Assembly: GCA_944324225.1 (NCBI GenBank)
Contig: CALUVL010000002.1
Location: forward strand, 124,001 to 188,000
Direction: 5' to 3'
DNA length: 64,000 nucleotides
Source: Candidatus Gastranaerophilales bacterium
Lineage (GTDB): Bacteria; Cyanobacteriota; Vampirovibrionia; Gastranaerophilales; Gastranaerophilaceae
Under the pieces are notes generated by a model. That model was not told the origin of the DNA. It searched no databases and saw only the letters and a program-made list of their open reading frames with translations. The translations under genes were made by a program, and so were the position numbers. Position 1 is the first letter of the stretch; each line of letters begins with the position of its first letter. Below, in pieces: positions 1-64,000 of the stretch.

Positions 1-983
1 AGCCCTTGAGCTTGAATTCTTTGTTTATAGTCATTGGTAAGAGATTCTGCTTCTCTTTCAATCATAGTTTCAGGAATATCGACACTTGCTGCTTCAACTA
101 CTTTTTCAAATACAGCATTTTCCGATTTTTGCCTGTCTGATGTCTCTTTTTGTTTGTCAAGATACTTCTGAATATCAGCCTTGAATTCATCCACTGTTTT
201 GAACGGACCTACTTTTTGTGCGAATGCATCATTTAATTCAGGCACTTTTCTTTCTTTAATTTCATTTAATTTGATTTTAAAAATTGCAGGCTGTCCTTTA
301 AGCTTGTCATCATGATAGTTCTCAGGGAAAGTAACTTTTATTTCAAATTCATCACCGATATTTTTGCCTACTATTTGTTCGGCAAAGCCAGGGATAAAGT
401 TTGAATGTCCCAGGTCAAGCGGATAATTTTGGGCATCTCCGCCTTCAATTTTTTCACCGTTTACGGAACCTTCAAAATCAATTACAGCAATATCTGTCTC
501 TTTTGTTGGTCTGTCAACAACCAGTTCCAGTGTTGAATACTGGCTTAATACATTCTGAAGTGCTTTATCAAAAGCATCCTCAGGCATTTCAGTACTTTCT
601 ACATCAACTTTCAAGTCTTTATAGGCTCCGAGAATAACTTCGGGTCTTGTTTCAACCTTCAATTCAACAGTTAAATCCTGTCCGAGAGTATAATCAAATT
701 TTGTTATATAAGGCTGGGTAATAACATCAAGATTGTTTTCTTTTATTGCTTCTGCAATTACAGACGGCATAAGCTTATCAAGAGCTTCATGCTTAATTCG
801 TTCTGTTCCGACCTGTCTTTCAATAACAGTGCGGGGAGCTTTTCCTCTTCTGAAGCCGTCTATATTAACATACTGAGCAATTTTTCTGACTGCTTCATCA
901 TATGCTTTAGCAGCATCTTTTGCCGGAATTGTAATATCTATTTTATAGATGTTGTCATTTTCTTTTTCTACTGCAAATTTCAT
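1..983 (-). CDS. tig: Trigger factor, C-terminus cut by window edge
   Basis: Ribosome-associated chaperone and peptidyl-prolyl isomerase that meets nascent chains at the exit tunnel. Translating the minus strand from the ATG ending at 983 gives about 327 residues. They contain the ribosome-binding signature GFRRGKAP near residue 43, an FKBP-type PPIase segment in the middle (around the DLGHSNFIPGFAEQIVG stretch), and the start of the helical C-terminal arms. The stop lies left of the window, so the gene is partial only because of the edge. The start is supported by an AAAGGA box a few bases upstream and a sigma70-like promoter about 40 bp upstream. It is transcribed divergently from the acyltransferase operon. 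Confidence 0.95.
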   Translation of the reverse strand, partial: MKFAVEKENDNIYKIDITIPAKDAAKAYDEAVRKIAQYVNIDGFRRGKAPRTVIERQVGTERIKHEALDKLMPSVIAEAIKENNLDVITQPYITKFDYTLGQDLTVELKVETRPEVILGAYKDLKVDVESTEMPEDAFDKALQNVLSQYSTLELVVDRPTKETDIAVIDFEGSVNGEKIEGGDAQNYPLDLGHSNFIPGFAEQIVGKNIGDEFEIKVTFPENYHDDKLKGQPAIFKIKLNEIKERKVPELNDAFAQKVGPFKTVDEFKADIQKYLDKQKETSDRQKSENAVFEKVVEAASVDIPETMIEREAESLTNDYKQRIQAQG

Positions 984-1021
984 ACATTTTTCCTTTACTG
1001 ATTATATTAATATCTTTTGAA

Positions 1022-1049
1022 ATTATAGCGCAAAAAACTTTTTGTGCAA
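1022..1049 (-). promoter_or_regulatory. Putative sigma70 promoter of tig
   Basis: On the minus strand a perfect TATAAT is preceded, after 16 bases, by TTGCAC, a weak -35. It sits about 39 bases before the tig start codon, which fits a short leader. Identified by eye only. Confidence 0.5.
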
Positions 1050-1088
1050 GTCCACCAGAAATAGGATAACTTAAAGAATTGCACCAGC

Positions 1089-1829
1089 TTGCAAAAGTTA
1101 AAATTCTATGTTAGCCTAACTTGTATGGTCAGATTAATAAATGCTGATAATATAATATATTTGAAAAAATTTTTGAATGGTATATTAAAGACGCAGGAGA
1201 TTTTCACAATAATTAAAAGTGTTGAGCACCCTGAAGTTGGACCATGTATTTATGCAATGTGGCATGGAAATCAGTTTTGTGTTTATGGGATACCAAATAG
1301 AGGAAAAGTAAATGTATTTGTAAGCACTTCACTGGATGGAGATATAATTACTTATTGTGCAAACAATCTCGGACTTAAGACAATCAGAGGGTCTACAGCT
1401 AGAAAAGGTGCTGTTGGCGGAACAATGCAGGCTATTGAGGCTCTAAAAAATGGTGAATCCATAGCTATTATGGTTGATGGGCCAAAAGGACCCGCCGGTA
1501 AAGTTAAAGGCGGAATTATTAAAATTGCCAATATGGCAAGGGTTCCTATTGTTCCTGTCCACTGGTATTCTCCTCAGTTCAATTTTGTAAAACTGCCTAG
1601 CTGGGACAGCTTGACTACTCCCATATTTCTCACCAGAATTATTAATATCTACGGCACACCAATATATATTCAGGATGAACTCAATGTTGAAACCGAACAG
1701 AAATATAAAGATAAAATAAAGCAATCATTAATAAATCTTGAACAAAAGGCTCCTGAAATATTTAAGGAGGTAAAACACGATATACCATGGAAACTAAATC
1801 TGGACTTAAATTATCCGCATTACAATTAA
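1089..1829 (+). CDS. DUF374 lysophospholipid acyltransferase-like protein
   Basis: Likely acyltransferase of the DUF374 family, related to LpxL-type lipid A and phospholipid acyltransferases; it probably acts at the inner membrane on a lipid A or phospholipid precursor. Visible hallmarks are the MWHGNQF motif (His of the HX-D/E type site), the GSTARKGAVGG segment and VDGPKGPAGKVKGG. Length (about 246 residues) fits the family. The start is uncertain: TTG at 1089 gives the usual hydrophobic N-terminus, ATG at 1125 would remove 12 residues, and neither has a strong ribosome binding site. The 3' end overlaps the next gene by 43 bases, suggesting coupled translation with the amidase and DacB. Substrate not deducible. 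Confidence 0.8.
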   Translation: MQKLKFYVSLTCMVRLINADNIIYLKKFLNGILKTQEIFTIIKSVEHPEVGPCIYAMWHGNQFCVYGIPNRGKVNVFVSTSLDGDIITYCANNLGLKTIRGSTARKGAVGGTMQAIEALKNGESIAIMVDGPKGPAGKVKGGIIKIANMARVPIVPVHWYSPQFNFVKLPSWDSLTTPIFLTRIINIYGTPIYIQDELNVETEQKYKDKIKQSLINLEQKAPEIFKEVKHDIPWKLNLDLNYPHYN

Positions 1830-2614
1830 ATTCCATTACCGGAAACAAACAGGCCAATATTGAAAAAGTTAATAATTTAATCACTCAAAATCTTGCCTCT
1901 GATACTGATGTCTTAATTTTGCCGGAAGTGTGGACTGTAGGATGGGCTTGTGATGAATTTCCTAAAAGCGCAGAAATTGCAAATGATCAGAGTCCTGTAC
2001 TTAGATTTTTATCAGCAATTGCAAAAAAATATAATACTTATATTCTGGGCGGAAGCTTTATCCGAAGAGATACAGACGGCAGATGCTATAACAGCTCGCC
2101 GGTAATTGACAGATCAGGTAATTTGATTGCCTTATATGATAAAAATCATCTTTATTCATACTGTGGATGCAAAGAAGGAAATTTTATAACTCCTGGAGAA
2201 AATGGTGTTATTGTCAATATAGCCGGAATTAAAACAGGCATTACTATTTGTTATGACATAAGATTTCCGGAAATTTTCAGAGCCTACAGAAAACTTGGAG
2301 CACAGCTTCTTGTTAATATGGCGGCCTGGGGACTTGAAAAACCTGTTCCATGGGAAGTGCTTGCAAAAGCTCGTGCTATTGAAAATCAGGCTTATATGGT
2401 GGCTCTGACACAGTGCGGTCCTATAGATGTTAAAAATTACAATATTGGTCACTCAAGAATAATTGATTATCTCGGAAACACAATTTCTGAAATCAAGGGA
2501 CAAAAAGAAGGCTTCATGACTGCTGTTATAAGCTTTGAAGAACTGGAAAAATACAGAAATGAATGTACCATTCTTGAGGATGTGAAAAATAATTATGAGG
2601 TAATAATCAAATGA
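1787..2614 (+). CDS. Carbon-nitrogen hydrolase (nitrilase superfamily, omega-amidase-like)
   Basis: Cytoplasmic amidase of the nitrilase superfamily. The catalytic triad is visible: Glu47 in LPEVW, Lys119 in LYDKNH, and Cys155 in TICYDIRFPE. The CYDIRFPE block and the 275-residue length resemble the Nit2/YafV omega-amidases, which hydrolyse alpha-keto-glutaramate-type amides in metabolite repair; the exact substrate is inference. The start ATG lies inside the end of the upstream gene, with GGAGG 16 bases upstream, a longer than ideal spacing. The stop overlaps the DacB start by 4 bases (ATGA), so the three genes form one operon. Confidence 0.88.
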   Translation: METKSGLKLSALQLNSITGNKQANIEKVNNLITQNLASDTDVLILPEVWTVGWACDEFPKSAEIANDQSPVLRFLSAIAKKYNTYILGGSFIRRDTDGRCYNSSPVIDRSGNLIALYDKNHLYSYCGCKEGNFITPGENGVIVNIAGIKTGITICYDIRFPEIFRAYRKLGAQLLVNMAAWGLEKPVPWEVLAKARAIENQAYMVALTQCGPIDVKNYNIGHSRIIDYLGNTISEIKGQKEGFMTAVISFEELEKYRNECTILEDVKNNYEVIIK

Positions 2615-3963
2615 AAAAGTTGCTTTTAACTTTTGTTTTGTTTTTATCAGGATTATCTGCTTATGCAATACCTGCTTCAATAGACAGTGCAATAGAAAAT
2701 TCAAATATAAATAAAAATGTAGTAGCCGTTTCTGTAAAAAATACAGCAACCGGTAAAACCCTTTATGAACATAATCAAAAAAATCCGATATCGCCGGCTT
2801 CTACATTAAAAGTAATCACGGCTACTATTGCTGCAGACACTCTCGGTAAAGATTATCAATTTAAAACCTCTTTTTTAAAAAACAATAATAATGAACTTTT
2901 TTTGAAGTTAAGCGCTGATCCTTATTTGACAAGAGGTGACCTTTCCACACTTATGAAAGCTGCAGTAGCAAAAAAAATCATTGAACCTAAAAGAATTTAT
3001 ATTGATGATTATGTTATGGACGGTGTTGAATGGGGGGAAGGATGGCAGTGGGATGATGACTTAAACCCGCTTATGCCTAAATTTAGTCCGTACAATCTTG
3101 ACAGCAACCTTTTAACTGCAATTATTGACCCTAAAGTTAAAGGAGCTCCGGCATCTATAAAGCTTAATACATTCTATCCTGTAACTTTTATGAACTTTAC
3201 TGTTTCAGGTGGTGAAATAAATTCTGTTAAATTTGAACGAAACAACCATATTTCTCCTGATATGATTACAGTTAGCGGTAGTGTTACCGGAAGAACTCAG
3301 AAACGTTTTCCGGTAAATTCACCGAAAAGATATTTTATTATAAAACTTGAAGAAGCTGTTAGTGAAGCGAAGCTTGAATATTACGGTGATTTTCCCCAGA
3401 AAAAACTTCCTTCATCAGGGCTTACTTTAATATCAGAAATAAACCACCCGATTAAATCTGTTTTAACAGGAATATACAAATACAGCAACAATATGATGGC
3501 TGAAACGCTTTTTAAAGTAGCTGGCGGAAAGTATGTTAGCAATACCGGAGCTGTAAAAAATGCTTTGAAAATGGTTGAGGCTTATTGCCAGAAAAACGGG
3601 TTAAAATATGAAAATATAAAAATTGTTGATGGTAGCGGGGTTTCTAAAAATAACCTTATGACAGCTGATTTTATGACAGATTTTCTTCTGATTCAAGCAA
3701 AGAGAGAAGATTTTGATGAATATATGACAATGCTTCCGACAGCAGGAGAAGGCACGCTGCAAGACAGAATGCTTTATTTTAAAGATGTTATTTATGCAAA
3801 AACAGGAACATTATCAGATATAAGTTCTATATGTGGATACATCAAAACCCGAAACGGCAGTATAGTTGCTTTTGATATTATGATAAATGACCCAAAATCA
3901 AGTTCTTCTGACAAGAAAGCTGCAGAAGAACAAATAATCCGGGCTATTTACAACAAATATTAA
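2611..3963 (+). CDS. dacB: D-alanyl-D-alanine carboxypeptidase/endopeptidase, PBP4 type (S13)
   Basis: Periplasmic low-molecular-weight penicillin-binding protein that trims or cleaves peptidoglycan cross-links. A signal peptide is clear (MKKLLLTFVLFLSGLSAYA). All three active-site motifs are present: Ser64-x-x-Lys67 (STLK), Ser-Asn-Asn at about 292-294, and Lys-Thr-Gly at about 397-399. The long insert between the first and second motif is typical of the S13 family, and 450 residues is a normal length. It is the last gene of the overlapping three-gene operon. No clear terminator separates it from the convergent gene, whose stop is only about 36 bases away. Confidence 0.93.
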   Translation: MKKLLLTFVLFLSGLSAYAIPASIDSAIENSNINKNVVAVSVKNTATGKTLYEHNQKNPISPASTLKVITATIAADTLGKDYQFKTSFLKNNNNELFLKLSADPYLTRGDLSTLMKAAVAKKIIEPKRIYIDDYVMDGVEWGEGWQWDDDLNPLMPKFSPYNLDSNLLTAIIDPKVKGAPASIKLNTFYPVTFMNFTVSGGEINSVKFERNNHISPDMITVSGSVTGRTQKRFPVNSPKRYFIIKLEEAVSEAKLEYYGDFPQKKLPSSGLTLISEINHPIKSVLTGIYKYSNNMMAETLFKVAGGKYVSNTGAVKNALKMVEAYCQKNGLKYENIKIVDGSGVSKNNLMTADFMTDFLLIQAKREDFDEYMTMLPTAGEGTLQDRMLYFKDVIYAKTGTLSDISSICGYIKTRNGSIVAFDIMINDPKSSSSDKKAAEEQIIRAIYNKY

Positions 3964-3999
3964 ACGGATAAAAACGGATGTAGAAACACAGGATAGGAA

Positions 4000-4830
4000 T
4001 TATGCACAACGAGATTTGTTGAGGGCATATACACCGGCAATAACACCGCTTATGCCGGCTATAATTCCGCCCATTAAGGATGAATATGTTCTGGATTTGG
4101 GAATGTATTTTTTTACTATAGAATAATCATTTTTAAGACCTTCATTGCTGGTCAATGTCGCAAGTTTTTTGTACATAAGATTTGCTCTATCAGAGATAGC
4201 ACGTGTAACTTTTTCCCACTGTTCACTTATTGCACGTCCTTTGTCAGGAAGATTTAATATAGCGTTCTCTCTTGCCGAGCGAAATGCAGTTCTGGCCTTT
4301 TTGTATTGATTAAGTGGTTCTTTTACAGCAAGCTCTGCTTCTGCAAATTCTCGTGCAGCAGATTTCATTTCAAGATAAGCATTTGTGTCTTTTGGGTTTT
4401 CCACTACCTTTTTATGAGCACGTTCAAGGGTGTCTTTCAGTTCTTTATAATGAGCATCTTTAAGAGCTTGCAGATATATGGTTTTCTTAGCGTTAACCTC
4501 TGACACAAAACTGTCATCAACATTGACTTGATTTACTAAATCATGCCAGGTTTTTGCCTCAGGAGCTATTTTATTTTTGGTAATTATTTTTCCGGAGCTT
4601 CGATATGTCTTTGAAGCCTGCTTTAAATTTTCAACAGATTTTTTTTCTTCAGGCGTTGCATTTTTCATTGCAGCCTGTGAAAAAATACGATCATATGTTT
4701 GGTCATTTTGCATCAAAAGTCTTTCAAGCGAAAATTTTCTTGGAGCCAAAATATAACCCGCCCCAAGTCCCAAACCTGAAGAAATTGCTCCAACTCCACA
4801 CGGAGATACAGAAACCGTATTTGTACTCAT
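4000..4830 (-). CDS. Hypothetical protein, coiled-coil core with hydrophobic ends
   Basis: Function not recognised. The 276-residue protein has a glycine-rich hydrophobic N-terminal segment (about residues 12-28), a long Lys/Glu/Ala-rich central part that should form helical coiled coils (about 40-240), and a C-terminal hydrophobic stretch rich in Gly and Ile (about 250-270). It lacks a classical signal peptide. The hydrophobic hairpins at both ends suggest membrane association or interaction with a membrane. It is transcribed divergently from the GT2 gene, and a near-palindrome related to a repeated operator-like motif lies in the shared upstream region. Confidence 0.75.
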   Translation of the reverse strand: MSTNTVSVSPCGVGAISSGLGLGAGYILAPRKFSLERLLMQNDQTYDRIFSQAAMKNATPEEKKSVENLKQASKTYRSSGKIITKNKIAPEAKTWHDLVNQVNVDDSFVSEVNAKKTIYLQALKDAHYKELKDTLERAHKKVVENPKDTNAYLEMKSAAREFAEAELAVKEPLNQYKKARTAFRSARENAILNLPDKGRAISEQWEKVTRAISDRANLMYKKLATLTSNEGLKNDYSIVKKYIPKSRTYSSLMGGIIAGISGVIAGVYALNKSRCA

Positions 4831-4933
4831 ACCGACACTCCTATATTCCTCAAATGTAAATCACACTAAACTACCAGTCACATTATTACTCTAAAATTAA
4901 ATTTTTGTGGTTTTTTACAACAAAAATTTACAT

Positions 4934-4973
4934 CTTGTAACAATTGTGACAAGCTAAAATTCTATGCTATATT
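4934..4973 (+). promoter_or_regulatory. Palindrome overlapping the -35 of a GT2 promoter
   Basis: A 20-bp near-perfect palindrome (CTTGTAACAA followed by TTGTGACAAG, one mismatch) is followed by an extended -10 element TGCTATATT ending at 4973. The best -35 (TTGTGA at 4944-4949, spacer 18) is inside the palindrome, as expected for a repressor site. It also lies upstream of the divergent minus-strand gene. It resembles the TTGTTAC-N6-GTAACAA motif seen elsewhere in the window but has a shorter spacer. Confidence 0.45.
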
Positions 4974-4991
4974 TGAATTGGAGATTTCACA

Positions 4992-5840
4992 ATGGAACCT
5001 TTAATAAGTATAATAACACCAACACTTAATATAGTTGAAAAAGAGCAGGCTGATGAGTTTAATTTGCTTGTAACTCTGCTTGAGCTTCAGACATACCCCA
5101 GAATAGAACATATTGTTATTGATGGTTCGTCTACGGATGAAACAATTGATCTCCTTAAAGATTATAAAAATAAAGGCTATATTAATTTTTATACAGAAAG
5201 AGACACAGGCAAATTTCACGCTCTTAACAAAGGTATTATGCGTGCAAAAGGAAAGTACATAGCATTTATAAGTTGTGATGACTTTTACCATGATATTACG
5301 GCAATCAGCGCTGCTGTATCTGCAATGGAAGCTGATAACGCTGATTTTTTGTTTTCTCCGGCTTATTGTAGACACCCTGAAGGTTATACATTTCTTTTCA
5401 TGCCTGCAATGTATAATGCATTTCAAGTTTTGCCGTGTGCAAGACAGGGAATGATATTTAGGCGTTCAATACTAGAAGAAGAAAAATATTTTGATGAAAA
5501 ATTCAAAATTATGTCAGATATGGATTTAATTATTAGACTTCTGCTAAAACGCAGAAAAGCCTTATTTTTTGAAACCAATTTTACCACATATAAATTCAGT
5601 GAAAAGAGTTACGGAAACGAGGAACAATGCATTAATGAAACCAAATTAATCTATCATAAAAATTTCAGAAATCTTTGTGCTCTCAATGACGAAACTCTTG
5701 AAGCGATGGCATTATATTCAGAATTTCCACCGGCGCTTCTTGAGAAACTTGCAGTATGTTTTTCGCCTGATGACAGAGATTTATTTATGGAACGCTGCGA
5801 ACAAATGCACCAATTGCGTCTACAGCAGTATAGAGGTTAA
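4992..5840 (+). CDS. Glycosyltransferase family 2
   Basis: Cytoplasmic GT-A fold sugar transferase, probably for surface polysaccharide or lipid-linked glycan assembly. The N-terminal PLISIITPTLN strand, the nucleotide-binding EHIVIDGSSTDET block, the GKFHALNKGI segment and the DDFYHD acidic motif (DxD-equivalent, near residue 96) are all family hallmarks. Length of 282 residues fits a single-domain GT2 without membrane segments. The start is supported by GGAG upstream. It is a single gene, followed by a weak hairpin terminator. Donor and acceptor cannot be told from sequence. Confidence 0.9.
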   Translation: MEPLISIITPTLNIVEKEQADEFNLLVTLLELQTYPRIEHIVIDGSSTDETIDLLKDYKNKGYINFYTERDTGKFHALNKGIMRAKGKYIAFISCDDFYHDITAISAAVSAMEADNADFLFSPAYCRHPEGYTFLFMPAMYNAFQVLPCARQGMIFRRSILEEEKYFDEKFKIMSDMDLIIRLLLKRRKALFFETNFTTYKFSEKSYGNEEQCINETKLIYHKNFRNLCALNDETLEAMALYSEFPPALLEKLAVCFSPDDRDLFMERCEQMHQLRLQQYRG

Positions 5841-5883
5841 AAATTAAACTTGTATTGCGGTTGTATTTTGTTTGTAAAATTAA

Positions 5884-5908
5884 CCGTTAAAAAAACGGCA
5901 TATTTTTT
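5884..5908 (+). terminator. Weak rho-independent terminator after the GT2 gene
   Basis: CCGTT and AACGG form a five-base stem with a short A-rich loop, followed by CATATTTTTT. The stem is short, so this is tentative. Confidence 0.35.
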
Positions 5909-5920
5909 GTAGTCTGCTGG

Positions 5921-7375
5921 TTAACCAAATGTTTTGAAGGAGCCTTCAACGTTCTTTTCAATGACTTTTTCAACTGAATCCATTTCGGTTTGAATTGCGT
6001 TTTGTTCAGTATCAAGCTGCTGAAGCCGAAGTTCCAAGTTCTTATCTTGAGCTTGTATAATTTCTATTTTGGCATTTATTTGATCTATAGACTGATCATA
6101 GAGATATTTTTCGTGTTCATACTCATTCATAGCATCATTATAGGCATCTTGATCAGTAACTGTTGTTGTCGTTAGAGCAAATGTTGAGAAAGTACCGGAG
6201 CCATCATCATTAGGAATTGATATTGAAATGAATCGCCCTGAAGAATCTCTTTCAACAAGACAACCGTCAACAGCTTTAATTTCTTTTACTTTAGTATCAC
6301 TTCCGATTGTATAGCAGTTGATATTGGTTAAAATATTGCCATTTCCATCAGTGTTGCCCGAATTATTTTCTAAATCTGCTTTTTTATAGAAATATGGTAC
6401 AGCTTCGCCTGTAGTAGTATTTTCAACATATCTTACATACCATTCATCAGTGCCATATTTTTGTTCTAATTGCTCTATCCAGGCTTGTTCTTCTGTTAAT
6501 GCCGCACTAATTTCTTCGTTTGTAAGACCTCCGAAATACGGGTCATTTTCTAATCCAGGGTATTCTGTTATACTTGCAATCTGATCTTCAGTCAGGTGTT
6601 CTTTTGAAAGTTGATCACTCCAGGCTTCTTTGCTGTATGTTCCGTCGCCGTTGCTTTGAACAAGAGTTACAGCATATTCCGGATCTGTTTGTGTGTCATC
6701 ATACAAACAGATAATCAAATCATCTTCCGTTACGCCAGTCAGGTCAGTTCTTGTCCCCTCTTCATCAAGAGTATAATATCCACCTGTAGTATCATCTTTG
6801 AAAACCTGCTCTGCTGCTGTAAAATCATCATTAAACTTGTAATATTCAAAATTTTCTATATCCTCTGGTGTGCATTGTTCAATACCTTTAACTTTTGTTG
6901 TTTTTTCAACAAAATATCCGCCAGCATCTTCCTGAACGGGATATTCAACACCGTCAATAGTGATAGCATTTCCTACATAAGCTGTAGTATCTGCTTTTCC
7001 AAGCTCACGTAACTGTGTGCTTCCCACAAAATAAGCCCCATTCTGAACGTTAACAATACTTGATGAAGCAGCAACAGGAACATAATCATCCTGCCATTTT
7101 GAAAGATAACTTAATGTATAAGTTCCGTCAGTTTGTGCAATCATTGCGGTAATTTCATTAGTCAAAGCACCATCGTCAAATGTGTAAACTGTTTTGGTGT
7201 AACTGTCAACAGAAGGAGGCACCGGTACAGACATACCGAGCAGATCATTATAATAGTTTGCAGACTGGTTAGACAATGAAGTTCGCTGCTGGTTAATTTG
7301 CTGGCCTTCAAACTCCAGATTAGTCTTACGGGCAGTCAAACCTAAAAATCTAGCTTGTGACGCTGCCATTCCCAT
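5921..7375 (-). CDS. Large hypothetical, hook/filament-associated-like ends
   Basis: Function not proven. The 484-residue protein begins MGMAASQARFLGLTARKTNLE, an amphipathic helix, and ends in a long heptad-like helix (about residues 400-484) closing with FKTFG. Helical N- and C-termini that can pair around a beta-rich, acidic middle are the architecture of flagellar axial and hook-associated proteins, and there is no signal peptide. I infer a protein exported by the flagellar type III apparatus. The middle is rich in Thr, Asp and Tyr with short strand-like repeats. It follows the metallopeptidase gene on the same strand after 123 bp that contain a perfect palindrome. Confidence 0.7.
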   Translation of the reverse strand: MGMAASQARFLGLTARKTNLEFEGQQINQQRTSLSNQSANYYNDLLGMSVPVPPSVDSYTKTVYTFDDGALTNEITAMIAQTDGTYTLSYLSKWQDDYVPVAASSSIVNVQNGAYFVGSTQLRELGKADTTAYVGNAITIDGVEYPVQEDAGGYFVEKTTKVKGIEQCTPEDIENFEYYKFNDDFTAAEQVFKDDTTGGYYTLDEEGTRTDLTGVTEDDLIICLYDDTQTDPEYAVTLVQSNGDGTYSKEAWSDQLSKEHLTEDQIASITEYPGLENDPYFGGLTNEEISAALTEEQAWIEQLEQKYGTDEWYVRYVENTTTGEAVPYFYKKADLENNSGNTDGNGNILTNINCYTIGSDTKVKEIKAVDGCLVERDSSGRFISISIPNDDGSGTFSTFALTTTTVTDQDAYNDAMNEYEHEKYLYDQSIDQINAKIEIIQAQDKNLELRLQQLDTEQNAIQTEMDSVEKVIEKNVEGSFKTFG

Positions 7376-7456
7376 AGCCGTCCAGTTCCTTTCCGTTTAG
7401 TTCCATTATTCTGTTATACGGAAAGACTCCCTTGTAACTTTAATAATCAAGACCTT

Positions 7457-7476
7457 TTGTTACAAAATTGTAACAA
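7457..7476. promoter_or_regulatory. Operator-like palindrome TTGTTAC-N6-GTAACAA
   Basis: A nine-base arm TTGTTACAA is matched by TTGTAACAA after two bases. It lies 82 bases upstream of the hook-like minus-strand gene, between it and the metallopeptidase gene. The same arrangement occurs upstream of pilT and, less perfectly, of anmK, which argues for a protein-binding site rather than chance. The regulator is unknown. Confidence 0.5.
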
Positions 7477-7498
7477 TTAAAGCCTGCATACGATTTTG

Positions 7499-9226
7499 TT
7501 ATGCATAGGTCCACCATTGCCAGTCCGGCTCAGATTCAACATACCCGTCCTGATTATAAGCTGTTTCAATATGACTTTCGATTGTGCCTTTTTCATTCGG
7601 ACCGTCGACGGCTGTTGTAATGCCTCCGCCCGCATCAAATTCATCACCGGCAATACTGTCAACGTAATCAGCGTCAGCCTGATACGCACTGTATTCACCC
7701 CACATTGTATACATCAGATAAAAGAATCTGTTTAATTTTTCATCTGTAAATGTATAATGTCCGTCAGTGCTGCTAAACTCTCCTCTATTCGCTGCATCAA
7801 TAATTAATTGTGTAATATTATCTGAATAATAAGAGTATTCATCTGCGGTAAGTGCACCTGCTTCATACATAGAATCAATTGTATCTTGAGTAACTGCATA
7901 TGGATCAAAGAACCCGTTTGAATCCACAACCGTATAATTATATGCAGTAGCATGCGTAAGTTCATGAACCAAAGTATCTACAAGTTCATACCACTGTGCA
8001 GTTTCAAAATACTCCTGATTCAATGTTAATCCCAAATCATTTTTGCTGGTGTCGCTATCAGATGCATATATTGTATAATTCATTCCGTTGTAAGTTGCCT
8101 GCAGACCGTTTGATGTGTAAGACCCCATAGTAATATATCCGTCCGGAGCTGAATCGCTAAGGTCTGCAAATGCAATTTGGCCTACATGTATAGAGTTATA
8201 TGTGTCTGTACCTGCAAGCAGTCTGTTCAGAGCTTCCAACTGGGCAGTTAATCCTGCAGCCTCAAGGTATTCTCTTGTTTTTTCAATACCAAATTCAAGT
8301 TTTCCCTGAAGACTCAATGATTCGTATTCTTCTTGAATTTCTGCAGCATAAGTTTCAACATTTGACTGCAATGCAGAAGCGGAAGTTCCGATTTCTTCGC
8401 CGATTAACTCTTTTATTTCTTCGACAGTTAGAATATCATTGCCGTTTTTGTCAAGAATATCAAAAATTCTGTTTATAGATCCGAAAAAGTCATAGTTTGA
8501 ATCTTCCCAGCTGTCATTTTGAGTGAGCGCAATCAACTGTGCTCTTGTAATCCCTGTTTCTTTCGAAATTGAAGGATCCTGTTCGTTGAGCCAGTCAAAC
8601 ATGCTTTCTACATCATCAAATTCTTCAATAAAGGAAGCTTTCGGCTCATCAGGCTCTTCCGTATCGTCGTCGTCACCAGTAACAGGCGTGTCGTCGTCAT
8701 CATCCCCGACGGTTACATCATCATCGTCGTCGCCTTCCTCTGTTTTAGGGTGGTGAAGATCATAAATTACCTGTTTAATATCTTCAATTTGAGAACCTGA
8801 TAACCCAGTAAACTGCACAGATAAATTACTTTTTATTTTAAGATCTAAGTCTATATCCTTTACGATTTCATCAGCATCTTTAACTGTGCTGGCAGTATCA
8901 GGTGTCGGAATTACATCAATAAAAGTCTTTTGAGAGACAGTGCAGGCTGCCGAGCCATTACCAATTGAGCCAACCGATGAAACAGGTGTATAACTGATAA
9001 AAGACTTCGTTTTTAAAGCACCTATCGCAACATCATTCGCAATTGAATAAATGGTTGCATCTTTATTTGCAGCAAGCATTTCATCTACAATAGACGCTGT
9101 ATCGATATCACTGGATGATATTCCGGTCTCAGAAGCGGCTTTTTTAACTTCTTCTGTCACCTGCTTTTGAACCTCTGCAGTCTGTGCTTTTGCAACAATC
9201 GTCAGTAGTTTTGAATTTATCTGCAT
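7499..9226 (-). CDS. EF-hand, Asp-rich HExxH metallopeptidase-like protein
   Basis: Putative zinc-dependent peptidase, about 576 residues from the ATG at 9226, which has AAAGGA about 10 bases upstream (an in-frame upstream TTG at 9277 has no such support). The catalytic motif HELTH is at about 421-425, with a possible third zinc ligand Glu in WGEYSAYQAD near 511. A canonical EF-hand loop DKNGNDILTVEE is at about 259-270. Residues 165-190 are a linker of three runs of four or five Asp separated by VTVG and TPVTG, suggesting calcium or strong acidic binding. There is no signal peptide, so export would need another route, possibly the flagellar apparatus. Substrate unknown. Confidence 0.72.
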   Translation of the reverse strand: MQINSKLLTIVAKAQTAEVQKQVTEEVKKAASETGISSSDIDTASIVDEMLAANKDATIYSIANDVAIGALKTKSFISYTPVSSVGSIGNGSAACTVSQKTFIDVIPTPDTASTVKDADEIVKDIDLDLKIKSNLSVQFTGLSGSQIEDIKQVIYDLHHPKTEEGDDDDDVTVGDDDDDTPVTGDDDDTEEPDEPKASFIEEFDDVESMFDWLNEQDPSISKETGITRAQLIALTQNDSWEDSNYDFFGSINRIFDILDKNGNDILTVEEIKELIGEEIGTSASALQSNVETYAAEIQEEYESLSLQGKLEFGIEKTREYLEAAGLTAQLEALNRLLAGTDTYNSIHVGQIAFADLSDSAPDGYITMGSYTSNGLQATYNGMNYTIYASDSDTSKNDLGLTLNQEYFETAQWYELVDTLVHELTHATAYNYTVVDSNGFFDPYAVTQDTIDSMYEAGALTADEYSYYSDNITQLIIDAANRGEFSSTDGHYTFTDEKLNRFFYLMYTMWGEYSAYQADADYVDSIAGDEFDAGGGITTAVDGPNEKGTIESHIETAYNQDGYVESEPDWQWWTYA

Positions 9227-9329
9227 ATTCCTGAATCCTTTAATCTGGTATTCGGATGTTTTGCAGATAATCTTCACTCGTTTTTACAAAAAATTTACAA
9301 AAATTTACCAGACGTTTTCTGTTAAATAT

Positions 9330-9359
9330 TTGCAAAATAAAATATGCCTGTAATATAAT
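9330..9359 (+). promoter_or_regulatory. Putative sigma70 promoter of the oxidoreductase operon
   Basis: TTGCAA and a perfect TATAAT are separated by 18 bases, about 38 bases before the start codon of the first gene. Confidence 0.55.
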
Positions 9360-9396
9360 AAAATTAAAGATAAATACATTTAGTAAAGGATTGGAA

Positions 9397-10398
9397 ATGG
9401 TACAACAAAGAATAGCTGTCATAGGCTGTGGTATGTGGGGCAGAAATATTGTAAGAAATTTTTACAGCCTTAATGTTTTAGATACAGTCTGCGATATTGA
9501 TGACGAAAATCTGAAAAAAGTAAGAGAACAATATCTCGGAGTTAAAACGACAAAAGATTTTAATGAGGTTATAAACAACAAGGAAATTACTGCTGTTGCT
9601 GTCGTAACCCCAAGCCACACACACTTCAAACTTGTTAAAGCTATGCTTGAAGCCGGTAAAAATGTATATGTTGAAAAACCGATTTCAACCGTAGCGCAGG
9701 AAGCAAGAGATTTGTCGGAACTTGCTCATCAAAAGGGGCTTGTCCTTATGGTCGGGCACCTGTTGCTTTATCATCCTGCCGTAAACAGGCTCAAAATGCT
9801 TATAGAAGACGGTGTTCTCGGTGAAATAGTTTACGCGCAGAGCGACAGGCTGAATGTAAACTTCCACAAAAATGACCGAAGCGTTATGTGGGATCTGGCG
9901 CCTCATGATGTTTCGATGATAAGTTACGTTACTGGCAAAACACCTTTAAGAGTGATTTCTGCAATTGGTTGCTCTTCTGATAGAACTGATATCATGGATA
10001 TTACGCATATCGGAATTCAGTTTGAAGACGGTGTCATAGGACATATATCCGACAGCTGGATTACTCCCAAAAAACACGTTACTCTTCTTGTAAGAGGCAC
10101 AAAAGCAACAGCAATTCTTGATGATACAGTTCCTGAAAACAAACTTGTTGTATATGATAATTTTGAACAAAATACTACACAACATATTACAACACCGGAT
10201 GTGCTTGAAATTGAACCGCTAAAACTTGAGTGTCAGCATTTTATAAGCTGCTGTGAAACAGGTAAAAAAGCACGCTCTGATGGAGATAACGGTTTTATGG
10301 TTACGCAGATTCTTGAAGAAGCTGAAAAAATTATGCTCGGAGAAAGAGTTAAAAACCTTGATTCTGTCAATTTCGCACTGTCAAGAATGAAAAAGTAG
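9397..10398 (+). CDS. Gfo/Idh/MocA family oxidoreductase
   Basis: NAD(P)-dependent sugar dehydrogenase-type enzyme, probably acting on a nucleotide sugar or sugar acid. The Rossmann motif GCGMWG is near the N-terminus, followed by the VVTPSHTH block and the VEKPIS motif (EKP near residue 96) that marks the family. The conserved SDSWITPKKH region belongs to the C-terminal substrate domain. I chose the ATG at 9397 because AAAGGA sits 6 bases before it; a TTG six bases earlier is too close. It is first in an operon with a CDP-alcohol phosphotransferase, TrmL and NnrD. Homologues often serve surface polysaccharide synthesis, but the substrate here is open. Confidence 0.88.
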   Translation: MVQQRIAVIGCGMWGRNIVRNFYSLNVLDTVCDIDDENLKKVREQYLGVKTTKDFNEVINNKEITAVAVVTPSHTHFKLVKAMLEAGKNVYVEKPISTVAQEARDLSELAHQKGLVLMVGHLLLYHPAVNRLKMLIEDGVLGEIVYAQSDRLNVNFHKNDRSVMWDLAPHDVSMISYVTGKTPLRVISAIGCSSDRTDIMDITHIGIQFEDGVIGHISDSWITPKKHVTLLVRGTKATAILDDTVPENKLVVYDNFEQNTTQHITTPDVLEIEPLKLECQHFISCCETGKKARSDGDNGFMVTQILEEAEKIMLGERVKNLDSVNFALSRMKK

Positions 10399-10422
10399 TA
10401 TAGGTAAAAAGGGATATTTAAA

Positions 10423-11043
10423 ATGGATATTAAAAACAATACGGCAAACATCGTGTCAATAAGCAGAGTTTTTGTTGCTTTTATTGCTATAGGATTGTTG
10501 TTTCTTGATTCCAGAACAGCGTATCTTATATCACTTCTGCTTACGGTTATAGCATTTAGTATGGACGGTGTGGACGGATATATTGCAAGAAAATACAATC
10601 AGTCATCCGAACTCGGTTCTGTTTTGGATATTATGGGGGACAGAATTGTCGAAGCTTCTTACTGGATAGCATTTACAGCTTTAGGCTGGCTTCCTGTTTT
10701 ATTCCCTATTGTTTGTGTTACAAGAGCTTTCACAACTGACAGCATCAGAAGTGTTGCTCTTTCAAAGGGGATGACGGCCTTCGGTGACAAATCAATGCAG
10801 TCTACAGCATGGGGTAAGTTTATTTGTTCATCAAAATTTATGAGAATAAGTTATGCTGTTGCTAAAGTTGCTGCCTTTGTTTTGATAATTGCGGCTTACA
10901 CACCTGATATAAACTTCAATCTTGCAGACGGCATTAGAGTTGTGGCAGAAATACTTGCTTGGATTGCGATAATTTTCTGTGTGGTAAGAGCAATACCTGT
11001 TGTTGCTGAAAGTGGAAAGCTGTTTGAAAATGGCAAAAATTAA
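10423..11043 (+). CDS. CDP-alcohol phosphatidyltransferase (PgsA-like)
   Basis: Integral membrane enzyme that transfers a phosphatidyl group from CDP-diacylglycerol to an alcohol, most likely glycerol-3-phosphate in phosphatidylglycerol synthesis. The signature D-x2-D-G-x2-A-R-x8-G-x3-D-x3-D is complete, starting at DGVDGYIARKYN near residue 47. Several hydrophobic helices surround it, and 206 residues fits the family. An MDIKNNTANIVSISRV start is typical of PgsA. The 3' end overlaps the trmL start by 14 bases. Whether it is the housekeeping PgsA or a paralogue with a different alcohol cannot be settled. Confidence 0.87.
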   Translation: MDIKNNTANIVSISRVFVAFIAIGLLFLDSRTAYLISLLLTVIAFSMDGVDGYIARKYNQSSELGSVLDIMGDRIVEASYWIAFTALGWLPVLFPIVCVTRAFTTDSIRSVALSKGMTAFGDKSMQSTAWGKFICSSKFMRISYAVAKVAAFVLIIAAYTPDINFNLADGIRVVAEILAWIAIIFCVVRAIPVVAESGKLFENGKN

Positions 11044-11479
11044 CATTGTGCTTTATGAACCTGAAATTCCGCAAAATACTGGAAATATTGCAAGACTTTG
11101 TGCGTGTACTGGTGCATCTTTGTATTTGGTTGGAAAACTCGGATTTTCATTGTCAAGCAAATATACAAAGCGCGCAGGACTAGATTATTGGGACAGTGTT
11201 GATTTACACAAAATTGAGTCTATGGATGAATTGCTTTTGTCCAACAAAGATGCTAATTTTTACTATCTGACAACTAAAACAAAACGCAAATATACGGATA
11301 TACAATTTAAAGACGGTGACTTTATTGTGTTCGGACCGGAAACACGTGGGCTTCCGGAAATCTATGTAAAAGATAAAAACGCTTTGACTATCCCAATGAA
11401 AGAAGGCCAAAGAAGCTTAAATCTATCAAATTCCGTTGCAATTGTCGCCTATGAGGTTATAAGACAAAATGGACTTTGA
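11030..11479 (+). CDS. trmL: tRNA (cytidine/uridine-2'-O-)-methyltransferase TrmL
   Basis: SPOUT-class methyltransferase that 2'-O-methylates the wobble base of tRNA-Leu with S-adenosylmethionine. The N-terminus MAKINIVLYEPEIPQNTGNI carries the conserved EPEIPxNTGNxxR motif; IVFGPETRGLPEI and LNLSNSVAIVAYE form the knotted cofactor site. I start at the ATG at 11030 because homologues begin there; an upstream start would add ten unrelated residues. It overlaps the previous gene by 14 bases and the next by 11, so translation is probably coupled. Family assignment is secure; the target tRNA is inferred from the family. Confidence 0.93.
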   Translation: MAKINIVLYEPEIPQNTGNIARLCACTGASLYLVGKLGFSLSSKYTKRAGLDYWDSVDLHKIESMDELLLSNKDANFYYLTTKTKRKYTDIQFKDGDFIVFGPETRGLPEIYVKDKNALTIPMKEGQRSLNLSNSVAIVAYEVIRQNGL

Positions 11480-12275
11480 ACTTCCTTTACGCAGTGAAAA
11501 TTCAAACAAGGGTACTTTTGGCAGAGTTTTAAATATTGCCGGTTCTGATTATATGCCAGGGGCAGCTTATTTATCAAGCGTTTCTGCTTTGAAAGCTGGC
11601 TGTGGATATGTATTTCTGGCAAGTGAAGAAAGAGTTATTGATGCAGTTTCAGCGCAGACTCAGAATGTTGTCTTTGCGCCACTCAGAGATATTTATAATC
11701 TTTTAAAAACTGCGGATGTCCTTTTAATTGGATGCGGACTTTCAACCAGCAAAAAGGCAGAAAAAATATTTACGGAAGCTATGGAATCAGTACCTGATAT
11801 TCCGGTTGTAATAGATGCTGATGGGATTAACATTCTTGCTGGGCTAGATACTCCCAAACTGCCTGAAAAATTAATTTTGACACCTCACATAAAAGAGGCT
11901 TCAAGGCTGTTAAAAATAGAAACAGAAAAAATATCTGCTGACATGGAGTTTTATGCAAAAGAGATATCAGAAAAATACAACTGTACAACTGTTTTAAAAT
12001 CCAGTGAAACCGTTGTCTGTGGAAAAGATTTAAACATATACCGCAACAATAAACAAAACAGCGCACTTGCAAAAGCTGGAAGCGGAGATGTTCTGGCGGG
12101 AATTATTTCCGGACTTCTAGCTCAAGGCATGGATGAATTTAATGCAGCTAAAACCGGTGTTTATATACACAGCCTTGCAGGTGAATACGCAAAAAATGAC
12201 CTGACTGAATTTGCGGTTATGGCAAATGATCAAATCAGGTACATTTCTTGTGCATTTAAAAAATTATTAAATTAA
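11469..12275 (+). CDS. nnrD: ADP-dependent NAD(P)H-hydrate dehydratase, kinase-like domain only
   Basis: Metabolite repair enzyme that dehydrates S-NAD(P)HX using ADP. It has a ribokinase-like fold with NKGTFGRVLNIAGS near the start, VIDADGINIL, LTPHIKEASRLL, and the nucleotide-binding AKAGSGDVLAG near residue 200. Only the dehydratase domain is present (268 residues); the NnrE epimerase half, fused in many bacteria, is absent here and must be elsewhere or missing. It is the last gene of the four-gene operon. Its stop overlaps the stop of the convergent small gene by 4 bases. Confidence 0.9.
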   Translation: MDFELPLRSENSNKGTFGRVLNIAGSDYMPGAAYLSSVSALKAGCGYVFLASEERVIDAVSAQTQNVVFAPLRDIYNLLKTADVLLIGCGLSTSKKAEKIFTEAMESVPDIPVVIDADGINILAGLDTPKLPEKLILTPHIKEASRLLKIETEKISADMEFYAKEISEKYNCTTVLKSSETVVCGKDLNIYRNNKQNSALAKAGSGDVLAGIISGLLAQGMDEFNAAKTGVYIHSLAGEYAKNDLTEFAVMANDQIRYISCAFKKLLN

Positions 12276-12613
12276 CCGAAAAAGTCAAAAGCTCCGCGGC
12301 CATCATTATCCGTGATTCCTTGCATGTTAGCAATTTCAGCAGGTGTCGGCATCGGTGCTTCTTTTATACTTCTAATTTCAGAAGAAGGAATATTTTTCTT
12401 AGAAACTGTCAAAGAAGCAATATTTTTGATAAGAGTATTTTTATCATTAAAAAATTCTGCATCTCTTAATTGTCTTACCGCTTTTTTTTCATTAACAGTA
12501 CCTGCCAAGTTTGAAGAGGCTGAAACATAAGCTTCTTCAAGTTTTCTTGCAGCCTTGTTAGCTACTTTTGATTGCATACCTGTAAAAGATACGCCTTGGA
12601 TTCTTTGAATCAT
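12272..12613 (-). CDS. Small hypothetical with N-terminal VSFTG motif
   Basis: A 113-residue protein of unknown function. It begins MIQRIQGVSFTGMQSKVANK, a short N-terminal tag of the form M-x-I-x-x-(V/I)-(S/T)-F-x-G that I associate with many lineage-specific proteins; a second example lies after dnaE. The middle is helical and Lys-rich, and the C-terminus ends in an acidic, Gly-containing tail closing with FDFFG. There is no signal peptide or membrane segment. AAAGGAG upstream supports the start. A degenerate copy of the TTGTTAC-N6-GTAACAA palindrome lies just upstream. Confidence 0.75.
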   Translation of the reverse strand: MIQRIQGVSFTGMQSKVANKAARKLEEAYVSASSNLAGTVNEKKAVRQLRDAEFFNDKNTLIKNIASLTVSKKNIPSSEIRSIKEAPMPTPAEIANMQGITDNDGRGAFDFFG

Positions 12614-12633
12614 CTTTTTCTCCTTTAAATTTA

Positions 12634-12653
12634 GATTTACAATGGGGTAACAA
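12634..12653. promoter_or_regulatory. Degenerate operator-like palindrome
   Basis: Read on the minus strand, TTGTTAC is followed after six bases by GTAAA, matching one half of the TTGTTAC-N6-GTAACAA motif perfectly and the other partly. It sits about 21 bases upstream of the start of the small minus-strand gene. Weak on its own. Confidence 0.3.
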
Positions 12654-12758
12654 TATATTTTTTCTTTTGGGTTATCCTTATTAATAACTCAAAAAAATAA
12701 ATTTTGCTACCATTTAAATTTTTACGTTACAAATGTTAATGTAGCACTTTAAGATGAT

Positions 12759-13889
12759 TTAACAATTAGCCACCTTACCTAATACGGTTCTTTGCCGTGC
12801 TCCTGTACAATCCGGAAGGTTGTTGGGGATATTATAATAAGTACAATATCCTAAAAGTGCAAACGCCATCACTTCTTTAAAATTGTTTGATATTCCATAA
12901 TTTTCATGAGTTTTTAAATCAATATGTTTTGGAAGATAATGGCGGAGATATTTCATTAAAGTTGAGTTGTAAGCGCCTCCGCCGCCAATAACAACTTCAT
13001 TTATCTCAATTGAAGGATAAACAAATCGTTCATAAGCCTGTGTAATTGATTTTGCAGTAAGTGCCGTTAATGTTGCAATTACATCCTTTGGGTCGTGGGG
13101 TGCAAATCTTAATGCGTTTTCTGTATATTCTTTTGAAAAATATTCTCTGCCAGTAGTTTTGGGTGGATTTTTAAAATAATATTCATCCTGAAGCAGGCAC
13201 TCCAGCCAGCTTTCAGAAATTGTGCCAGAATTTGCAATTTCTCCATTTTCATCATAGGGCATGTTAAAGAATTTTTGCATACAATAATCAATCATCATAT
13301 TTCCCGGTCCGGTATCAAATCCGTATGTTGCATTATCTCTGGAAACTACCGTAACATTTGATATTCCGCCGATATTTTGTATACAAAAATTTTTCTTAAG
13401 AGACTTAAACCATTTTTCATCAGCAAAACAAACCAGAGGTGCCCCTTCTCCTCCATTTGCAATATCGGCTTCGCGAAAATTAGAAATTGTCATGCAGCCT
13501 GTTTCTTTTGCAATAACTGCACTTTCACCAATCTGAAGAGTGCTTTTTAAAGAAATGCCATCAAGCTTTTCATCAAAAGGAAAATGATAAATAGTTTGTC
13601 CATGACTTGAAATAAAATCAGGTTTGCCGTGCTCTGATATAATGATATTACAAGCCTGCGCAAAACATTTGCCGACTGCAAAATTCATCTGGCATATATC
13701 TTTTATGGTAGCATTTCCGCTAAAAAGATTGAACAATTTTGCTCGAATGTGCTCAGGGTATTTATAGTTTATTCCATGGATTAGTTTGCAGCTCAAATCC
13801 GGATATACTACGCACAAACCGGCATCAATGCTGTCGCATGATGTACCTGACATTAACGCTATAATTTTTTTTGATTCAAGTTCCTGCAT
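12759..13889 (-). CDS. anmK: Anhydro-N-acetylmuramic acid kinase
   Basis: Cytoplasmic kinase that opens and phosphorylates 1,6-anhydro-MurNAc recovered from peptidoglycan turnover, giving MurNAc-6-phosphate. The N-terminal ALMSGTSCDSIDA (ATP-binding), the SHGQTIYH block, GFDTGPGNMMIDY and VIGGGGAYN motifs are all typical, and 376 residues is normal. No MurQ or recycling transporter is in the window, so it acts with genes elsewhere. A CTGTTAC-N6-GTAACAA palindrome overlaps the likely promoter region about 55 bases upstream. Confidence 0.93.
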   Translation of the reverse strand: MQELESKKIIALMSGTSCDSIDAGLCVVYPDLSCKLIHGINYKYPEHIRAKLFNLFSGNATIKDICQMNFAVGKCFAQACNIIISEHGKPDFISSHGQTIYHFPFDEKLDGISLKSTLQIGESAVIAKETGCMTISNFREADIANGGEGAPLVCFADEKWFKSLKKNFCIQNIGGISNVTVVSRDNATYGFDTGPGNMMIDYCMQKFFNMPYDENGEIANSGTISESWLECLLQDEYYFKNPPKTTGREYFSKEYTENALRFAPHDPKDVIATLTALTAKSITQAYERFVYPSIEINEVVIGGGGAYNSTLMKYLRHYLPKHIDLKTHENYGISNNFKEVMAFALLGYCTYYNIPNNLPDCTGARQRTVLGKVANC

Positions 13890-13943
13890 TACAAATAATA
13901 TTTTATAAAAATAATACCATTTCAGACAATTATATTTTAACGA

Positions 13944-13963
13944 CTGTTACAAAAAAGTAACAA
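13944..13963. promoter_or_regulatory. Operator-like palindrome upstream of anmK
   Basis: CTGTTAC and GTAACAA are separated by six A residues, the same architecture as the perfect copies upstream of pilT and the hook-like gene. On the minus strand a TATAAT follows, and its -35 region falls in the right half of the palindrome, a repressor-like placement. Confidence 0.45.
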
Positions 13964-14234
13964 ACTATTCCCCAAATTTCCTCATATAAACTTCTTTTTA
14001 ATCTTTAATACTTTATAAAAACTTTTTACAACTCAGCCCCTTTTAAAAAAAATATCCCTAATCATTTATCAGTTATATTAACACCTCATTTAAGGACTTT
14101 TGCCATCACCTCTTTTTCTTTAACTATCCTTTACTACAGTCTCTCCCGTTGCTTTTTAAGCATCCTCCGTTATCGTTCCGGTAGTCGAACTATTAAGTTT
14201 TAATTTGCAGTCATTTTTGTTTATCGACTCTATT

Positions 14235-14263
14235 AATGTAACTTTAAGTTAAATAATTGACAA
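14235..14263 (-). promoter_or_regulatory. Putative minus-strand promoter in the 620-bp gap
   Basis: TTGTCA and TACATT are separated by 17 bases on the minus strand. Transcription would run into the GC-richer part of the gap and toward anmK. Confidence 0.4.
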
Positions 14264-14402
14264 GTAAAAAAAAATTAATTAATTTTTACAATTGACCATG
14301 CCCCTTGAAAGCGTAAGCAAAAATTTATGTTCTTAAATCTTAATGAAGAAAATTTAATGAAATTAAGTAAACATGACTTGAAAATTTTATTGACAAATAT
14401 GA

Positions 14403-14431
14403 TTTATAGATTTTAATTTTTGTGCTATAAT
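14403..14431 (+). promoter_or_regulatory. Putative extended -10 promoter of the WYL regulator pair
   Basis: TGCTATAAT at 14423-14431 is a perfect extended -10. The -35 position (TTTATA) is weak, as is common with extended -10 promoters. A TTGACA at 14390 is 30 bases from this -10 and so is not its partner, though it could pair with TTTAAT at 14412. Confidence 0.5.
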
Positions 14432-14509
14432 CATGGAGTTGGAAAATAGTTTAAAAAGATTTATTATCAAAAAATAGTAATAATTGTGATAATGTTATCG
14501 GGATAGGAA

Positions 14510-15448
14510 ATGAAAGAATTTATAAAAAGCAATCGAGTAACCTATAATTTAATGTCCTTCACGGCCTTTAAAACACTATTAATTTTTTCGCTTCTTCTAG
14601 AAGCTCCCAGGTCATATGATGACATTATAGATTATTTCAAAAAACATGATTACATAAATGAGACAATTTCTGTGGATACAGCACGTGTTTACATCAATTC
14701 ATTAAGGATGGCCGGCTGTGTTATCGAAAAAACAACACGAGCTGAAGGCTCGAAATTTGTCTTAGTTTCACACCCTTTTGAATTAAAAATTCAACCAGAG
14801 CAGATCAAGGCCTTTATGAAAATATACAAAACAATTATAAAAAATATAAGCATTGAAGAACTTATCATGCTCGAAAACTTTTTACGTAAATTGTCGTCGT
14901 GTATAAAAAGTGATGACTTTAAATCGTCCTTAATAAAGGCATCCCCTCTTGCAGATTTTGATACAAAACTTCTTGAAGATCTTTTGGCATGCTGTGCAAA
15001 GAAAAATCAAATTGTTCTGGAATACAATTCTCCTCGTTCAGGAATTAAAACAATAGAACTTATCTGCGAGAAGCTGGATTTTGATAATAATAAACTGTAT
15101 TTATATGGTACAGGTATTGATTACAATCAGGAAACGTACCTTCAGACAAAACGAATTATAAAAATTAGAGAAATCAAACTTCACAAATCAGAAAATCTGG
15201 ATATAAAAGAAATAAAGGTATTGTTTGAGGTAAATGCCGATGTCCAGGAACTCCAACTTAAAGATAATGAGAAACTTGTATCCATAAATAATGGAAAACC
15301 GTTAATAGAAGCAAAATCATCAAATAAATTTATCCTAAAGCAAAGAGTGCTTTCTTTTGGAAGCTGTTGTAGAGTTCTTGAGCCTACAGATTTCAGAAAT
15401 GACATAATCAGAACATTAAAAAACATGAGGGCAGAATATACAGTATGA
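14510..15448 (+). CDS. WYL-domain transcriptional regulator, first of a tandem pair
   Basis: Probable DNA-binding regulator that senses a ligand through a WYL domain. The N-terminal 80 residues look like a DeoR-type winged helix (SYDDIIDYFKKH, then VDTARVYINSLRMAGCVIEK). The middle, about 165-230, matches the small beta-barrel WYL fold (NQIVLEYNSPRSG, then KLYLYGTGIDY). The C-terminal part around SFGSCCRVLEP and FRNDIIRTLKNM resembles the WCX extension. The three signature residues W-Y-L are not all conserved, so the call is by pattern. It overlaps the next, similar gene by 4 bases (ATGA); the pair recalls PafB-PafC, which work as a heterodimer. Confidence 0.72.
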   Translation: MKEFIKSNRVTYNLMSFTAFKTLLIFSLLLEAPRSYDDIIDYFKKHDYINETISVDTARVYINSLRMAGCVIEKTTRAEGSKFVLVSHPFELKIQPEQIKAFMKIYKTIIKNISIEELIMLENFLRKLSSCIKSDDFKSSLIKASPLADFDTKLLEDLLACCAKKNQIVLEYNSPRSGIKTIELICEKLDFDNNKLYLYGTGIDYNQETYLQTKRIIKIREIKLHKSENLDIKEIKVLFEVNADVQELQLKDNEKLVSINNGKPLIEAKSSNKFILKQRVLSFGSCCRVLEPTDFRNDIIRTLKNMRAEYTV

Positions 15449-16371
15449 AAAAAATCAGCGATAAATATAACGAAGCGTGTATAAAAGTATTTGATATGCT
15501 AAAGCTGCTCTCAAACGGTACAGCAAAATACCGTGATATTATTGAACTTTTTAACGACAGTGAAAAATCTGACAATGCAGCTGCTAATGTAATTCTTAAT
15601 AAATATATGAATACATTAAAAATTTTTGGTATAAACATTTATAAATCCAAAAATATATATTATCTTCAAAATTCAATTTTTTCGATTAATTTGGACAGTA
15701 ATGACGTAATAATGCTTAAAAAATTAAAAAAATCTTCAGGAATTCTCCACAATTTAAAGCAAAAAGAAAATTTTAATCGATTTATAAGAGATGTAGAACT
15801 CAGGCTGACGAGAGGGGCAAAAGAGATATTATATTCTCAATCCGGCGAAGAGCTGGATTCTATAAATTATGATTATATTGAAAAATATAAAAATTTAATA
15901 ACTCGCTGTGAAGCATGTTGTTTTGAAAATCAAAAACTTGAACTAAATTTCACTGTTGATAGCAAAAATTATAAAGTGCTTTGTGAGCCAAAAGAAGTTA
16001 TTTACCGGAATCAAAAAGCATATTTATCAGTATTCAATCATTTAAGCAGGCAAGTGTTTGATGTGCCAATAGATTCTATTACATCAGTTAAACAATTACC
16101 TGTGCTATCAAAAGTCAAAGAAGGCTCCGCAACTGTTGTTTACAAAATAAAAGATGATCTGGCAAAGTCATATCAGCTTAAAGAGTGGGAAACCTGTGAC
16201 GGTAAATATGATGAGCATGGCTGGTTGACAATAGTTAATCACAATGAAGATTTTGATATGCTTTTAAAAAGGCTTATGCGTTATGGAAGTAATTGTGTTG
16301 TTGTATCCCCAAAAACTTTCAGAGAAAGCATGATAACAGCTATTGACGAGACTTTGAAAAACTATAAATAA
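15445..16371 (+). CDS. WYL-domain transcriptional regulator, second of a tandem pair
   Basis: Second member of the pair, 308 residues with the same layout as its neighbour: an N-terminal helical DNA-binding part (about 1-75), a helical linker, a WYL-like barrel around KLELNFTVDSKNY to AYLSVFNHLSRQ (about 170-220), and a C-terminal WCX-like segment ending MLLKRLMRYGSNCVVVSPKTFRE. The C-terminal pattern (GSNCVVV..P..FR) parallels GSCCRVLEPTDFR of the upstream protein, showing common ancestry. Coupled translation suggests equal amounts and a heteromeric regulator. Targets are unknown; dnaE lies 51 bases downstream. Confidence 0.7.
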   Translation: MKKISDKYNEACIKVFDMLKLLSNGTAKYRDIIELFNDSEKSDNAAANVILNKYMNTLKIFGINIYKSKNIYYLQNSIFSINLDSNDVIMLKKLKKSSGILHNLKQKENFNRFIRDVELRLTRGAKEILYSQSGEELDSINYDYIEKYKNLITRCEACCFENQKLELNFTVDSKNYKVLCEPKEVIYRNQKAYLSVFNHLSRQVFDVPIDSITSVKQLPVLSKVKEGSATVVYKIKDDLAKSYQLKEWETCDGKYDEHGWLTIVNHNEDFDMLLKRLMRYGSNCVVVSPKTFRESMITAIDETLKNYK

Positions 16372-16422
16372 TAAAAATTTACAAAGCGTTTTTTAATAAC
16401 CTGTGTGTGATACCATGAAAAT

Positions 16423-19400
16423 ATGAGTACACAACAAGCATATGTACCGCTGCATTTGCACAGCGAATATTCATTACTGGATGGGGCTATCAGGGTTAAA
16501 CAGCTTTGCGAATTTGCAAAAGAGAATAACATGCCTGCCGTCGCAATTACTGACCACGGTGTCATGTATTCTGCGATAGAATTCTACAGAACAGCCAAAG
16601 AAATGGGTGTAAAATCAATTATCGGCTGTGAATTTTACGTCCATGACGGTGATATCCATGAAAAAAATGCAGCACACAATCCGCTTTACCACCTTGTCCT
16701 TCTGGCAAAAGACAAAGACGGCTATATGAACCTTGTTAAGCTTGTTTCTATAGCTCACTGTGAAGGCATGTACTACAAACCCAGAATTAATTTTGAACTT
16801 CTTCAAAAATATTCAAAAGGTCTGATTTGCTGTTCTGCATGCCTTGGCGGAGAAGTTTTGCAAAATCTTCTTAAAAAGGATTACGAAGGTGCAAAAGCCT
16901 GTGCTAAAAAATATCAAGACTTGTTCGGCGAAGATTATTATATAGAACTTCAGGATCACGGTCTGGAAGAACAAAAACGCACAAATCCTGACTTAATCAA
17001 AATTGCAAAAGAACTCGGTATCAAAATGGTCATTACAAATGACTCACACTATTTAAAGAAAGAAGATGCTGACTGGCACGATACACTTTTATGCCTACAG
17101 ACAAACTCACTGAAGCACGAAGAAAACCGCTTTCATTTTCCAAATAATGAGTTTTATGTAAAAACAGCGGAAGAATTGCGCGATGCTTTCAAATGGATGG
17201 ACAGAGAAACTTTTGATGAATGTATAAAAAATACTGTTGATATAGCAGAAAAATGCCACCTTATTCTGGAAATGGGCAAAAGTCCTCTTCCGCATTATGA
17301 AGTTCCAGCAGGCTATACTGTTGAAAGTTATCTTGATTATATAGTTCATCAGGGCTTAAAAGAACGTTATGGTGAAATTCCAAAAGATATAGAAGAGCGT
17401 GTAAGATACGAACTTGGTATTATAGAACAGATGGGGTTTTCGGCGTACTTCCTTATTACTTGGGATTTTGTGCATTTTGCCAAGACCCATGGAATTCCTG
17501 TAGGTCCAGGAAGAGGTTCTGCTGCAGGTTCAGTTGTTGCATACGCACTAAAAATCACAGAACTAGACCCGATAAGGCACCATTTGTTGTTTGAAAGATT
17601 TTTAAACCCTGAAAGATACTCAATGCCTGATGTCGATATTGACTTCTGTATTGAGAGAAGAGGTGAAGTTATTGATTATGTATCCAAAAAATATGGAGAG
17701 GATAAAGTCTGCCAGATTATAACATTTGGAACTTATGCAGCAAAAGCTGCTATGAAAGGTGTTGCAAGAGTTCTTGATATACCGTATGCAAAAAGTAACC
17801 AGCTTGCTTCACTTATTCCGAATGAGCCTAAAACTCATATCGATGATGCTTTGCAGCCTGGTATGGAGTTGAAAAAGCTTTATGACGAAGATCCTGAAGT
17901 TAAAAAACTTGTTGATATGGCAAAAGCACTTGAGGGTATAAAAAACAACACAGGTACCCATGCTGCGGGTGTAATCATTGCTCACAAACCGCTGAATGAA
18001 ATTGTGCCGGTTCAGCCTTCAAAAGACGGCATTATCGTGACAGAATACCCGATGGCTGATCTTGAAAAGCTCGGGCTTTTGAAAATGGACTTTTTGGGGC
18101 TGAGAAACCTCACAATGATTCACAAAACCATGAAGCTTATCAAAAAACGTCAGGGAATCGAGTTTGATATAGACAGAATTCCGCTTGATGACAAGCCGAC
18201 ATACGACATGCTTATTGCAGGCGACACAGACGGGGTATTCCAGCTTGAATCTTCGGGGATGAAAAAGCTTGTAAAAGACTTAAGACCTGACGTATTTGAA
18301 GATTTGGGCGCTTTAGTTGCTCTTTTCAGACCTGGGCCTTTGGAATCCGGTATGGTGCAGGACTTTGTTGAACGCAAACACGGACGACAAGAAATTAAAT
18401 ACGCTCATCCTCTATTGGAACCTGTGCTTAAAGATACTTATGGAACAATTGTATATCAGGAACAGATTATGCAAGTGTTTCAGGTTCTTGCGGATTATAC
18501 TCTTGGCCAAGCTGACATGGTTCGCCGTATGATGGGTAAGAAAAAACTTGATGAAATGGCGCAGCAAAAAGGTAAATTCATTGAAGGTGCAGCACGCCAC
18601 GGCATGAGTGCAAAAGATGCAGCTGCTCTGTTCGAGCAGATTGAAAAATTTGCATCATACTGCTTTAATAGGTCACATTCAGCGGCTTACGCATTTGTTG
18701 CATATCAGACAGCTTACTTAAAGTGCCATTATCCTGTTGAATATCTCGCATCACTTCTGACTTCTGTTTCTGGCGATCAGGATAAAACACAGCTTTACAT
18801 TGAAGAAGCTCTCAAAAAAGGTATCAAAGTTATGCCTCCTGATATTAATAAATCTTACGCAGAATTTACCCCTGACGGAAACGATATCAGGTTCGGTCTA
18901 GCATCAATCAAACAGGTTGGCGAAGCCGTAGTTGAGGCTATTATTGAAGAACGTGAAAAGAACGGAGACTTCAAATCTATTTACGATTACTGCAAGCGGC
19001 TTGATGCAAAATGTTCCAACAAAAAGACCCTTGAAGGTTTGATAAAAGCCGGTGCATTTTCAAATATTGAAAAAAGCCGCAAACAGTTAATGGACAATAT
19101 TGATTATATTACAACTACAGCCAGTAAAGAAGCGAAAGCAAAAGAAAGCGGACAGGGAAGCCTGTTTGACCTTCTGGGCGACACTGCTGAAGTTGAAGAA
19201 GCTAAATTTAAACTTGCTGGAAGCGACGAAGAATATGACCAGCGCCAGCTTCAAATTTTCGAAAAAGAATTCCTCGGGTTTTACGTAACAAGCCACCCGC
19301 TTTCAACAATTCGTGACAAGCTGCCGTTTTTAATGACACACAAAATATCAGAAATTCCGGAGCAAAAAAACGATAAAGTTGTCACAATCTGCGGTCTGAT

Positions 19401-19902
19401 AACAGCAACAAAACAGATTCCGACCAAAAAAGACCCGACAAAATTCATAAGATTTGTGTCTGTGGAAGATTTGACTGGAAAAGTAGAAGTTATAGCTTTT
19501 AACAGACAAATTCAGGAATACGGAAGCTACCTTGAATCGGAACAGCGTGTAATTATTTCAGGCAAAGTCAGCCGCAGAAGCGACGAAGAACCGCCTGTTC
19601 TGTTAATTGATACGGTTAAGCCTGTAGATAACTCAAACATCTTCACTCTTGAGTTAAAAGATGATTTCAAATTTGAAGAATTGGTATATTTGAAAAATAT
19701 TTTATGTGAACATTCAGGGGCAGACCCGTTAATGATAAAAATGCGGGATGAGATAGGAGAAGTAAAAATTCTTACTGCTTCAATGTTCTGGGTCAATTCT
19801 ACTAACTCACTGGTAGATTTGTTGAAACAGAAATTCCAGGATAGAGTCGACGTAAACATAAGATCACTTGACGCTAATGAAGAAAAAGCTGAGGCTGCTT
19901 AA
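16423..19902 (+). CDS. dnaE: DNA polymerase III alpha subunit
   Basis: Replicative polymerase catalytic subunit, 1159 residues, full length for the DnaE1 class. The PHP domain opens with LHLHSEYSLLDGA (residues about 7-19). The polymerase core has PGRGSAAGSVVAY, the catalytic MPDVDIDFCIERR motif (two Asp metal ligands, about 403-407), HAAGVIIA and DGVFQLESSGMKK. A tandem helix-hairpin-helix region and an OB-fold follow (VVTICGLITATKQIPTKK near 988). The ribosome binding site is weak. The stop codon directly abuts the start of the next small gene. Confidence 0.97.
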   Translation: MSTQQAYVPLHLHSEYSLLDGAIRVKQLCEFAKENNMPAVAITDHGVMYSAIEFYRTAKEMGVKSIIGCEFYVHDGDIHEKNAAHNPLYHLVLLAKDKDGYMNLVKLVSIAHCEGMYYKPRINFELLQKYSKGLICCSACLGGEVLQNLLKKDYEGAKACAKKYQDLFGEDYYIELQDHGLEEQKRTNPDLIKIAKELGIKMVITNDSHYLKKEDADWHDTLLCLQTNSLKHEENRFHFPNNEFYVKTAEELRDAFKWMDRETFDECIKNTVDIAEKCHLILEMGKSPLPHYEVPAGYTVESYLDYIVHQGLKERYGEIPKDIEERVRYELGIIEQMGFSAYFLITWDFVHFAKTHGIPVGPGRGSAAGSVVAYALKITELDPIRHHLLFERFLNPERYSMPDVDIDFCIERRGEVIDYVSKKYGEDKVCQIITFGTYAAKAAMKGVARVLDIPYAKSNQLASLIPNEPKTHIDDALQPGMELKKLYDEDPEVKKLVDMAKALEGIKNNTGTHAAGVIIAHKPLNEIVPVQPSKDGIIVTEYPMADLEKLGLLKMDFLGLRNLTMIHKTMKLIKKRQGIEFDIDRIPLDDKPTYDMLIAGDTDGVFQLESSGMKKLVKDLRPDVFEDLGALVALFRPGPLESGMVQDFVERKHGRQEIKYAHPLLEPVLKDTYGTIVYQEQIMQVFQVLADYTLGQADMVRRMMGKKKLDEMAQQKGKFIEGAARHGMSAKDAAALFEQIEKFASYCFNRSHSAAYAFVAYQTAYLKCHYPVEYLASLLTSVSGDQDKTQLYIEEALKKGIKVMPPDINKSYAEFTPDGNDIRFGLASIKQVGEAVVEAIIEEREKNGDFKSIYDYCKRLDAKCSNKKTLEGLIKAGAFSNIEKSRKQLMDNIDYITTTASKEAKAKESGQGSLFDLLGDTAEVEEAKFKLAGSDEEYDQRQLQIFEKEFLGFYVTSHPLSTIRDKLPFLMTHKISEIPEQKNDKVVTICGLITATKQIPTKKDPTKFIRFVSVEDLTGKVEVIAFNRQIQEYGSYLESEQRVIISGKVSRRSDEEPPVLLIDTVKPVDNSNIFTLELKDDFKFEELVYLKNILCEHSGADPLMIKMRDEIGEVKILTASMFWVNSTNSLVDLLKQKFQDRVDVNIRSLDANEEKAEAA

Positions 19903-20331
19903 ATGAATTCAATAACATTCTGTGGAAAAATCAAATTTGACAATATAATATCATATGAAAATTTTTGCAAAAACAGGGAAGGCATAAGTCTTTTAAAACA
20001 CCACTGCGGCAATAAAAATATGACGCACTATATTCATCAGGATTTCAGTAATTTTACAATTTCCACAGAATATGCACATTCGCCAAAGGTAAACGGCAAA
20101 AATTCCCATTCAATATTTAACGGCATACATGGCGAATTTACAGGTGAAGAAATAAAAGAATGTTTAGAACAGCATGTTTTAAGAGTCAAAAGATGGAAAT
20201 ACGAAATAGACAGCATGCCTGATAAAAAAACTGAAAAAATATTGATAGAGAGAAACTTCTGGCAGCTTATTATTGATAAAATTAAGCGAAATAAAAAATG
20301 CTTGCAAAAAAAAAATCAGCATGTACAATAA
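19903..20331 (+). CDS. Small hypothetical with N-terminal ITFCGK motif
   Basis: A 142-residue protein of unknown function whose ATG directly follows the dnaE stop, with no intervening base. It begins MNSITFCGKIKF, which resembles the VSFTG tag on another small protein in the window. The middle is His- and Asn-rich (KHHCGNKNMTHYIHQDF), and the C-terminus is strongly basic. There is no signal peptide or membrane helix. The position suggests translational coupling to dnaE, but a functional link is not implied by its sequence. A tRNA-Gly gene follows 14 bases later. Confidence 0.65.
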   Translation: MNSITFCGKIKFDNIISYENFCKNREGISLLKHHCGNKNMTHYIHQDFSNFTISTEYAHSPKVNGKNSHSIFNGIHGEFTGEEIKECLEQHVLRVKRWKYEIDSMPDKKTEKILIERNFWQLIIDKIKRNKKCLQKKNQHVQ

Positions 20332-20345
20332 AAAAGTACCCTTAA

Positions 20346-20420
20346 GCGGGGGTAATTCAGTGGTAGAATGCTTCCTTGCCAAGGAAGATGTCGCGAGTTC
20401 GAGCCTCGTCTCCCGCTCCA
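20346..20420 (+). tRNA. tRNA-Gly (anticodon GCC)
   Basis: A complete cloverleaf with encoded CCA. Acceptor GCGGGGG pairs with CTCCCGC (one G-U), the anticodon arm is CTTCC-TTGCCAA-GGAAG giving anticodon GCC, and the T-arm has GAGTTCGAGCCTC. A rho-independent terminator follows directly. Confidence 0.95.
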
Positions 20421-20432
20421 TTTTTTAAAATT

Positions 20433-20453
20433 GAGCCATTTTGGCTCTTTTTT
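20433..20453 (+). terminator. Rho-independent terminator after tRNA-Gly
   Basis: GAGCCA and TGGCTC form a perfect six-base stem with a three-base loop, followed by six T. From here to the next tRNA at 20721 (about 265 bases) I see no other feature. Confidence 0.85.
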
Positions 20454-20720
20454 GTTGCTATGACTGCATTTCCATGGGAAGAGCTTTGTTTAGGTTTGTT
20501 TTTCTTTTCATATATGGGCATGTGGTTAAAAACCTTTTGCATCAAGCCTCTTTGTTTTCATAAAATTAATTCATAGCCATGTCTCTATTTATATGTTGTA
20601 ATAATGCAAAATATAATAATATGAATTTAAACAAATTTACGGTTGGCGTAATTTTGAGTTACCAAGGAATCAGCATGAAAAATAGAAAAAGATTAACATA
20701 AAAACTCTTTTAGGACATAA

Positions 20721-20792
20721 CGGCGGTAAGGGGAATTGAACCCCTGTTTGGAGAATGAGAATCTCCCGTCCTAACCACTAGACGATACCGCT
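20721..20792 (-). tRNA. tRNA-Glu (anticodon CTC)
   Basis: On the minus strand a 72-base cloverleaf is visible: D-arm GTCTAGTGGTTAGGAC, anticodon arm GGAGA-TTCTCAT-TCTCC with anticodon CTC, and T-arm AGGGG-TTCAATT-CCCCT, with discriminator G. CCA is not encoded. The first acceptor pair is A1-C72, a mismatch where G1-C72 is expected; the other six pairs are good. Confidence 0.9.
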
Positions 20793-20847
20793 ATGACTGG
20801 CATGTTTATTTTAATCCTTAGTAATATTAATTGCAAGTGATATACGC

Positions 20848-20875
20848 AAAAAAAAAGTTGCCTTTAATAGGCAAC
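20848..20875 (-). terminator. Orphan minus-strand rho-independent terminator
   Basis: Read on the minus strand, GTTGCC-TATTAAA-GGCAAC is followed by nine T. The gene it would serve is not visible, because the next gene to the right (pilT) is on the opposite strand. Confidence 0.6.
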
Positions 20876-21050
20876 ATTAAATAAACACGAGGATATTAAG
20901 AGAGAGAGTATAAAAAATCTTTTTTCTTTAAATTCTTCCTGCTTTCAAATATCTTATATAATTCTTATGTTTCTATCCAATCATAACTTTTAGATCCCTT
21001 ACATTTATATAAAGTTATTTTTTCTTTAAAAATTGCCTAAAATTATTCTT

Positions 21051-21070
21051 TTGTTACAAGCTTGTAACAA
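21051..21070. promoter_or_regulatory. Perfect 20-bp palindrome upstream of pilT
   Basis: TTGTTACAAG is followed by its exact reverse complement. Its centre is about 78 bases upstream of the likely pilT transcription start, just upstream of the -35. It is the best copy of the TTGTTAC-N6-GTAACAA motif. Confidence 0.55.
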
Positions 21071-21103
21071 ATCATTTAAATAACTGGCGATTTAAAAAAA
21101 ATC

Positions 21104-21132
21104 TTGTCATATACTAAATAAAATGATATAAT
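21104..21132 (+). promoter_or_regulatory. Sigma70 promoter of pilT-recO
   Basis: TTGTCA, a 17-base spacer and a perfect TATAAT lie 27 bases before the pilT start codon. This is one of the clearest promoters in the window. Confidence 0.7.
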
Positions 21133-21159
21133 TTATACAATAAGAATAGAGAGGAAAAT

Positions 21160-22275
21160 ATGTCAGAAAGTAATTTTGATATTGTCGCGTTCTTGGAAAG
21201 AGCTGTAGCCATAGGTGCTTCGGATATACATTTGTCAGTAAATGAGTATCCTGCAATAAGAAAAGATGGAAAGATTATAAAAATTAACATGCCTGTATTA
21301 ACTGCAACTGATATAGATGAGGCATACGGAACTTTGCTTCCTGCAAGTATTAGTAATACAATGCTGGATAATATTTACGATTTGGACTTTGCTTATGAAA
21401 TTGCAGGTTGTTCTCGCTTTCGTGTGAATTTAAGCAGGCAATTGGGCAGGTTTTCTCTTGTAATAAGAACCATACCTTATGAAATTAAAACTGTTTCTGA
21501 GCTGCATTTGCCTCTGGCAATAGAGCAATTTGCAACTTTAAATAATGGTCTTGTGTTGATAACTGGACCAACAGGAAGCGGCAAGTCAACAACAATTGCC
21601 TCTCTTGTTGATTACATAAATCAAAATTACCCAAAGCATATTATTACTATTGAGGATCCAGTTGAGTTTATTTTCAATAATAGAAAATCTATTATTTCAC
21701 AAAGGCAAATAAGTATTGACACACTATCATTTCCTGAGGGCGTAAAGTATGCATTAAGGCAGGATCCTGATGTTATATTTATCGGAGAAATCAGGGATAG
21801 AGAAACGGTTGTGAGTGCATTAAAAGCTGCAGAAACAGGGCATCTTGTGTTTGCAACAATCCACACTAATGATGCTGTTCAAACTGTAAACAGAATAGTT
21901 AATATGTTTGATCCTGCAGACAGGCTTCATATAAGAGGTCAAATTGCACAGATTTTAAGAGGAACTGTATCTCAAAGATTGGTTCCGCTTCAAGATGGCA
22001 TGGGACGCAGACCTGCGTGTGAACTTCTCGTAGTAACTTCAACAGTTAAAGATTTTATAGAAAAGGACAAACTTGAAGATGTTTATGATCTTGTCCGTAA
22101 AGGATCTTTTAATAATATGATAACAATGAATATGTCACTTTATAATTTGTATCATGAGGGGTTTGTATCGGAAGAAGTAGCGCTAGAATATTCTGATGAT
22201 AAGAATGAATTAAGCCAGATGTTCAGAGGTGTTTTCCGAGGCACAGGTTCAGGAAAAGACAAAGATTATCAATAA
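21160..22275 (+). CDS. pilT: Type IV pilus retraction ATPase PilT-like
   Basis: Hexameric cytoplasmic ATPase that drives pilus retraction. The N-terminal PAS-like domain contains GASDIHLSVNEYPAIRKDG. Walker A is GPTGSGKSTT (about residues 136-145), the Asp box covers VEFI, Walker B is DVIFIGEIRD, and the His box is HLVFATIHTND. The 371-residue length and absence of the N-terminal PilB extension favour PilT over PilB. AGAGAGGA supports the start. It shares an operon with recO, three bases apart. The pilin-like gene near 47 kb is a possible substrate of the same machine. Confidence 0.92.
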   Translation: MSESNFDIVAFLERAVAIGASDIHLSVNEYPAIRKDGKIIKINMPVLTATDIDEAYGTLLPASISNTMLDNIYDLDFAYEIAGCSRFRVNLSRQLGRFSLVIRTIPYEIKTVSELHLPLAIEQFATLNNGLVLITGPTGSGKSTTIASLVDYINQNYPKHIITIEDPVEFIFNNRKSIISQRQISIDTLSFPEGVKYALRQDPDVIFIGEIRDRETVVSALKAAETGHLVFATIHTNDAVQTVNRIVNMFDPADRLHIRGQIAQILRGTVSQRLVPLQDGMGRRPACELLVVTSTVKDFIEKDKLEDVYDLVRKGSFNNMITMNMSLYNLYHEGFVSEEVALEYSDDKNELSQMFRGVFRGTGSGKDKDYQ

Positions 22276-22277
22276 TT

Positions 22278-23039
22278 ATGAATAATTTTGTAACAGATGC
22301 AATCAATCTGAAATCGTATAATTTAAGCGAATCAGATAAAATTATAGTAATGTATTCAAGAGATAAGGGGCTTATAAGGGGAGTAGCCAAAGGTGTAAAA
22401 AAGCCTAAAAGCAAGCTTGGAGCCCGTATGGATCTTCTTGTCGCAAATAAACTTATGCTTTACAAGGGCAAGAATCTTGATACAATTTGTCAGGCTGAAG
22501 CATTAAATACATTTAACCGTATAAGACAAAATATGGATAAAATTTTTTATTCTCTTTATATAGGTGAGGTTGTTGCAAATTTTGGGATTGAAGATGATCC
22601 TTGTTCAAGTGAAGTGTTTGACTTGCTGTATACAGCTTTGGATTACATCGCTTCAGCGTCCGATAAAGTTGAAATATTGCTAGCCGTTTTGAAATTTCAG
22701 ATGAAAATGATGGTTTTATCAGGCTTTGGTGTAGAACTTAATACATGCCTTAAGTGCGGCTGTGAATTAAGAGAAGATAATATGTATTTTTCCTCAACAT
22801 TAGGCGGGGTAATTTGTAAAGAATGCAATGAATCTTACGGTATTCCGGTTATTATGCACTACAAGCTCAGAGATTTTCTGAAAGAGCTTGAAGCTACTGA
22901 TTTTGCGCAAAAAAGTGATTTTGAAGAGAAGGCAACAGAAAAAATTTGCAATGTCTGCTTTGAGCTTTTGAAAGGATATATAAATTTGCATTCCCCAAGG
23001 AAGTTTCATTCTACAGAAATTTTGCAGGAAATATGTTAG
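22278..23039 (+). CDS. recO: DNA repair protein RecO
   Basis: Recombination mediator that helps RecA load onto SSB-coated single strands with RecR. An N-terminal OB-fold (AINLKSYNLSESDKIIVMYSRDKG) precedes a helical domain. The zinc finger has CLKCGC near residue 156 and CKEC about 23 residues later. The length of 253 residues fits. It starts 2 bases after the pilT stop, so the two are co-transcribed. No other recF-pathway gene is in the window. Confidence 0.92.
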   Translation: MNNFVTDAINLKSYNLSESDKIIVMYSRDKGLIRGVAKGVKKPKSKLGARMDLLVANKLMLYKGKNLDTICQAEALNTFNRIRQNMDKIFYSLYIGEVVANFGIEDDPCSSEVFDLLYTALDYIASASDKVEILLAVLKFQMKMMVLSGFGVELNTCLKCGCELREDNMYFSSTLGGVICKECNESYGIPVIMHYKLRDFLKELEATDFAQKSDFEEKATEKICNVCFELLKGYINLHSPRKFHSTEILQEIC

Positions 23040-23048
23040 GAGGTTTGT

Positions 23049-23480
23049 ATGTTTAAGAATTTGTCAGATTTTTCAGCCAAGCGCAACGGGTGGAATGCTT
23101 TAGGATTTTATATAGTTTATGTTCTTCTGGGTGGGTTGCTGTGCGGTTTAGTCAGTGGTCTCCTGGCTTCTATGTATTGTGTTTATGAACCACAGATATG
23201 TTCTGACGGCGGGACAGAAGCAGGTTATAAAATTGGCCAGCTCTGGGGGCCGATAGTCGGTTTTTTGTTTACACTTTTTATGGGCTGTGCAGTTGTATCA
23301 GGTAAAAAGTTGTGGAATTCTGCTGTGGCGGTTTTGTTGTATATAGTTTCTGTACTTACAGCATGGCCTTTCGGAGTTATTATAGCGTTTATTTTTGTTG
23401 CAATAATTTCAACTTTTGATAATGGCAGTTCTGCAAAAAACGAAAAACAAAAACCGGAAGACAATACTCCTTTTGAATAG
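23049..23480 (+). CDS. Hypothetical membrane protein, three to four helices
   Basis: A 143-residue protein of unknown function. Hydrophobic stretches at about 18-42, 66-84, 90-105 and 108-124 predict three or four membrane helices, followed by a charged cytoplasmic-type tail (NEKQKPED). Two Cys lie in the loop between the first helices (YCVYEPQIC), possibly a disulfide. AGGAGG precedes the start. It lies 9 bases after recO and is probably in the same transcript. Confidence 0.75.
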   Translation: MFKNLSDFSAKRNGWNALGFYIVYVLLGGLLCGLVSGLLASMYCVYEPQICSDGGTEAGYKIGQLWGPIVGFLFTLFMGCAVVSGKKLWNSAVAVLLYIVSVLTAWPFGVIIAFIFVAIISTFDNGSSAKNEKQKPEDNTPFE

Positions 23481-23505
23481 ACGTCCGGATAATGTGAAAT
23501 TTTTT

Positions 23506-23541
23506 CTCCTGTTATAACTTTTAGTAGAAGAGTTACAGGAG
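23506..23541 (+). promoter_or_regulatory. Hairpin hiding the ribosome binding site of the next gene
   Basis: CTCCTGT at 23506-23512 pairs perfectly with ACAGGAG at 23535-23541, which is the ribosome binding site of the gene starting at 23548. A second seven-base helix (23516-23522 with 23528-23534, one G-U) stacks on it after a three-base bulge, with a five-base loop. The structure would block initiation unless melted or bound. Confidence 0.5.
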
Positions 23542-23547
23542 ATTGAA

Positions 23548-24645
23548 ATGAAAAAAGCTGTTTTATTGTTGATTATTTTGTTATTTGCACCTAGTGTAAC
23601 TGCTGTTCCCAGAGTTATTAGAACCTCAAGGCCAATCCCTCCGTATAACAGAGGATTAAATCCGTTTATTAGGCCTTCGTACGGTTATTATAGAAGACCT
23701 TATAATAATTATTACAGGCATAGTTTTATACGCCCTTATTACGGAAATTCGTTCGGACGTATTTACAACAGAACTTATTATCCGGTTTATTACGGCACAA
23801 ACACTTACAGTACTTACAGACCTTGTGAAGAATATGAAGTTCAGAACAGCACAAATAATACAACAAATTTAAGCACCGAAGAAAAGCCTTTGTATGACAA
23901 ATTCTTCACTATGCGCAGAACTCTTGAGCAGGAAAGTAAATATAATCCGGAACAGGTGCTTAATTACAGGCTTAAAAGTGTTTCAGGCGACAGTATTGTT
24001 GAAGTTGCAAACAATGAAAATTATACTAAAGACCCGAGGCTTTCACAGGTGGAAAAAAATATATATGGCAAATCTTTTGAGCATCAAACAATGAATTTAA
24101 GACTGAACCGTCTTGAAAAAGAAATGTTTGACAAAACATATCCGGCGTTAACGGAATCTGAGCGGATTGATAATCTGTTTGTAAATTACAATTCCAAAGC
24201 TGTATCTTCTGATGATGTTGCAAAGTTGGAAAAACGTGTTTTTAACAGAACTTTTGATGAAAAAGCTTCAGTGGAAAGGATATCAAATTTAGAAGAACGG
24301 GTATTTGGTACAATTCAGAGCGGGGATTTGAAGAAAAGGCTTGCAACTCTGGAGCATGCTTTGCTGGCAAAGCAAGGTAAGAGCGTTCAGGATGATCCTT
24401 ATTCAACCTGTTATGGAGATTACGGTTCATCATCAAACAGCGGGTGGCGAAATACCCTGAGCCGTGCCGGAAGGTATTTCAGCGGTTACCCAACGGGTGT
24501 AACTCCTCCTGTAATACCCTATGCATTCCCGAATTTTGGTCTTAACGGGGGAGGAATCCAGCAGGGATATAGGGATAATTGGGGTGGTTATGCTTACAGC
24601 AATACCATGCGGGGTGGCGGAATGGGGGTCCATATACTTGACTAA
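23548..24645 (+). CDS. Exported protein with RLxxLE..VFG repeats
   Basis: A 365-residue exported protein of unknown function with a signal peptide (MKKAVLLLIILLFAPSVTA). After an Arg/Tyr/Pro-rich segment (about 20-95) come several degenerate repeats of about 30 residues, with the pattern R-L-x-x-L-E-x-x-x-F-x-x-x-(Y/F), for example LRLNRLEKEMFDKTY, VAKLEKRVFNRTF and ISNLEERVFG. The C-terminus is rich in Gly, Tyr and Asn, like surface or matrix proteins. Such repeats seem typical of this lineage. A hairpin that hides the ribosome binding site suggests translational control. Confidence 0.78.
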   Translation: MKKAVLLLIILLFAPSVTAVPRVIRTSRPIPPYNRGLNPFIRPSYGYYRRPYNNYYRHSFIRPYYGNSFGRIYNRTYYPVYYGTNTYSTYRPCEEYEVQNSTNNTTNLSTEEKPLYDKFFTMRRTLEQESKYNPEQVLNYRLKSVSGDSIVEVANNENYTKDPRLSQVEKNIYGKSFEHQTMNLRLNRLEKEMFDKTYPALTESERIDNLFVNYNSKAVSSDDVAKLEKRVFNRTFDEKASVERISNLEERVFGTIQSGDLKKRLATLEHALLAKQGKSVQDDPYSTCYGDYGSSSNSGWRNTLSRAGRYFSGYPTGVTPPVIPYAFPNFGLNGGGIQQGYRDNWGGYAYSNTMRGGGMGVHILD

Positions 24646-24671
24646 TTAAAAAAAATCCTTAAATTAATATC

Positions 24672-24691
24672 ATACAAATAGATGTTTGTAT
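24672..24691. repeat. Inverted repeat upstream of fliJ
   Basis: ATACAAA and TTTGTAT are separated by six bases. It lies 44 bases before the fliJ start and could be an operator. It is unrelated in sequence to the TTGTTAC palindromes. Confidence 0.4.
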
Positions 24692-24728
24692 CACTTTCTA
24701 AATAACGGATAATCAATAAAAGAAAGTG
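24692..24728 (+). promoter_or_regulatory. Long-range stem covering the fliJ leader
   Basis: CACTTTCT at 24692-24699 is complementary to AGAAAGTG at 24721-24728, which contains the only purine-rich stretch that could serve as the fliJ ribosome binding site. The loop is long (21 bases), so the structure is tentative. Confidence 0.35.
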
Positions 24729-24734
24729 TAAAAA

Positions 24735-25214
24735 ATGCCTTTTAGATACCGACTGCAAAAAGTGCTGGATTTTCGAATCCGAAAAAAAGAAGAACAACTT
24801 CTTGTTGTTCAAAAAGCCCAACAGGCAGTATTTATTGCAGAGGAAAATATCCGCAAAAATAACGAAGAAATTCGAGAAACGCAAATAAATATGCGTCAGG
24901 CGGATCCAATGATGTATGAAACGTATGACAGGTACCTTATACATCTCTGGGAAAAGGCAGAACAACTTGAACAAATAAGAGCGGAAGCCCAGAAAGTTCT
25001 CGATATGGAGAAAGCAAAACTCGTAAAACTGGAGCAGGCCGTAAAAGTTCTGGAAAAGCACAAAGAAAAAAGCCGTGAGGCTTATTTAGAAGAAGAGAAA
25101 AAAGCCGAGCTTAAAGGCTATTCCGAACTTGGTGTTCAGCGTTTCTTCAGGCAGGAACAGGAACGTCAGGAAGAGGAAGAATTGATGAAGCAGTTGAGGC
25201 AACTGGAGGGCTAA
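24735..25214 (+). CDS. fliJ: Flagellar export protein FliJ
   Basis: Coiled-coil chaperone-escort protein that links the FliI ATPase ring to FlhA in the flagellar type III export gate. It opens with FRYRLQKVLDFRIRKKEEQ, the classic FliJ N-terminus, and is helical with heptads throughout 159 residues, rich in Glu, Lys and Gln. The stop overlaps the next ATG by one base (TAATG), so it leads a three-gene flagellar cluster with a FliK-like protein and a rod/hook protein. FliI itself is not in the window. Confidence 0.85.
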   Translation: MPFRYRLQKVLDFRIRKKEEQLLVVQKAQQAVFIAEENIRKNNEEIRETQINMRQADPMMYETYDRYLIHLWEKAEQLEQIRAEAQKVLDMEKAKLVKLEQAVKVLEKHKEKSREAYLEEEKKAELKGYSELGVQRFFRQEQERQEEEELMKQLRQLEG

Positions 25215-26158
25215 TGAATATAGATACATCAACTCTTACACCGACAAATGATAAAAATAATTATATAGCTGCATATCAAAACTCAATTGCAAAAGGTGAT
25301 GATGCATTCAAGTTTCAAATGGAAGCGCTTTCAGGCAATGTTACCTCTTCAAAGCTTGGTGAAGCTGAGTCTGATGTTAAAACAGAACCCGAAAATGAAG
25401 TAAGAGAATATGATAATGATGAAAAATCTGAAGATGAATCAGCAATAACTTCAAAAACTGATGATAAAATCACAAAAACAGAATCTCAGAAAGAAAATCA
25501 GGTCAAAAATAATGACTCGGGACAAAATCAGCAGAACCAACAGAGCCAACAAAATAATCAGAACCATCAAAATGCTCAATCTTCATTGCTTTCGGATGAA
25601 ATTGCACAGATTCAAAGATTAAATTCAAAAAACGGTATTGTTAATAATTTTCAAAATATTAATTTTCAAGCGGGCATTAGCGAGGATGTTTATACCTCTG
25701 CTCCTGCAGTTGATTACAGCAGATTTTCAATGTCAGAAGGTGATGCTTTGTTTTTTGCAAATCTTGTAACAAAGACTGATATGTCAATGCAGAGTATTGC
25801 CGGCGGATTTCAAAAGGCTTTGGATACTGCAAATGTGCAGTCGGTTCAAAAAACAGCAAAAATTTCAAGTGTTCTAATGGATGCTCTTGTGGATTCTATG
25901 AATAACAACAAAGCTTTTAGAATTGATTTTGACAAGGATGTTTCTGTTGTTATGAGGGTAGACAAAGACGGGTTGCTAAATGCCAATTTTATTCCGGGGG
26001 ACAAGGCTGTTGAAGCTTATTTAAAAAATAATATTTCATATTTAAGACAACGGTTTGATGACGAAAATCTTCCTTACAATGAATTAACATACAGCAAATA
26101 TAAACAGCATGATCAAGAATCGGAAAAACGCAAAGATAAGGAGAATGATAATGAATGA
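25214..26158 (+). CDS. Divergent FliK-like hook-length control protein
   Basis: A 314-residue protein that I infer to be the FliK equivalent. The N-terminal half is low-complexity, rich in Asp, Glu, Gln and Asn with QNQQNQQSQQ-like runs near 100-120, as in FliK ruler regions. The C-terminal part (about 235-285) has the pattern of the FliK substrate-switch domain: hydrophobic strands V-S-V-V-M-R-V, LNANFIPG, then AVEAYLKNNISYLRQRFDDENLP. Position between fliJ and a hook/rod gene supports this. Similarity is weak and needs profile comparison. It overlaps the next gene by 8 bases. Confidence 0.6.
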   Translation: MNIDTSTLTPTNDKNNYIAAYQNSIAKGDDAFKFQMEALSGNVTSSKLGEAESDVKTEPENEVREYDNDEKSEDESAITSKTDDKITKTESQKENQVKNNDSGQNQQNQQSQQNNQNHQNAQSSLLSDEIAQIQRLNSKNGIVNNFQNINFQAGISEDVYTSAPAVDYSRFSMSEGDALFFANLVTKTDMSMQSIAGGFQKALDTANVQSVQKTAKISSVLMDALVDSMNNNKAFRIDFDKDVSVVMRVDKDGLLNANFIPGDKAVEAYLKNNISYLRQRFDDENLPYNELTYSKYKQHDQESEKRKDKENDNE

Positions 26159-26987
26159 TTCTTATACCACGGCACTGAATACTCAAAAGTCAACGCAGAA
26201 TTGGATGGATGTTATAGCCTATAACATGACGAATGTTTATACACCGGGTTTCAAAGAAGCTCAGGTTAATTTTAAGACTTTTCTTGGTGGTGCAATTGCT
26301 GATGATTATGATAAAAAAATGGATCAGGGAAAATCTACTCCCGGTACATCTAAAGATAACCTTTTTTTAGAGGGCAAAGGTTTTTTCTTAACGAAAACAC
26401 CAGAAGGAAAAAGCGTTTATACTAGATTGGGTGAATTTACTTTTGATGGTGAAGGCGTTTATCGTGCAAAGAACGGCAATACTGTTCAAGGGTATATTTT
26501 GAATGATAAAGGCGAAATTATGCAGGGTACAAAGACAGTTTCACAGGATTTATATGAGCAGACTGCACTAAATGGCGGAGCTCTGGATGTTCCTACAACC
26601 AGTATTAAACTGTGGATTGACCCAAGCAACGGCAAATTTTTGGGTAAATATGACGATTATGAAATAAAGGAAGATGGTACAATTTACGGTAAGGCAGATG
26701 GCGGAAAAAGAACAATTCCTTTATATAGAATCACAACACGTAACTTCCATAATTCTGCCGCTTTATATGAAATTAATGAAGGATATTTTATAGAAACTGA
26801 AGAATCAGGAAAGCCTGTTCTCGGTATGGGAGAAATTCGTTCTGGGCTTTTGGAAATGTCTAATGCTGATTTTAAAGGTAATATTTCCTATTATCAGATG
26901 GCAAAGCTTCAGATGGAAATTTCAAATAAATTGATTTCTACCAATAAAGAATTGCTTGAAGAAGCCTTGAGATTGGTAGGAAACTAG
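26151..26987 (+). CDS. Flagellar rod/hook protein of the FlgE/FlgF/FlgG family
   Basis: Axial flagellar protein exported by the type III apparatus. The N-terminal rod motif is visible (ALNTQKSTQNWMDVIAYNMTNVYTPGFKE), as is the C-terminal one (GLLEMSNADFKGNISYYQMAKLQMEISNKLI). The central GKGFFLTKTPEG and YTRLGEFTFDGEG match the FlgF/FlgG core. At 278 residues it is nearest FlgF or FlgG; which of them cannot be decided. I start at 26151, where AAGGAG is 7 bases upstream; upstream in-frame ATGs are poorly placed. A strong terminator follows. Confidence 0.86.
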   Translation: MNDSYTTALNTQKSTQNWMDVIAYNMTNVYTPGFKEAQVNFKTFLGGAIADDYDKKMDQGKSTPGTSKDNLFLEGKGFFLTKTPEGKSVYTRLGEFTFDGEGVYRAKNGNTVQGYILNDKGEIMQGTKTVSQDLYEQTALNGGALDVPTTSIKLWIDPSNGKFLGKYDDYEIKEDGTIYGKADGGKRTIPLYRITTRNFHNSAALYEINEGYFIETEESGKPVLGMGEIRSGLLEMSNADFKGNISYYQMAKLQMEISNKLISTNKELLEEALRLVGN

Positions 26988-27033
26988 ATTTTCGGGTTGT
27001 AATTCTGCGAATATGGTTTAAACTCCATTTTAC

Positions 27034-27059
27034 AAAGGAACTTATAAAAGTTCCTTTTT
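27034..27059 (+). terminator. Rho-independent terminator after the rod/hook gene
   Basis: AAAGGAACTT and its perfect ten-base complement enclose an ATAA loop, ending in five T. The stem overlaps the stop codon of the convergent minus-strand gene, so it may act in both directions. Confidence 0.8.
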
Positions 27060-28046
27060 GCTTGTATTAGATTTCAAAATTTCCAGTATGTTAATTATTT
27101 CCTCTGATAAATCTTCTTTGCCTTTGATATTTAACTTAACCAGGTTAGCAAATTCAGATTTTTTGAACTCGTGTAAGCCTCTGTTTTTAAATATTTCTTC
27201 TAGAATTTTAACTTTTGGCAGATCCTGTTTTAAAAAATCAAGATCAATAAGGGAAATGTTTTCAAATGCATAATCGAGAGTTCTTGCAACAAGCTGTAAA
27301 GGCAAAAGATCTTCAAATTCTCCGCTTGCAAGTATATAAACATCATCAATTTCTCTTTGTCTTGCCTTGATAGATAAAAGATTATCGGAAGCATCTTTAT
27401 CAAGAAGTACAAAAATAGGTATTTTCAGATTTTCAGCCAGTTCATAATAAGTTTTAACAACCTGATTTTTGCCTCCTGCGGAAATTATATGAATACCGTT
27501 TTTGTCAAAATTAAAACCGTGAATATCAGCAAATACAGGCAGAAGGATTTCTTCCGTAATTCCTTCGCAAATTATGACTTTTTCAACCGGAAAGAGAAAA
27601 GATTCTGCTTTTCTTGTTTTTAGAATGTCTTGTGAATTTCCAAGAGCATCAAGCCATTTTAGGTTTTTAACTTCATTTCCGGAAAAGAGTTTTGTTATTC
27701 CTTTGTAGTTAATCTTGTTTTGCAGAAGTTTTTCAGTTTGCTGGGATAATTCAAAAACGGAGTTTTCGTAGTCATAAAGCCGTTGATTTATAAGATAGTC
27801 GCCGTCAGAGTGGAAATTCAATGTTTCAAGCGAGTAGTTGATGATACTTTCTGCCATTGATTTAATTAGTTGATAATCTGTTTCGTCAAGCTGTTGTTTT
27901 TTTAATTTAGGTGCTATAAGATTTCCTGTTATTATTTCTTTAAAAACTCTAAGATACTTAACTTCTGTATTTTTGAACCTTGTAAGTCTGTCTGCCGAAA
28001 TAAGCAGTTGTTCTTTTGTTAACGGTTTTATTTTAATCTTTTCCAA
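27042..28046 (-). CDS. Stand-alone OLD-type TOPRIM protein
   Basis: A 334-residue protein with a TOPRIM nuclease-like domain of the OLD family. CEGITEEILLP (Glu161 and Glu165), ISAGGKNQVVKTYYELA (about 188-204) and VLLDKDASD (Asp216, Asp218) form the expected metal-binding set. The SMC-like ATPase half of OLD proteins is missing; the first 140 residues are helical and of unknown nature. It may be a nuclease in repair or defence, or a partner of an ATPase elsewhere. The start is TTG, supported by AAGGAA five bases upstream. It is isolated and convergent with the flagellar cluster. Confidence 0.75.
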   Translation of the reverse strand: MEKIKIKPLTKEQLLISADRLTRFKNTEVKYLRVFKEIITGNLIAPKLKKQQLDETDYQLIKSMAESIINYSLETLNFHSDGDYLINQRLYDYENSVFELSQQTEKLLQNKINYKGITKLFSGNEVKNLKWLDALGNSQDILKTRKAESFLFPVEKVIICEGITEEILLPVFADIHGFNFDKNGIHIISAGGKNQVVKTYYELAENLKIPIFVLLDKDASDNLLSIKARQREIDDVYILASGEFEDLLPLQLVARTLDYAFENISLIDLDFLKQDLPKVKILEEIFKNRGLHEFKKSEFANLVKLNIKGKEDLSEEIINILEILKSNTSKKELL

Positions 28047-28139
28047 TAGTTCCTTCTTTACATTTATTTACTTAATGAATTTTTATAGCAATTTTTTTGC
28101 GTTATTGTTGTTTATATAAATAAGTGGAGTGAAATTGAA

Positions 28140-29576
28140 GTGTATCCAGTAGGTGTAAATTTAAGATATTATAATTATAACACAAGCCTAAATTCGCAGG
28201 CGGAAAAAGTTTCTGCTGTTTCAAATTCTTCTGCACAACCAACAGTAGGTTATGTTATTAATCCTTTGTTTAATGACCGTATTCCGTTCAATCCATCATT
28301 TGCCTCCTCAAAATTAAGAACTCGTATGAACAGTGAGGAAGAAAAAAATAAATATAATACAATTCTGACTATGCTTGACAAATCCTCAAAGAAAAAGATG
28401 AAAGAACTTTTGAAAACAGGAATTCTTTTGAACGCTAATTCAAATGACAATTCTACTGTTCTGGACAATCTTTATAATATCGCAATAAAAGAACGTGCAC
28501 ATGGTCTTTCCAGAGAAGGAATCCTGAAAGACACAATTGATACCCTTTCAGATCCGCATGTAATAACCCAACAATTCGGAGATATCCCAGAAAATCAGAA
28601 AGCTACAATTTTGGATTTATACATGAAAGAACAGCAGGTTGATAAAAACAATATTCTTCAGCGTAAAAATGCCGAAAATGATATAAATGTTGAGCATTCA
28701 GGTACATGTGTTGCTTCGAGTATTGAATTTAATCTGGCTTCAAAGTTTCCAGCGGAATTTGCAAGATTTGCAGAAGGCCTTACTTCTCCTGCAATGTCGG
28801 TTAATAAAAATATAAAAATGAAAAATTTGACGGATAACACGCTCGATTCAATTTGGCTTTTGAATGCTTTTGAAGTCCCGTATAAAATGGATGATTATGA
28901 TAGTGCAAATTTGATGTTTGCGCCTGACAAAAATGCTATTATAAGAGCCAGAATTCAGACAACAAACAGAGATCCTAATGAAAGATCTGCATTGGATGTT
29001 TTAATGCAGTCAACATTTATGCAGATAGGCTCACAACAGACTTATGATACCCTGAGTGATAAGCGTAAAGGTAAATTTAACAATAACGACAAAGGTTTGA
29101 TTGAATTTGAAAAAACATTTACAGAATCAGTAGTTGAAGACAAAAACAAAATTTCTGTAACTTATCAGAAAGTAGATGATAATGCTAAACTTATCGGGTA
29201 TGAAACTGATTTTGAAACAATGAAAAAACAGATTTCAGATGCGCTTGCAAAAGGTGAAAATGTCATAATAGGCTATACAGAAGTCGATACTAATAACGAA
29301 ATTATAAACGGTCATGAAATTACAATAACAGGTCAAAAATATGACGACTCAGGAAGATTGATTTATATTTGCAATGATACAGATGACGATATTCCGCATG
29401 CTGTTGAATATAGTGCGGAAATATTGTTACCGAAAATTCACCACGCAGGGCTTCCTCAGGAAGTAGTCCAAGACGATGTAAAACTTGTCGAAAACTGGGT
29501 GGAAGGTCTTAAATCATACAAGGAAATGAAGAAAAATAAAAATTCTAATTCTGTATCGAGCCCGATGGCAGCGTAA
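28140..29576 (+). CDS. Putative papain-like cysteine peptidase, lineage protein
   Basis: Function unproven. The 478-residue protein has SGTCVASSIEFNLAS with Cys190, then INGHEITITG with His392 and YICNDTDDD with Asn412/Asp413. The order Cys, His, Asn/Asp with these contexts fits the papain/C39 fold catalytic triad. It has no signal peptide; the N-terminus is Asn/Tyr/Ser-rich and probably unfolded. The start codon is GTG with GGAG about 12 bases upstream, so the start is moderately sure. It precedes the nucleotidase gene on the same strand by about 80 bases containing half of a TTGTTACAA motif. Confidence 0.6.
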   Translation: MYPVGVNLRYYNYNTSLNSQAEKVSAVSNSSAQPTVGYVINPLFNDRIPFNPSFASSKLRTRMNSEEEKNKYNTILTMLDKSSKKKMKELLKTGILLNANSNDNSTVLDNLYNIAIKERAHGLSREGILKDTIDTLSDPHVITQQFGDIPENQKATILDLYMKEQQVDKNNILQRKNAENDINVEHSGTCVASSIEFNLASKFPAEFARFAEGLTSPAMSVNKNIKMKNLTDNTLDSIWLLNAFEVPYKMDDYDSANLMFAPDKNAIIRARIQTTNRDPNERSALDVLMQSTFMQIGSQQTYDTLSDKRKGKFNNNDKGLIEFEKTFTESVVEDKNKISVTYQKVDDNAKLIGYETDFETMKKQISDALAKGENVIIGYTEVDTNNEIINGHEITITGQKYDDSGRLIYICNDTDDDIPHAVEYSAEILLPKIHHAGLPQEVVQDDVKLVENWVEGLKSYKEMKKNKNSNSVSSPMAA

Positions 29577-29655
29577 CTATTTGTTACAATTTACCCCCCG
29601 AACAGTCAAAAAAAAAATTCAGAAACGTTAGAACAAATGAAAACAGGTAAATGTG

Positions 29656-31218
29656 ATGATTAATCCAAATTCATATAGGAATACAAACCTCGTAAGCCAA
29701 TATTATCAGCAATGGCATGAAAATACATCAACCCCTCAAAATAAAAAACAACCCGTTGCCAAAACAAGCATTTTTTACTTGAATGATGTGCACGGTAAAA
29801 TGACAAATATGGAACGAATAAAAACAGTTTCAGATGTTTTTGATAGGTCGAAGAAAGATGAAAATACCGCACGGTTAAAGCTGGCATCCGGAGATATAAT
29901 TCTAGGTGCTAATTTTATATCAAATATGGTAGCAAGCAAATTCCTAAACTGGATTGGCGTCAGTGCAAATGCGCTTGGCAATCATGAACTGGATGTTGTA
30001 CCGAGCCGTCTTGCAGAATTGTTGAAGAATGCAAACTTCAAACTTCTGGCAATCAACGCCTCAGTTGCTCCGACAAGCCCGATGGCAGGAAAAATTCAAA
30101 AATCAACAATTGAAGAACGTGACGGTCAAAAATTCGGTATAATCGGTATTGCCCCAGCTGATATGGCAGAACGTGTAAAACTTAATGCTTCGATGAAAGA
30201 TATTAAAATAGATGATTTTGATACCACTATCAAAAAGGTTCAGGAAGAAGTAAACAATCTTCGTTCACAAGGTATTAATAAGATTATCCTTCTCTCACAC
30301 AGCGGACTTAAGCAGGATAAAAAGATTGCGCAAGAAACTGAAGGTATAGATATAATTATCGGCGGACATTCTCATGATATGGTTAGGGATGTAAAAGCTG
30401 GTGAAAACCTGATATCGTCTAAAAATGGTGAGCCTGTTGTGATTACACAGGCCGGAAAAGACGGTGAGAATGTCGGAGTCTTGAATGTCGAATGGACTGA
30501 TGACGGAGTACTGTCAAAAGTTCAAAATAATGTTATTAACACCCGTAAATTCAACAGAACGCTTCCATCAAGGACTGCTGTAGAAGAAATTATCGGAAAA
30601 CCTGAGATTTTGGGAACTGTAGCTTATGCCGATCCGGAACCCAAAAATCGTTTGATAAGTAACAACCCGCATGGAAACCTGATTGCAGATGCTATGCGTC
30701 AGGAATTAGGCACCGAAATCGCAATTCTGAATGCCGGTAATATCAGAGGCCATTTTGATGTCGGAAATGTAGACAGCCGTTTGATTAATGACATTACGCC
30801 TTTTGAAGATAAAATGCTTGTCGGTAATCTTTCAGAAAAAGATATTGTTGAAGCCCTAAAAGTAGGCGGCAAGTCGCTTCAGGCTCACAACTCAAAGCCG
30901 GGAATTCTTCTGGTTTCAGGCATGAAATATACCATGAATGATAAAGGCGAACTGCTTGATTTGTCTTATATTGATAAAGACGGCGCAGAGCATAAAATTG
31001 ATGTAAACAATCCTGATCCAAATCATAAACTAACCTGCGCAATGGACGATTTCTTTGCAATGGGCGGTGACAATTATTTGCCCAGCAATGAAAATCCGGA
31101 TTTTATTATCCGGAAATACAACGTGGATAAAAATAAACTTGCCTGTGATTACATCAAGAAGATGAAACAGCCTCTTGAAATCAGAGATGATGAAAGAGTT
31201 AAGATAGTTCAGTCTTAA
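29656..31218 (+). CDS. Bifunctional 5'-nucleotidase/2',3'-cyclic phosphodiesterase-like (UshA family)
   Basis: Two-domain metal-dependent phosphoesterase of the UshA/CpdB type. The N-terminal calcineurin-like domain has YLNDVHGKM, LASGDIILG, ALGNHELDVV and GGHSHDM metal ligands. The C-terminal nucleotidase domain has GNLIADAMRQE and ILNAGNIRGHF. Family members are usually periplasmic, yet no signal peptide is seen: the first 40 residues are Asn/Gln-rich and polar. Export by another route or a cytoplasmic role is possible. I prefer the ATG at 29656 over the GTG one codon earlier. The stop is convergent with fliA, overlapping by 4 bases. Confidence 0.87.
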   Translation: MINPNSYRNTNLVSQYYQQWHENTSTPQNKKQPVAKTSIFYLNDVHGKMTNMERIKTVSDVFDRSKKDENTARLKLASGDIILGANFISNMVASKFLNWIGVSANALGNHELDVVPSRLAELLKNANFKLLAINASVAPTSPMAGKIQKSTIEERDGQKFGIIGIAPADMAERVKLNASMKDIKIDDFDTTIKKVQEEVNNLRSQGINKIILLSHSGLKQDKKIAQETEGIDIIIGGHSHDMVRDVKAGENLISSKNGEPVVITQAGKDGENVGVLNVEWTDDGVLSKVQNNVINTRKFNRTLPSRTAVEEIIGKPEILGTVAYADPEPKNRLISNNPHGNLIADAMRQELGTEIAILNAGNIRGHFDVGNVDSRLINDITPFEDKMLVGNLSEKDIVEALKVGGKSLQAHNSKPGILLVSGMKYTMNDKGELLDLSYIDKDGAEHKIDVNNPDPNHKLTCAMDDFFAMGGDNYLPSNENPDFIIRKYNVDKNKLACDYIKKMKQPLEIRDDERVKIVQS

Positions 31219-31877
31219 TAGTCATACTGTTCGTGATTGTTGAGATATTCTTTGACGAAGTTAAGCGACGACTGAACAATACGTGTAACCCTTGAAGGCG
31301 ACAAACCGATTTGAGTTGCGATATCCTTAACCTGCATATTTCTGTAAAATCTGTATTCAACAACTGTTCTGTCTTTAGGCGGAAGTTTTGATATTGCGGC
31401 TCTTATCATTCTGCCTAATTCCGTAATTTCAGCCTGTTCGTCGGGTTTGGCATGCGGATCTTTCAAAAAGTCAAAAGGAGAATCATTGTCACTGGCTGCA
31501 GCCGCTAGTCCGTCAATAGATAAAACGGTTTCATAAACAGCTTCACGGACTTTTGCTTTTTGCATGTCCATTCCTTCAACTTCTTCTTCCTGCTCAAACT
31601 CATCATCTGCTTTATGTTTCATTGAATACCATTTATAACGGATGCGAAGTTCATTTCTGATTGCCCATCTTACGGCTGTTGCAATATACGCCATATTGTA
31701 ACGTTCAAGCTGTTCCGGGGTTTTGTTTTTAATAAGAGCCTGTACTGCAATAATACCAATTGACAAAAGTTCTTCATACTCAACCATATGAGCCGGTATT
31801 CTTCTGTGTTCGACTTTTGCAACTTTTCTTACTATATCAAGGTATTCTTGTAGTCTGTTCTTTTCCTGCATAATCAT
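31215..31877 (-). CDS. fliA: RNA polymerase sigma factor for flagellar genes (FliA/sigma28)
   Basis: Sigma70-family factor, 220 residues. Region 2 is seen in EELLSIGIIAVQALIKN and YIATAVRWAIRNELRIRYKW; region 4 in ISKLPPKDRTVVEYRFYRNMQVKDIATQIGLSPSRVTRIVQSSL (split by the HTH). Region 1.1 is absent, and position just after flhB points to the flagellar class rather than a general factor; a stress or sporulation-like role is the alternative. There is an acidic insertion between regions 2 and 3. The start is ATG at 31877 or two codons later; neither has a clear ribosome binding site. Confidence 0.8.
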   Translation of the reverse strand: MIMQEKNRLQEYLDIVRKVAKVEHRRIPAHMVEYEELLSIGIIAVQALIKNKTPEQLERYNMAYIATAVRWAIRNELRIRYKWYSMKHKADDEFEQEEEVEGMDMQKAKVREAVYETVLSIDGLAAAASDNDSPFDFLKDPHAKPDEQAEITELGRMIRAAISKLPPKDRTVVEYRFYRNMQVKDIATQIGLSPSRVTRIVQSSLNFVKEYLNNHEQYDY

Positions 31878-31879
31878 GA

Positions 31880-32977
31880 TTATTTTTTAGTGTTAGGCTC
31901 TGTACCTATTCTACTTCTCTTTTGATTATTTTTCAAGTTGTAAACAAAAAGTAAAATTTCGGCAATAGCTTTGTATAATTCGGGCGGAATTTGTCTGTTC
32001 AAGTCGACCATCTTAAACAGGGCTCTTGCAACAGGCGGATTTTCTATTACCGGAATGTTGTGCTCTCGTGCAATGTTAATAATTTTTTTTGCAATAAGCT
32101 CTGTACCTTTTGCAATAAGCATAGGAGAATCCATTTCCTCAGCTTTATATTTAAGCGCGCAGGCAATGTGAATCGGGTTTGTTACGACAAAATCCGCATC
32201 AGGAACAGCGTCCATCATGCCTCGTTGAAGCATCTGCATACGTCTTTGTCTGAGGGCTGCTTTGACATTCGGGTCGCCTTCTGTGTTTTTGTATTCATCT
32301 TTAATTTCCTTAAAAGACATTTTTTGATCTTTTAAAAATTTCCATTTTGTGACCCCGTAGTCGGCGGCTGCAATAACAAGAAATGCGATGCAGGCTTTGA
32401 AAATAAATTCAGTAACGAGTTTGCCGAACTCAATCATTACCGCAAAGTTATTATCAATAGCGGCAAGCATTAAAATATGTTCAATATGAGCCATATAAAC
32501 TGTCCAGCCGATATATCCGAGAAGAATAACTTTTACTATATTTTTAAAAAGTTCAAAGAGTGTTTTTATGGACATTATATTTTTGAAGTATTTGGTAGGG
32601 TTAAGTTTATCAAGTTTCGGCATTAGAGGAGCTGTCGCCACAAGCGGACCCACCTGAATAAAATCTGCAAGTATTGCTACAAGCCATGCCAGAAATAAAA
32701 TCGGACCGATAATAAGGGCGGCACATTTTATAGTAATCGTCAATATATAAGCCATACCAATCTTTTCAAGATGTGCATTAGGAATTTGCTCATACATAAG
32801 TGTAAAAAGCTGAGTGATTTGATTCCAGATAAACGGTGAAACTCCGTAGATTGCAGTGAATAAAACCAGTAAAGAAATTGCAGTTGAAAAATCTTTTGAT
32901 TTTACAACCTGCCCTTCTTTGCGAGCCTGTTCCAGTTTTCTGGGCGTCGCATCAAATTGTTTATCTTCATCACCCAT
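31880..32977 (-). CDS. flhB: Flagellar type III export switch protein FlhB
   Basis: Inner-membrane component of the flagellar export gate that switches substrate specificity from hook to filament. It starts with DKQFDATPRKLEQARKEGQV, the classic FlhB N-terminus, followed by four membrane helices to about residue 205 and a cytoplasmic domain. The autocleavage motif reads NPIH (about 267-270) instead of the usual NPTH; Asn, Pro and His are kept. The C-terminus is normal (ENPPVARALFKMVDLNRQIPPELYKAIAEIL split). It is directly followed by fliA. Confidence 0.93.
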   Translation of the reverse strand: MGDEDKQFDATPRKLEQARKEGQVVKSKDFSTAISLLVLFTAIYGVSPFIWNQITQLFTLMYEQIPNAHLEKIGMAYILTITIKCAALIIGPILFLAWLVAILADFIQVGPLVATAPLMPKLDKLNPTKYFKNIMSIKTLFELFKNIVKVILLGYIGWTVYMAHIEHILMLAAIDNNFAVMIEFGKLVTEFIFKACIAFLVIAAADYGVTKWKFLKDQKMSFKEIKDEYKNTEGDPNVKAALRQRRMQMLQRGMMDAVPDADFVVTNPIHIACALKYKAEEMDSPMLIAKGTELIAKKIINIAREHNIPVIENPPVARALFKMVDLNRQIPPELYKAIAEILLFVYNLKNNQKRSRIGTEPNTKK

Positions 32978-33042
32978 ACTACTTCCTTCTTAATAATTAT
33001 TATAGCATGGTCAAAATGAGTATAAAGTTTATATTAAAGTGA

Positions 33043-33150
33043 ATGGCTAAACAAATTGAATGTGTGACATGGGGAGAGTATATCCGATTTCATTATGAAA
33101 TAGTGAGACACGCAATCTCAGGTTATGGGGTAAATGTTTTCAGTATCTAA
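33043..33150 (+). CDS. Possible 35-residue small protein
   Basis: An open frame in the 248-bp gap between flhB and deoC would encode MAKQIECVTWGEYIRFHYE and so on, 35 residues. It has a weak purine run upstream and no recognised homologue. Its mixed, protein-like composition is the only support, so it may be chance. Nothing else is visible in this gap. Confidence 0.2.
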   Translation: MAKQIECVTWGEYIRFHYEIVRHAISGYGVNVFSI

Positions 33151-33225
33151 ATTCTGCGAAGGAAATAAATTCCGCAGTTTTTAGGAAGCTTTTAAGATTT
33201 TGTATTTTATATAGTAATATTTGTA

Positions 33226-33882
33226 CTAACAATTTTCAACAATTTTTACACCACTGCTTGTGCCGAGGCGTTCGGCGCCTGCATTGAGCATTTTGAGTGC
33301 AGTTTCACGGTCTCTTATGCCGCCGGATGCTTTTACTTTTAATCCGTATGGTGAAACTGTTTTATACATTAAGGATACGTCTTCCTCTTTTGCGCCGACC
33401 CCATTTTTGACAAAGCCTGTTGATGTTTTTACAAAATCAGCCTTTGCTTCAATGCAAAGTTCACATGCTTTTTTTATTTCGTCTTTTGTTAGCAAATCTG
33501 TTTCCAGAATGACTTTCAGAGGATGATTTTTGCAGGCTCCTTTAACTGTTTCAATATCATATTTTACAAAATCATAATCCTTGTTTTTAAGAGCTGTAAC
33601 GTTTATTACCATATCAATTTCATCGGCGCCATCTTCAATGGCTATTTTTGTTTCGTAAGCTTTAACTTCAGGTCTGTTAGCCCCGAGGGGAAAGCCAACG
33701 ACTGTTACGACTTTAACATCACTTCCTTTTAAGTGTTCTTTTGCAATCCTTACATACATAGGGTTTACACAAACACCGAGAAAGTTGTATTTTTGTGCTT
33801 CTTCAAATAATCTTATAAAATCTTCTTCCTTTGCATCCTGTTTTAAAAGTGTGTGTTCAATATGTTTGTTTAAATTTTTCAT
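33226..33882 (-). CDS. deoC: Deoxyribose-phosphate aldolase
   Basis: Cytoplasmic class I aldolase that splits 2-deoxyribose-5-phosphate into glyceraldehyde-3-phosphate and acetaldehyde in deoxynucleoside salvage. Schiff-base Lys152 is in FVKTSTGF, the second essential Lys184 in KVKASGGIR, and Asp90 in EIDMVINV. Length 218 is typical. TGGAGGAAAT before the ATG is a good ribosome binding site. It lies 12 bases after metF on the same strand, so the two are probably co-transcribed. No other deo gene is near. Confidence 0.95.
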   Translation of the reverse strand: MKNLNKHIEHTLLKQDAKEEDFIRLFEEAQKYNFLGVCVNPMYVRIAKEHLKGSDVKVVTVVGFPLGANRPEVKAYETKIAIEDGADEIDMVINVTALKNKDYDFVKYDIETVKGACKNHPLKVILETDLLTKDEIKKACELCIEAKADFVKTSTGFVKNGVGAKEEDVSLMYKTVSPYGLKVKASGGIRDRETALKMLNAGAERLGTSSGVKIVENC

Positions 33883-33894
33883 ATTTCCTCCAGT

Positions 33895-34746
33895 TTATAA
33901 AATATTATCTAAAATTTTTGATGTTGAATAAGCTCTGTTTAGTGTAAAAAAATGAAGACCTTTCACGTCGTTTGCCAGTAATTCTTTGCACTGGACAGTT
34001 GAAAATTCTATCCCGAGATTTTTAATATAATTTTTATCAGTCGAGTGTTTTTCAATTTTTTGTTTTAGTTCGCCCGGAATTGTAATTTTTGCGAGCTGTG
34101 TCATTTTTTCAAGTTGTTTTGCGCTTATTATAGGCATAATCCCTGCGACTACAGGCGCATTAATTCCTGCTGTTTTAATGCGCTCAAGATAAGAGTAGAA
34201 CTTTTCGTTTAGAAAAAACATCTGGGTAAAAATCGCATCGGCTCCGGAGTCAATTTTCTTTTTTAAATTTTCAATGTCTTCTTTTAAAGAAGCGCTTTCA
34301 ATATGACCTTCAGGATAGCCGGCTACGGCTATTGAAAAATTGGTTTTCTGCTTAAGATATTCTACAAGCTCATTTGCATGGCAAAAGTCTTTGCAAATAT
34401 CAGTTGTGTTTTCCGGCAAATCTCCTCTTAGAGCAAGAATGTTTTCGGTTCCAAGATCTTTCAGAAAATTTATATGATTGTCTATTTCATCTTTTGAGCT
34501 GCTTATACATGTAAGGTGGGGCATTATATCTGTTTTTATCATTTGGCTCAGATTTTCAAGAACAGTTTTCGAGTAAGAATTTTTTTTCCCGGACGCCCCG
34601 CAGGTTAGTGAGAAAAATTGAGGATTGTATCTGCTTAAAACTTTTATTTCATTGTTCAGCCGTGTAAATTTTTCTTTGCAATCCGGCGGAAATATTTCAA
34701 AAGAAATAATTGTTTTGTTTGACTTATAAATCTCTCTTAAATTCAT
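33895..34746 (-). CDS. metF: Methylenetetrahydrofolate reductase
   Basis: FAD-dependent TIM-barrel enzyme reducing 5,10-methylene-THF to 5-methyl-THF for methionine synthesis. The N-terminal ISFEIFPPD carries the catalytic Glu; SLTCGASG, ILALRGDLP and FTQMFF are family blocks. The length of 283 residues matches the short bacterial MetF. It starts a two-gene unit with deoC. The upstream terminator of the phosphohexomutase gene separates it from that gene. Confidence 0.93.
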   Translation of the reverse strand: MNLREIYKSNKTIISFEIFPPDCKEKFTRLNNEIKVLSRYNPQFFSLTCGASGKKNSYSKTVLENLSQMIKTDIMPHLTCISSSKDEIDNHINFLKDLGTENILALRGDLPENTTDICKDFCHANELVEYLKQKTNFSIAVAGYPEGHIESASLKEDIENLKKKIDSGADAIFTQMFFLNEKFYSYLERIKTAGINAPVVAGIMPIISAKQLEKMTQLAKITIPGELKQKIEKHSTDKNYIKNLGIEFSTVQCKELLANDVKGLHFFTLNRAYSTSKILDNIL

Positions 34747-34796
34747 AAGCTGATTATATCACAGTTTGAACTTATGGGAGAAAATCATTTGACTAA

Positions 34797-34836
34797 ATAA
34801 AAAAAACAACCCACGATTTGTGTACCGTGAGTTGTT
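34797..34836 (-). terminator. Rho-independent terminator after the phosphohexomutase
   Basis: Read on the minus strand, AACAACTCACG and CGTGGGTTGTT form an eleven-base stem with one G-U pair, followed by eight T. It lies 13 bases after the stop codon. Confidence 0.85.
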
Positions 34837-34848
34837 TTGGTTTGCTGA

Positions 34849-37116
34849 TTAAAAATTGTATTCAGGAATTTCAAATTTTTCATTGTTTGCATCTTTATCA
34901 ACAAATGCAAGGTAGTAATCCATAGCTTTATCTTTTGTTGAATTGTAAAAATCATCATCAATGAATTTTTTATGAAGTTCTGTTCTAAATCCGCTGTAGT
35001 TGCCCATATTTGTTGCATAAAGCTCCAGAACATGCTTGTCAATTCCGGCTCCGTAGGCTTTTGTTTTTGCATCGGTTCCGGACGGGCGGATTTCTATGAA
35101 TTTGTCGTTAAATTCAAGATATGTGCCGTCGCCGACAAATTTGATCGACTGCAGATTGTCAAAACAAAGGCTTTTGAAAGAGTCATTGAGAACTTCCTTT
35201 ACATCATTAAGTGTCATTCTACCTTCTTTAACAGCAATTGCCATTGTCAAATAGAACAGGTCGTTTTCGGTTCTTTTCTTTTCTCCTTCTGTTTTTGCCT
35301 GTTTGAGTTTTTCGATGTCAGGCTCTGATTCGTTGTAATAAGCAATATCTATTCTTGTGTCAAATCTGCCTTTGATGGAGCATTCATCAAAGATTCTTAC
35401 AAGATTTCTTGAAAGAGATACGTCTTTAAGGCTTGCGATAAGTGCAGATGCAACAATAATAGCTTCGGTTGCACTTTTTTCTCTCATTGCAACAGCACAT
35501 CTTCCGGCATTTGATTTGATTAGTTCTTCGGTTCCCATAATCATGCCGCCGCTTTCTTCACCTGCAAAGATTAATCTCGGGTTTACACCAAGGTTAATCG
35601 GGTTTGAAAACACGTCATCAATAATAACTTCTTTATCCGGAGCTTTTTTCAGTTTAAGTTCGACTTTTTTCATTATGTTTGCAATTTCTTTAAAGCCGAC
35701 AGGAACATTAACAACTTTTACTCCCTGATGTTTTGCCCATTCATCCCAGCTGAGAGCAGAGGCAGTTGTTTTTATCATAAATCTCGGGTGATTTTTCCAT
35801 AACCCTTGAGCTTTAAGCTGCTTTGCCTGAAAATCCATAAGCATCAAAAATGCCTGATTAGCAGTGAAAATTGTAAGGATTGATTTATCATCAAGTTTTA
35901 TGTAATCAATACCAGCTTCTTCAAGCTTAGGAATTCTTAAGATGGTTTCCTTCTGAGCAATCGTAAGTCTGTCGTGGTCAGGGTCTGTTATTAAGACTGT
36001 TGTGAGGAAGGGCATATCTTTAAGCTTCTCCTCGTAGTGCATCGTTTCTATTACCGGAAAGAATTTTTCACCATTCGGACGTTTGGCAAGAACCGTTGCA
36101 TCCACTGAATAATCGTAGAAAGCTTTTTCACCTTTTGGCGTGTGGTCGTATTTCCCGATTGAGTGGAAGAACGGATCTTCTTCCGTGTTAAACCAGATAA
36201 ATTTGTCTGCAATATCAAGCTTTTTCAACACTCTGCTTAAGGTTCTGTAAGCTGAACCTCCGACATTTTCAATAACAATTTTATCTTCCAGACTTTTTAT
36301 GAAATTCAAATTCTGTTTTTGTGCAACACCGGATTTGAGATATTCCACATAAAGGCTGGTGCCGTCTTCAAGATTTTTCATTATTTTTTCGTCGATAAGC
36401 GGGCTGTCTGATCTGGCAATTTTAATTTCATATTTTCCGTCACGTTCAGTTTTTGCAAAAATTTCGCTTATTTTATCGACAAATTCAAGACTTTCTTCCG
36501 GTAGATACTGGCTCCCTTGAGAATTTAAGTCTTTTGTCGCATTTTTTACAGAAATACCATGTGATGATGTTATATATTCGCCGCCCAGAAGATCAAGCTT
36601 AAATGCCAAAAATGATGCAAGCCATATCGGAATTGTTTTTCTGCCATCAGGAAGAAGTGTTTTAATTCCTTGTGCCGCCTGAACTCTCGCAATAGCTTCA
36701 AGGTAAAGATCCGAGTTATATCTGACTTCTCTGCCTGCGATTTTTAAGATTTCTTTTCCAGAATATTTTTCTTTTGCAACAAGTGCTTTTGCTAAAGTGG
36801 CAAGAACGATTCCGACAAGGTTGATCGGAAATCTTGTGTCCTGTGGAAAAAGAATATTCTGCGGACCTCTGATTCCTGCTGTTGAAACTTTTGCTTCTTT
36901 TGCGTAATTTGCAAACCACTCTCTGAGATTCAACCCTTCAGGATTTTTATCTTTGTCATAAGGTGCCAGATGCTCTTTTTTTAGTGTAAATGTGAATTCA
37001 CCTTTATTATTAAAATCCATTAAATTAAGTTCTTTTATGTATTCCGGGGTTTTTTCATAAACGCTGTCGAAAAGTTCGTTTTCAAGTTTGTTATTTGATT
37101 TTCGGCAAACTGTCAT
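34849..37116 (-). CDS. Large alpha-D-phosphohexomutase (phosphoglucomutase-like)
   Basis: Interconverts sugar 1- and 6-phosphates, probably glucose, linking glycogen and envelope sugar synthesis to glycolysis. STAGIRGP near residue 96 starts the fold. The phosphoserine loop reads TSSHGIS (usual T-A-S-H-N-P), the metal loop TDPDHDRLT, the sugar loop GEESGGMIMG, and the phosphate loop RPSGTDAKTKAYG. It has 755 residues, much longer than the common 460-560, so it belongs to a large subfamily with insertions. AAGGAG supports the start. A glycogen synthase gene lies elsewhere in the window. Confidence 0.85.
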   Translation of the reverse strand: MTVCRKSNNKLENELFDSVYEKTPEYIKELNLMDFNNKGEFTFTLKKEHLAPYDKDKNPEGLNLREWFANYAKEAKVSTAGIRGPQNILFPQDTRFPINLVGIVLATLAKALVAKEKYSGKEILKIAGREVRYNSDLYLEAIARVQAAQGIKTLLPDGRKTIPIWLASFLAFKLDLLGGEYITSSHGISVKNATKDLNSQGSQYLPEESLEFVDKISEIFAKTERDGKYEIKIARSDSPLIDEKIMKNLEDGTSLYVEYLKSGVAQKQNLNFIKSLEDKIVIENVGGSAYRTLSRVLKKLDIADKFIWFNTEEDPFFHSIGKYDHTPKGEKAFYDYSVDATVLAKRPNGEKFFPVIETMHYEEKLKDMPFLTTVLITDPDHDRLTIAQKETILRIPKLEEAGIDYIKLDDKSILTIFTANQAFLMLMDFQAKQLKAQGLWKNHPRFMIKTTASALSWDEWAKHQGVKVVNVPVGFKEIANIMKKVELKLKKAPDKEVIIDDVFSNPINLGVNPRLIFAGEESGGMIMGTEELIKSNAGRCAVAMREKSATEAIIVASALIASLKDVSLSRNLVRIFDECSIKGRFDTRIDIAYYNESEPDIEKLKQAKTEGEKKRTENDLFYLTMAIAVKEGRMTLNDVKEVLNDSFKSLCFDNLQSIKFVGDGTYLEFNDKFIEIRPSGTDAKTKAYGAGIDKHVLELYATNMGNYSGFRTELHKKFIDDDFYNSTKDKAMDYYLAFVDKDANNEKFEIPEYNF

Positions 37117-37172
37117 CTCTTTCTCCTTCTTAAATATAGCCTGACAGGTGAATTATATAAGAAAAATAACTA

Positions 37173-37200
37173 TTGTTCAATATTTATTTTGAGATATAAT
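37173..37200 (+). promoter_or_regulatory. Putative promoter of the plsC pair
   Basis: A perfect TATAAT is preceded after 16 bases by TTGTTC. It ends 18 bases before the start codon, implying a short leader that still contains the AAGGAG ribosome binding site. Confidence 0.45.
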
Positions 37201-37218
37201 GTTTTTAAGGAGTGCCGA

Positions 37219-37893
37219 ATGAGTAAAGAACCAAAAAATTATTCAAACAGACCTGTTGAAACATTTAACTTCTGGCGTTCATTGTTTCAAATTATTGTCT
37301 GTAAGTTTTTTTATATGATAAGATTAAAGCTCGTTTACAGGTTAAAGGTTGAGGGGTTGGAAAATGTCCCGAAAGATAACGCCTATATAGTTTGTCCTAA
37401 TCATCTTTCAACTTTAGATCCTCCGCTTGTTGCAGCTGTGTTGCCAAGAAGAGTTTCGTTTATGGCTAAAAAAGAATTGTTCGATATCAGGTTTTTAAGA
37501 TGGTGGATTGACTGGCTGGGGGCTTTTGCAGTCAATAGAGAAAGTTTAGGCCCGTCTACTATTAAAACCGTTATGAATATTAAAAAAAGTGAGTGGGTCT
37601 TCGGGATATTCCCTCAGGGCACAAGAGGAGAACCCGGAACTATTTCAAATATATCAAAGGGATTTGCAGGTCTTGCTAAAATTACAAAATGCGCAGTTTT
37701 ACCTGTCGGAATAATCGGTACCAACGAAGTTAAAAGATTGCCATTTTCCGGACAAATTGTTGTGAAAATTGGTAAGCCGATTCCCTACAGTGATGATACA
37801 GAACAGGTCGTTGCAGAGTGGTCTAATTCTATTCAAGATTTAACCGGTTTTAAGTATTTGGAAGCTGCTGAAGCGGAAAAGAAAATTAGTTAG
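37219..37893 (+). CDS. 1-acyl-sn-glycerol-3-phosphate acyltransferase (PlsC-like), copy 1
   Basis: Membrane-bound acyltransferase that makes phosphatidic acid. The catalytic block NHLSTLDPP (His and Asp of HX4D) is near residue 58, followed by FMAKKELF and the substrate motif FPQGTRG, where Gln replaces the usual Glu of FPEGTR. A hydrophobic N-terminal segment anchors it. I start at 37219 because AAGGAG lies just upstream; the earlier TTG adds ten unlikely residues. A homologous copy follows after 11 bases. Confidence 0.88.
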   Translation: MSKEPKNYSNRPVETFNFWRSLFQIIVCKFFYMIRLKLVYRLKVEGLENVPKDNAYIVCPNHLSTLDPPLVAAVLPRRVSFMAKKELFDIRFLRWWIDWLGAFAVNRESLGPSTIKTVMNIKKSEWVFGIFPQGTRGEPGTISNISKGFAGLAKITKCAVLPVGIIGTNEVKRLPFSGQIVVKIGKPIPYSDDTEQVVAEWSNSIQDLTGFKYLEAAEAEKKIS

Positions 37894-37904
37894 GAGTTTA
37901 ATAT

Positions 37905-38609
37905 ATGGCTGGCAAACAAAGAAATTATAACAGAAGATATCCATCTGAGTATGGAATATTGAGAACTCTTTTTTACATGACTTTTCTGTACACTGTAGTC
38001 GTGCCATTTATGAAAATTTTCTACAATTATGAAATTACAGGTAGAGAAAATTTGCCGAAAGAAGCTAAAAACGGCAAATTTATATATACAGCAAACCATG
38101 TTTCTATATTTGATCCGCCGATGGTTACTATGGCAACAAACAAGCCTATTGCATATATGGCAAAGAAAGAGTTATTTGTTGACGGTGAAAAATTAAGCTG
38201 GCTTGTTAAACGACTGGGGGCATTTGCGGTTGACAGATCTAAGCCGGAAATAGCAACTTTCAAGACTGTTCGGGATATTCTTTCAACAAGCTGGTCTTTG
38301 GGCGTATTCCCACAGGGTGGTATAAGACCATACGGTAAACTTGATGAAATTAAAAAAGGATTTGTCGTAATTGCAAAAAATGCAAAAGCAGATATTATTC
38401 CGGTTGCAATTGATGGATTTGATGGTTACCCTAAGCTTAAGCCTTTTACAAGACGTAATGTTAAACTCCATATAGGAAAACCTATTTCTTATATGCTTCC
38501 GGAAGATGAAATTATTTATCAATGGGGTGAACAGATGGCTGAACTTGCAGGATATGAAAATCTTCTCCCTGTTCCAGAGGGCCGAATTTCCGAAAAGGCT
38601 GAAGTATAG
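37905..38609 (+). CDS. 1-acyl-sn-glycerol-3-phosphate acyltransferase (PlsC-like), copy 2
   Basis: Paralogue of the previous gene, in the same operon. It keeps the catalytic ANHVSIFDPP block and YMAKKELF, but the second motif reads FPQGGIRPYG, with the Thr-Arg pair displaced by Gly-Ile-Arg. This suggests a different acceptor or acyl donor preference. The C-terminus IGKPISY is shared with copy 1 (IGKPIPY). Length is 234 residues. TAGGAG lies upstream of the start. Confidence 0.86.
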   Translation: MAGKQRNYNRRYPSEYGILRTLFYMTFLYTVVVPFMKIFYNYEITGRENLPKEAKNGKFIYTANHVSIFDPPMVTMATNKPIAYMAKKELFVDGEKLSWLVKRLGAFAVDRSKPEIATFKTVRDILSTSWSLGVFPQGGIRPYGKLDEIKKGFVVIAKNAKADIIPVAIDGFDGYPKLKPFTRRNVKLHIGKPISYMLPEDEIIYQWGEQMAELAGYENLLPVPEGRISEKAEV

Positions 38610-38714
38610 TAAACATTATAATATACTTTGTTGCTATAATTAATTAAAATTTTCAGTGTTAATTTGAAATTTTTAAATTTTTTGTAAAAAATAAATCATT
38701 TAATATTTTAATTA

Positions 38715-38746
38715 AAAAGCCCTTAAGAAATATCTTAAGAGCTTTT
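38715..38746 (-). terminator. Terminator between plsC copy 2 and the HEAT-like gene
   Basis: A 14-base stem (AAAAGCTCTTAAGA with TCTTAAGGGCTTTT on the minus strand, one G-U) and an AATA loop lie between the two convergent stops. It is perfect on the minus strand and has one mismatch on the plus strand, so it may act in both directions. Confidence 0.75.
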
Positions 38747-38777
38747 AGTTTTATTTAAAGAAAGGAATTGATTATGC

Positions 38778-39899
38778 TTATGCTGCTTGTGCCGGAGCTT
38801 GAGCAGCAGGAGTCATTTCAATGGTTTTTGCTTGAGTATTTGTGTCCTGCATCTGGTTTAATTTTGTAAGAGCGGCATTTGCTGCCTCCTGTACATTTTT
38901 GTCCTGATCGTTCTTTGCTATTGTAAACAATGTATTCAGGTCTGCTTTATACGCCGGCTGTTGAATGTAGCTTAAAGCTTCAATTGCAGAAGTTCTTACC
39001 ATCGGGTTCGGGTTGTTCTTAAGCTGTTCAACTATTGAAACTGCACCTGGAAGTTCTGTTAGAGGAACTGTGGTGTTTGTTAATTTGGCAACTTCTTCGG
39101 AGTAAAGTTTCTGGAGGATTGCAGTTGTGAACATTGCATAGCTTTTGTTTCTTTCAGCTTGTTCCATCGGAGTTATTGAAGTAGCAAGAGTTTTTTCAGC
39201 ATCTGTCATTTTTTCATTTTTCATCAATTTTTGTCTTGCGGCAATTTGTTCAGGAGTTGGGCCTGCAAGTTTTGATGAATCAGTGTTAATAATCTTATTC
39301 AAAGTATCCATTACTTTAACATCGAGTAATTCTGTTGCTTTTTGTGGGTTGTCTTTAACCATGTTAGCTATTTCTTCCATGCCTGCAGCCTGAACTTCAT
39401 AATCAGGGTTTGTTAATTTAGCAATAAAAGCATTTAGATCAACCTGCGGTTCAAGCGGAGCCGGAGTTTCGATTTGAGGGGTCTGTTGTTGAGCTTTAGG
39501 TTGTTCTTCAGCCGGTTTTTGAGTTACAACGGGTTGAGGAACTTCTGTTTGCGGCGTCTGCGGAACTTCTGTAGCAACTGCCGGAGTTATGGCCGGAGCT
39601 GTTGGTGCAACAGGAGCTGCTGGAGCCTGTTCGGTAACCTGTGGAGGAATTATTGTTGGTTGTTGTTGTGCAGGCATGTAGTATGGTTGAATCGGTGCCT
39701 GTGGATACTGGTAAACTGAAGATTGCGGGTAGTTGTAATAAGGCATTGTCGGTTGTGCATACTGTGGCATCTGTGCTACACCCGGTGCTATTACAGATGG
39801 ATTGTGAACATCAATTTTAACCGCATTATAGCTTTGTGGTTGTTGCTGCGGTTGTGCTACCTGCATGTAAGGATTGGGGAGATTTGGAATTTGCATCAT
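38778..39899 (-). CDS. Pro/Gln-rich protein with HEAT-like helical repeats
   Basis: Unknown function, about 373 residues. The N-terminal 160 residues are low-complexity: Pro, Gln, Tyr and Ala with many PQ, QP and AP units. The C-terminal half is helical with HEAT-like features (NPMVRTSAIEALSYIQQ and DKNVQEAANAALTKLNQ), a fold for protein contacts. There is no signal peptide. The ATG at 39899 has AAAGGAAA upstream; an in-frame TTG six codons earlier overlaps that box and is rejected. It could be a scaffold; no partner is evident nearby. Confidence 0.75.
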   Translation of the reverse strand: MMQIPNLPNPYMQVAQPQQQPQSYNAVKIDVHNPSVIAPGVAQMPQYAQPTMPYYNYPQSSVYQYPQAPIQPYYMPAQQQPTIIPPQVTEQAPAAPVAPTAPAITPAVATEVPQTPQTEVPQPVVTQKPAEEQPKAQQQTPQIETPAPLEPQVDLNAFIAKLTNPDYEVQAAGMEEIANMVKDNPQKATELLDVKVMDTLNKIINTDSSKLAGPTPEQIAARQKLMKNEKMTDAEKTLATSITPMEQAERNKSYAMFTTAILQKLYSEEVAKLTNTTVPLTELPGAVSIVEQLKNNPNPMVRTSAIEALSYIQQPAYKADLNTLFTIAKNDQDKNVQEAANAALTKLNQMQDTNTQAKTIEMTPAAQAPAQAA

Positions 39900-40023
39900 A
39901 TTATCGTTTCCTTTCAATAAATAAATATTTTATTCCTATTCTACTGTTTTAATAACCCTGAAAAAAATAAATTGCTATATAAAATCATATTTTTAATAAT
40001 TCTTAACATAATATTAGCAAAAA

Positions 40024-40037
40024 CATTGTAAACAATG
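40024..40037. repeat. Short palindrome upstream of the transketolase operon
   Basis: CATTGT and ACAATG are separated by two A. It lies in the 264-bp divergent gap and could be an operator for either side; weak on its own. Confidence 0.3.
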
Positions 40038-40088
40038 ACTTTCAAGCGTTAAAATATTTACAAAACTTTTAATATAGAATTCTTTAAT

Positions 40089-40118
40089 TTGTCATAACAG
40101 ACTTATTTATGCTAATAT
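40089..40118 (+). promoter_or_regulatory. Putative promoter of the transketolase-FtsEX operon
   Basis: TTGTCA, an 18-base spacer and TAATAT with a TG one base before it (extended -10) lie 45 bases before the start codon. Confidence 0.5.
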
Positions 40119-40163
40119 GTTGTGTGTATATTAAAGACATAGGGAAAACGAGGCCGGACTTTT

Positions 40164-41123
40164 ATGATATTGAACAGAAAAGAAACAAAATCAATCAGAT
40201 CTGCTTTTGGCAAAACCTTAGAGCGTTTGGGGCATTCGAATAAAAATATTGTTGTGCTGGATGCTGATCTGGCATGCTCTACTCAAACTCAAATTTTTGC
40301 AAAAAGTTTTCCCGAAAGATTTTTTGATTGCGGAATTGCAGAGCAGGATATGATTGCAACAGCTGCAGGTCTGGCATCTGCCGGTAAAATTCCTTTTGCT
40401 GCAAGTTTTGCAATGTTTGCTACCGGCAGAACTTATGATCAGATAAGAAATTCGATCTGTTATCCTGAATTTAACGTAAAAATAGTGGGTACCCACGGCG
40501 GGGTTACGGTAGGCGAAGACGGGGCAAGCCATCAGGCTCTTGAAGATGTTGCTCTTATGCGCGGGCTTCCTCATATGACGGTTATTGTTCCTGCTGATTG
40601 CAGAGAGTGTGAACAGGTTATAGAATATGCCGCTTCAAATTACGGGCCTATGTATATTAGAATACCCAGAACAAATGTTTGCGATATATTTGATGACAAT
40701 TACAAATTTGATGTTGCAAGTGCTAAAGTCATAGAGGACGGGACGGATGCAACTGTTATTACAAACGGTGAAACACTTGCGGAAGTCATCGACGCATGCA
40801 GGCAGCTTCAAAAAGAAGGGTATTCAATAAGAATTCTGCATATGCCCGTTGTAAAGCCTGTTGATGTTGAGGCTGTCGTTGAGTCGGCACAAAAAACAGG
40901 ATTGGTTATAACAGTTGAAAATCATTCAGTAATCGGTGGGTTGGGAAGTGCTGTTTGTGAAGTGCTTTCAGAATATTTCCCTTCAAAAGTCAGGAGGATA
41001 GGTGTAAATGATAGGTTTGGGCAGAGTGGAAAAGCCGATTTCCTTTTGGATTATTACGGGTTATCATCTCTAAAACTTGTCTGTTCAATTAGAGAAGAAA
41101 TTAAGAAAAGAGGTAATTTATAA
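40164..41123 (+). CDS. Transketolase C-terminal subunit (pyrimidine-binding and C-terminal domains)
   Basis: One half of a split transketolase. The pyrimidine-binding domain shows VVLDADLACSTQ, FFDCGIAEQDM (catalytic Glu for thiamine diphosphate), and THGGVTVGEDGASHQALED; a C-terminal domain follows. The pyrophosphate-binding N-terminal half, usually encoded just upstream, is not next to it: a promoter lies directly before this gene. Either the partner is elsewhere or this is a paralogue with another role. The stop overlaps the ftsE start by one base. Confidence 0.88.
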   Translation: MILNRKETKSIRSAFGKTLERLGHSNKNIVVLDADLACSTQTQIFAKSFPERFFDCGIAEQDMIATAAGLASAGKIPFAASFAMFATGRTYDQIRNSICYPEFNVKIVGTHGGVTVGEDGASHQALEDVALMRGLPHMTVIVPADCRECEQVIEYAASNYGPMYIRIPRTNVCDIFDDNYKFDVASAKVIEDGTDATVITNGETLAEVIDACRQLQKEGYSIRILHMPVVKPVDVEAVVESAQKTGLVITVENHSVIGGLGSAVCEVLSEYFPSKVRRIGVNDRFGQSGKADFLLDYYGLSSLKLVCSIREEIKKRGNL

Positions 41124-41800
41124 TGATTCAGTTCAGAGCGGTTACCAAAAAATATAAGAATGATAATTATGCATTAAAAAATATAAATCTTGATATTTTG
41201 TCAGGAGAATTCGTTTTTATTGTAGGTGCCTCTGGTGCAGGTAAGTCTACATTGATGAAGCTTCTTTATAATGAAGAGCGCCCCACAAGCGGAACAGTCA
41301 CAATTGGCGGCATAAATATTGCAAATCTTTCCAACGATAAAGTTCCAAATTTGAGAAGATGTATGGGCATTGTTTTTCAGGATTATAAACTTCTTCAAAA
41401 TCAAAGTGTTTATGACAATGTTGCTTATGTAATCAGGACTCTTGGAATCAGTTCAAGAGAGATTAATGCAAGGGTTACAGGAGCATTAAAGATTGTAGGT
41501 TTGTATGACAAGATGCATGCAACTCCTTCAGAACTTTCTGGAGGTGAACAGCAAAGAGTTGGTATTGCCCGTGCTATTGTAAACGGGCCTCCGCTTTTGA
41601 TAGCTGATGAACCTACAGGAAATTTGGATCCGAAAAATTCACTTGAAATTATGCAGATATTGGACCAGATTAACCAGAGGGGAATAACAGTTATTGTATC
41701 AACACATGATAATGCTATGGTTGATTACTTCAGAAAACGTGTAATTACTCTTGACAAAGGCGAAATCGTCAGGGATATACAAGCAGGTACTTATGAATGA
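41123..41800 (+). CDS. ftsE: Cell division ATP-binding protein FtsE
   Basis: ABC-type ATPase that works with FtsX to activate periplasmic peptidoglycan hydrolases at the septum. Walker A is GASGAGKST (35-43), the Q-loop VFQDYKLL, the ABC signature LSGGEQQR, Walker B LLIADEPTGNLD, and the H-loop STHD. The 225-residue length fits. It overlaps both neighbours. The ABC signature and position before ftsX make the assignment firm. Confidence 0.93.
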   Translation: MIQFRAVTKKYKNDNYALKNINLDILSGEFVFIVGASGAGKSTLMKLLYNEERPTSGTVTIGGINIANLSNDKVPNLRRCMGIVFQDYKLLQNQSVYDNVAYVIRTLGISSREINARVTGALKIVGLYDKMHATPSELSGGEQQRVGIARAIVNGPPLLIADEPTGNLDPKNSLEIMQILDQINQRGITVIVSTHDNAMVDYFRKRVITLDKGEIVRDIQAGTYE

Positions 41801-42701
41801 TCAAAAACTTAAAATAAAAAAGAAAGTTAAAAAACATATACCGAAAGACTGGCTGTGCGAACTCAGAATTTTGTACCGTCTTTCAATGGAAACATTTAAT
41901 GATATAAAAAGAACCGGTATTGTGAATATAGTTATAATCACTACAATGGCTGCAATTCTTACAATTTTCGGAGCTTTTTTCAGGAGTGCCATGTCAATTT
42001 CAGCATTTGCGCATGAATTGGGGAATGTTCTTGAAATTTCAGTATATCTTAAATCCGGTGCTGATCCGAATACTGTTAAAAACAGAATTAAAGAATTTGA
42101 ATATGTGGAAGGTGTAAAAATAATTCCAAAGGATGTTTCATGGGCAAATTTGAAAAGGGAGATGAATCTTCCTGATGTTGCAAATCCATTGCCGGATACC
42201 TTGCATGTAAAAGTTGACAAACCTGAGAATATTGATCCTGTGTTTAAAAAAATAAAAGAACTTTCATCTGTTGAAGATATGAGTTATGCACAAGAGCTTG
42301 CAAAACGTATTCAGACTCTCAACCATGTTGTAAACACTATTACGGTTTTTGTTGTCATAATTATGGCAATATTAACGATTACCATTATAAATAATACTAT
42401 TCAGCTGGTTATACAATCAAGAAAAGACGAGATTGAAATTATGCGTTTAATGGGGGTCAGCAACTGGTATATAAGGTTCCCGTTAATTATGCAGGGAGCT
42501 TTTTACGGGTTTACGGGGGCTTTAATTGCGCTTATTCCGTTGAATTTTGTTCAGAACGGTTTAATTAATATGCATCAATTCTTTATGGTACCGTCTCCGA
42601 TTTATGCACAGAATATTGTTATTATAATAATGTTTGCTGTCGGAACTCTGTTTGGTGCCGGAGGAAGTTTTCTGTGTATTAAAAAGCATTTGCAAGTATA
42701 A
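41793..42701 (+). CDS. ftsX: Cell division protein FtsX
   Basis: Integral membrane partner of FtsE. One membrane helix at about 50-75 is followed by a periplasmic loop with the FtsX extracellular pattern (EISVYLKSGADP and KIIPKDVSWANLKRE), then three helices near the C-terminus. I start at 41793, inside the end of ftsE, with AGG five bases upstream; homologues begin there. The long cytoplasmic N-terminus is basic. It is followed after 5 bases by a receiver-like protein gene. Confidence 0.9.
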   Translation: MNDQKLKIKKKVKKHIPKDWLCELRILYRLSMETFNDIKRTGIVNIVIITTMAAILTIFGAFFRSAMSISAFAHELGNVLEISVYLKSGADPNTVKNRIKEFEYVEGVKIIPKDVSWANLKREMNLPDVANPLPDTLHVKVDKPENIDPVFKKIKELSSVEDMSYAQELAKRIQTLNHVVNTITVFVVIIMAILTITIINNTIQLVIQSRKDEIEIMRLMGVSNWYIRFPLIMQGAFYGFTGALIALIPLNFVQNGLINMHQFFMVPSPIYAQNIVIIIMFAVGTLFGAGGSFLCIKKHLQV

Positions 42702-42706
42702 AATTT

Positions 42707-43942
42707 ATGAAAAATAAAACTATCTTACTAATAAGTGACAATAAAAAGACAGAAGCAGATTTAAGTGAAAAATTTTTGCTTTTAAGAAATTCTGACGATA
42801 TAGAAACTATCGGCTTTGATACAATTCAGGATTTGTATAAAAAATATTTTGCGGATGTAGTTTTGCTGGATGCTTCTGGCAGAGAAAGTTCCATAGAAGC
42901 GGAAATTCGTTTTATAAAAGAGAATGATAAGCATGTGTTTTTAATTTTGATATCTGAGTCTTCAGCGCCTGATTTTATTGCAGGCATGTATGATTGTGGA
43001 ATTGATGATTATATTTTGCCCTCATCGACAGCTGCAGATATTTTGATTAAGGTTGTAAATGCCATAAAACGTGCAGAAGAAAGAAAAATTGCACACAAAA
43101 ATGAATTACTTTTAAATGAGTTGGATGTTATATCCTCCGAAAGCGGATTTTATACAGAACGTTGCGCAAATGAACTTTTAACTCTGGAGTTAGAAAATTT
43201 ATCTGGCGGCTTGTTTATGATTGTAACTTATGATGAACTTGACCGTGCAAGGTTTTCAATTGATGCACTAAGATGTGCAGTTAGTGCTTCAGTTAGAAAA
43301 AGCGATACAGTTGTAGAGTTAAAAACTGCAAAATTTTATATATTGCTTCCAAATACTGATAATGAAGGCGGTATTGCTGTATTTAGAAAGATAAAAGAAA
43401 ATTTGCAGGATGCATTTAGACTTAAAGCTGGGATAGAAAAAGTAACTTCAAAAGATTTTCGATTAATTGAACAGAAGGCATCTGCTGCATTATCAGAGGC
43501 TATGCTCAGTGCAAATGATTATTGTATTTATACAGAAAAAGATCTTCAGAGGCAGGAAAAAGATTGGAATATTGAAATTGAACATGAGAAAAAAGATTTT
43601 AAATTATTCAGACAGAAATTTTCTAAAAAAATGGAAAATGTTATAACGCCTGTTTTTTACAGGCTTCAAAAAGTTTATGAGGATGAACTACCTGATACAA
43701 AAATTGAGCAGTCAACAGACGATTTTCAGTGCATTTTCCATCTGAAAAGTCTAAAACAAACAAGCAGATTTACTTTAGTCTACGCGGGGTTAGGCAAAAT
43801 AGTTATGTATATAACTCACAGCGGACTTGACAGTCCGGAAAACAGAGAGATTATTCTTCCGCTGAAAGAGCTTACGGAAAAATCTTTATCAGATATCGTA
43901 TGTACTTTTGTCGAAGAATACAAAACTTGTATAGAGGTTTAA
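42707..43942 (+). CDS. Degenerate receiver plus pseudo-GGDEF protein
   Basis: A 411-residue signalling-like protein without intact active sites. Residues 1-125 look like a response-regulator receiver (TILLISDNKKTEADL, ADVVLLDASG with the Asp at the phosphorylation position, DYILPSS as the Lys-loop equivalent lacking Lys). Residues about 150-285 resemble GGDEF (SVRKSDTVVELKTAKFYILLPNTDNEGGIAVFRKI), with the GGDEF loop replaced by LKTAKFY, so no cyclic-di-GMP synthesis is expected. A further unrecognised C-terminal domain follows. Its place directly after ftsX suggests a role in cell-cycle or envelope control. Confidence 0.68.
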   Translation: MKNKTILLISDNKKTEADLSEKFLLLRNSDDIETIGFDTIQDLYKKYFADVVLLDASGRESSIEAEIRFIKENDKHVFLILISESSAPDFIAGMYDCGIDDYILPSSTAADILIKVVNAIKRAEERKIAHKNELLLNELDVISSESGFYTERCANELLTLELENLSGGLFMIVTYDELDRARFSIDALRCAVSASVRKSDTVVELKTAKFYILLPNTDNEGGIAVFRKIKENLQDAFRLKAGIEKVTSKDFRLIEQKASAALSEAMLSANDYCIYTEKDLQRQEKDWNIEIEHEKKDFKLFRQKFSKKMENVITPVFYRLQKVYEDELPDTKIEQSTDDFQCIFHLKSLKQTSRFTLVYAGLGKIVMYITHSGLDSPENREIILPLKELTEKSLSDIVCTFVEEYKTCIEV

Positions 43943-43952
43943 GGAGAGAATT

Positions 43953-44498
43953 ATGAACGTTTTAAATCCAGAAGATTCATTGTTACTTATTATTGACGTG
44001 CAGGAGCGGCTTGTGAATGCACTTGATAAGAACATAATAGTAAAAAGGGTGTCAAACCTTGTGAAGTCCGCAGCACTATTGTCCATACCTGTTGTTGTAA
44101 CCGAACAATATCCTAAAGGTTTGGGGGCAACTGTTGGCGAAGTGGCAGCGGAGTTGCCTGAAAATACTCCTGTTTTTGAAAAAGTTTCTTTCAATGCTTT
44201 GGAAACTGAAGGTGTATTTGAAAAAATTAAGTCTTACGGCAAAAGGCAGATTGTTATTTGCGGGATTGAAACCCATATATGTGTTCACCAGACAGCGGCA
44301 GCACTTTTGCGTGAAGGCTACGAAGTTTATGTGGTAAAAGATGCGTGTGCAAGCCGTAATAAATATGAATTCAAACAGGGTATAGAACTTATGGAACAAA
44401 ACGGTGCAAAAGTCAGCTGTGTCGAAATAGTTCTTTTTGAGTGGCTAAAAACTGCCAAAAATCCTCATTTTAAAGAAATTCAGGCTTTGATTAAATAA
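43953..44498 (+). CDS. Isochorismatase-family cysteine hydrolase
   Basis: Small cytoplasmic hydrolase of the isochorismatase-like fold (YcaC/nicotinamidase relatives), 181 residues. The triad is visible: Asp15 in LLIIDVQERL, Lys77 in FEKVSF, and Cys110 in CGIETHIC. The TEQYPKGLG segment is typical of the YcaC-like subgroup of unknown substrate. AAGGAGAG lies before the start, 10 bases after the previous stop. It ends the operon; a terminator follows. Confidence 0.88.
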   Translation: MNVLNPEDSLLLIIDVQERLVNALDKNIIVKRVSNLVKSAALLSIPVVVTEQYPKGLGATVGEVAAELPENTPVFEKVSFNALETEGVFEKIKSYGKRQIVICGIETHICVHQTAAALLREGYEVYVVKDACASRNKYEFKQGIELMEQNGAKVSCVEIVLFEWLKTAKNPHFKEIQALIK

Positions 44499-44517
44499 GT
44501 TTAAAAATTACGAATCA

Positions 44518-44551
44518 GGGCTTGGGTTTTATATTGCTTAAGCCTTTTTTT
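44518..44551 (+). terminator. Rho-independent terminator after the hydrolase
   Basis: GGGCTT and AAGCCT close a six-base stem (one G-U) with a 16-base loop, followed by seven T. Confidence 0.6.
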
Positions 44552-44578
44552 GGTGCAGATTGAGAAAAAGAAAACAGT

Positions 44579-45472
44579 TTAAACCGATTGAATATCGAGC
44601 GTGATTTGATTTTTTAATTCATCCAGCGAATCGAATTTTTTTTCCGGTCTAATCATTTTCAAAAATTTAACTTCGATATTATGCCCGTATATATCTCCTG
44701 CGAAATCAAGGATATGAGTTTCAAGCGTCGTACGGTTTGAATTGGAAACAGTCGGGCGGACTCCGAAATTCGTAATCCCTTTAAAAATCTTGTCTTGAAT
44801 TTTTACCAGTACTGAATAAACTCCGAAAGGAAGTTCAATAAGTTCTTGCGGATAAATGAGATTTGCGGTCGGAAAACCGATTGTTCTACCTATTTGTTGG
44901 CCTTTTGCTACTTTTCCGCTTATTGTAAAGCTGTAACCAAGCATTGTATTCGCTTCTTCTATATTGCCTGATGAGAGAAACTCTCTTATTGCAGTACTGC
45001 TGATTATTAGAGAATTTTCTTTTTGAGGAGGAATTTCAAAATATTCATAGTCGAATTTTTTAGAATATTTTTCCAAAAATTTAACATTTCCAGATTTTTT
45101 ATATCCGAAATTATGGTTCCAGCCGGTAGTAATTGCTCTTGGTTTGAAATATTTTACAATAACATCTCTCAGGTAATCTTCAGCTGTAAGGCCTGATATG
45201 CTTTCAAAATCAAGTTCTATTAAATAATCAACCCCGAGATTTGCAAGGTGCTTTGCCCGGTCATCCCTTGTAAGTATGTATTTAGGGGTAACTCTGTAAA
45301 AATAGCAGCAAGGATGATCAGCAAATGTGATAACAGCTGAGTTTAGTCCGTTTTCATGCGCATAGTTTACGGCATTATTGATTACAGCCTGATGTCCCCT
45401 GTGCACACCATCAAAAAAGCCGAGTGCAAGTGACAAATCAGGTATATAAGTTAAATCTTTCAGTATTTGCAT
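44579..45472 (-). CDS. ribF: Bifunctional riboflavin kinase/FMN adenylyltransferase
   Basis: Makes FMN and FAD from riboflavin. The adenylyltransferase half has LALGFFDGVHRGHQ near residue 15 and WNHNFGYKKSG and STAIREFL; the kinase half has IGRTIGFPTANL and PFGVYSVLV with GITNFGVRPT. The 297-residue length is normal. It follows the yibE/F-like gene by 20 bases on the same strand. No FMN riboswitch is evident in its short upstream gap. Confidence 0.94.
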   Translation of the reverse strand: MQILKDLTYIPDLSLALGFFDGVHRGHQAVINNAVNYAHENGLNSAVITFADHPCCYFYRVTPKYILTRDDRAKHLANLGVDYLIELDFESISGLTAEDYLRDVIVKYFKPRAITTGWNHNFGYKKSGNVKFLEKYSKKFDYEYFEIPPQKENSLIISSTAIREFLSSGNIEEANTMLGYSFTISGKVAKGQQIGRTIGFPTANLIYPQELIELPFGVYSVLVKIQDKIFKGITNFGVRPTVSNSNRTTLETHILDFAGDIYGHNIEVKFLKMIRPEKKFDSLDELKNQITLDIQSV

Positions 45473-45492
45473 AAAATAATTATATTACAAAT

Positions 45493-46602
45493 TTAGAAAT
45501 TAAAATCAACATTGTGGGCTTTTTTCTTTTTAATCAGATAAGCAGCAACAATAGCTGTAATAGGTACACAGGCAAGGATTGCAATGCTGCCCGTGATTGC
45601 GGACAAAATCTCTGTTGAAACCTGATTTAAGTTAAAGAATTTCTGCATATCTATGTTGCTTCCTAAAAGCAGGAGCGGAAGCGCACTTCCCATATAGACA
45701 AGGATAAGAGTATTTGACATTGTGCCGATAATATCCCGCCCGACATTCATGCCTGATTTAAAAAGATCAATTACTCCTAATGCCTCATCAGTCTGGTGAA
45801 TTTCGTTAATTGTGCTTGCAATAGAAACAGAAGTATCCATAAGAGCACCGAGAGCCGCAATTATCATTGAAGCAGAGAGAATCCCCGTAAAACTTAAATC
45901 AGGTCTTGCGCCGTACAAGAAAACGGTTTCTTCACCTGCAAAGCCAGTTAAATGTGCCATATAAATTGCAAGCATTGAAAGCCCACCTGCAAAAACAAGA
46001 CTAAACATTGTCCCTATTATGGCAGAGGTACTTTTTGCATTGAAGCCTCCAACCAGATAAATCGTTATGACAGTACTTAACGCCCCGACGAGAATTGCTG
46101 ATACAACAGGACTTATGCCATTTAAAATTAAAGGAAGCATGACAAGAAGAATCAATGCAACTGTTGAAATGATTGATATAAGGCTGAATACCCCTTTTTT
46201 CTTTCCTATAAGAACAAGACATACGCAGAAAATCAGCCCGAAAAACATCATTGAAGTATCTCTTTTCAGGTCTGCAATAAAGAAATTCATTCCTCCTGTC
46301 GGATCTTCTTCAAGGTGGAGAACAACTTTGTCGCCTTTTTTAAGCTGAATGTCATAAGCTGGGTTTTCAGTCAAAATATTTACAATTTCCCGTTCTTCGC
46401 CTTTGTACTCACCTGAGAGAATTTTAACTTTCACAATCTGCTGTGTGCCCTGCTGGTTGGGGTTGTCATCACTGTAAATATTTTCAACAGACATAACAGC
46501 ACCGGTTTCGGACGGCAGAATGCTTTCTTCGTTCTGCGCAAACGCCGGTCTTGCAAAAATTGTTATTATTAAAACAAAAAGAACTAAAATTTTTTTCATC
46601 AC
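45493..46602 (-). CDS. YibE/F-like membrane protein
   Basis: Family of multi-pass membrane proteins of unknown transport or regulatory role. It has a signal peptide (MMKKILVLFVLIITIFARPAFA), an extracytoplasmic beta-rich domain to about residue 115 (GEYKGEEREIVNILTENP), then about seven membrane helices. The ALGALMDTSVSIAS and NEIHQT segment is the family's most conserved part. The ATG pair at 46602 and 46599 is ambiguous. It is first in a unit with ribF. Confidence 0.83.
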   Translation of the reverse strand: MMKKILVLFVLIITIFARPAFAQNEESILPSETGAVMSVENIYSDDNPNQQGTQQIVKVKILSGEYKGEEREIVNILTENPAYDIQLKKGDKVVLHLEEDPTGGMNFFIADLKRDTSMMFFGLIFCVCLVLIGKKKGVFSLISIISTVALILLVMLPLILNGISPVVSAILVGALSTVITIYLVGGFNAKSTSAIIGTMFSLVFAGGLSMLAIYMAHLTGFAGEETVFLYGARPDLSFTGILSASMIIAALGALMDTSVSIASTINEIHQTDEALGVIDLFKSGMNVGRDIIGTMSNTLILVYMGSALPLLLLGSNIDMQKFFNLNQVSTEILSAITGSIAILACVPITAIVAAYLIKKKKAHNVDFNF

Positions 46603-46639
46603 TAATCCCCTTTTGACTGCAATTTTACCATGAAAACAT

Positions 46640-46795
46640 TTTCAGTGAAGAGTGAAGAGGGTTGAACAGTTGAAAAGTTGAAAAGTTGAAAGGGTGAAAG
46701 GTTCGTTACGTAAAATAAATTCCCTCTCCCTTGAGGGGAGAGGGAAGAAATTGTTAGTGAGCATTAGCGAACTTACAATTTCGGGTGTGGGTGAT
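46640..46795. repeat. Composite dispersed repeat, copy 1
   Basis: A stretch of GTGAAGAGTGAAGAGG and GTTGAAAAGTTGAAAG-like short repeats is followed by a palindrome CCCTCTCCC-TTGA-GGGGAGAGGG and then GGGTGTGGGTGA. A shortened echo (GTGAAGAGGGTTGAAATGGTGAATGG) occurs at 46825-46865. The same order recurs near 47075 and 47235. Confidence 0.75.
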
Positions 46796-46914
46796 TTGTA
46801 AGTCAGGTTCTAACAAAGTGAGGTGTGAAGAGGGTTGAAATGGTGAATGGTTGAAAAGTTGAGTGGTTAGTTTCAGAAAAATGCGATAAGAAATCGCCCC
46901 GTTTTGTCTTACAC

Positions 46915-47066
46915 TGTCATTCTGAACTTATTTCAGAATCCCGTTGAGATACTGAGACTATCTTGGATTATTCGGGGTGCGGGCGGAGTAACGTCCGACC
47001 CGCACCTTACGGGTTCCGCTTTGCTTCACCCTACCGAAAATCCGCAAACTCAGGATGACAAAATGG
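46915..47066. repeat. MITE-like element with TGTCATTCTGA / TCAGGATGACA ends
   Basis: About 150 bases bounded by 11-base terminal inverted repeats with one mismatch. The inside holds GGGGTGCGGGC with CCCGCACC a little later, forming an inner palindrome. No transposase. The ends are the same family as those of the elements inside the pilin gene. Confidence 0.65.
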
Positions 47067-47073
47067 GGCGAAA

Positions 47074-47225
47074 GTGAAGAGTGAAGATAGTTGAAAAGTT
47101 GAAAGGTTGAAAGGTTTGTTAAGTAAAATATTTTCCCTCTCCCCTTGTGGGATGCTAGTTCGAACCGGCGAGGAACGAGCCGAGTGAGACTGTATGCCGA
47201 ATGGCTGAGGGTCAGGGTGAGGGGG
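47074..47225. repeat. Composite dispersed repeat, copy 2
   Basis: GTGAAGAGTGAAGATAGTTGAAAAG and following GTTGAAAGG units lead to AAGTAAAATATTTTCCCTCTCCCC, ending with GGGTCAGGGTGAGGGGG. It is a diverged copy of the repeat at 46640. Confidence 0.7.
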
Positions 47226-47235
47226 CGGACTGAAA

Positions 47236-47301
47236 GTGAGAAGTGAAGCGTGAAGCGTGAGGAGAGTGAACAGTCCTTCACGCAAAAAAATTCCCTTCCC
47301 T
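47236..47301. repeat. Composite dispersed repeat, copy 3 (partial)
   Basis: GTGAGAAGTGAAGCGTGAAGCGTGAGG-type units followed by a truncated TTCCCTTCCCTTGA. The palindrome of copy 1 is incomplete here. Confidence 0.55.
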
Positions 47302-47356
47302 TGAAAAGCATAAAAAATCATGCTAAAATAAAAGAGTAACGAACGTGAAAAAGAAA

Positions 47357-47420
47357 AGGAGATAAGAGTATGAAAAGCCGTACTATGATTGAATTTACGG
47401 GGGGGGGGGGCAACCTATAA
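47357..47420 (+). promoter_or_regulatory. Poly-G switch: RBS, ATG and 12-G tract ahead of the pilin frame
   Basis: AAGGAG is followed after 7 bases by an ATG at 47370, then a short frame running into twelve G (47399-47410) and a stop at 47418 after 16 codons. The pilin frame is offset by one base. Removing one G or adding two would join this ATG to the pilin. This is the layout of slipped-strand phase variation, though a homopolymer error in the assembly must be excluded. Confidence 0.6.
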
Positions 47421-48426
47421 TCAGGCTCCTTCAAGCGTTTTAGCCGAAAGTAATGGAATTACGCGTCATCCTGAGCCGAAGGCGAAGGATCCTATTAAAA
47501 AGCAAGTAGATTCTTCAGTCGCTTCGCTCCTTCAGAATGACGCGCAGGGCGCGAGTGGATTCCTCGGGCTTTGCCTTCAGAATGACAAGGCAGCACAAGG
47601 AGATTATTCGGGCATTCGCCCTCAGAATGACATAAAAAAGGACGTCATCCTGAGCCAAAGGCGAAGGATCCACTTAAAACACAATTGGATTTTTCACTCA
47701 GTTCAGAATGACAGGAAAAAATCCAAACATGCCGCCTTCACAATGGCGGAAGTCCTGATTACCATCGGAATAATCGGAATTGTTGCAGCTATGACACTTC
47801 CGGGCGTAATTGAAGGGTACCAGAAAGCCGAAACCATAAACCGGTTAAAGAAAGCCTATTCCGTTATGGCGCAGGCAATAGAGCTTTCTGAAGTTCACAA
47901 TGAAAGCGTTAAATACTGGAATTTCAACCAATCCTACGCGGACTTTTTCAACCAGTACTTAAAACCTCATTTTGCAAAAATAAATGAAACAACATACGGC
48001 AAAATTTCGGATAAAGTGCAATACACACGCCCGAACGGGAGTGTTGAGAATAATTTTACTCTATTTTATTCAAATGCTTTAGTTGTAAGCACGGTCGACG
48101 GAATGACATTTTATATTACAGGTGGCAGTACAGCAATGACAGGAAAGGCTTTTGGCATTGTGCTTGATCTGAACGGCTACAAGAAGCCAAACAGGTTTGG
48201 TCGGGATGTGTTTATGTTTTCAATATCTCAGGAATACGGACTTGTGCCTTACGGATATAAAGGCACCTGCGATATGGGAAACGCTTATGACACATTTGAC
48301 CGTGAGTATCTAAAGTCAGCGTGGCGCTACGGCTGCAGCAAACAAGCAGGTGAAACCAACGGCGCATTCTGCTCTGCTCTCATAATGACCGACGGCTGGG
48401 AAATCCGCGACGACTACCCGTGGTAA
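47389..48426 (+). CDS. Type IV pilin-like protein with repeat-expanded leader
   Basis: The pilin signal HAAFTMAEVLITIGIIGIVAAM (split) has the A-F cleavage site at about 116-117 of the frame and a hydrophobic helix, followed by about 229 residues with four or more Cys, of the pseudopilin type. In the present sequence the frame opens only at a TTG without ribosome binding site. Between that and the signal lie about 100 residues made by in-frame dispersed repeats (LQND-like units recur four times). No ATG, GTG or TTG in frame lies between the G tract and the pilin signal, so expression probably depends on the poly-G switch. Function: surface pilus or secretion pseudopilin. Confidence 0.75.
   Translation: MNLRGGGATYNQAPSSVLAESNGITRHPEPKAKDPIKKQVDSSVASLLQNDAQGASGFLGLCLQNDKAAQGDYSGIRPQNDIKKDVILSQRRRIHLKHNWIFHSVQNDRKKSKHAAFTMAEVLITIGIIGIVAAMTLPGVIEGYQKAETINRLKKAYSVMAQAIELSEVHNESVKYWNFNQSYADFFNQYLKPHFAKINETTYGKISDKVQYTRPNGSVENNFTLFYSNALVVSTVDGMTFYITGGSTAMTGKAFGIVLDLNGYKKPNRFGRDVFMFSISQEYGLVPYGYKGTCDMGNAYDTFDREYLKSAWRYGCSKQAGETNGAFCSALIMTDGWEIRDDYPW
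47462..47544. repeat. Palindromic element inside the pilin leader, copy 1
   Basis: CGCGTCATCCTGA and TCAGAATGACGCG form 13-base terminal inverted repeats with one mismatch. The inner start AGCCGAAGGCGAAGGATCC matches the second copy at 47644. Two further 3' ends (TCAGAATGAC) lie at about 47578 and 47622. Confidence 0.75.
47644..47712. repeat. Palindromic element inside the pilin leader, copy 2
   Basis: GTCATCCTGA and TCAGAATGAC enclose AGCCAAAGGCGAAGGATCCA, nearly identical to copy 1. It ends 25 bases before the codon for the pilin cleavage site. Confidence 0.75.
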
Positions 48427-48427
48427 A

Positions 48428-49546
48428 TTAATTCCACAAACTTTTCTGGTCGTTTATGTCCCTGTCCGTAATCCCGAGGTGCCTGTAAGCGGCAGGAGAA
48501 ACTTTCCTTCCCCGTGGTGTTCTCTGTAAAAGTCCTGCCTGCAACAGATAAGGTTCACATACATCTTCTATAGTGCGGACATCTTCTCCGATTGCGGCGG
48601 CTATTGTTTCCACGCCGACCGGGCCGCCGTCGTATTTTTCAATGATGAGTTTTAGAAGGCTTCTGTCTGTGTTGTCCAGTCCGAAGGCATCAATCTTTAA
48701 GATGTCCAGAGAGTCATTTGCAACGTCTTCCGTAATTTTTCCGTCATGTTTTACAAGCGCAAAGTCACTTACACGTTTTACAAGCCTGTTTGCAATTCTC
48801 GGCGTTCCTCTTGAGCGTTTTGCGATTGCGTGCGCGCCTTCTTCTGTAATTTCTATATTCAAAATCCCTGCTGTTCTTGTAATAACTTTTGCAAGTTCAT
48901 CTTCCGTATAAAATTCAAGCCTGTGTATAATTCCGAATCTGTCGCGCAGCGGGCCTGAAAGCTCGCCGGCTTTTGTAGTCGCGCCGATTAGTGTGAATTT
49001 AGGGAGCGGAACCCGTAGTGTTTTGACTGTCTGGCTTTTTCCGGTTGTCATATCAAGGAAAAAGTCTTCCATTGCCGGATAAAGTATTTCCTCCGCAACT
49101 TTGTTCAGCCGGTGAATTTCGTCTATAAACAAAATTTCTCCGCCTTTAAGCGACATCAAAATTCCGATTATATCTCTGGGTCTTTCAAGAGCAGGAGCAG
49201 AGGTTATTTTTATCGCAACCCCCATCTGTTCGGCGATTACACCGGCAAGGGTTGTTTTGCCAAGTCCCGGCGGGCCGTAAAATAAAAGGTGATCAAGAGG
49301 TTGTTCGCGTTTTTTTGCCGCCTCTATTGAAATTTTTAAAGTTTCCTTGAGTGCGCTTTGTCCTATGTATGTGTCAAATGATTTCGGGCGGATTGAGTTT
49401 TCAAAATTCTTGTCCGCATCAATGCTTTCCGCTTTAATTATCGGATTTTTATGATGCGTTTTTGCATCTGTTTTGATTTTGTTGTCGTCAGATATTATGC
49501 TCATTAATTCGTTTCTGTAATATAATTGTCCATTTATTAATTTCAT
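48428..49546 (-). CDS. ruvB: Holliday junction DNA helicase RuvB
   Basis: Hexameric AAA+ motor that drives branch migration with Ruv[12 protein letters not shown], Walker [10 protein letters not shown], Walker [10 protein letters not shown], the arginine-finger region [12 protein letters not shown] and the C-terminal winged helix ([16 protein letters not shown]) are all present. It has an N-terminal extension of about 45 polar residues compared with most RuvB. The start could be the ATG 14 codons later; neither has a clear ribosome binding site. The stop lies one base from the pilin stop (convergent). Confidence 0.95.
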
Positions 49547-49594
49547 GATAGCATAAAATTAACTGTATGATAGAAATGTTAAGAAGGAGTAGTT

Positions 49595-50764
49595 ATGAAA
49601 GTTTCAGAACGTTTGGAAAAAATTCCTCCATATTTATTTGCGGAAATAGACAGAAAAATTGCAGAAGCAAAGGCCAAAGGCTGTGATGTAATAAGCTTAG
49701 GCATAGGTGATCCTGATACCCCGACTTTAGCGCCTGTTGTAGAAGAAATGCATAAAGCAATTGACAATCCGAAAAATCATGATTACCCTCCTTACAACGG
49801 CACGGAGCAGTTTAGAAAATCTGCGTGCGACTGGATGAAAAGAAGATTCGGGGTTGACTTGAATCCTGATACTGAAATGCTTGCAAATATCGGTTCAAAA
49901 GAAGCTATTGCACATGTGTTTCTGGCATTTGTAGATAAAGGCGACTACACTCTTGTTCCTGATCCCGGGTATCCTGTTTATCATAATGCAACGATTTTCG
50001 CCGGCGGAACGCCTTATGAAATGCCTTTGTTGGAAGAAAACGGCTATCTTCCGGATTTTGACAAAATTCCTGAAGATATTGCAAAAAAATCCAAATTAAT
50101 GTTTCTGAATTATCCGAACAACCCGACCGGTGCTGTTGCAGATTTGGACTTTTTCAAAAAAGCAGTAGATTTTTGTAAAAAATATGATATTCTGCTTTGT
50201 TCTGATATGGCATATTCAGAGATGACTTTCGACGGATACAAAGCACCTTCCGTATTGCAGGTTGAAGGCGGAAAAGATGTTGCAATTGAATTTTATTCGC
50301 ATTCAAAATCTTACAATATGACCGGATGGAGAGTCGGGTTTGTCTGCGGCAACGCTCAGGCAGTTAAGGCTTTAGGAACTATTAAAAATAATATAGACAG
50401 CGGCACTTTTAAGGCTATTCAACAGGCTGCCGCAAAAGCTTTCACTATAGATCAGTCTATGATTGATAATCTGAATAAGATGTATCAGGAACGTAGGGAT
50501 GCTGCGGAAAACGGCTTCAGAGAACTCGGATGGGATATTAAACCTTCAAAAGCAACATTCTATCTCTGGCTTCCTGTTCCGAAAGGTATGACAAGCGAAA
50601 ACTTTGCGACAGAGATGCTTGAAAAAGCAAATATCGTTGTACCGCCAGGAAACGGCTACGGAAAATGCGGTGAAGGATACTTCCGTGTGGCTTTGACCAA
50701 AGATGTTGATACAATAAAAAAATGTATTCAAAGAATGAAAGATGCGGGAATCAGATATAATTAA
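49595..50764 (+). CDS. dapL: LL-diaminopimelate aminotransferase
   Basis: PLP enzyme that makes LL-diaminopimelate directly from tetrahydrodipicolinate, for lysine and peptidoglycan. The catalytic lysine is in SHSKSYNMTGWRVG (about residue 234), with NYPNNPTGA and GIGDPDTPT blocks of class I aminotransferases. The LISLGIGDP and PPYNGTEQFR pattern and 389 residues fit DapL. AAGAAGGAG supports the start. The DapL pathway is found in cyanobacteria and relatives, in line with the suggested lineage. It may share a transcript with the next three genes. Confidence 0.9.
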   Translation: MKVSERLEKIPPYLFAEIDRKIAEAKAKGCDVISLGIGDPDTPTLAPVVEEMHKAIDNPKNHDYPPYNGTEQFRKSACDWMKRRFGVDLNPDTEMLANIGSKEAIAHVFLAFVDKGDYTLVPDPGYPVYHNATIFAGGTPYEMPLLEENGYLPDFDKIPEDIAKKSKLMFLNYPNNPTGAVADLDFFKKAVDFCKKYDILLCSDMAYSEMTFDGYKAPSVLQVEGGKDVAIEFYSHSKSYNMTGWRVGFVCGNAQAVKALGTIKNNIDSGTFKAIQQAAAKAFTIDQSMIDNLNKMYQERRDAAENGFRELGWDIKPSKATFYLWLPVPKGMTSENFATEMLEKANIVVPPGNGYGKCGEGYFRVALTKDVDTIKKCIQRMKDAGIRYN

Positions 50765-50802
50765 TATTGTGTTTAAAATAATGCTCATGGTATAATTTTG
50801 AT

Positions 50803-53800
50803 ATGGAATGTCCAAAATGTGGTTTAGAAATAGATGAAAAAACGACGGTCTGCCCGAATTGTAAAAAGGTGCTAAAAGTCGTATGCCCAATTTGTAAAAC
50901 CATTAACAAAACAAATACCTGTAAAAAGTGTGGTTATGTTATTATTACCAAGTGCAATAAGTGTGGTAAAATTAATCAGACTGTAGATAAGAAGTGTAAA
51001 AAATGCGGCTTCTCTCTTGAACAAAGTGTAATTTTAAATGAATCTAATACAGATAATTTTGCACTTATGACAATTGACTTTCCAAATGTAAATGAGTTGA
51101 GAAATCTGCTCGGGTCTGTTCAATTGCTGAATAAATTTAAAATTAAACTGGATAAAATTATTTTTGATGTCGCTAAATCAGCAGGAATAAGACGGCAAGT
51201 TTTGAATAATACTTATATTTTGCGTTTTGATAAAGATTATACCTTTAACAGCAGTGTTAATACCGCAATTTCAGCCGCAGTTACTCTGATTACGGAGATG
51301 ACAAAGCTTAATTTTAAGCTTACAAACAAAAAAAATGCAACCGTCAGATGTAATATGTTTATCTTGCGCAGAAGCATTGATGACAATCCGTACGACATAA
51401 AATCAGGCTTTAATATAAGTATGGTTAAACAGAGTGAAAGTGTTAAAGAAAAAGCTCTGAATACGTCTCAAATAATTGTTGACAATTATGTTAAAGAATC
51501 TCTAGGAAATGCTTATTCCTCAAGCCCGCTTAATTCGGTTATGCTTAAGGGTGAGATGGTTATGTTCCATGAGGTCGATATATCAAACCATATCAGAATT
51601 AACTATGAAGATCTGGAAGATAAGCCGGATGAAGAGCTGGAAGTGCCGAATTTCGTCCAAAATATGCTTGTTGAACAGGATAAACTTGACGGCGAAGCGT
51701 TGAGTAAACTGGAATCTCCGACGGATCCTGATGCCATTTATGATATTGCAACAATTCAATTTAATGAAATTCAATGTGAATTTATAAGAACAGAAAATAT
51801 TGATGTGTTCTATCATATGGTTAACAGACTTTCAGAGCATCCTTACGGTATTTGTGCAATTAAAACAGCACCTTTATATGTTCCGTATTCCTTAAAGATA
51901 ATTTCTACCATAGAAGAATTAAATATTTATAAAAATATTATAAGTATAACCTGCTATGATGAGATGAAATATTCGCCGTATTCGTTCTTTAGAGAATTAG
52001 TTTCTGCGATTTTTGAATTTACTGTATCTCAAAAACTTTTTAGTTCAAATGATTTTTCTATGTTCAAATCTATAGATCCGGAAGGATTAATAAAAGATTT
52101 GGTGACTCTGCAGGAACGTGGCATTGATGATACAAAGGCAAGACATTTAACTTATTATGATTTGTTCTTTACTTTAATGAATGCCATTCCTGAAACTTTA
52201 ATTTTTATCGAAAATTTTGAAAAAATTGATGCAAGTTCTTACGAAGTTATGAAGTTCTTGTTTGAACAGTTTGAGAGATTGAAAGTCAGTTATTTAATTT
52301 CTTATGACAAGTCATTCTCTCTGCACAAGGACGTTTATTCTTTGATGTCAAAACCTTATTATACAGAAATAACTCTGAAGCCAACCTCTTTCAAGAGAAT
52401 GATAGAGGAAAATAAAGAATATTACCGGAAAATTATGGACAGCTTTTATTTTCACAGAATTGCAAAATATTCATTCGGTAGTATTCTGTTTCTTGATATT
52501 GCGATTCAGTATCTTATAGAAAGCGGAGTTTATGAGGCTAATGATGACTGTATTGAACTTGTAAATCCAAAGACCATTATCATCCCGTCAAGTTTGCGAA
52601 AATTAATGAAGCGCAGGCTTAATTTGCTTGAGGATGATCCTGATGCTGTTAAATTTCTTGCTACATGCGTTCTTATGGGTACCAGAGTTGATCAGGATAC
52701 GATAAAAAGTTTAAAATATAACAATATAGATGAAATAATCAGTAAACTTTCAGATATGGGGTACATATATTTTTGGAATAATTGTATGTATTTCCCGAAT
52801 TATACGCTTTTATTGGAAACTATTCTTGCAATTTTGAATAAAGACCTTCTGCATTCAGTTGCAAAAGATATGTTTGAAAAAGTCTTTGTTGATAATATGC
52901 CGTCACCAACAAAAGCTTATCTTTACAGACTTTTGGAAGATTATAAATCGGAATTTTTAGAATGGGAAAGTCTTGCAAAAATAAGTCTTTCGCTTGGCGA
53001 TTATAATGCTTATGTGAATTGTGCCGGTAAAATTCTTGAACTTCTTGATAAAAATACTGATGAAGAAAAACAGGAAGAAATTGATAAATATAAATTGGAT
53101 CTTTCAGAAAATATTGCCAATAATCTTTTGAATTATAATCCAGAAAAGAGCAGCGGAATTGCTGAAAATACGCTTTCACGTCTTGAAGATGCCGGTGAAA
53201 ATGACAAAATTATAGAGTTGTGTAATAAAATGATTCAGGGGTATTTGAAAGATGGAAAATATACCCATGCATTGGAACTTACACACAAAATTCTTTCAAG
53301 ACTGCCAAGTGCCTCAATAGATCCTTCTGCGTCGGATTTTAATAAGTATTTTTTCCAGATGTCGCTGGTTCATATTGAAATCTTGTTTAATGTAGGTGCT
53401 TTGGATGATTGTATTGATATCGGGCTTAAGGTTTTAAGCTTTATAAATCAATCAACAATGGAACTTTTGCGTCCTGAATTTTTCTCTAAAGAAGAATTTG
53501 AAGCAATTGTTGTTGATGCTGTCGGGTTTGTTGCTTTAGCCTGTGTATTGCAATTAAAAGGCAACGTAAAAGAATTTCTTAAGATTGTGAAATCAGATCT
53601 GCCCCAAGTGCCGCCGTCGTATGATATCTTCACAGCCTTAGAAGCATTTTTGAAAGGTGAACAGACCGCATATAGCCCTGTTATGGTATCAGACAGAGAT
53701 AGATTTTCCGGTGTTTTATTCCATATTATGGAAGCTTTTCATAAATATTCAAATGATTGCAACGGGTTTGCGGAGGAGATTTATGCTGCAAAGCGTATCG

Positions 53801-54318
53801 CAAGGTTTAACCGGCTTCATCAGTTGGAATTGTTCTGTGATTTGATGATTGGAAAAGCCTATTATGAAATGGAGTCTTTTGACAAGGCATCATTAATAAT
53901 TTATAAAATTATCAGAGTAACAGGTGACAACGGTATGTCTGATTTGACATATGTTGCATGGTTGATGATGAGTGAAATGAGTTTGCGTCAGGGCAGATAC
54001 ACTGTTGCATACGGTATAATTAACAATTCATTGATTCAGCTGGAAAAGGCGGATGGAGCAAATGAGTATCTTTTGATGCTGTTTAAGTATCAGATGTTTA
54101 AGGTTTTGATGTACAAACAGCAGATCGAACAGGCAAAGATTTGTATAGTTCAGTGTTCATATTTAACACAGAAATACGGAATTCAATTTAATTTTGATAC
54201 GGATGCTTCTCATTATGTTCCGTTGGAGGATCCGGATGAAGAACAGAATAATCAAACAAATATTCATGCCGGTGTTGGTGCCGGAAATTCAGGGGATGAA
54301 GACGAAAGCGAGGAATAA
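50803..54318 (+). CDS. Zinc-ribbon / pseudo-cyclase / STAND-like / TPR protein
   Basis: A 1171-residue regulator-like protein. Residues 1-70 carry six CxxC knuckles (C3, C17, C28, C40, C51, C65), three zinc ribbons. Residues 86-290 follow class III nucleotide cyclase order (ALMTIDFPNVNEL; later NTSQIIVDNYVKESLG) but lack metal-binding Asp pairs and substrate residues. About 330-560 resembles a STAND ATPase: the P-loop position reads GICAIKTAPLYV, without GxxGxGK, while TLIFIENFEKID mimics Walker B. The rest is helical TPR-like, with an acidic tail. It is likely a non-catalytic scaffold or sensor. Its stop overlaps the glgA start (TAATG). Confidence 0.65.
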   Translation: MECPKCGLEIDEKTTVCPNCKKVLKVVCPICKTINKTNTCKKCGYVIITKCNKCGKINQTVDKKCKKCGFSLEQSVILNESNTDNFALMTIDFPNVNELRNLLGSVQLLNKFKIKLDKIIFDVAKSAGIRRQVLNNTYILRFDKDYTFNSSVNTAISAAVTLITEMTKLNFKLTNKKNATVRCNMFILRRSIDDNPYDIKSGFNISMVKQSESVKEKALNTSQIIVDNYVKESLGNAYSSSPLNSVMLKGEMVMFHEVDISNHIRINYEDLEDKPDEELEVPNFVQNMLVEQDKLDGEALSKLESPTDPDAIYDIATIQFNEIQCEFIRTENIDVFYHMVNRLSEHPYGICAIKTAPLYVPYSLKIISTIEELNIYKNIISITCYDEMKYSPYSFFRELVSAIFEFTVSQKLFSSNDFSMFKSIDPEGLIKDLVTLQERGIDDTKARHLTYYDLFFTLMNAIPETLIFIENFEKIDASSYEVMKFLFEQFERLKVSYLISYDKSFSLHKDVYSLMSKPYYTEITLKPTSFKRMIEENKEYYRKIMDSFYFHRIAKYSFGSILFLDIAIQYLIESGVYEANDDCIELVNPKTIIIPSSLRKLMKRRLNLLEDDPDAVKFLATCVLMGTRVDQDTIKSLKYNNIDEIISKLSDMGYIYFWNNCMYFPNYTLLLETILAILNKDLLHSVAKDMFEKVFVDNMPSPTKAYLYRLLEDYKSEFLEWESLAKISLSLGDYNAYVNCAGKILELLDKNTDEEKQEEIDKYKLDLSENIANNLLNYNPEKSSGIAENTLSRLEDAGENDKIIELCNKMIQGYLKDGKYTHALELTHKILSRLPSASIDPSASDFNKYFFQMSLVHIEILFNVGALDDCIDIGLKVLSFINQSTMELLRPEFFSKEEFEAIVVDAVGFVALACVLQLKGNVKEFLKIVKSDLPQVPPSYDIFTALEAFLKGEQTAYSPVMVSDRDRFSGVLFHIMEAFHKYSNDCNGFAEEIYAAKRIARFNRLHQLELFCDLMIGKAYYEMESFDKASLIIYKIIRVTGDNGMSDLTYVAWLMMSEMSLRQGRYTVAYGIINNSLIQLEKADGANEYLLMLFKYQMFKVLMYKQQIEQAKICIVQCSYLTQKYGIQFNFDTDASHYVPLEDPDEEQNNQTNIHAGVGAGNSGDEDESEE

Positions 54319-55757
54319 TGAAAGTTCTTTTTGCAGCGGCCGAGGTTGCGCCTTTTTCAAAAGCTGGCGGGTTAGCGGATGTTGTAGGCAGTTTGCCTAA
54401 GTATCTTGAAAAAGATGCCGAGATTGCAATATTTACACCTCTTCACGGATGTATTGACAAAGAAAAATACGGAATAAAAGAGCTTGAAAATTCTGAAATG
54501 TGGCTTACATTCGACCGAAACGGGCATAAATTCAGACTTTTTATGACAAAGCTTCCAGGTACGAATATCAATGTGTTTTTTGTACATAACGATTGGTATT
54601 TCACTTGTTTCAATGAAGTTTATCCAAAGTGGCTTGATCCTCAGTATGAACATGAAAGATATATTGCATTTTCACTTGCGACAATGGAGTATGCAAAACT
54701 CTTGAATTTCAGAGCGGACGTAATTCACGCAAACGATTGGCATACTGCAATGATTCCTATTTATTTGCACAGTAATTACAAATTTGATGAGTTCTGGAAA
54801 AACACTAAAACAGTTTTTGAAATTCATAATCTTGCATATCAGGGAGTCTGGTTCGAAAGTATTCTGGATTTTGCAAATATGCGAAAAGACATTGTCTACA
54901 ACGAATGGTGTGTCGAACATTACGGCAGAGTCAACTGGATGAAAGGTGCAATTAATTATTCGGATAGAGTTGTTGCTGTATCTCCGACTTATGCAAAAGA
55001 AATTTTAACCGGTGAATATGGCGAAGGAATGGATTATACCCTTAGAGGGGCACAGCACAAACTTGTTGGTATTTTGAACGGCATAGATTATGATGTGTTC
55101 AATCCGAAAACCGATAAATTATTGGCTAAAAATTATGATGTAAATTCCTTGAGTAACAAAGAAGAAAATAAAAAATATGTTTGTGATTATTTCGGGCTTA
55201 AATATAATCCGTCAAGGCCGATGTTTGCAATGGTGTCAAGACTAGTTAACCAGAAAGGCATTGACCTCATACGCGGAGCAGAAAATACTCTAAGATCCAT
55301 GGATGCAGATTTTGTGTTCCTTGGTTCAGGCGAAAAGGATTATGAAAACCTCTTTATCTGGCTTTCAAACAATTCATCTAATATACGAGCTTACGTTGGA
55401 TACAGCAGTGATCTTGCAAACAAAATTTATGCAGCAAGTGATTTTTATCTTATGCCGTCGAAGTTTGAACCTTGTGGCTTAAGCCAATTGATAGCAATGC
55501 GGTATGGAGCATTGCCGGTAGTCAGAGCAACTGGCGGGCTTGAAGATACAGTGACGGGGTATCCTCTCGACAATTCAACAGGCTTTAAGTTCTGGGGGTA
55601 TGATTCAGGTGCTATGATTGATGCTATAAAATGTGCGCTTTATGTTTACGGAGACAAATACACTTTCAATGCAATGAGAAAGTCCGCCATGGAAGCTGAT
55701 TTTTCATGGAAGAAAAGTTCTAAAGAGTATTTAAAAATGTATAAAGAACTTGTTTGA
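54318..55757 (+). CDS. glgA: Glycogen synthase (ADP-glucose, GT5)
   Basis: Extends alpha-1,4-glucan from ADP-glucose. SKAGGLADVVGSLPK near residue 15 is the ADP-glucose binding motif, HANDWHTAM and FEIHNLAYQG are GT5 blocks, and the retaining active-site motif PSKFEPCGLSQL is near 385. The 479-residue length is full. Its start overlaps the stop of the large pseudo-cyclase gene by one base, so synthesis is coupled to that protein. Glycogen branching and ADP-glucose synthesis genes are not in the window. Confidence 0.94.
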   Translation: MKVLFAAAEVAPFSKAGGLADVVGSLPKYLEKDAEIAIFTPLHGCIDKEKYGIKELENSEMWLTFDRNGHKFRLFMTKLPGTNINVFFVHNDWYFTCFNEVYPKWLDPQYEHERYIAFSLATMEYAKLLNFRADVIHANDWHTAMIPIYLHSNYKFDEFWKNTKTVFEIHNLAYQGVWFESILDFANMRKDIVYNEWCVEHYGRVNWMKGAINYSDRVVAVSPTYAKEILTGEYGEGMDYTLRGAQHKLVGILNGIDYDVFNPKTDKLLAKNYDVNSLSNKEENKKYVCDYFGLKYNPSRPMFAMVSRLVNQKGIDLIRGAENTLRSMDADFVFLGSGEKDYENLFIWLSNNSSNIRAYVGYSSDLANKIYAASDFYLMPSKFEPCGLSQLIAMRYGALPVVRATGGLEDTVTGYPLDNSTGFKFWGYDSGAMIDAIKCALYVYGDKYTFNAMRKSAMEADFSWKKSSKEYLKMYKELV

Positions 55758-55788
55758 CTTTACAGTTAAAAAAGCGCATTATAAAATT

Positions 55789-56706
55789 ATGCGAAATGTG
55801 ACGGGTGATTATTTAAAATTGCATATATCTGTATTGCTGTCGGGCTTTACGGGACTTTTTGCAAAGCTGATTTCTTTGAATGAAGTCGTAATTGTATGGT
55901 ACAGAATGCTTTTTGCGTTTTTCATATTTGCGGTGATGCTGATATTTATGAGGAAAAAGCCGGAGGAGAATTGGAAGGATGCTTTTAAATTTGTTGGTTT
56001 AGGGGCACTCTTAGCGCTTCATTTAATGTTCTTTTTTGGAAGTATTAAGTATTCAAATATTTCGGTTGGAGTTGTGTGTTATTCTCTTGTCGGGTTTTTC
56101 ACGGTATTGTTTGAACCTCTCATACAAAAGACAAAGTTTTCTTTTATAGAACTCTTGTACAGTCTGATTGCTGTTGCCGGAATCTGGCTGATATTCAGCT
56201 TTGACATAAGCTTCAGGCTCGGCATTGTGCTCGGGGTAATTTCTGCGGCTTTGTTTGCGCTTTATACTATATGGAATAAAATAGCACAGGCCGGAAAATC
56301 TTCACGCAGTATTCTTTTTTATGAACTTCTTGGCGGGGCTTTGTTTATGAGTATATTTTTGCCTGTTTATTTGTGTTTCAGCCGCTGTCAAACAATTGTT
56401 CCTGTCGGAATTGACTGGATATGGCTTATTGTGCTTGCGTTTTTCTGTACGGTAATTTTATATTTGCTCTACATTTCTGCATTGAAGAAACTTTCTGCAT
56501 TTACCGTAAGCCTTGCAGGAAATCTTGAACCGGTTTACGGAATTCTTTTTGCAATGTTGTTCTTTAATGAAGCACATATTCTTACACCGTCATTTTATAT
56601 AGGGATGACACTGATTTTGCTTTCAGTATTCGGGCAATCTTATGTCAGAAATAAAGTCAGGAAATATAAAAAAATCTTTGCGTTAAGTAAAAAGCAAAAA
56701 AAATAA
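55789..56706 (+). CDS. EamA/DMT-family transporter
   Basis: Drug/metabolite-type permease with about ten membrane helices in two EamA repeats. The first repeat is seen in LLSGFTGLFAKLI and VIVWYRMLFAF, the second in GVISAALFALYTIWNK, and the signature NLEPVYGILFAMLFFNEA near 270. I place the start at the ATG at 55789, which begins where homologues do; an earlier TTG overlaps the glgA end, and neither has a good ribosome binding site. Substrate unknown. Confidence 0.82.
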   Translation: MRNVTGDYLKLHISVLLSGFTGLFAKLISLNEVVIVWYRMLFAFFIFAVMLIFMRKKPEENWKDAFKFVGLGALLALHLMFFFGSIKYSNISVGVVCYSLVGFFTVLFEPLIQKTKFSFIELLYSLIAVAGIWLIFSFDISFRLGIVLGVISAALFALYTIWNKIAQAGKSSRSILFYELLGGALFMSIFLPVYLCFSRCQTIVPVGIDWIWLIVLAFFCTVILYLLYISALKKLSAFTVSLAGNLEPVYGILFAMLFFNEAHILTPSFYIGMTLILLSVFGQSYVRNKVRKYKKIFALSKKQKK

Positions 56707-56742
56707 ATTTTTATATTATTATTTTATGCAACTTTTTAAAAC

Positions 56743-56771
56743 ACCCCCTGCCTTTTATTGAGGAAGGGGGT
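56743..56771 (-). terminator. Hairpin between the transporter and typA
   Basis: ACCCCCT and AGGGGGT plus two further pairs form a strong stem with one internal mismatch. On the minus strand TGTTTT follows, so it probably ends typA. Confidence 0.6.
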
Positions 56772-56787
56772 ATCTGTAGAACGCTTT

Positions 56788-58587
56788 TTAGTTGTAAATT
56801 TTTCTGGTCAAATCAGCTTTTCTTATTCTGATGTTTTCAGGAGTAATTTCCACAAGCTCATCGTCGCCTATATATTCTAAAGACTCTTCAAGCGAGAGAA
56901 TTTTTGGAGCCTGAAGGGTTACCATAACATCAGCAGTAGCACTTCTCATGTTGGTAAGTTTTTTGGTTTTACATATATTTACAACGATATCCTGCGGTTT
57001 GTTGCATTCTCCTATAATCATTCCTCGATATACTTTTGTTTTCGGGGTTACAAAGAATACACCTCTGTCTTCAAACTGGGCTAATGCGTATGGAATTGCT
57101 TCGCCCTGTTCAATAGCAATAATAGAACCGTTTCTCTGACGCGGAATGTCGCCAGCGTATGGTCTGTAGTGCAAAAATGTATGATACATTATGCCTTCGC
57201 CCCGTGTCATACGAATAAATTCGCTTCTGAAACCGATGAGACCTCTTGCCGGGATATGGAATGTCAGAGTTGTTCTTCCTTTGGCATTGTGCATTTCCTT
57301 TAACTCTGCTTTTCTGCCGGAAAGTCTTTCAATACATCCGCCGGCACAGCTTTCAGGAACATCTACAATCAAATTTTCATAAGGTTCGCATTTTTCATCG
57401 TTGATAGTTTTATAAATAACTTCCGGTTTGGAAACCTGAAATTCATAACCTTCACGACGCATTGTTTCAATCAAAATTCCAAGGTGAAGTTCGCCTCTGC
57501 CTGACACTCTGAATACATCAGTGGAATCCGTATCTTCAACTCTTAAACTTACATTTTTTTCCAGTTCGTTATAAAGTCTTTTTCTTAATTGTCTTGACGT
57601 TACGAATTTCCCTTCGGTACCGGCAAATGGGCTGTCATTTACCGAAAAGTTCATTTGTAAAGTTGGCTCGTCAACTTTGATAAGCGGTAGAGCCGTAGGA
57701 TTATTAACATCGGCAATAGTTTCACCTATCTGAATATCTCCAAACCCTGCGATTCCGACAATGTCGCCGGCAAAAGCTTCATTAATTTCCATTCTGCCAA
57801 GGTCATGAAAGCCAAATAATTTTGTAATTTTACCTTTTTCCTGACTTCCGTCAGCGTGGATTACGCAAACCTGTTCCTGAGATTTGACTGATCCGTTTTC
57901 AATTCTTCCGATTACAATTCTCCCGACATAGTCATTATAGTCAAGAGTAGTTGCTCTGAATTGGAATGGTTTTGTTTCGTCGCATTGAGGCGGTTGAATG
58001 TTCTCTAAAATGCAGTCAAGAAGCGGAATCATATCTTTTCTTTCATCATCCAGATCTTTGATAGCAAATCCGTTCAAGCTGCTTGCAAAAATAAACGGAA
58101 AATCGATTAAATCTTCTCTGTCCGTGAGTTCTGTGAACAGGTCAAAAACTTTATCAAGAGCTGTAAGCGGTTCTGCAGCAGGTTTGTCAATTTTATTAAT
58201 TACGACGATTATTTTCAAACCTAATTCCAGTGCTTTAGATAGAACAAATCTTGTCTGAGGCATCGGGCCTTCTGCTGCATCAACGATTAAGAGTGCTCCA
58301 TCGACCATCCCTAATACACGTTCAACTTCTCCGCCGAAGTCTGCGTGTCCTGGAGTGTCAACAACATTAATTTTTGTATTTTTGTAGTTAATCGAAATGT
58401 TTTTGGAAAGAATTGTAATTCCTCGTTCTCTTTCTAAATCATTACTGTCTAGAACTCTTTCTTGTACATGCTGGTTTTCACGGAAGGCTCCTGCCTGTTT
58501 CAGCAGGCAATCAACAAGTGTTGTTTTGCCGTGGTCTACGTGTGCTATTATCGCAATATTTCTTATATTTTCATTCTTTTTTGTCAT
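56788..58587 (-). CDS. typA: Ribosome-associated GTPase TypA/BipA
   Basis: Translational GTPase involved in ribosome assembly and stress adaptation. G1 is [10 protein letters not shown]2 has RGITI, G3 is DTPGHADFG, and G4 is NKID. The elongation-factor-like domains and the BipA-specific C-terminus ([13 protein letters not shown] and [11 protein letters not shown]) follow. I use the ATG at 58587, where GGGAT sits 5 bases upstream; an in-frame ATG at 58599 adds only four residues and lacks such a box. About 599 residues, full length. Confidence 0.94.
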
Positions 58588-58688
58588 ATATCCCGCCATT
58601 TATAATTTGTAGTGTAAATGTAACAAACCAATTTTACACTATAATAATTTATTTTCAAGTTATGACTTTAAAAATCATTTTTGTTGGA

Positions 58689-60083
58689 TTATGTTTTTGA
58701 AGGTTTATGCGCAATGAAAGCAAACAGAAGACAAATTAGTCCAAACAAAATCCCAAAACACATTGTTGTCCTATACGAAAATAAGAATGCTGTGTCATAT
58801 GCTTTTCCGTTTTCAAGAAGAAGGTTTTTGAATGTTTCAAACAATGTTATTGTTACGGCAACTCCGAGAATGTTGCCCATATTTCTAGAGAGTGCGAGAA
58901 TTCCTGAGGCAAGCCCGAGTTCCTTCGGGGTAACACTTGTCATAATTGCATTGTTCGAAGGCGATTGAAATAGTCCGTTTCCTATTCCCATAATTCCTGA
59001 GGCCAGTATAATCTGCCACATTGCACAGTTTTTGTTATACAAAGTAAACATTAAAAGTGCAATACAATATACGATAGGTCCTGCAAGTGTCAAATATCTG
59101 CTTCCATATTTTCCTGAAAGTCTTCCAGCAAAAGGTGCAATAACAGAAAGTGTCACAGAATATGGCAAAATTAACAATCCTGTCACAAGTGCATTGTACT
59201 TCAATATTTCCTGCAAAAAGAAAGGAAGAAGTATGCTGTTTGTGTACATTGCCATATATGATGTCATTACACCTAAGTTTCCATAGGTGAATGTTTTTAT
59301 TTTAAACAGTGAAAAATCAATAAGTGGATAGTTTATATGGTGATCTCTGATGTAAAACAAAATACCGAATACTAGTGTTATAAGTCCGAGGGCTATGATT
59401 TTTAAAGAATGCCAACCCCAGGTATGACCTTCTGCTATTGCCAGAAGAAGTGCAAAAAGGCTTATTGTAAAATAAATAAAACCTTTATAGTCAAATTTAA
59501 AGTTTTTTCTGTCTGTTTTTACCGTGTGCGGAAGCATTCTGTAAGCATAATATGCACCTGCAAGAGCAACCGGAATACACGGAATAAACACCGAATGCCA
59601 TCCAAAGTAGTTAATTAAAATCCCGCCGATTGCAGGTCCGCTCATTCCGCCTATAGCAACGATACATCCGTTTAAGCCTAAAGCTTTCCCCCGTCGTTCT
59701 TTTTTGAAAATTGATGCAATAATTGCCTGAGCGTTTGAAAGCATAATTGAGGCGCCTAAAGCTTCAAGGCATCTATAGGCAATCAAAACCCCGAAACTCT
59801 GTGCTGTTGTATTGAGAAAGGCCCCGAGTGCAAACAGTGAAAATCCGACAGAATAAAGCTTGTTTTTCGGAAAAATATCGCCAAGTTTGCCAAAAAATGG
59901 GAGGAATACCGTAAGTACAAGCATATACGCTATCATTACCCACTGAATCTGGCTCATGGAAACATGCAAATCAACAGACATCGGATACAAAGCGAGGTTG
60001 ACCGTTGTTGAATCAAGCATCGCAATGAAATTACCGATTGCTGTTATAACAAATATTGTCCATTTTATAGATTTGTTTATCAT
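58689..60083 (-). CDS. MFS transporter, DHA2 (14-helix) drug exporter type
   Basis: Proton-coupled exporter of the major facilitator superfamily. The N-terminal motif AMLDSTTVNLALYPM (motif D1 of DHA2) and GKLGDIFPKNKLY (motif A) are diagnostic, and about 14 hydrophobic segments over 464 residues fit the EmrB/QacA class. ALGASIMLSNAQAIIASIF and GPAIGGILINYFGW match motif C. Substrate unknown; no TolC- or EmrA-like partner is near. The ribosome binding site is weak. Confidence 0.88.
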   Translation of the reverse strand: MINKSIKWTIFVITAIGNFIAMLDSTTVNLALYPMSVDLHVSMSQIQWVMIAYMLVLTVFLPFFGKLGDIFPKNKLYSVGFSLFALGAFLNTTAQSFGVLIAYRCLEALGASIMLSNAQAIIASIFKKERRGKALGLNGCIVAIGGMSGPAIGGILINYFGWHSVFIPCIPVALAGAYYAYRMLPHTVKTDRKNFKFDYKGFIYFTISLFALLLAIAEGHTWGWHSLKIIALGLITLVFGILFYIRDHHINYPLIDFSLFKIKTFTYGNLGVMTSYMAMYTNSILLPFFLQEILKYNALVTGLLILPYSVTLSVIAPFAGRLSGKYGSRYLTLAGPIVYCIALLMFTLYNKNCAMWQIILASGIMGIGNGLFQSPSNNAIMTSVTPKELGLASGILALSRNMGNILGVAVTITLFETFKNLLLENGKAYDTAFLFSYRTTMCFGILFGLICLLFAFIAHKPSKT

Positions 60084-60146
60084 ATTAATAATTGTATCAC
60101 GAACACTAAAAACGGTAAACTTGCGATGTCAGGCTGAACTTTTTTA

Positions 60147-61118
60147 CTATGCTTTTGCGTCTTTATGCTTAGGTTTATGTTTTAGATAAAATCTGTAACC
60201 TAAAATTTGAATGTCTTTGGTGGTTTTGTTTTTCTTTCTGTACATAAAAATCCATTGAATAGTGGATTTTAGCAAATATTTAATATAAATAGCAAGCAGT
60301 TGGTTTGCATATTTTGTTTTGAAAACGGTCGGCAATGCATTATAAATAAATCTACCTTTATTTTGTGCAATATAATGGCTAATTACTGCCCGTCCAAATC
60401 TAGTTTTGTAATTTCTTGCATGATTTCGTATTTGGACGTTATATTTAGAATTAAGAGTTTTAATCCTGTTTGCCAAGTAGAGATTGATGGCATCTTGGTC
60501 ATTATATTTAAGTTTTTCTGAATTTTGGCTGATCCAGTCAAAAATTTCGCTTGTGAATTTGATTTCACGAAGTTTGTTCAGATCTAGTAGAAGAACTCCT
60601 GAGTTGTAATAATCATTCAGTCCGTATTCTTTGCATAATTGTCGTGAATTCACGTCATGCGCAGCGCCGAGAGGTTTCCCTTCCAGATCGGTATTGAAAA
60701 GCTCTTTCAGACTTCCTGTGATTCTTGTATCGCAGTCTATATAGAGAATTCTTTCAGTGTCTTGCAAGATATCCGGAAGACTTAATCTGTAGTATGTTGC
60801 AATAGACAGGTATTTCGCTGTATTTATCGGACAATTTTTAAATTTTGTTTTATCCGGCTCAATAAATTCAATTTCAAAATCTGATATTTTTCTCAAATCC
60901 AGAATGTTTGTTTTGTCTTTTTCTGTAAGCCCACCGTCAAGTATGTAAAAACTTAGCTTATCTTCAGGAGCTTTGGATGTTAAAACAGTGGCCATTGAAA
61001 GTGCTAAGTATTTTACGTAGTTCTTACTGCTGGCATAACATATTTTGATAATATTTCCTGCTTGTGGAGCTGTGTTAGCTGTGGTATCATTAACTTTTGT
61101 GTTTTCTTGAATTATCAT
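60147..61118 (-). CDS. Glycosyltransferase family 8 (LPS-type hexosyltransferase)
   Basis: Retaining GT-A transferase using a UDP-sugar, most like the LPS core WaaJ/RfaJ enzymes. The metal motif DCD is in LYIDCDTRI, followed by YYNSGVLLLDLNKLRE and YNDQDAINLYL, then LNSKYNVQ. The basic C-terminal tail is probably membrane-proximal. AGAGG upstream supports the start at 61118. It has a strong promoter about 30 bases upstream. The acceptor is inferred from the family only. Confidence 0.88.
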   Translation of the reverse strand: MIIQENTKVNDTTANTAPQAGNIIKICYASSKNYVKYLALSMATVLTSKAPEDKLSFYILDGGLTEKDKTNILDLRKISDFEIEFIEPDKTKFKNCPINTAKYLSIATYYRLSLPDILQDTERILYIDCDTRITGSLKELFNTDLEGKPLGAAHDVNSRQLCKEYGLNDYYNSGVLLLDLNKLREIKFTSEIFDWISQNSEKLKYNDQDAINLYLANRIKTLNSKYNVQIRNHARNYKTRFGRAVISHYIAQNKGRFIYNALPTVFKTKYANQLLAIYIKYLLKSTIQWIFMYRKKNKTTKDIQILGYRFYLKHKPKHKDAKA

Positions 61119-61146
61119 AAAAAACCTCTATCATGTTATGCTGTAT

Positions 61147-61175
61147 ATTATAGTATAATATTGAATTATTGTTAA
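61147..61175 (-). promoter_or_regulatory. Sigma70 promoter of the GT8 gene
   Basis: On the minus strand TTAACA, a 17-base spacer and a perfect TATAAT lie about 28 bases upstream of the start codon. Confidence 0.65.
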
Positions 61176-61249
61176 TTTTATTTCTTAATAATAATACTAA
61201 TTTTAATAAAATGTAACATTTAAATTGATTTTAACCTTAATTTTTTATT

Positions 61250-61567
61250 TTATATAGATGAGTCCAAAAATAATGCATATTGATTAATTTTGTATTTTTC
61301 AACAGTGTTGCTTAAAATTTGTGCATTTAAAATATCATGTACAAAGGCTATAGCAACAGCATTAGCTCTATCTTTTGCAAATAATTTTTGAAATACTGAT
61401 TCTAAAGTTTTTTTCACAGTACTTTTTGTTACGGATAAAATATGTGCAATTTCGTTGTTGTTAAACCCCATTGCTGCAAGTGAAAGATATTCGGTTTCTC
61501 TTGCTGTCAAATTATTGTTAGTTTTCCTAATTCCCTTTTTCAGCAATACTTCCGTATTCTTATCCAT
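61250..61567 (-). CDS. Small LuxR-type helix-turn-helix regulator
   Basis: A 105-residue DNA-binding protein made mostly of a LuxR/GerE HTH: LTARETEYLSLAAMGFNNNEIA and LSVTKSTVKKTLESVFQKL (about 22-65). It has no receiver or ligand domain, only a short C-terminal extension, as in small single-domain regulators. I use the ATG at 61567; an upstream in-frame TTG adds five residues without a ribosome binding site. Its target could be the neighbouring GT8 gene, but no evidence beyond position exists. Confidence 0.8.
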   Translation of the reverse strand: MDKNTEVLLKKGIRKTNNNLTARETEYLSLAAMGFNNNEIAHILSVTKSTVKKTLESVFQKLFAKDRANAVAIAFVHDILNAQILSNTVEKYKINQYALFLDSSI

Positions 61568-62033
61568 ACGGATATAATACAAATTTGTGGTATTTTACAG
61601 TATTAGGCATTTGACTAGTAATTTTTTTTAATTAAGTGGCAAAATTTATTATTATGAGTTTTTACAATTTTGTGCCACTGAGAAAAATGAAAATTAATAA
61701 TATAACAAAACAAAATATATATAATAATGATAAAAAGTCTCTGTATAAGCAAAAAAAATTACAGGATACCATTTTAATGGTGTTAGTTGCGACGCTCGGA
61801 TCAGATCAATTTATACTTCAGCTGGGATGTTGAGTTTTAATTTTGCTTAAGGTGGTAATTTTTCAAAAAAGAAGAGCGTCTAAAACTGCAAAAGTATATT
61901 GAATATTTTAAGGCTGAAAAAATATTTTTTGTAATTTCAAATCCAGATAAAGTCTATTTTCGTACGTTTTGATTTTTGTATAAATACAGCTATTCATCAT
62001 GCTCAGTAAATGTATAATTTTATTTCTAAAAAA
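61568..62033. other. AT-rich gap between the LuxR-type gene and tRNA-Ser
   Basis: About 465 bases. Apart from one possible small plus-strand frame (61687-61833) I see no gene, terminator or RNA. The sequence is very AT-rich. Confidence 0.5.
61687..61833 (+). CDS. Possible small or truncated protein
   Basis: A frame of 48 residues starting MKINNITKQNIYNNDKK and ending DQFILQLGC. A GAGAAAA run lies directly before the ATG. The N-terminal MKINNI style is shared with other lineage proteins, so it may be a decayed or very small member. An upstream GTG at 61636 would lengthen it by 17. Low support. Confidence 0.25.
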   Translation: MKINNITKQNIYNNDKKSLYKQKKLQDTILMVLVATLGSDQFILQLGC

Positions 62034-62118
62034 CGGAGAGGGTGGGATTTGAACCCACGGTACATCGCTGTACACAGACTTTCGAGATCCGCACCTTAAG
62101 CCACTCGGACACCTCTCC
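62034..62118 (-). tRNA. tRNA-Ser (anticodon CGA)
   Basis: An 85-base class II tRNA on the minus strand. Acceptor GGAGAGG pairs with CCTCTCC, the anticodon loop is CTCGAAA with anticodon CGA, there is a long variable arm (GTGTACAGCGATGTAC) and T-arm GTGGGTTCAAATCCCAC. The discriminator is G; CCA is not encoded. Confidence 0.93.
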
Positions 62119-62139
62119 TGATTCAATTTTAAAGAAAAT

Positions 62140-63411
62140 TTATTTTCGTTTCACCCAGTTTGAAATTACTCTGAGCTGCGCCCGTGTGAGAGCTAGCGCC
62201 CATTCACCTACGTTTTTGGTAATAACGCTTCCGGCACCGATGTTTGTGCCCTCTCCTATTTCGACCGGAGCGACTAAAACTGTGTTTGAACCTATTTTTA
62301 CATTGTCTTTCAATACGGTTTTGCTTTTTGTTTTTGTAATTGGATCGTAATTTGCAGTGATTGTACCGGCGCCTATATTAATGTGCGAGCCGAGTTCGCT
62401 GTCGCCTATATAACTTAAGTGACCTGCATTTGTGTTGAACCCGATTTTTGATTTTTTAACTTCCACAAAGTTGCCGATTTTGCAATTGTCAGCTATTTCT
62501 ACATCCCCTCTCAGATGGGCGCAGGGGCCGATTTTGCAATTTCTGCCGATTTTATTTTTGCCTTCAATGTATGTGAACGGGTAAATCGTTGTATCTGAAC
62601 CGATTTCTGTATCTTCGCTAATCCATGTGCTTGCGGGGTCTATTATTGTAACACCGCTGTCCATAAGTGCGTTTAATTTTCTGGTGTTCATTATCCTTGA
62701 CGCTTCAGCAAGGTTTTTGCGTGAATTTATTCCGTAAATCTCGTCGCTGTTTTCAAGAATAAAAGCATTAACTTTTAATCCGTTATTTTTACCCCATGAA
62801 ATAATGTCTGTCAGATAATATTCACCCTGTGCGTTGTTGCTTGTAAGCTGTGAAAATGCTGGTTTAACTTTGTTCCAGTTTAGAATGTAAATACCTGCAT
62901 TAACTTCTTTTACGGCTTTTTCTTCCGGGGTTGCATCTTTTTCTTCAACAATACATTTGAGGCTTCTGTCATGTTCTCTGATAATTCTTCCGTAATTTTC
63001 CGGATTTTCAAATATCGTGCTCATAACAGTTAAGTCAGAATTGTTTGAATTGTGATATTCTACAAATTTTTTGAGAGTTTCAGAGGTAATCAGCGGCGTA
63101 TCTCCGCATAGAATAAGAATTTGACCGCTGTAGTCTGCAAGATACGGACAAACCATAGAAACGGCATGTCCCGTGCCCAGTTGAGGAGTTTGAAGAACGG
63201 TTTTTGCGTTGTTGTAATTTGTTTCGACATATTCTTGAACTTCTTCGGCATGATGTCCTACGATTACAAAATTTTCGGTTGTAATATCTTTTACACTGCC
63301 CAAAACATACCCCAGAAGAGGTTTTTCAAAGATTTTATGAAGAACTTTGGGTATGTCCGATTTCATCCTTGTGCCTTTGCCGGCAGCTAAAATTACAGAT
63401 TTAATTTCCAT
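62140..63411 (-). CDS. glmU: Bifunctional UDP-N-acetylglucosamine pyrophosphorylase/glucosamine-1-phosphate acetyltransferase
   Basis: Makes UDP-GlcNAc for peptidoglycan and LPS. The uridylyltransferase domain opens with LAAGKGTRMKSDIPKVLH and has LQTPQLGTGHAV; a left-handed beta-helix of hexapeptides follows (IGRNCKIGPCAHLRGD, NIGAGTITANYDP, TNIGAGSVI). At 423 residues it is about 30 shorter than the E. coli enzyme, mostly at the C-terminal tail, but catalytic His and Asn contexts are present. AGGAGACAG precedes the ATG. Confidence 0.95.
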   Translation of the reverse strand: MEIKSVILAAGKGTRMKSDIPKVLHKIFEKPLLGYVLGSVKDITTENFVIVGHHAEEVQEYVETNYNNAKTVLQTPQLGTGHAVSMVCPYLADYSGQILILCGDTPLITSETLKKFVEYHNSNNSDLTVMSTIFENPENYGRIIREHDRSLKCIVEEKDATPEEKAVKEVNAGIYILNWNKVKPAFSQLTSNNAQGEYYLTDIISWGKNNGLKVNAFILENSDEIYGINSRKNLAEASRIMNTRKLNALMDSGVTIIDPASTWISEDTEIGSDTTIYPFTYIEGKNKIGRNCKIGPCAHLRGDVEIADNCKIGNFVEVKKSKIGFNTNAGHLSYIGDSELGSHINIGAGTITANYDPITKTKSKTVLKDNVKIGSNTVLVAPVEIGEGTNIGAGSVITKNVGEWALALTRAQLRVISNWVKRK

Positions 63412-63522
63412 TCTCTGTCTCCTTAATTGAGATTATAATAAAAAGATATCAATACTTCAAGGCTGAGTTTTAAGTGAAAAATGCAGTTTACGCAGTGATA
63501 GTTTTTATGTTAAAATCAATAT

Positions 63523-64000
63523 ATGGATATGATTGGCGGTAAAAAAGCTGTTGTGGCATTAAGCGGCGGGGTTGACAGTTCAGTTGCTGCATTTTTGTTG
63601 AAACAGCAGGGGTATGAAGTTATCGGGCTTACCGGAAAAATGACAAATTCTCCTGCTGCTGACTCTGTTATTGAGAATGCAAAAAATGTTGCGGATTCGC
63701 TCGGGATTGAACATTATGTCTATGATGCATCGGTTCTTTTCAGTGATAAGGTTATTGCATATTTTGAAAATTCATACCGCGCAGGTCAAACTCCAAACCC
63801 TTGCATAATGTGCAACAAATTTATCAAATGGGGCGAGTTGTTTGATTTTGCCGTTGAAACATTAGGGGCTGATGTATATGCAACAGGGCATTATGCAAAT
63901 ATTGTGTCAAAAGACGGAAGGTATAAACTTTATCCTGCGTCAGATGAGCATAAAGACCAGCTTTATTTTTTGTACAAACTTACACAAAAGCAACTTGCAA
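63523..64000 (+). CDS. mnmA: tRNA 2-thiouridylase MnmA, C-terminus cut by window edge
   Basis: ATP-dependent enzyme that thiolates U34 of tRNA-Lys, -Glu and -Gln. The PP-loop SGGVDSSVAAF is near residue 14, NPCIMCNKFIKW carries the first catalytic Cys, and ATGHYANIV follows. About 159 residues are visible; the frame runs off the right edge without a stop. The start is ATG at 63523, or two codons later. It is a single gene divergent from glmU, about 110 bases apart. Confidence 0.93.
   Translation, partial: MDMIGGKKAVVALSGGVDSSVAAFLLKQQGYEVIGLTGKMTNSPAADSVIENAKNVADSLGIEHYVYDASVLFSDKVIAYFENSYRAGQTPNPCIMCNKFIKWGELFDFAVETLGADVYATGHYANIVSKDGRYKLYPASDEHKDQLYFLYKLTQKQLA

Follow-up and report, generated by a model that had tools for sequence, protein, structure and literature searches.

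SD-sequestering leader hairpins are known from translational attenuators and RNA thermometers, and in Neisseria pilC tracts are found in signal-peptide regions. In the window, the 64,000-nucleotide stretch of DNA analyzed here, a G tract likewise appears to lie in a part of the protein that is cleaved off, but it is placed in a pilin-like gene itself, within the prepilin leader. Hypermutability of long, pure tracts has been described in Campylobacter (PMC8355987), and the phasomes of Campylobacter and Neisseria (PMC6321876, PMC8355987, PMC5084427) provide the closest parallel, as poly-G/C homopolymers in 5' coding regions join or break the reading frame by one-base changes. The window belongs to a Candidatus Gastranaerophilales genome of 1.93 Mb (28 contigs; habitat, animal gut), and literature searches revealed no published phase variation for Gastranaerophilales or Melainabacteria. 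Comparative sequence analysis indicates that the tract is probably an SSR contingency switch located in the leader that is cleaved from a type IV pilin-like protein, with a default OFF state one G above the ON length.

All elements of the locus are located on the forward strand. An SD box (AAGGAG, 47356-47361) is followed at a spacing of 8 nt by the leader start ATG (47370-47372; MKSRTMIEFT-GGG...), a layout common to 133 pilin loci, and by twelve G residues (47399-47410). At this length (n=12) the ATG frame ends at a TAA (47418-47420) shortly 5' of the anti-SD motif CTCCTT (47426-47431), which is complementary to the SD box over 6 bp; the two would form the 3' and 5' arms of a proposed hairpin. 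The ATG is joined to the pilin frame at n=11 or n=14, hence the ON length is 11 and the sequenced tract is one G above it. The initial annotation had already described the SD box, the ATG, the G12 run, the stop at 47418 and a one-base offset that 11 or 14 G would mend, and direct reading of the sequence and its frames bore this out. The run is longer than expected by chance: five overlapping G8 matches represent this single tract, while shuffled windows gave a mean of 0.23 matches and none of 100 reached five. The initial annotation lacked a TTG (47389-47391) upstream of the tract, which at n=12 shares the frame of the pilin and opens an ORF that extends from 47389 to 48426. Between the tract and the prepilin signal, a dispersed repeat, ATCCTGAGCC(G/A)AAGGCGAAGGATC, is inserted twice in frame into the leader (47468-47491 and 47647-47670), and similar inserts (HPEPKAKD) are also present in related leaders.

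The prepilin signal lies at 47737, where the predicted mature protein (FTMAEVLITIG..., 229 aa plus stop, 47737-48426) starts. This protein matches the N_methyl family (PF07963, E 7.7e-5) and DUF6613 (PF20318, E 7.6e-8), its residues F1 and E5 are invariant in 25 homologues, and an N-terminal helix of 52 residues (3-54) is predicted with a pLDDT of 80.9. The protein has the prepilin signal, the F1 and E5 residues and the extended N-terminal helix typical of type IV pilin-like proteins; a search of PDB folds with the window pilin returned no match at E 0.001 or better. Out-of-frame pilins of the genus have a median dN/dS of 0.21. This purifying selection on the pilin frames argues that the genes are in use, and a dN/dS of about 0.2 rules out that the tract marks a pseudogene.

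The host genome contains 20 tracts with nine or more G, for which the analysis drew on the sequence flanking the tracts, and such tracts are carried by 13 of 14 genomes of the genus, with 7 to 64 per genome. Of the tracts that were read, most are preceded by an SD-ATG leader and followed by a prepilin motif such as FTMAEVL. A motif scan identified 42 pilin-like genes in the host genome versus 8 in the only genus genome devoid of tracts (G004), and the tract-free pilins read in the host genome have ordinary in-frame leaders that are open from the start codon. Across the order, a run of G8 or longer shortly before a prepilin motif was detected in 82 of 383 genomes and 16 of 52 genera. Records with the same leader are titled Candidatus Gastranaerophilales or Melainabacteria, apart from unlabelled bins and a few chance matches, and scans of viral contigs yielded one chance match, and none for the methyltransferase tract described below. 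Judged from these sequences, the window tract is one of more than 100 similar candidate switches among relatives, which form a large lineage-wide set of G tracts in pilin leaders. Three contig ends of the host genome (L010, L015 and L017; contigs C1, C8 and C14) share one 77-base tract-bearing leader, with an upstream arm in two cases and a downstream arm in one; repeats may have collapsed here, or leaders may have recombined. In genome G005, several contigs likewise end near tracts.

The reading phase was determined at 133 pilin loci whose start is supported by an SD, almost all of them in the host's genus. One G too many (+1) was found in 108 of them, while 13 were in frame and 12 were one G short; 45 of 56 leader-similarity clusters are +1. 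The tract length follows the frame, being 12 where the ON length is 11, 13 where it is 12 and 11 where it is 10, and these three classes can differ by a base substitution at the tract edge that keeps the total length (e.g. L091 and L093). A stop in the +1 frame no more than 6 codons from the tract is present in 49 of 56 clusters versus 34.4 (sd 3.0) under synonymous recoding; the -1 frame showed no such excess in the same clusters. Because ON+1 is the rule (108/133), the OFF state is best read as a conserved default of the genus and not as a random snapshot from a single draw. A freely running switch does not predict such a strong bias, and this counts against phase variation. Constant selection against ON together with slippage bias was rejected as the full cause, since a simple model of this kind yielded no long +1 tracts; it leaves the +1 bias of the genus partly unexplained.

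Three other explanations were considered. The main rival is recoding, in which the tract is read at ON+1 and a few ribosomes (by a net +1 shift) or transcripts (by RNA polymerase skipping one G) reach the pilin frame, so that pilin would be expressed at a low constant level without any change in the DNA. This is considered unlikely, even though the constant +1 offset with conserved total length in the genus, the purifying selection on out-of-frame pilins and the selection of a near-tract stop in exactly the +1 frame would all be accounted for, and herpes thymidine kinase provides a known case in which a G run causes frameshifting at a low level, an example cited in PMC5009743. A recoding site does not require a pure G run of 11-13 nt, however, slippage during transcription is better documented for runs of A/T (PMC5084427), and ON and -1 states do occur in the genus, with mixed phases in other genera. 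Constitutive translation from TTG 47389 or a similar pilin-frame start is very improbable. A TTG in the pilin frame is shared by the window and 58 of the 108 +1 loci, but that of the window has no SD and is not conserved, the conserved start being the SD-ATG; moreover, 45 of the 108 have no pilin-frame start codon upstream of the tract and 34 have none on either side of it, so that an alternative start is rejected as a general explanation. An assembly artefact, namely a one-base error that recurs systematically in long runs of G and hides genes that are truly in frame, could be suspected as all data are draft consensus sequences and many are labelled MAG. Contig names nevertheless indicate several assemblers (NODE, k127, idba), lengths corresponding to ON, -1 and +1 are all represented, and no +1 excess is seen in other genera, in methyltransferases or in the small number of other non-pilin genes whose frames could be read; we regard such an artefact as hardly credible.

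Evidence for length changes was obtained from closely related copies. Two loci from different species, L021 (ON) and L053 (+1), are 99.5% identical, and two pairs within single genomes (L354/L355 and L322/L361) are near-identical and one G apart. At the window locus, all near relatives have n=12 with the exception of L136. Phases in other genera are mixed, with 27 +1, 22 -1 and 16 ON (25, 16 and 16 without eight rows that bear assembly gaps), so that loci of different phase are intermingled there but not in the host's genus, which alone keeps the constant frame offset. In one genome, an NN gap lies inside the G run at four tracts. MutS and MutL are present, which rules out missing mismatch repair, and slippage may be slow. 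Three properties of SSR phase variation were observed in this set of loci: a homopolymer lies in the 5' coding region, a one-unit change moves an intact ORF into or out of frame, and lengths vary between near-identical copies. The differences between near-identical copies and the mixed phases elsewhere favour slipped-strand phase variation in the family, with a default-off phase specific to the genus. The pilin switch by slipped-strand mispairing that was initially put forward thus gains partial support from these differences, from the lineage-wide tracts and from the phases of other genera, but 108 of 133 loci at +1 are not expected of a freely running switch. The accompanying claim that the sequenced copy is off agrees with a tract one G above ON; it has to be qualified, as this is a conserved genus default and low-level recoding is possible. 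Two loci, L298 (G012:C2:108454) and L283 (G009:C13:27667), carry interrupted and presumably non-slipping tracts ahead of intact pilins. A CAG to CAT change creates an ATG in the pilin frame of L298, and a TTG is in frame at L283; both are possible locked-on forms.

The SD region of these leaders is complementary to a motif usually located 10-15 nt 3' of the tract. AGGAGCT:AGCTCCT is the most frequent pair and AAGGAG:CTCCTT is that of the window, while changed pairs in other genera include GGAGGTTAA:TTAACCTCC, AAGGAGATTA:TAGTCTCCTT and TTGGAGGATA:TATCCTCTAA. Own partners had a mean helix score of 15.1, swapped partners one of 14.05 (sd 0.23) and shuffled partners one of 11.0; in other genera the scores were 12.9 for own versus 12.0 for swapped partners (0/300). 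All swap tests are inflated by the kinship of the loci. With swaps confined to each genome the pooled signal persists (0/1000) and single genomes vary; the host genome alone gave no significant result (244/1000). The helix score threshold is reached by 72% of the tract loci versus 14% of tract-free pilins. A good helix is present at 96 tract loci; in 88 of these the stop of the +1 frame begins 5' of the anti-SD motif, and in 91 the stop of the -1 frame begins within the motif or 3' of it. Folded as a single sequence, the window leader did not outperform shuffles (z 0.47), and its CTCC motif paired with the G run and not with the SD. As this fold does not favour the SD/anti-SD helix, the hairpin rests on comparative complementarity and not on energy; it is well supported as a comparative pattern and is a predicted structure. 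The leader module has the appearance of a ribosome-site hairpin that encloses the tract.

Tracts are also present in other gene families. Phage methyltransferases of the host genome carry tracts of G9, G10, G10 and G12 in ON and OFF states. One prophage region (L014, G000:C8:19000-35500, 4112-12513) encodes a GpA-type terminase and tandem N6/N4 DNA methyltransferases; in three of the latter, a G9, G10 or G12 run occupies the same codons. A cytosine methyltransferase of this region has a G10 tract. These methyltransferase genes are apparently phase-variable, with ON and OFF copies adjacent to each other. Four further loci (L061, L063, L076 and L106) contain genes that look acyltransferase-like or glycosyltransferase-like by sequence, with a G tract after a short SD-ATG leader. 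As the leaders of L076 and L106 resemble pilin leaders, the tract-bearing leader may be portable between gene families.

In the favoured contingency switch, the loss of one G or the gain of two would place the SD-ATG leader in frame with the pilin and turn the gene ON, and changes by three would spare the mature pilin because the tract lies in the leader. The switch would be set inside a conserved leader module, whose SD box is able to pair with the anti-SD 3' of the tract, and the genus population would by default be OFF, poised one G above ON at nearly every tract-bearing pilin. The length changes presumably arise by replication slippage, ON cells are probably a minority, and the hairpin may help to keep the OFF state tight, with the +1 stop protecting the hairpin. 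A more tentative and rather doubtful proposal is a frame-coupled RNA switch, in which the anti-SD closes the SD unless ribosomes cross it and slippage sets both frame and initiation; similar tract-bearing leaders would also precede the acyltransferase- and glycosyltransferase-like genes. With one G too many, ribosomes would halt just 5' of the anti-SD and the hairpin would re-form to give a tight OFF state, while after loss of one G they would traverse the anti-SD and keep the SD open.

If the contingency switch is correct, repeat-driven phase variation extends to the Gastranaerophilales of the gut, which are related to cyanobacteria but non-photosynthetic, and a single genome may have up to tens of pilins that can be switched. 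The leader would also offer a testable example of a ribosome-site hairpin that incorporates a slippage tract and whose conserved phase is off by default. The system resembles the phasomes of Campylobacter and Neisseria in its many tracts per genome and in targets that include surface proteins and DNA methyltransferases. It differs from them in its Gastranaerophilales lineage, the genus-wide ON+1 default, the SD/anti-SD complementarity that encloses the tract and the tens of pilin targets, and from C. jejuni in the presence of MutS and MutL. With SD-sequestering leader hairpins it shares an SD complementary to a downstream segment, with covariation; unlike such hairpins in general, its predicted loop holds the start codon and the slippage tract, and its 3' arm lies inside the same ORF, beside the stop of one frame.
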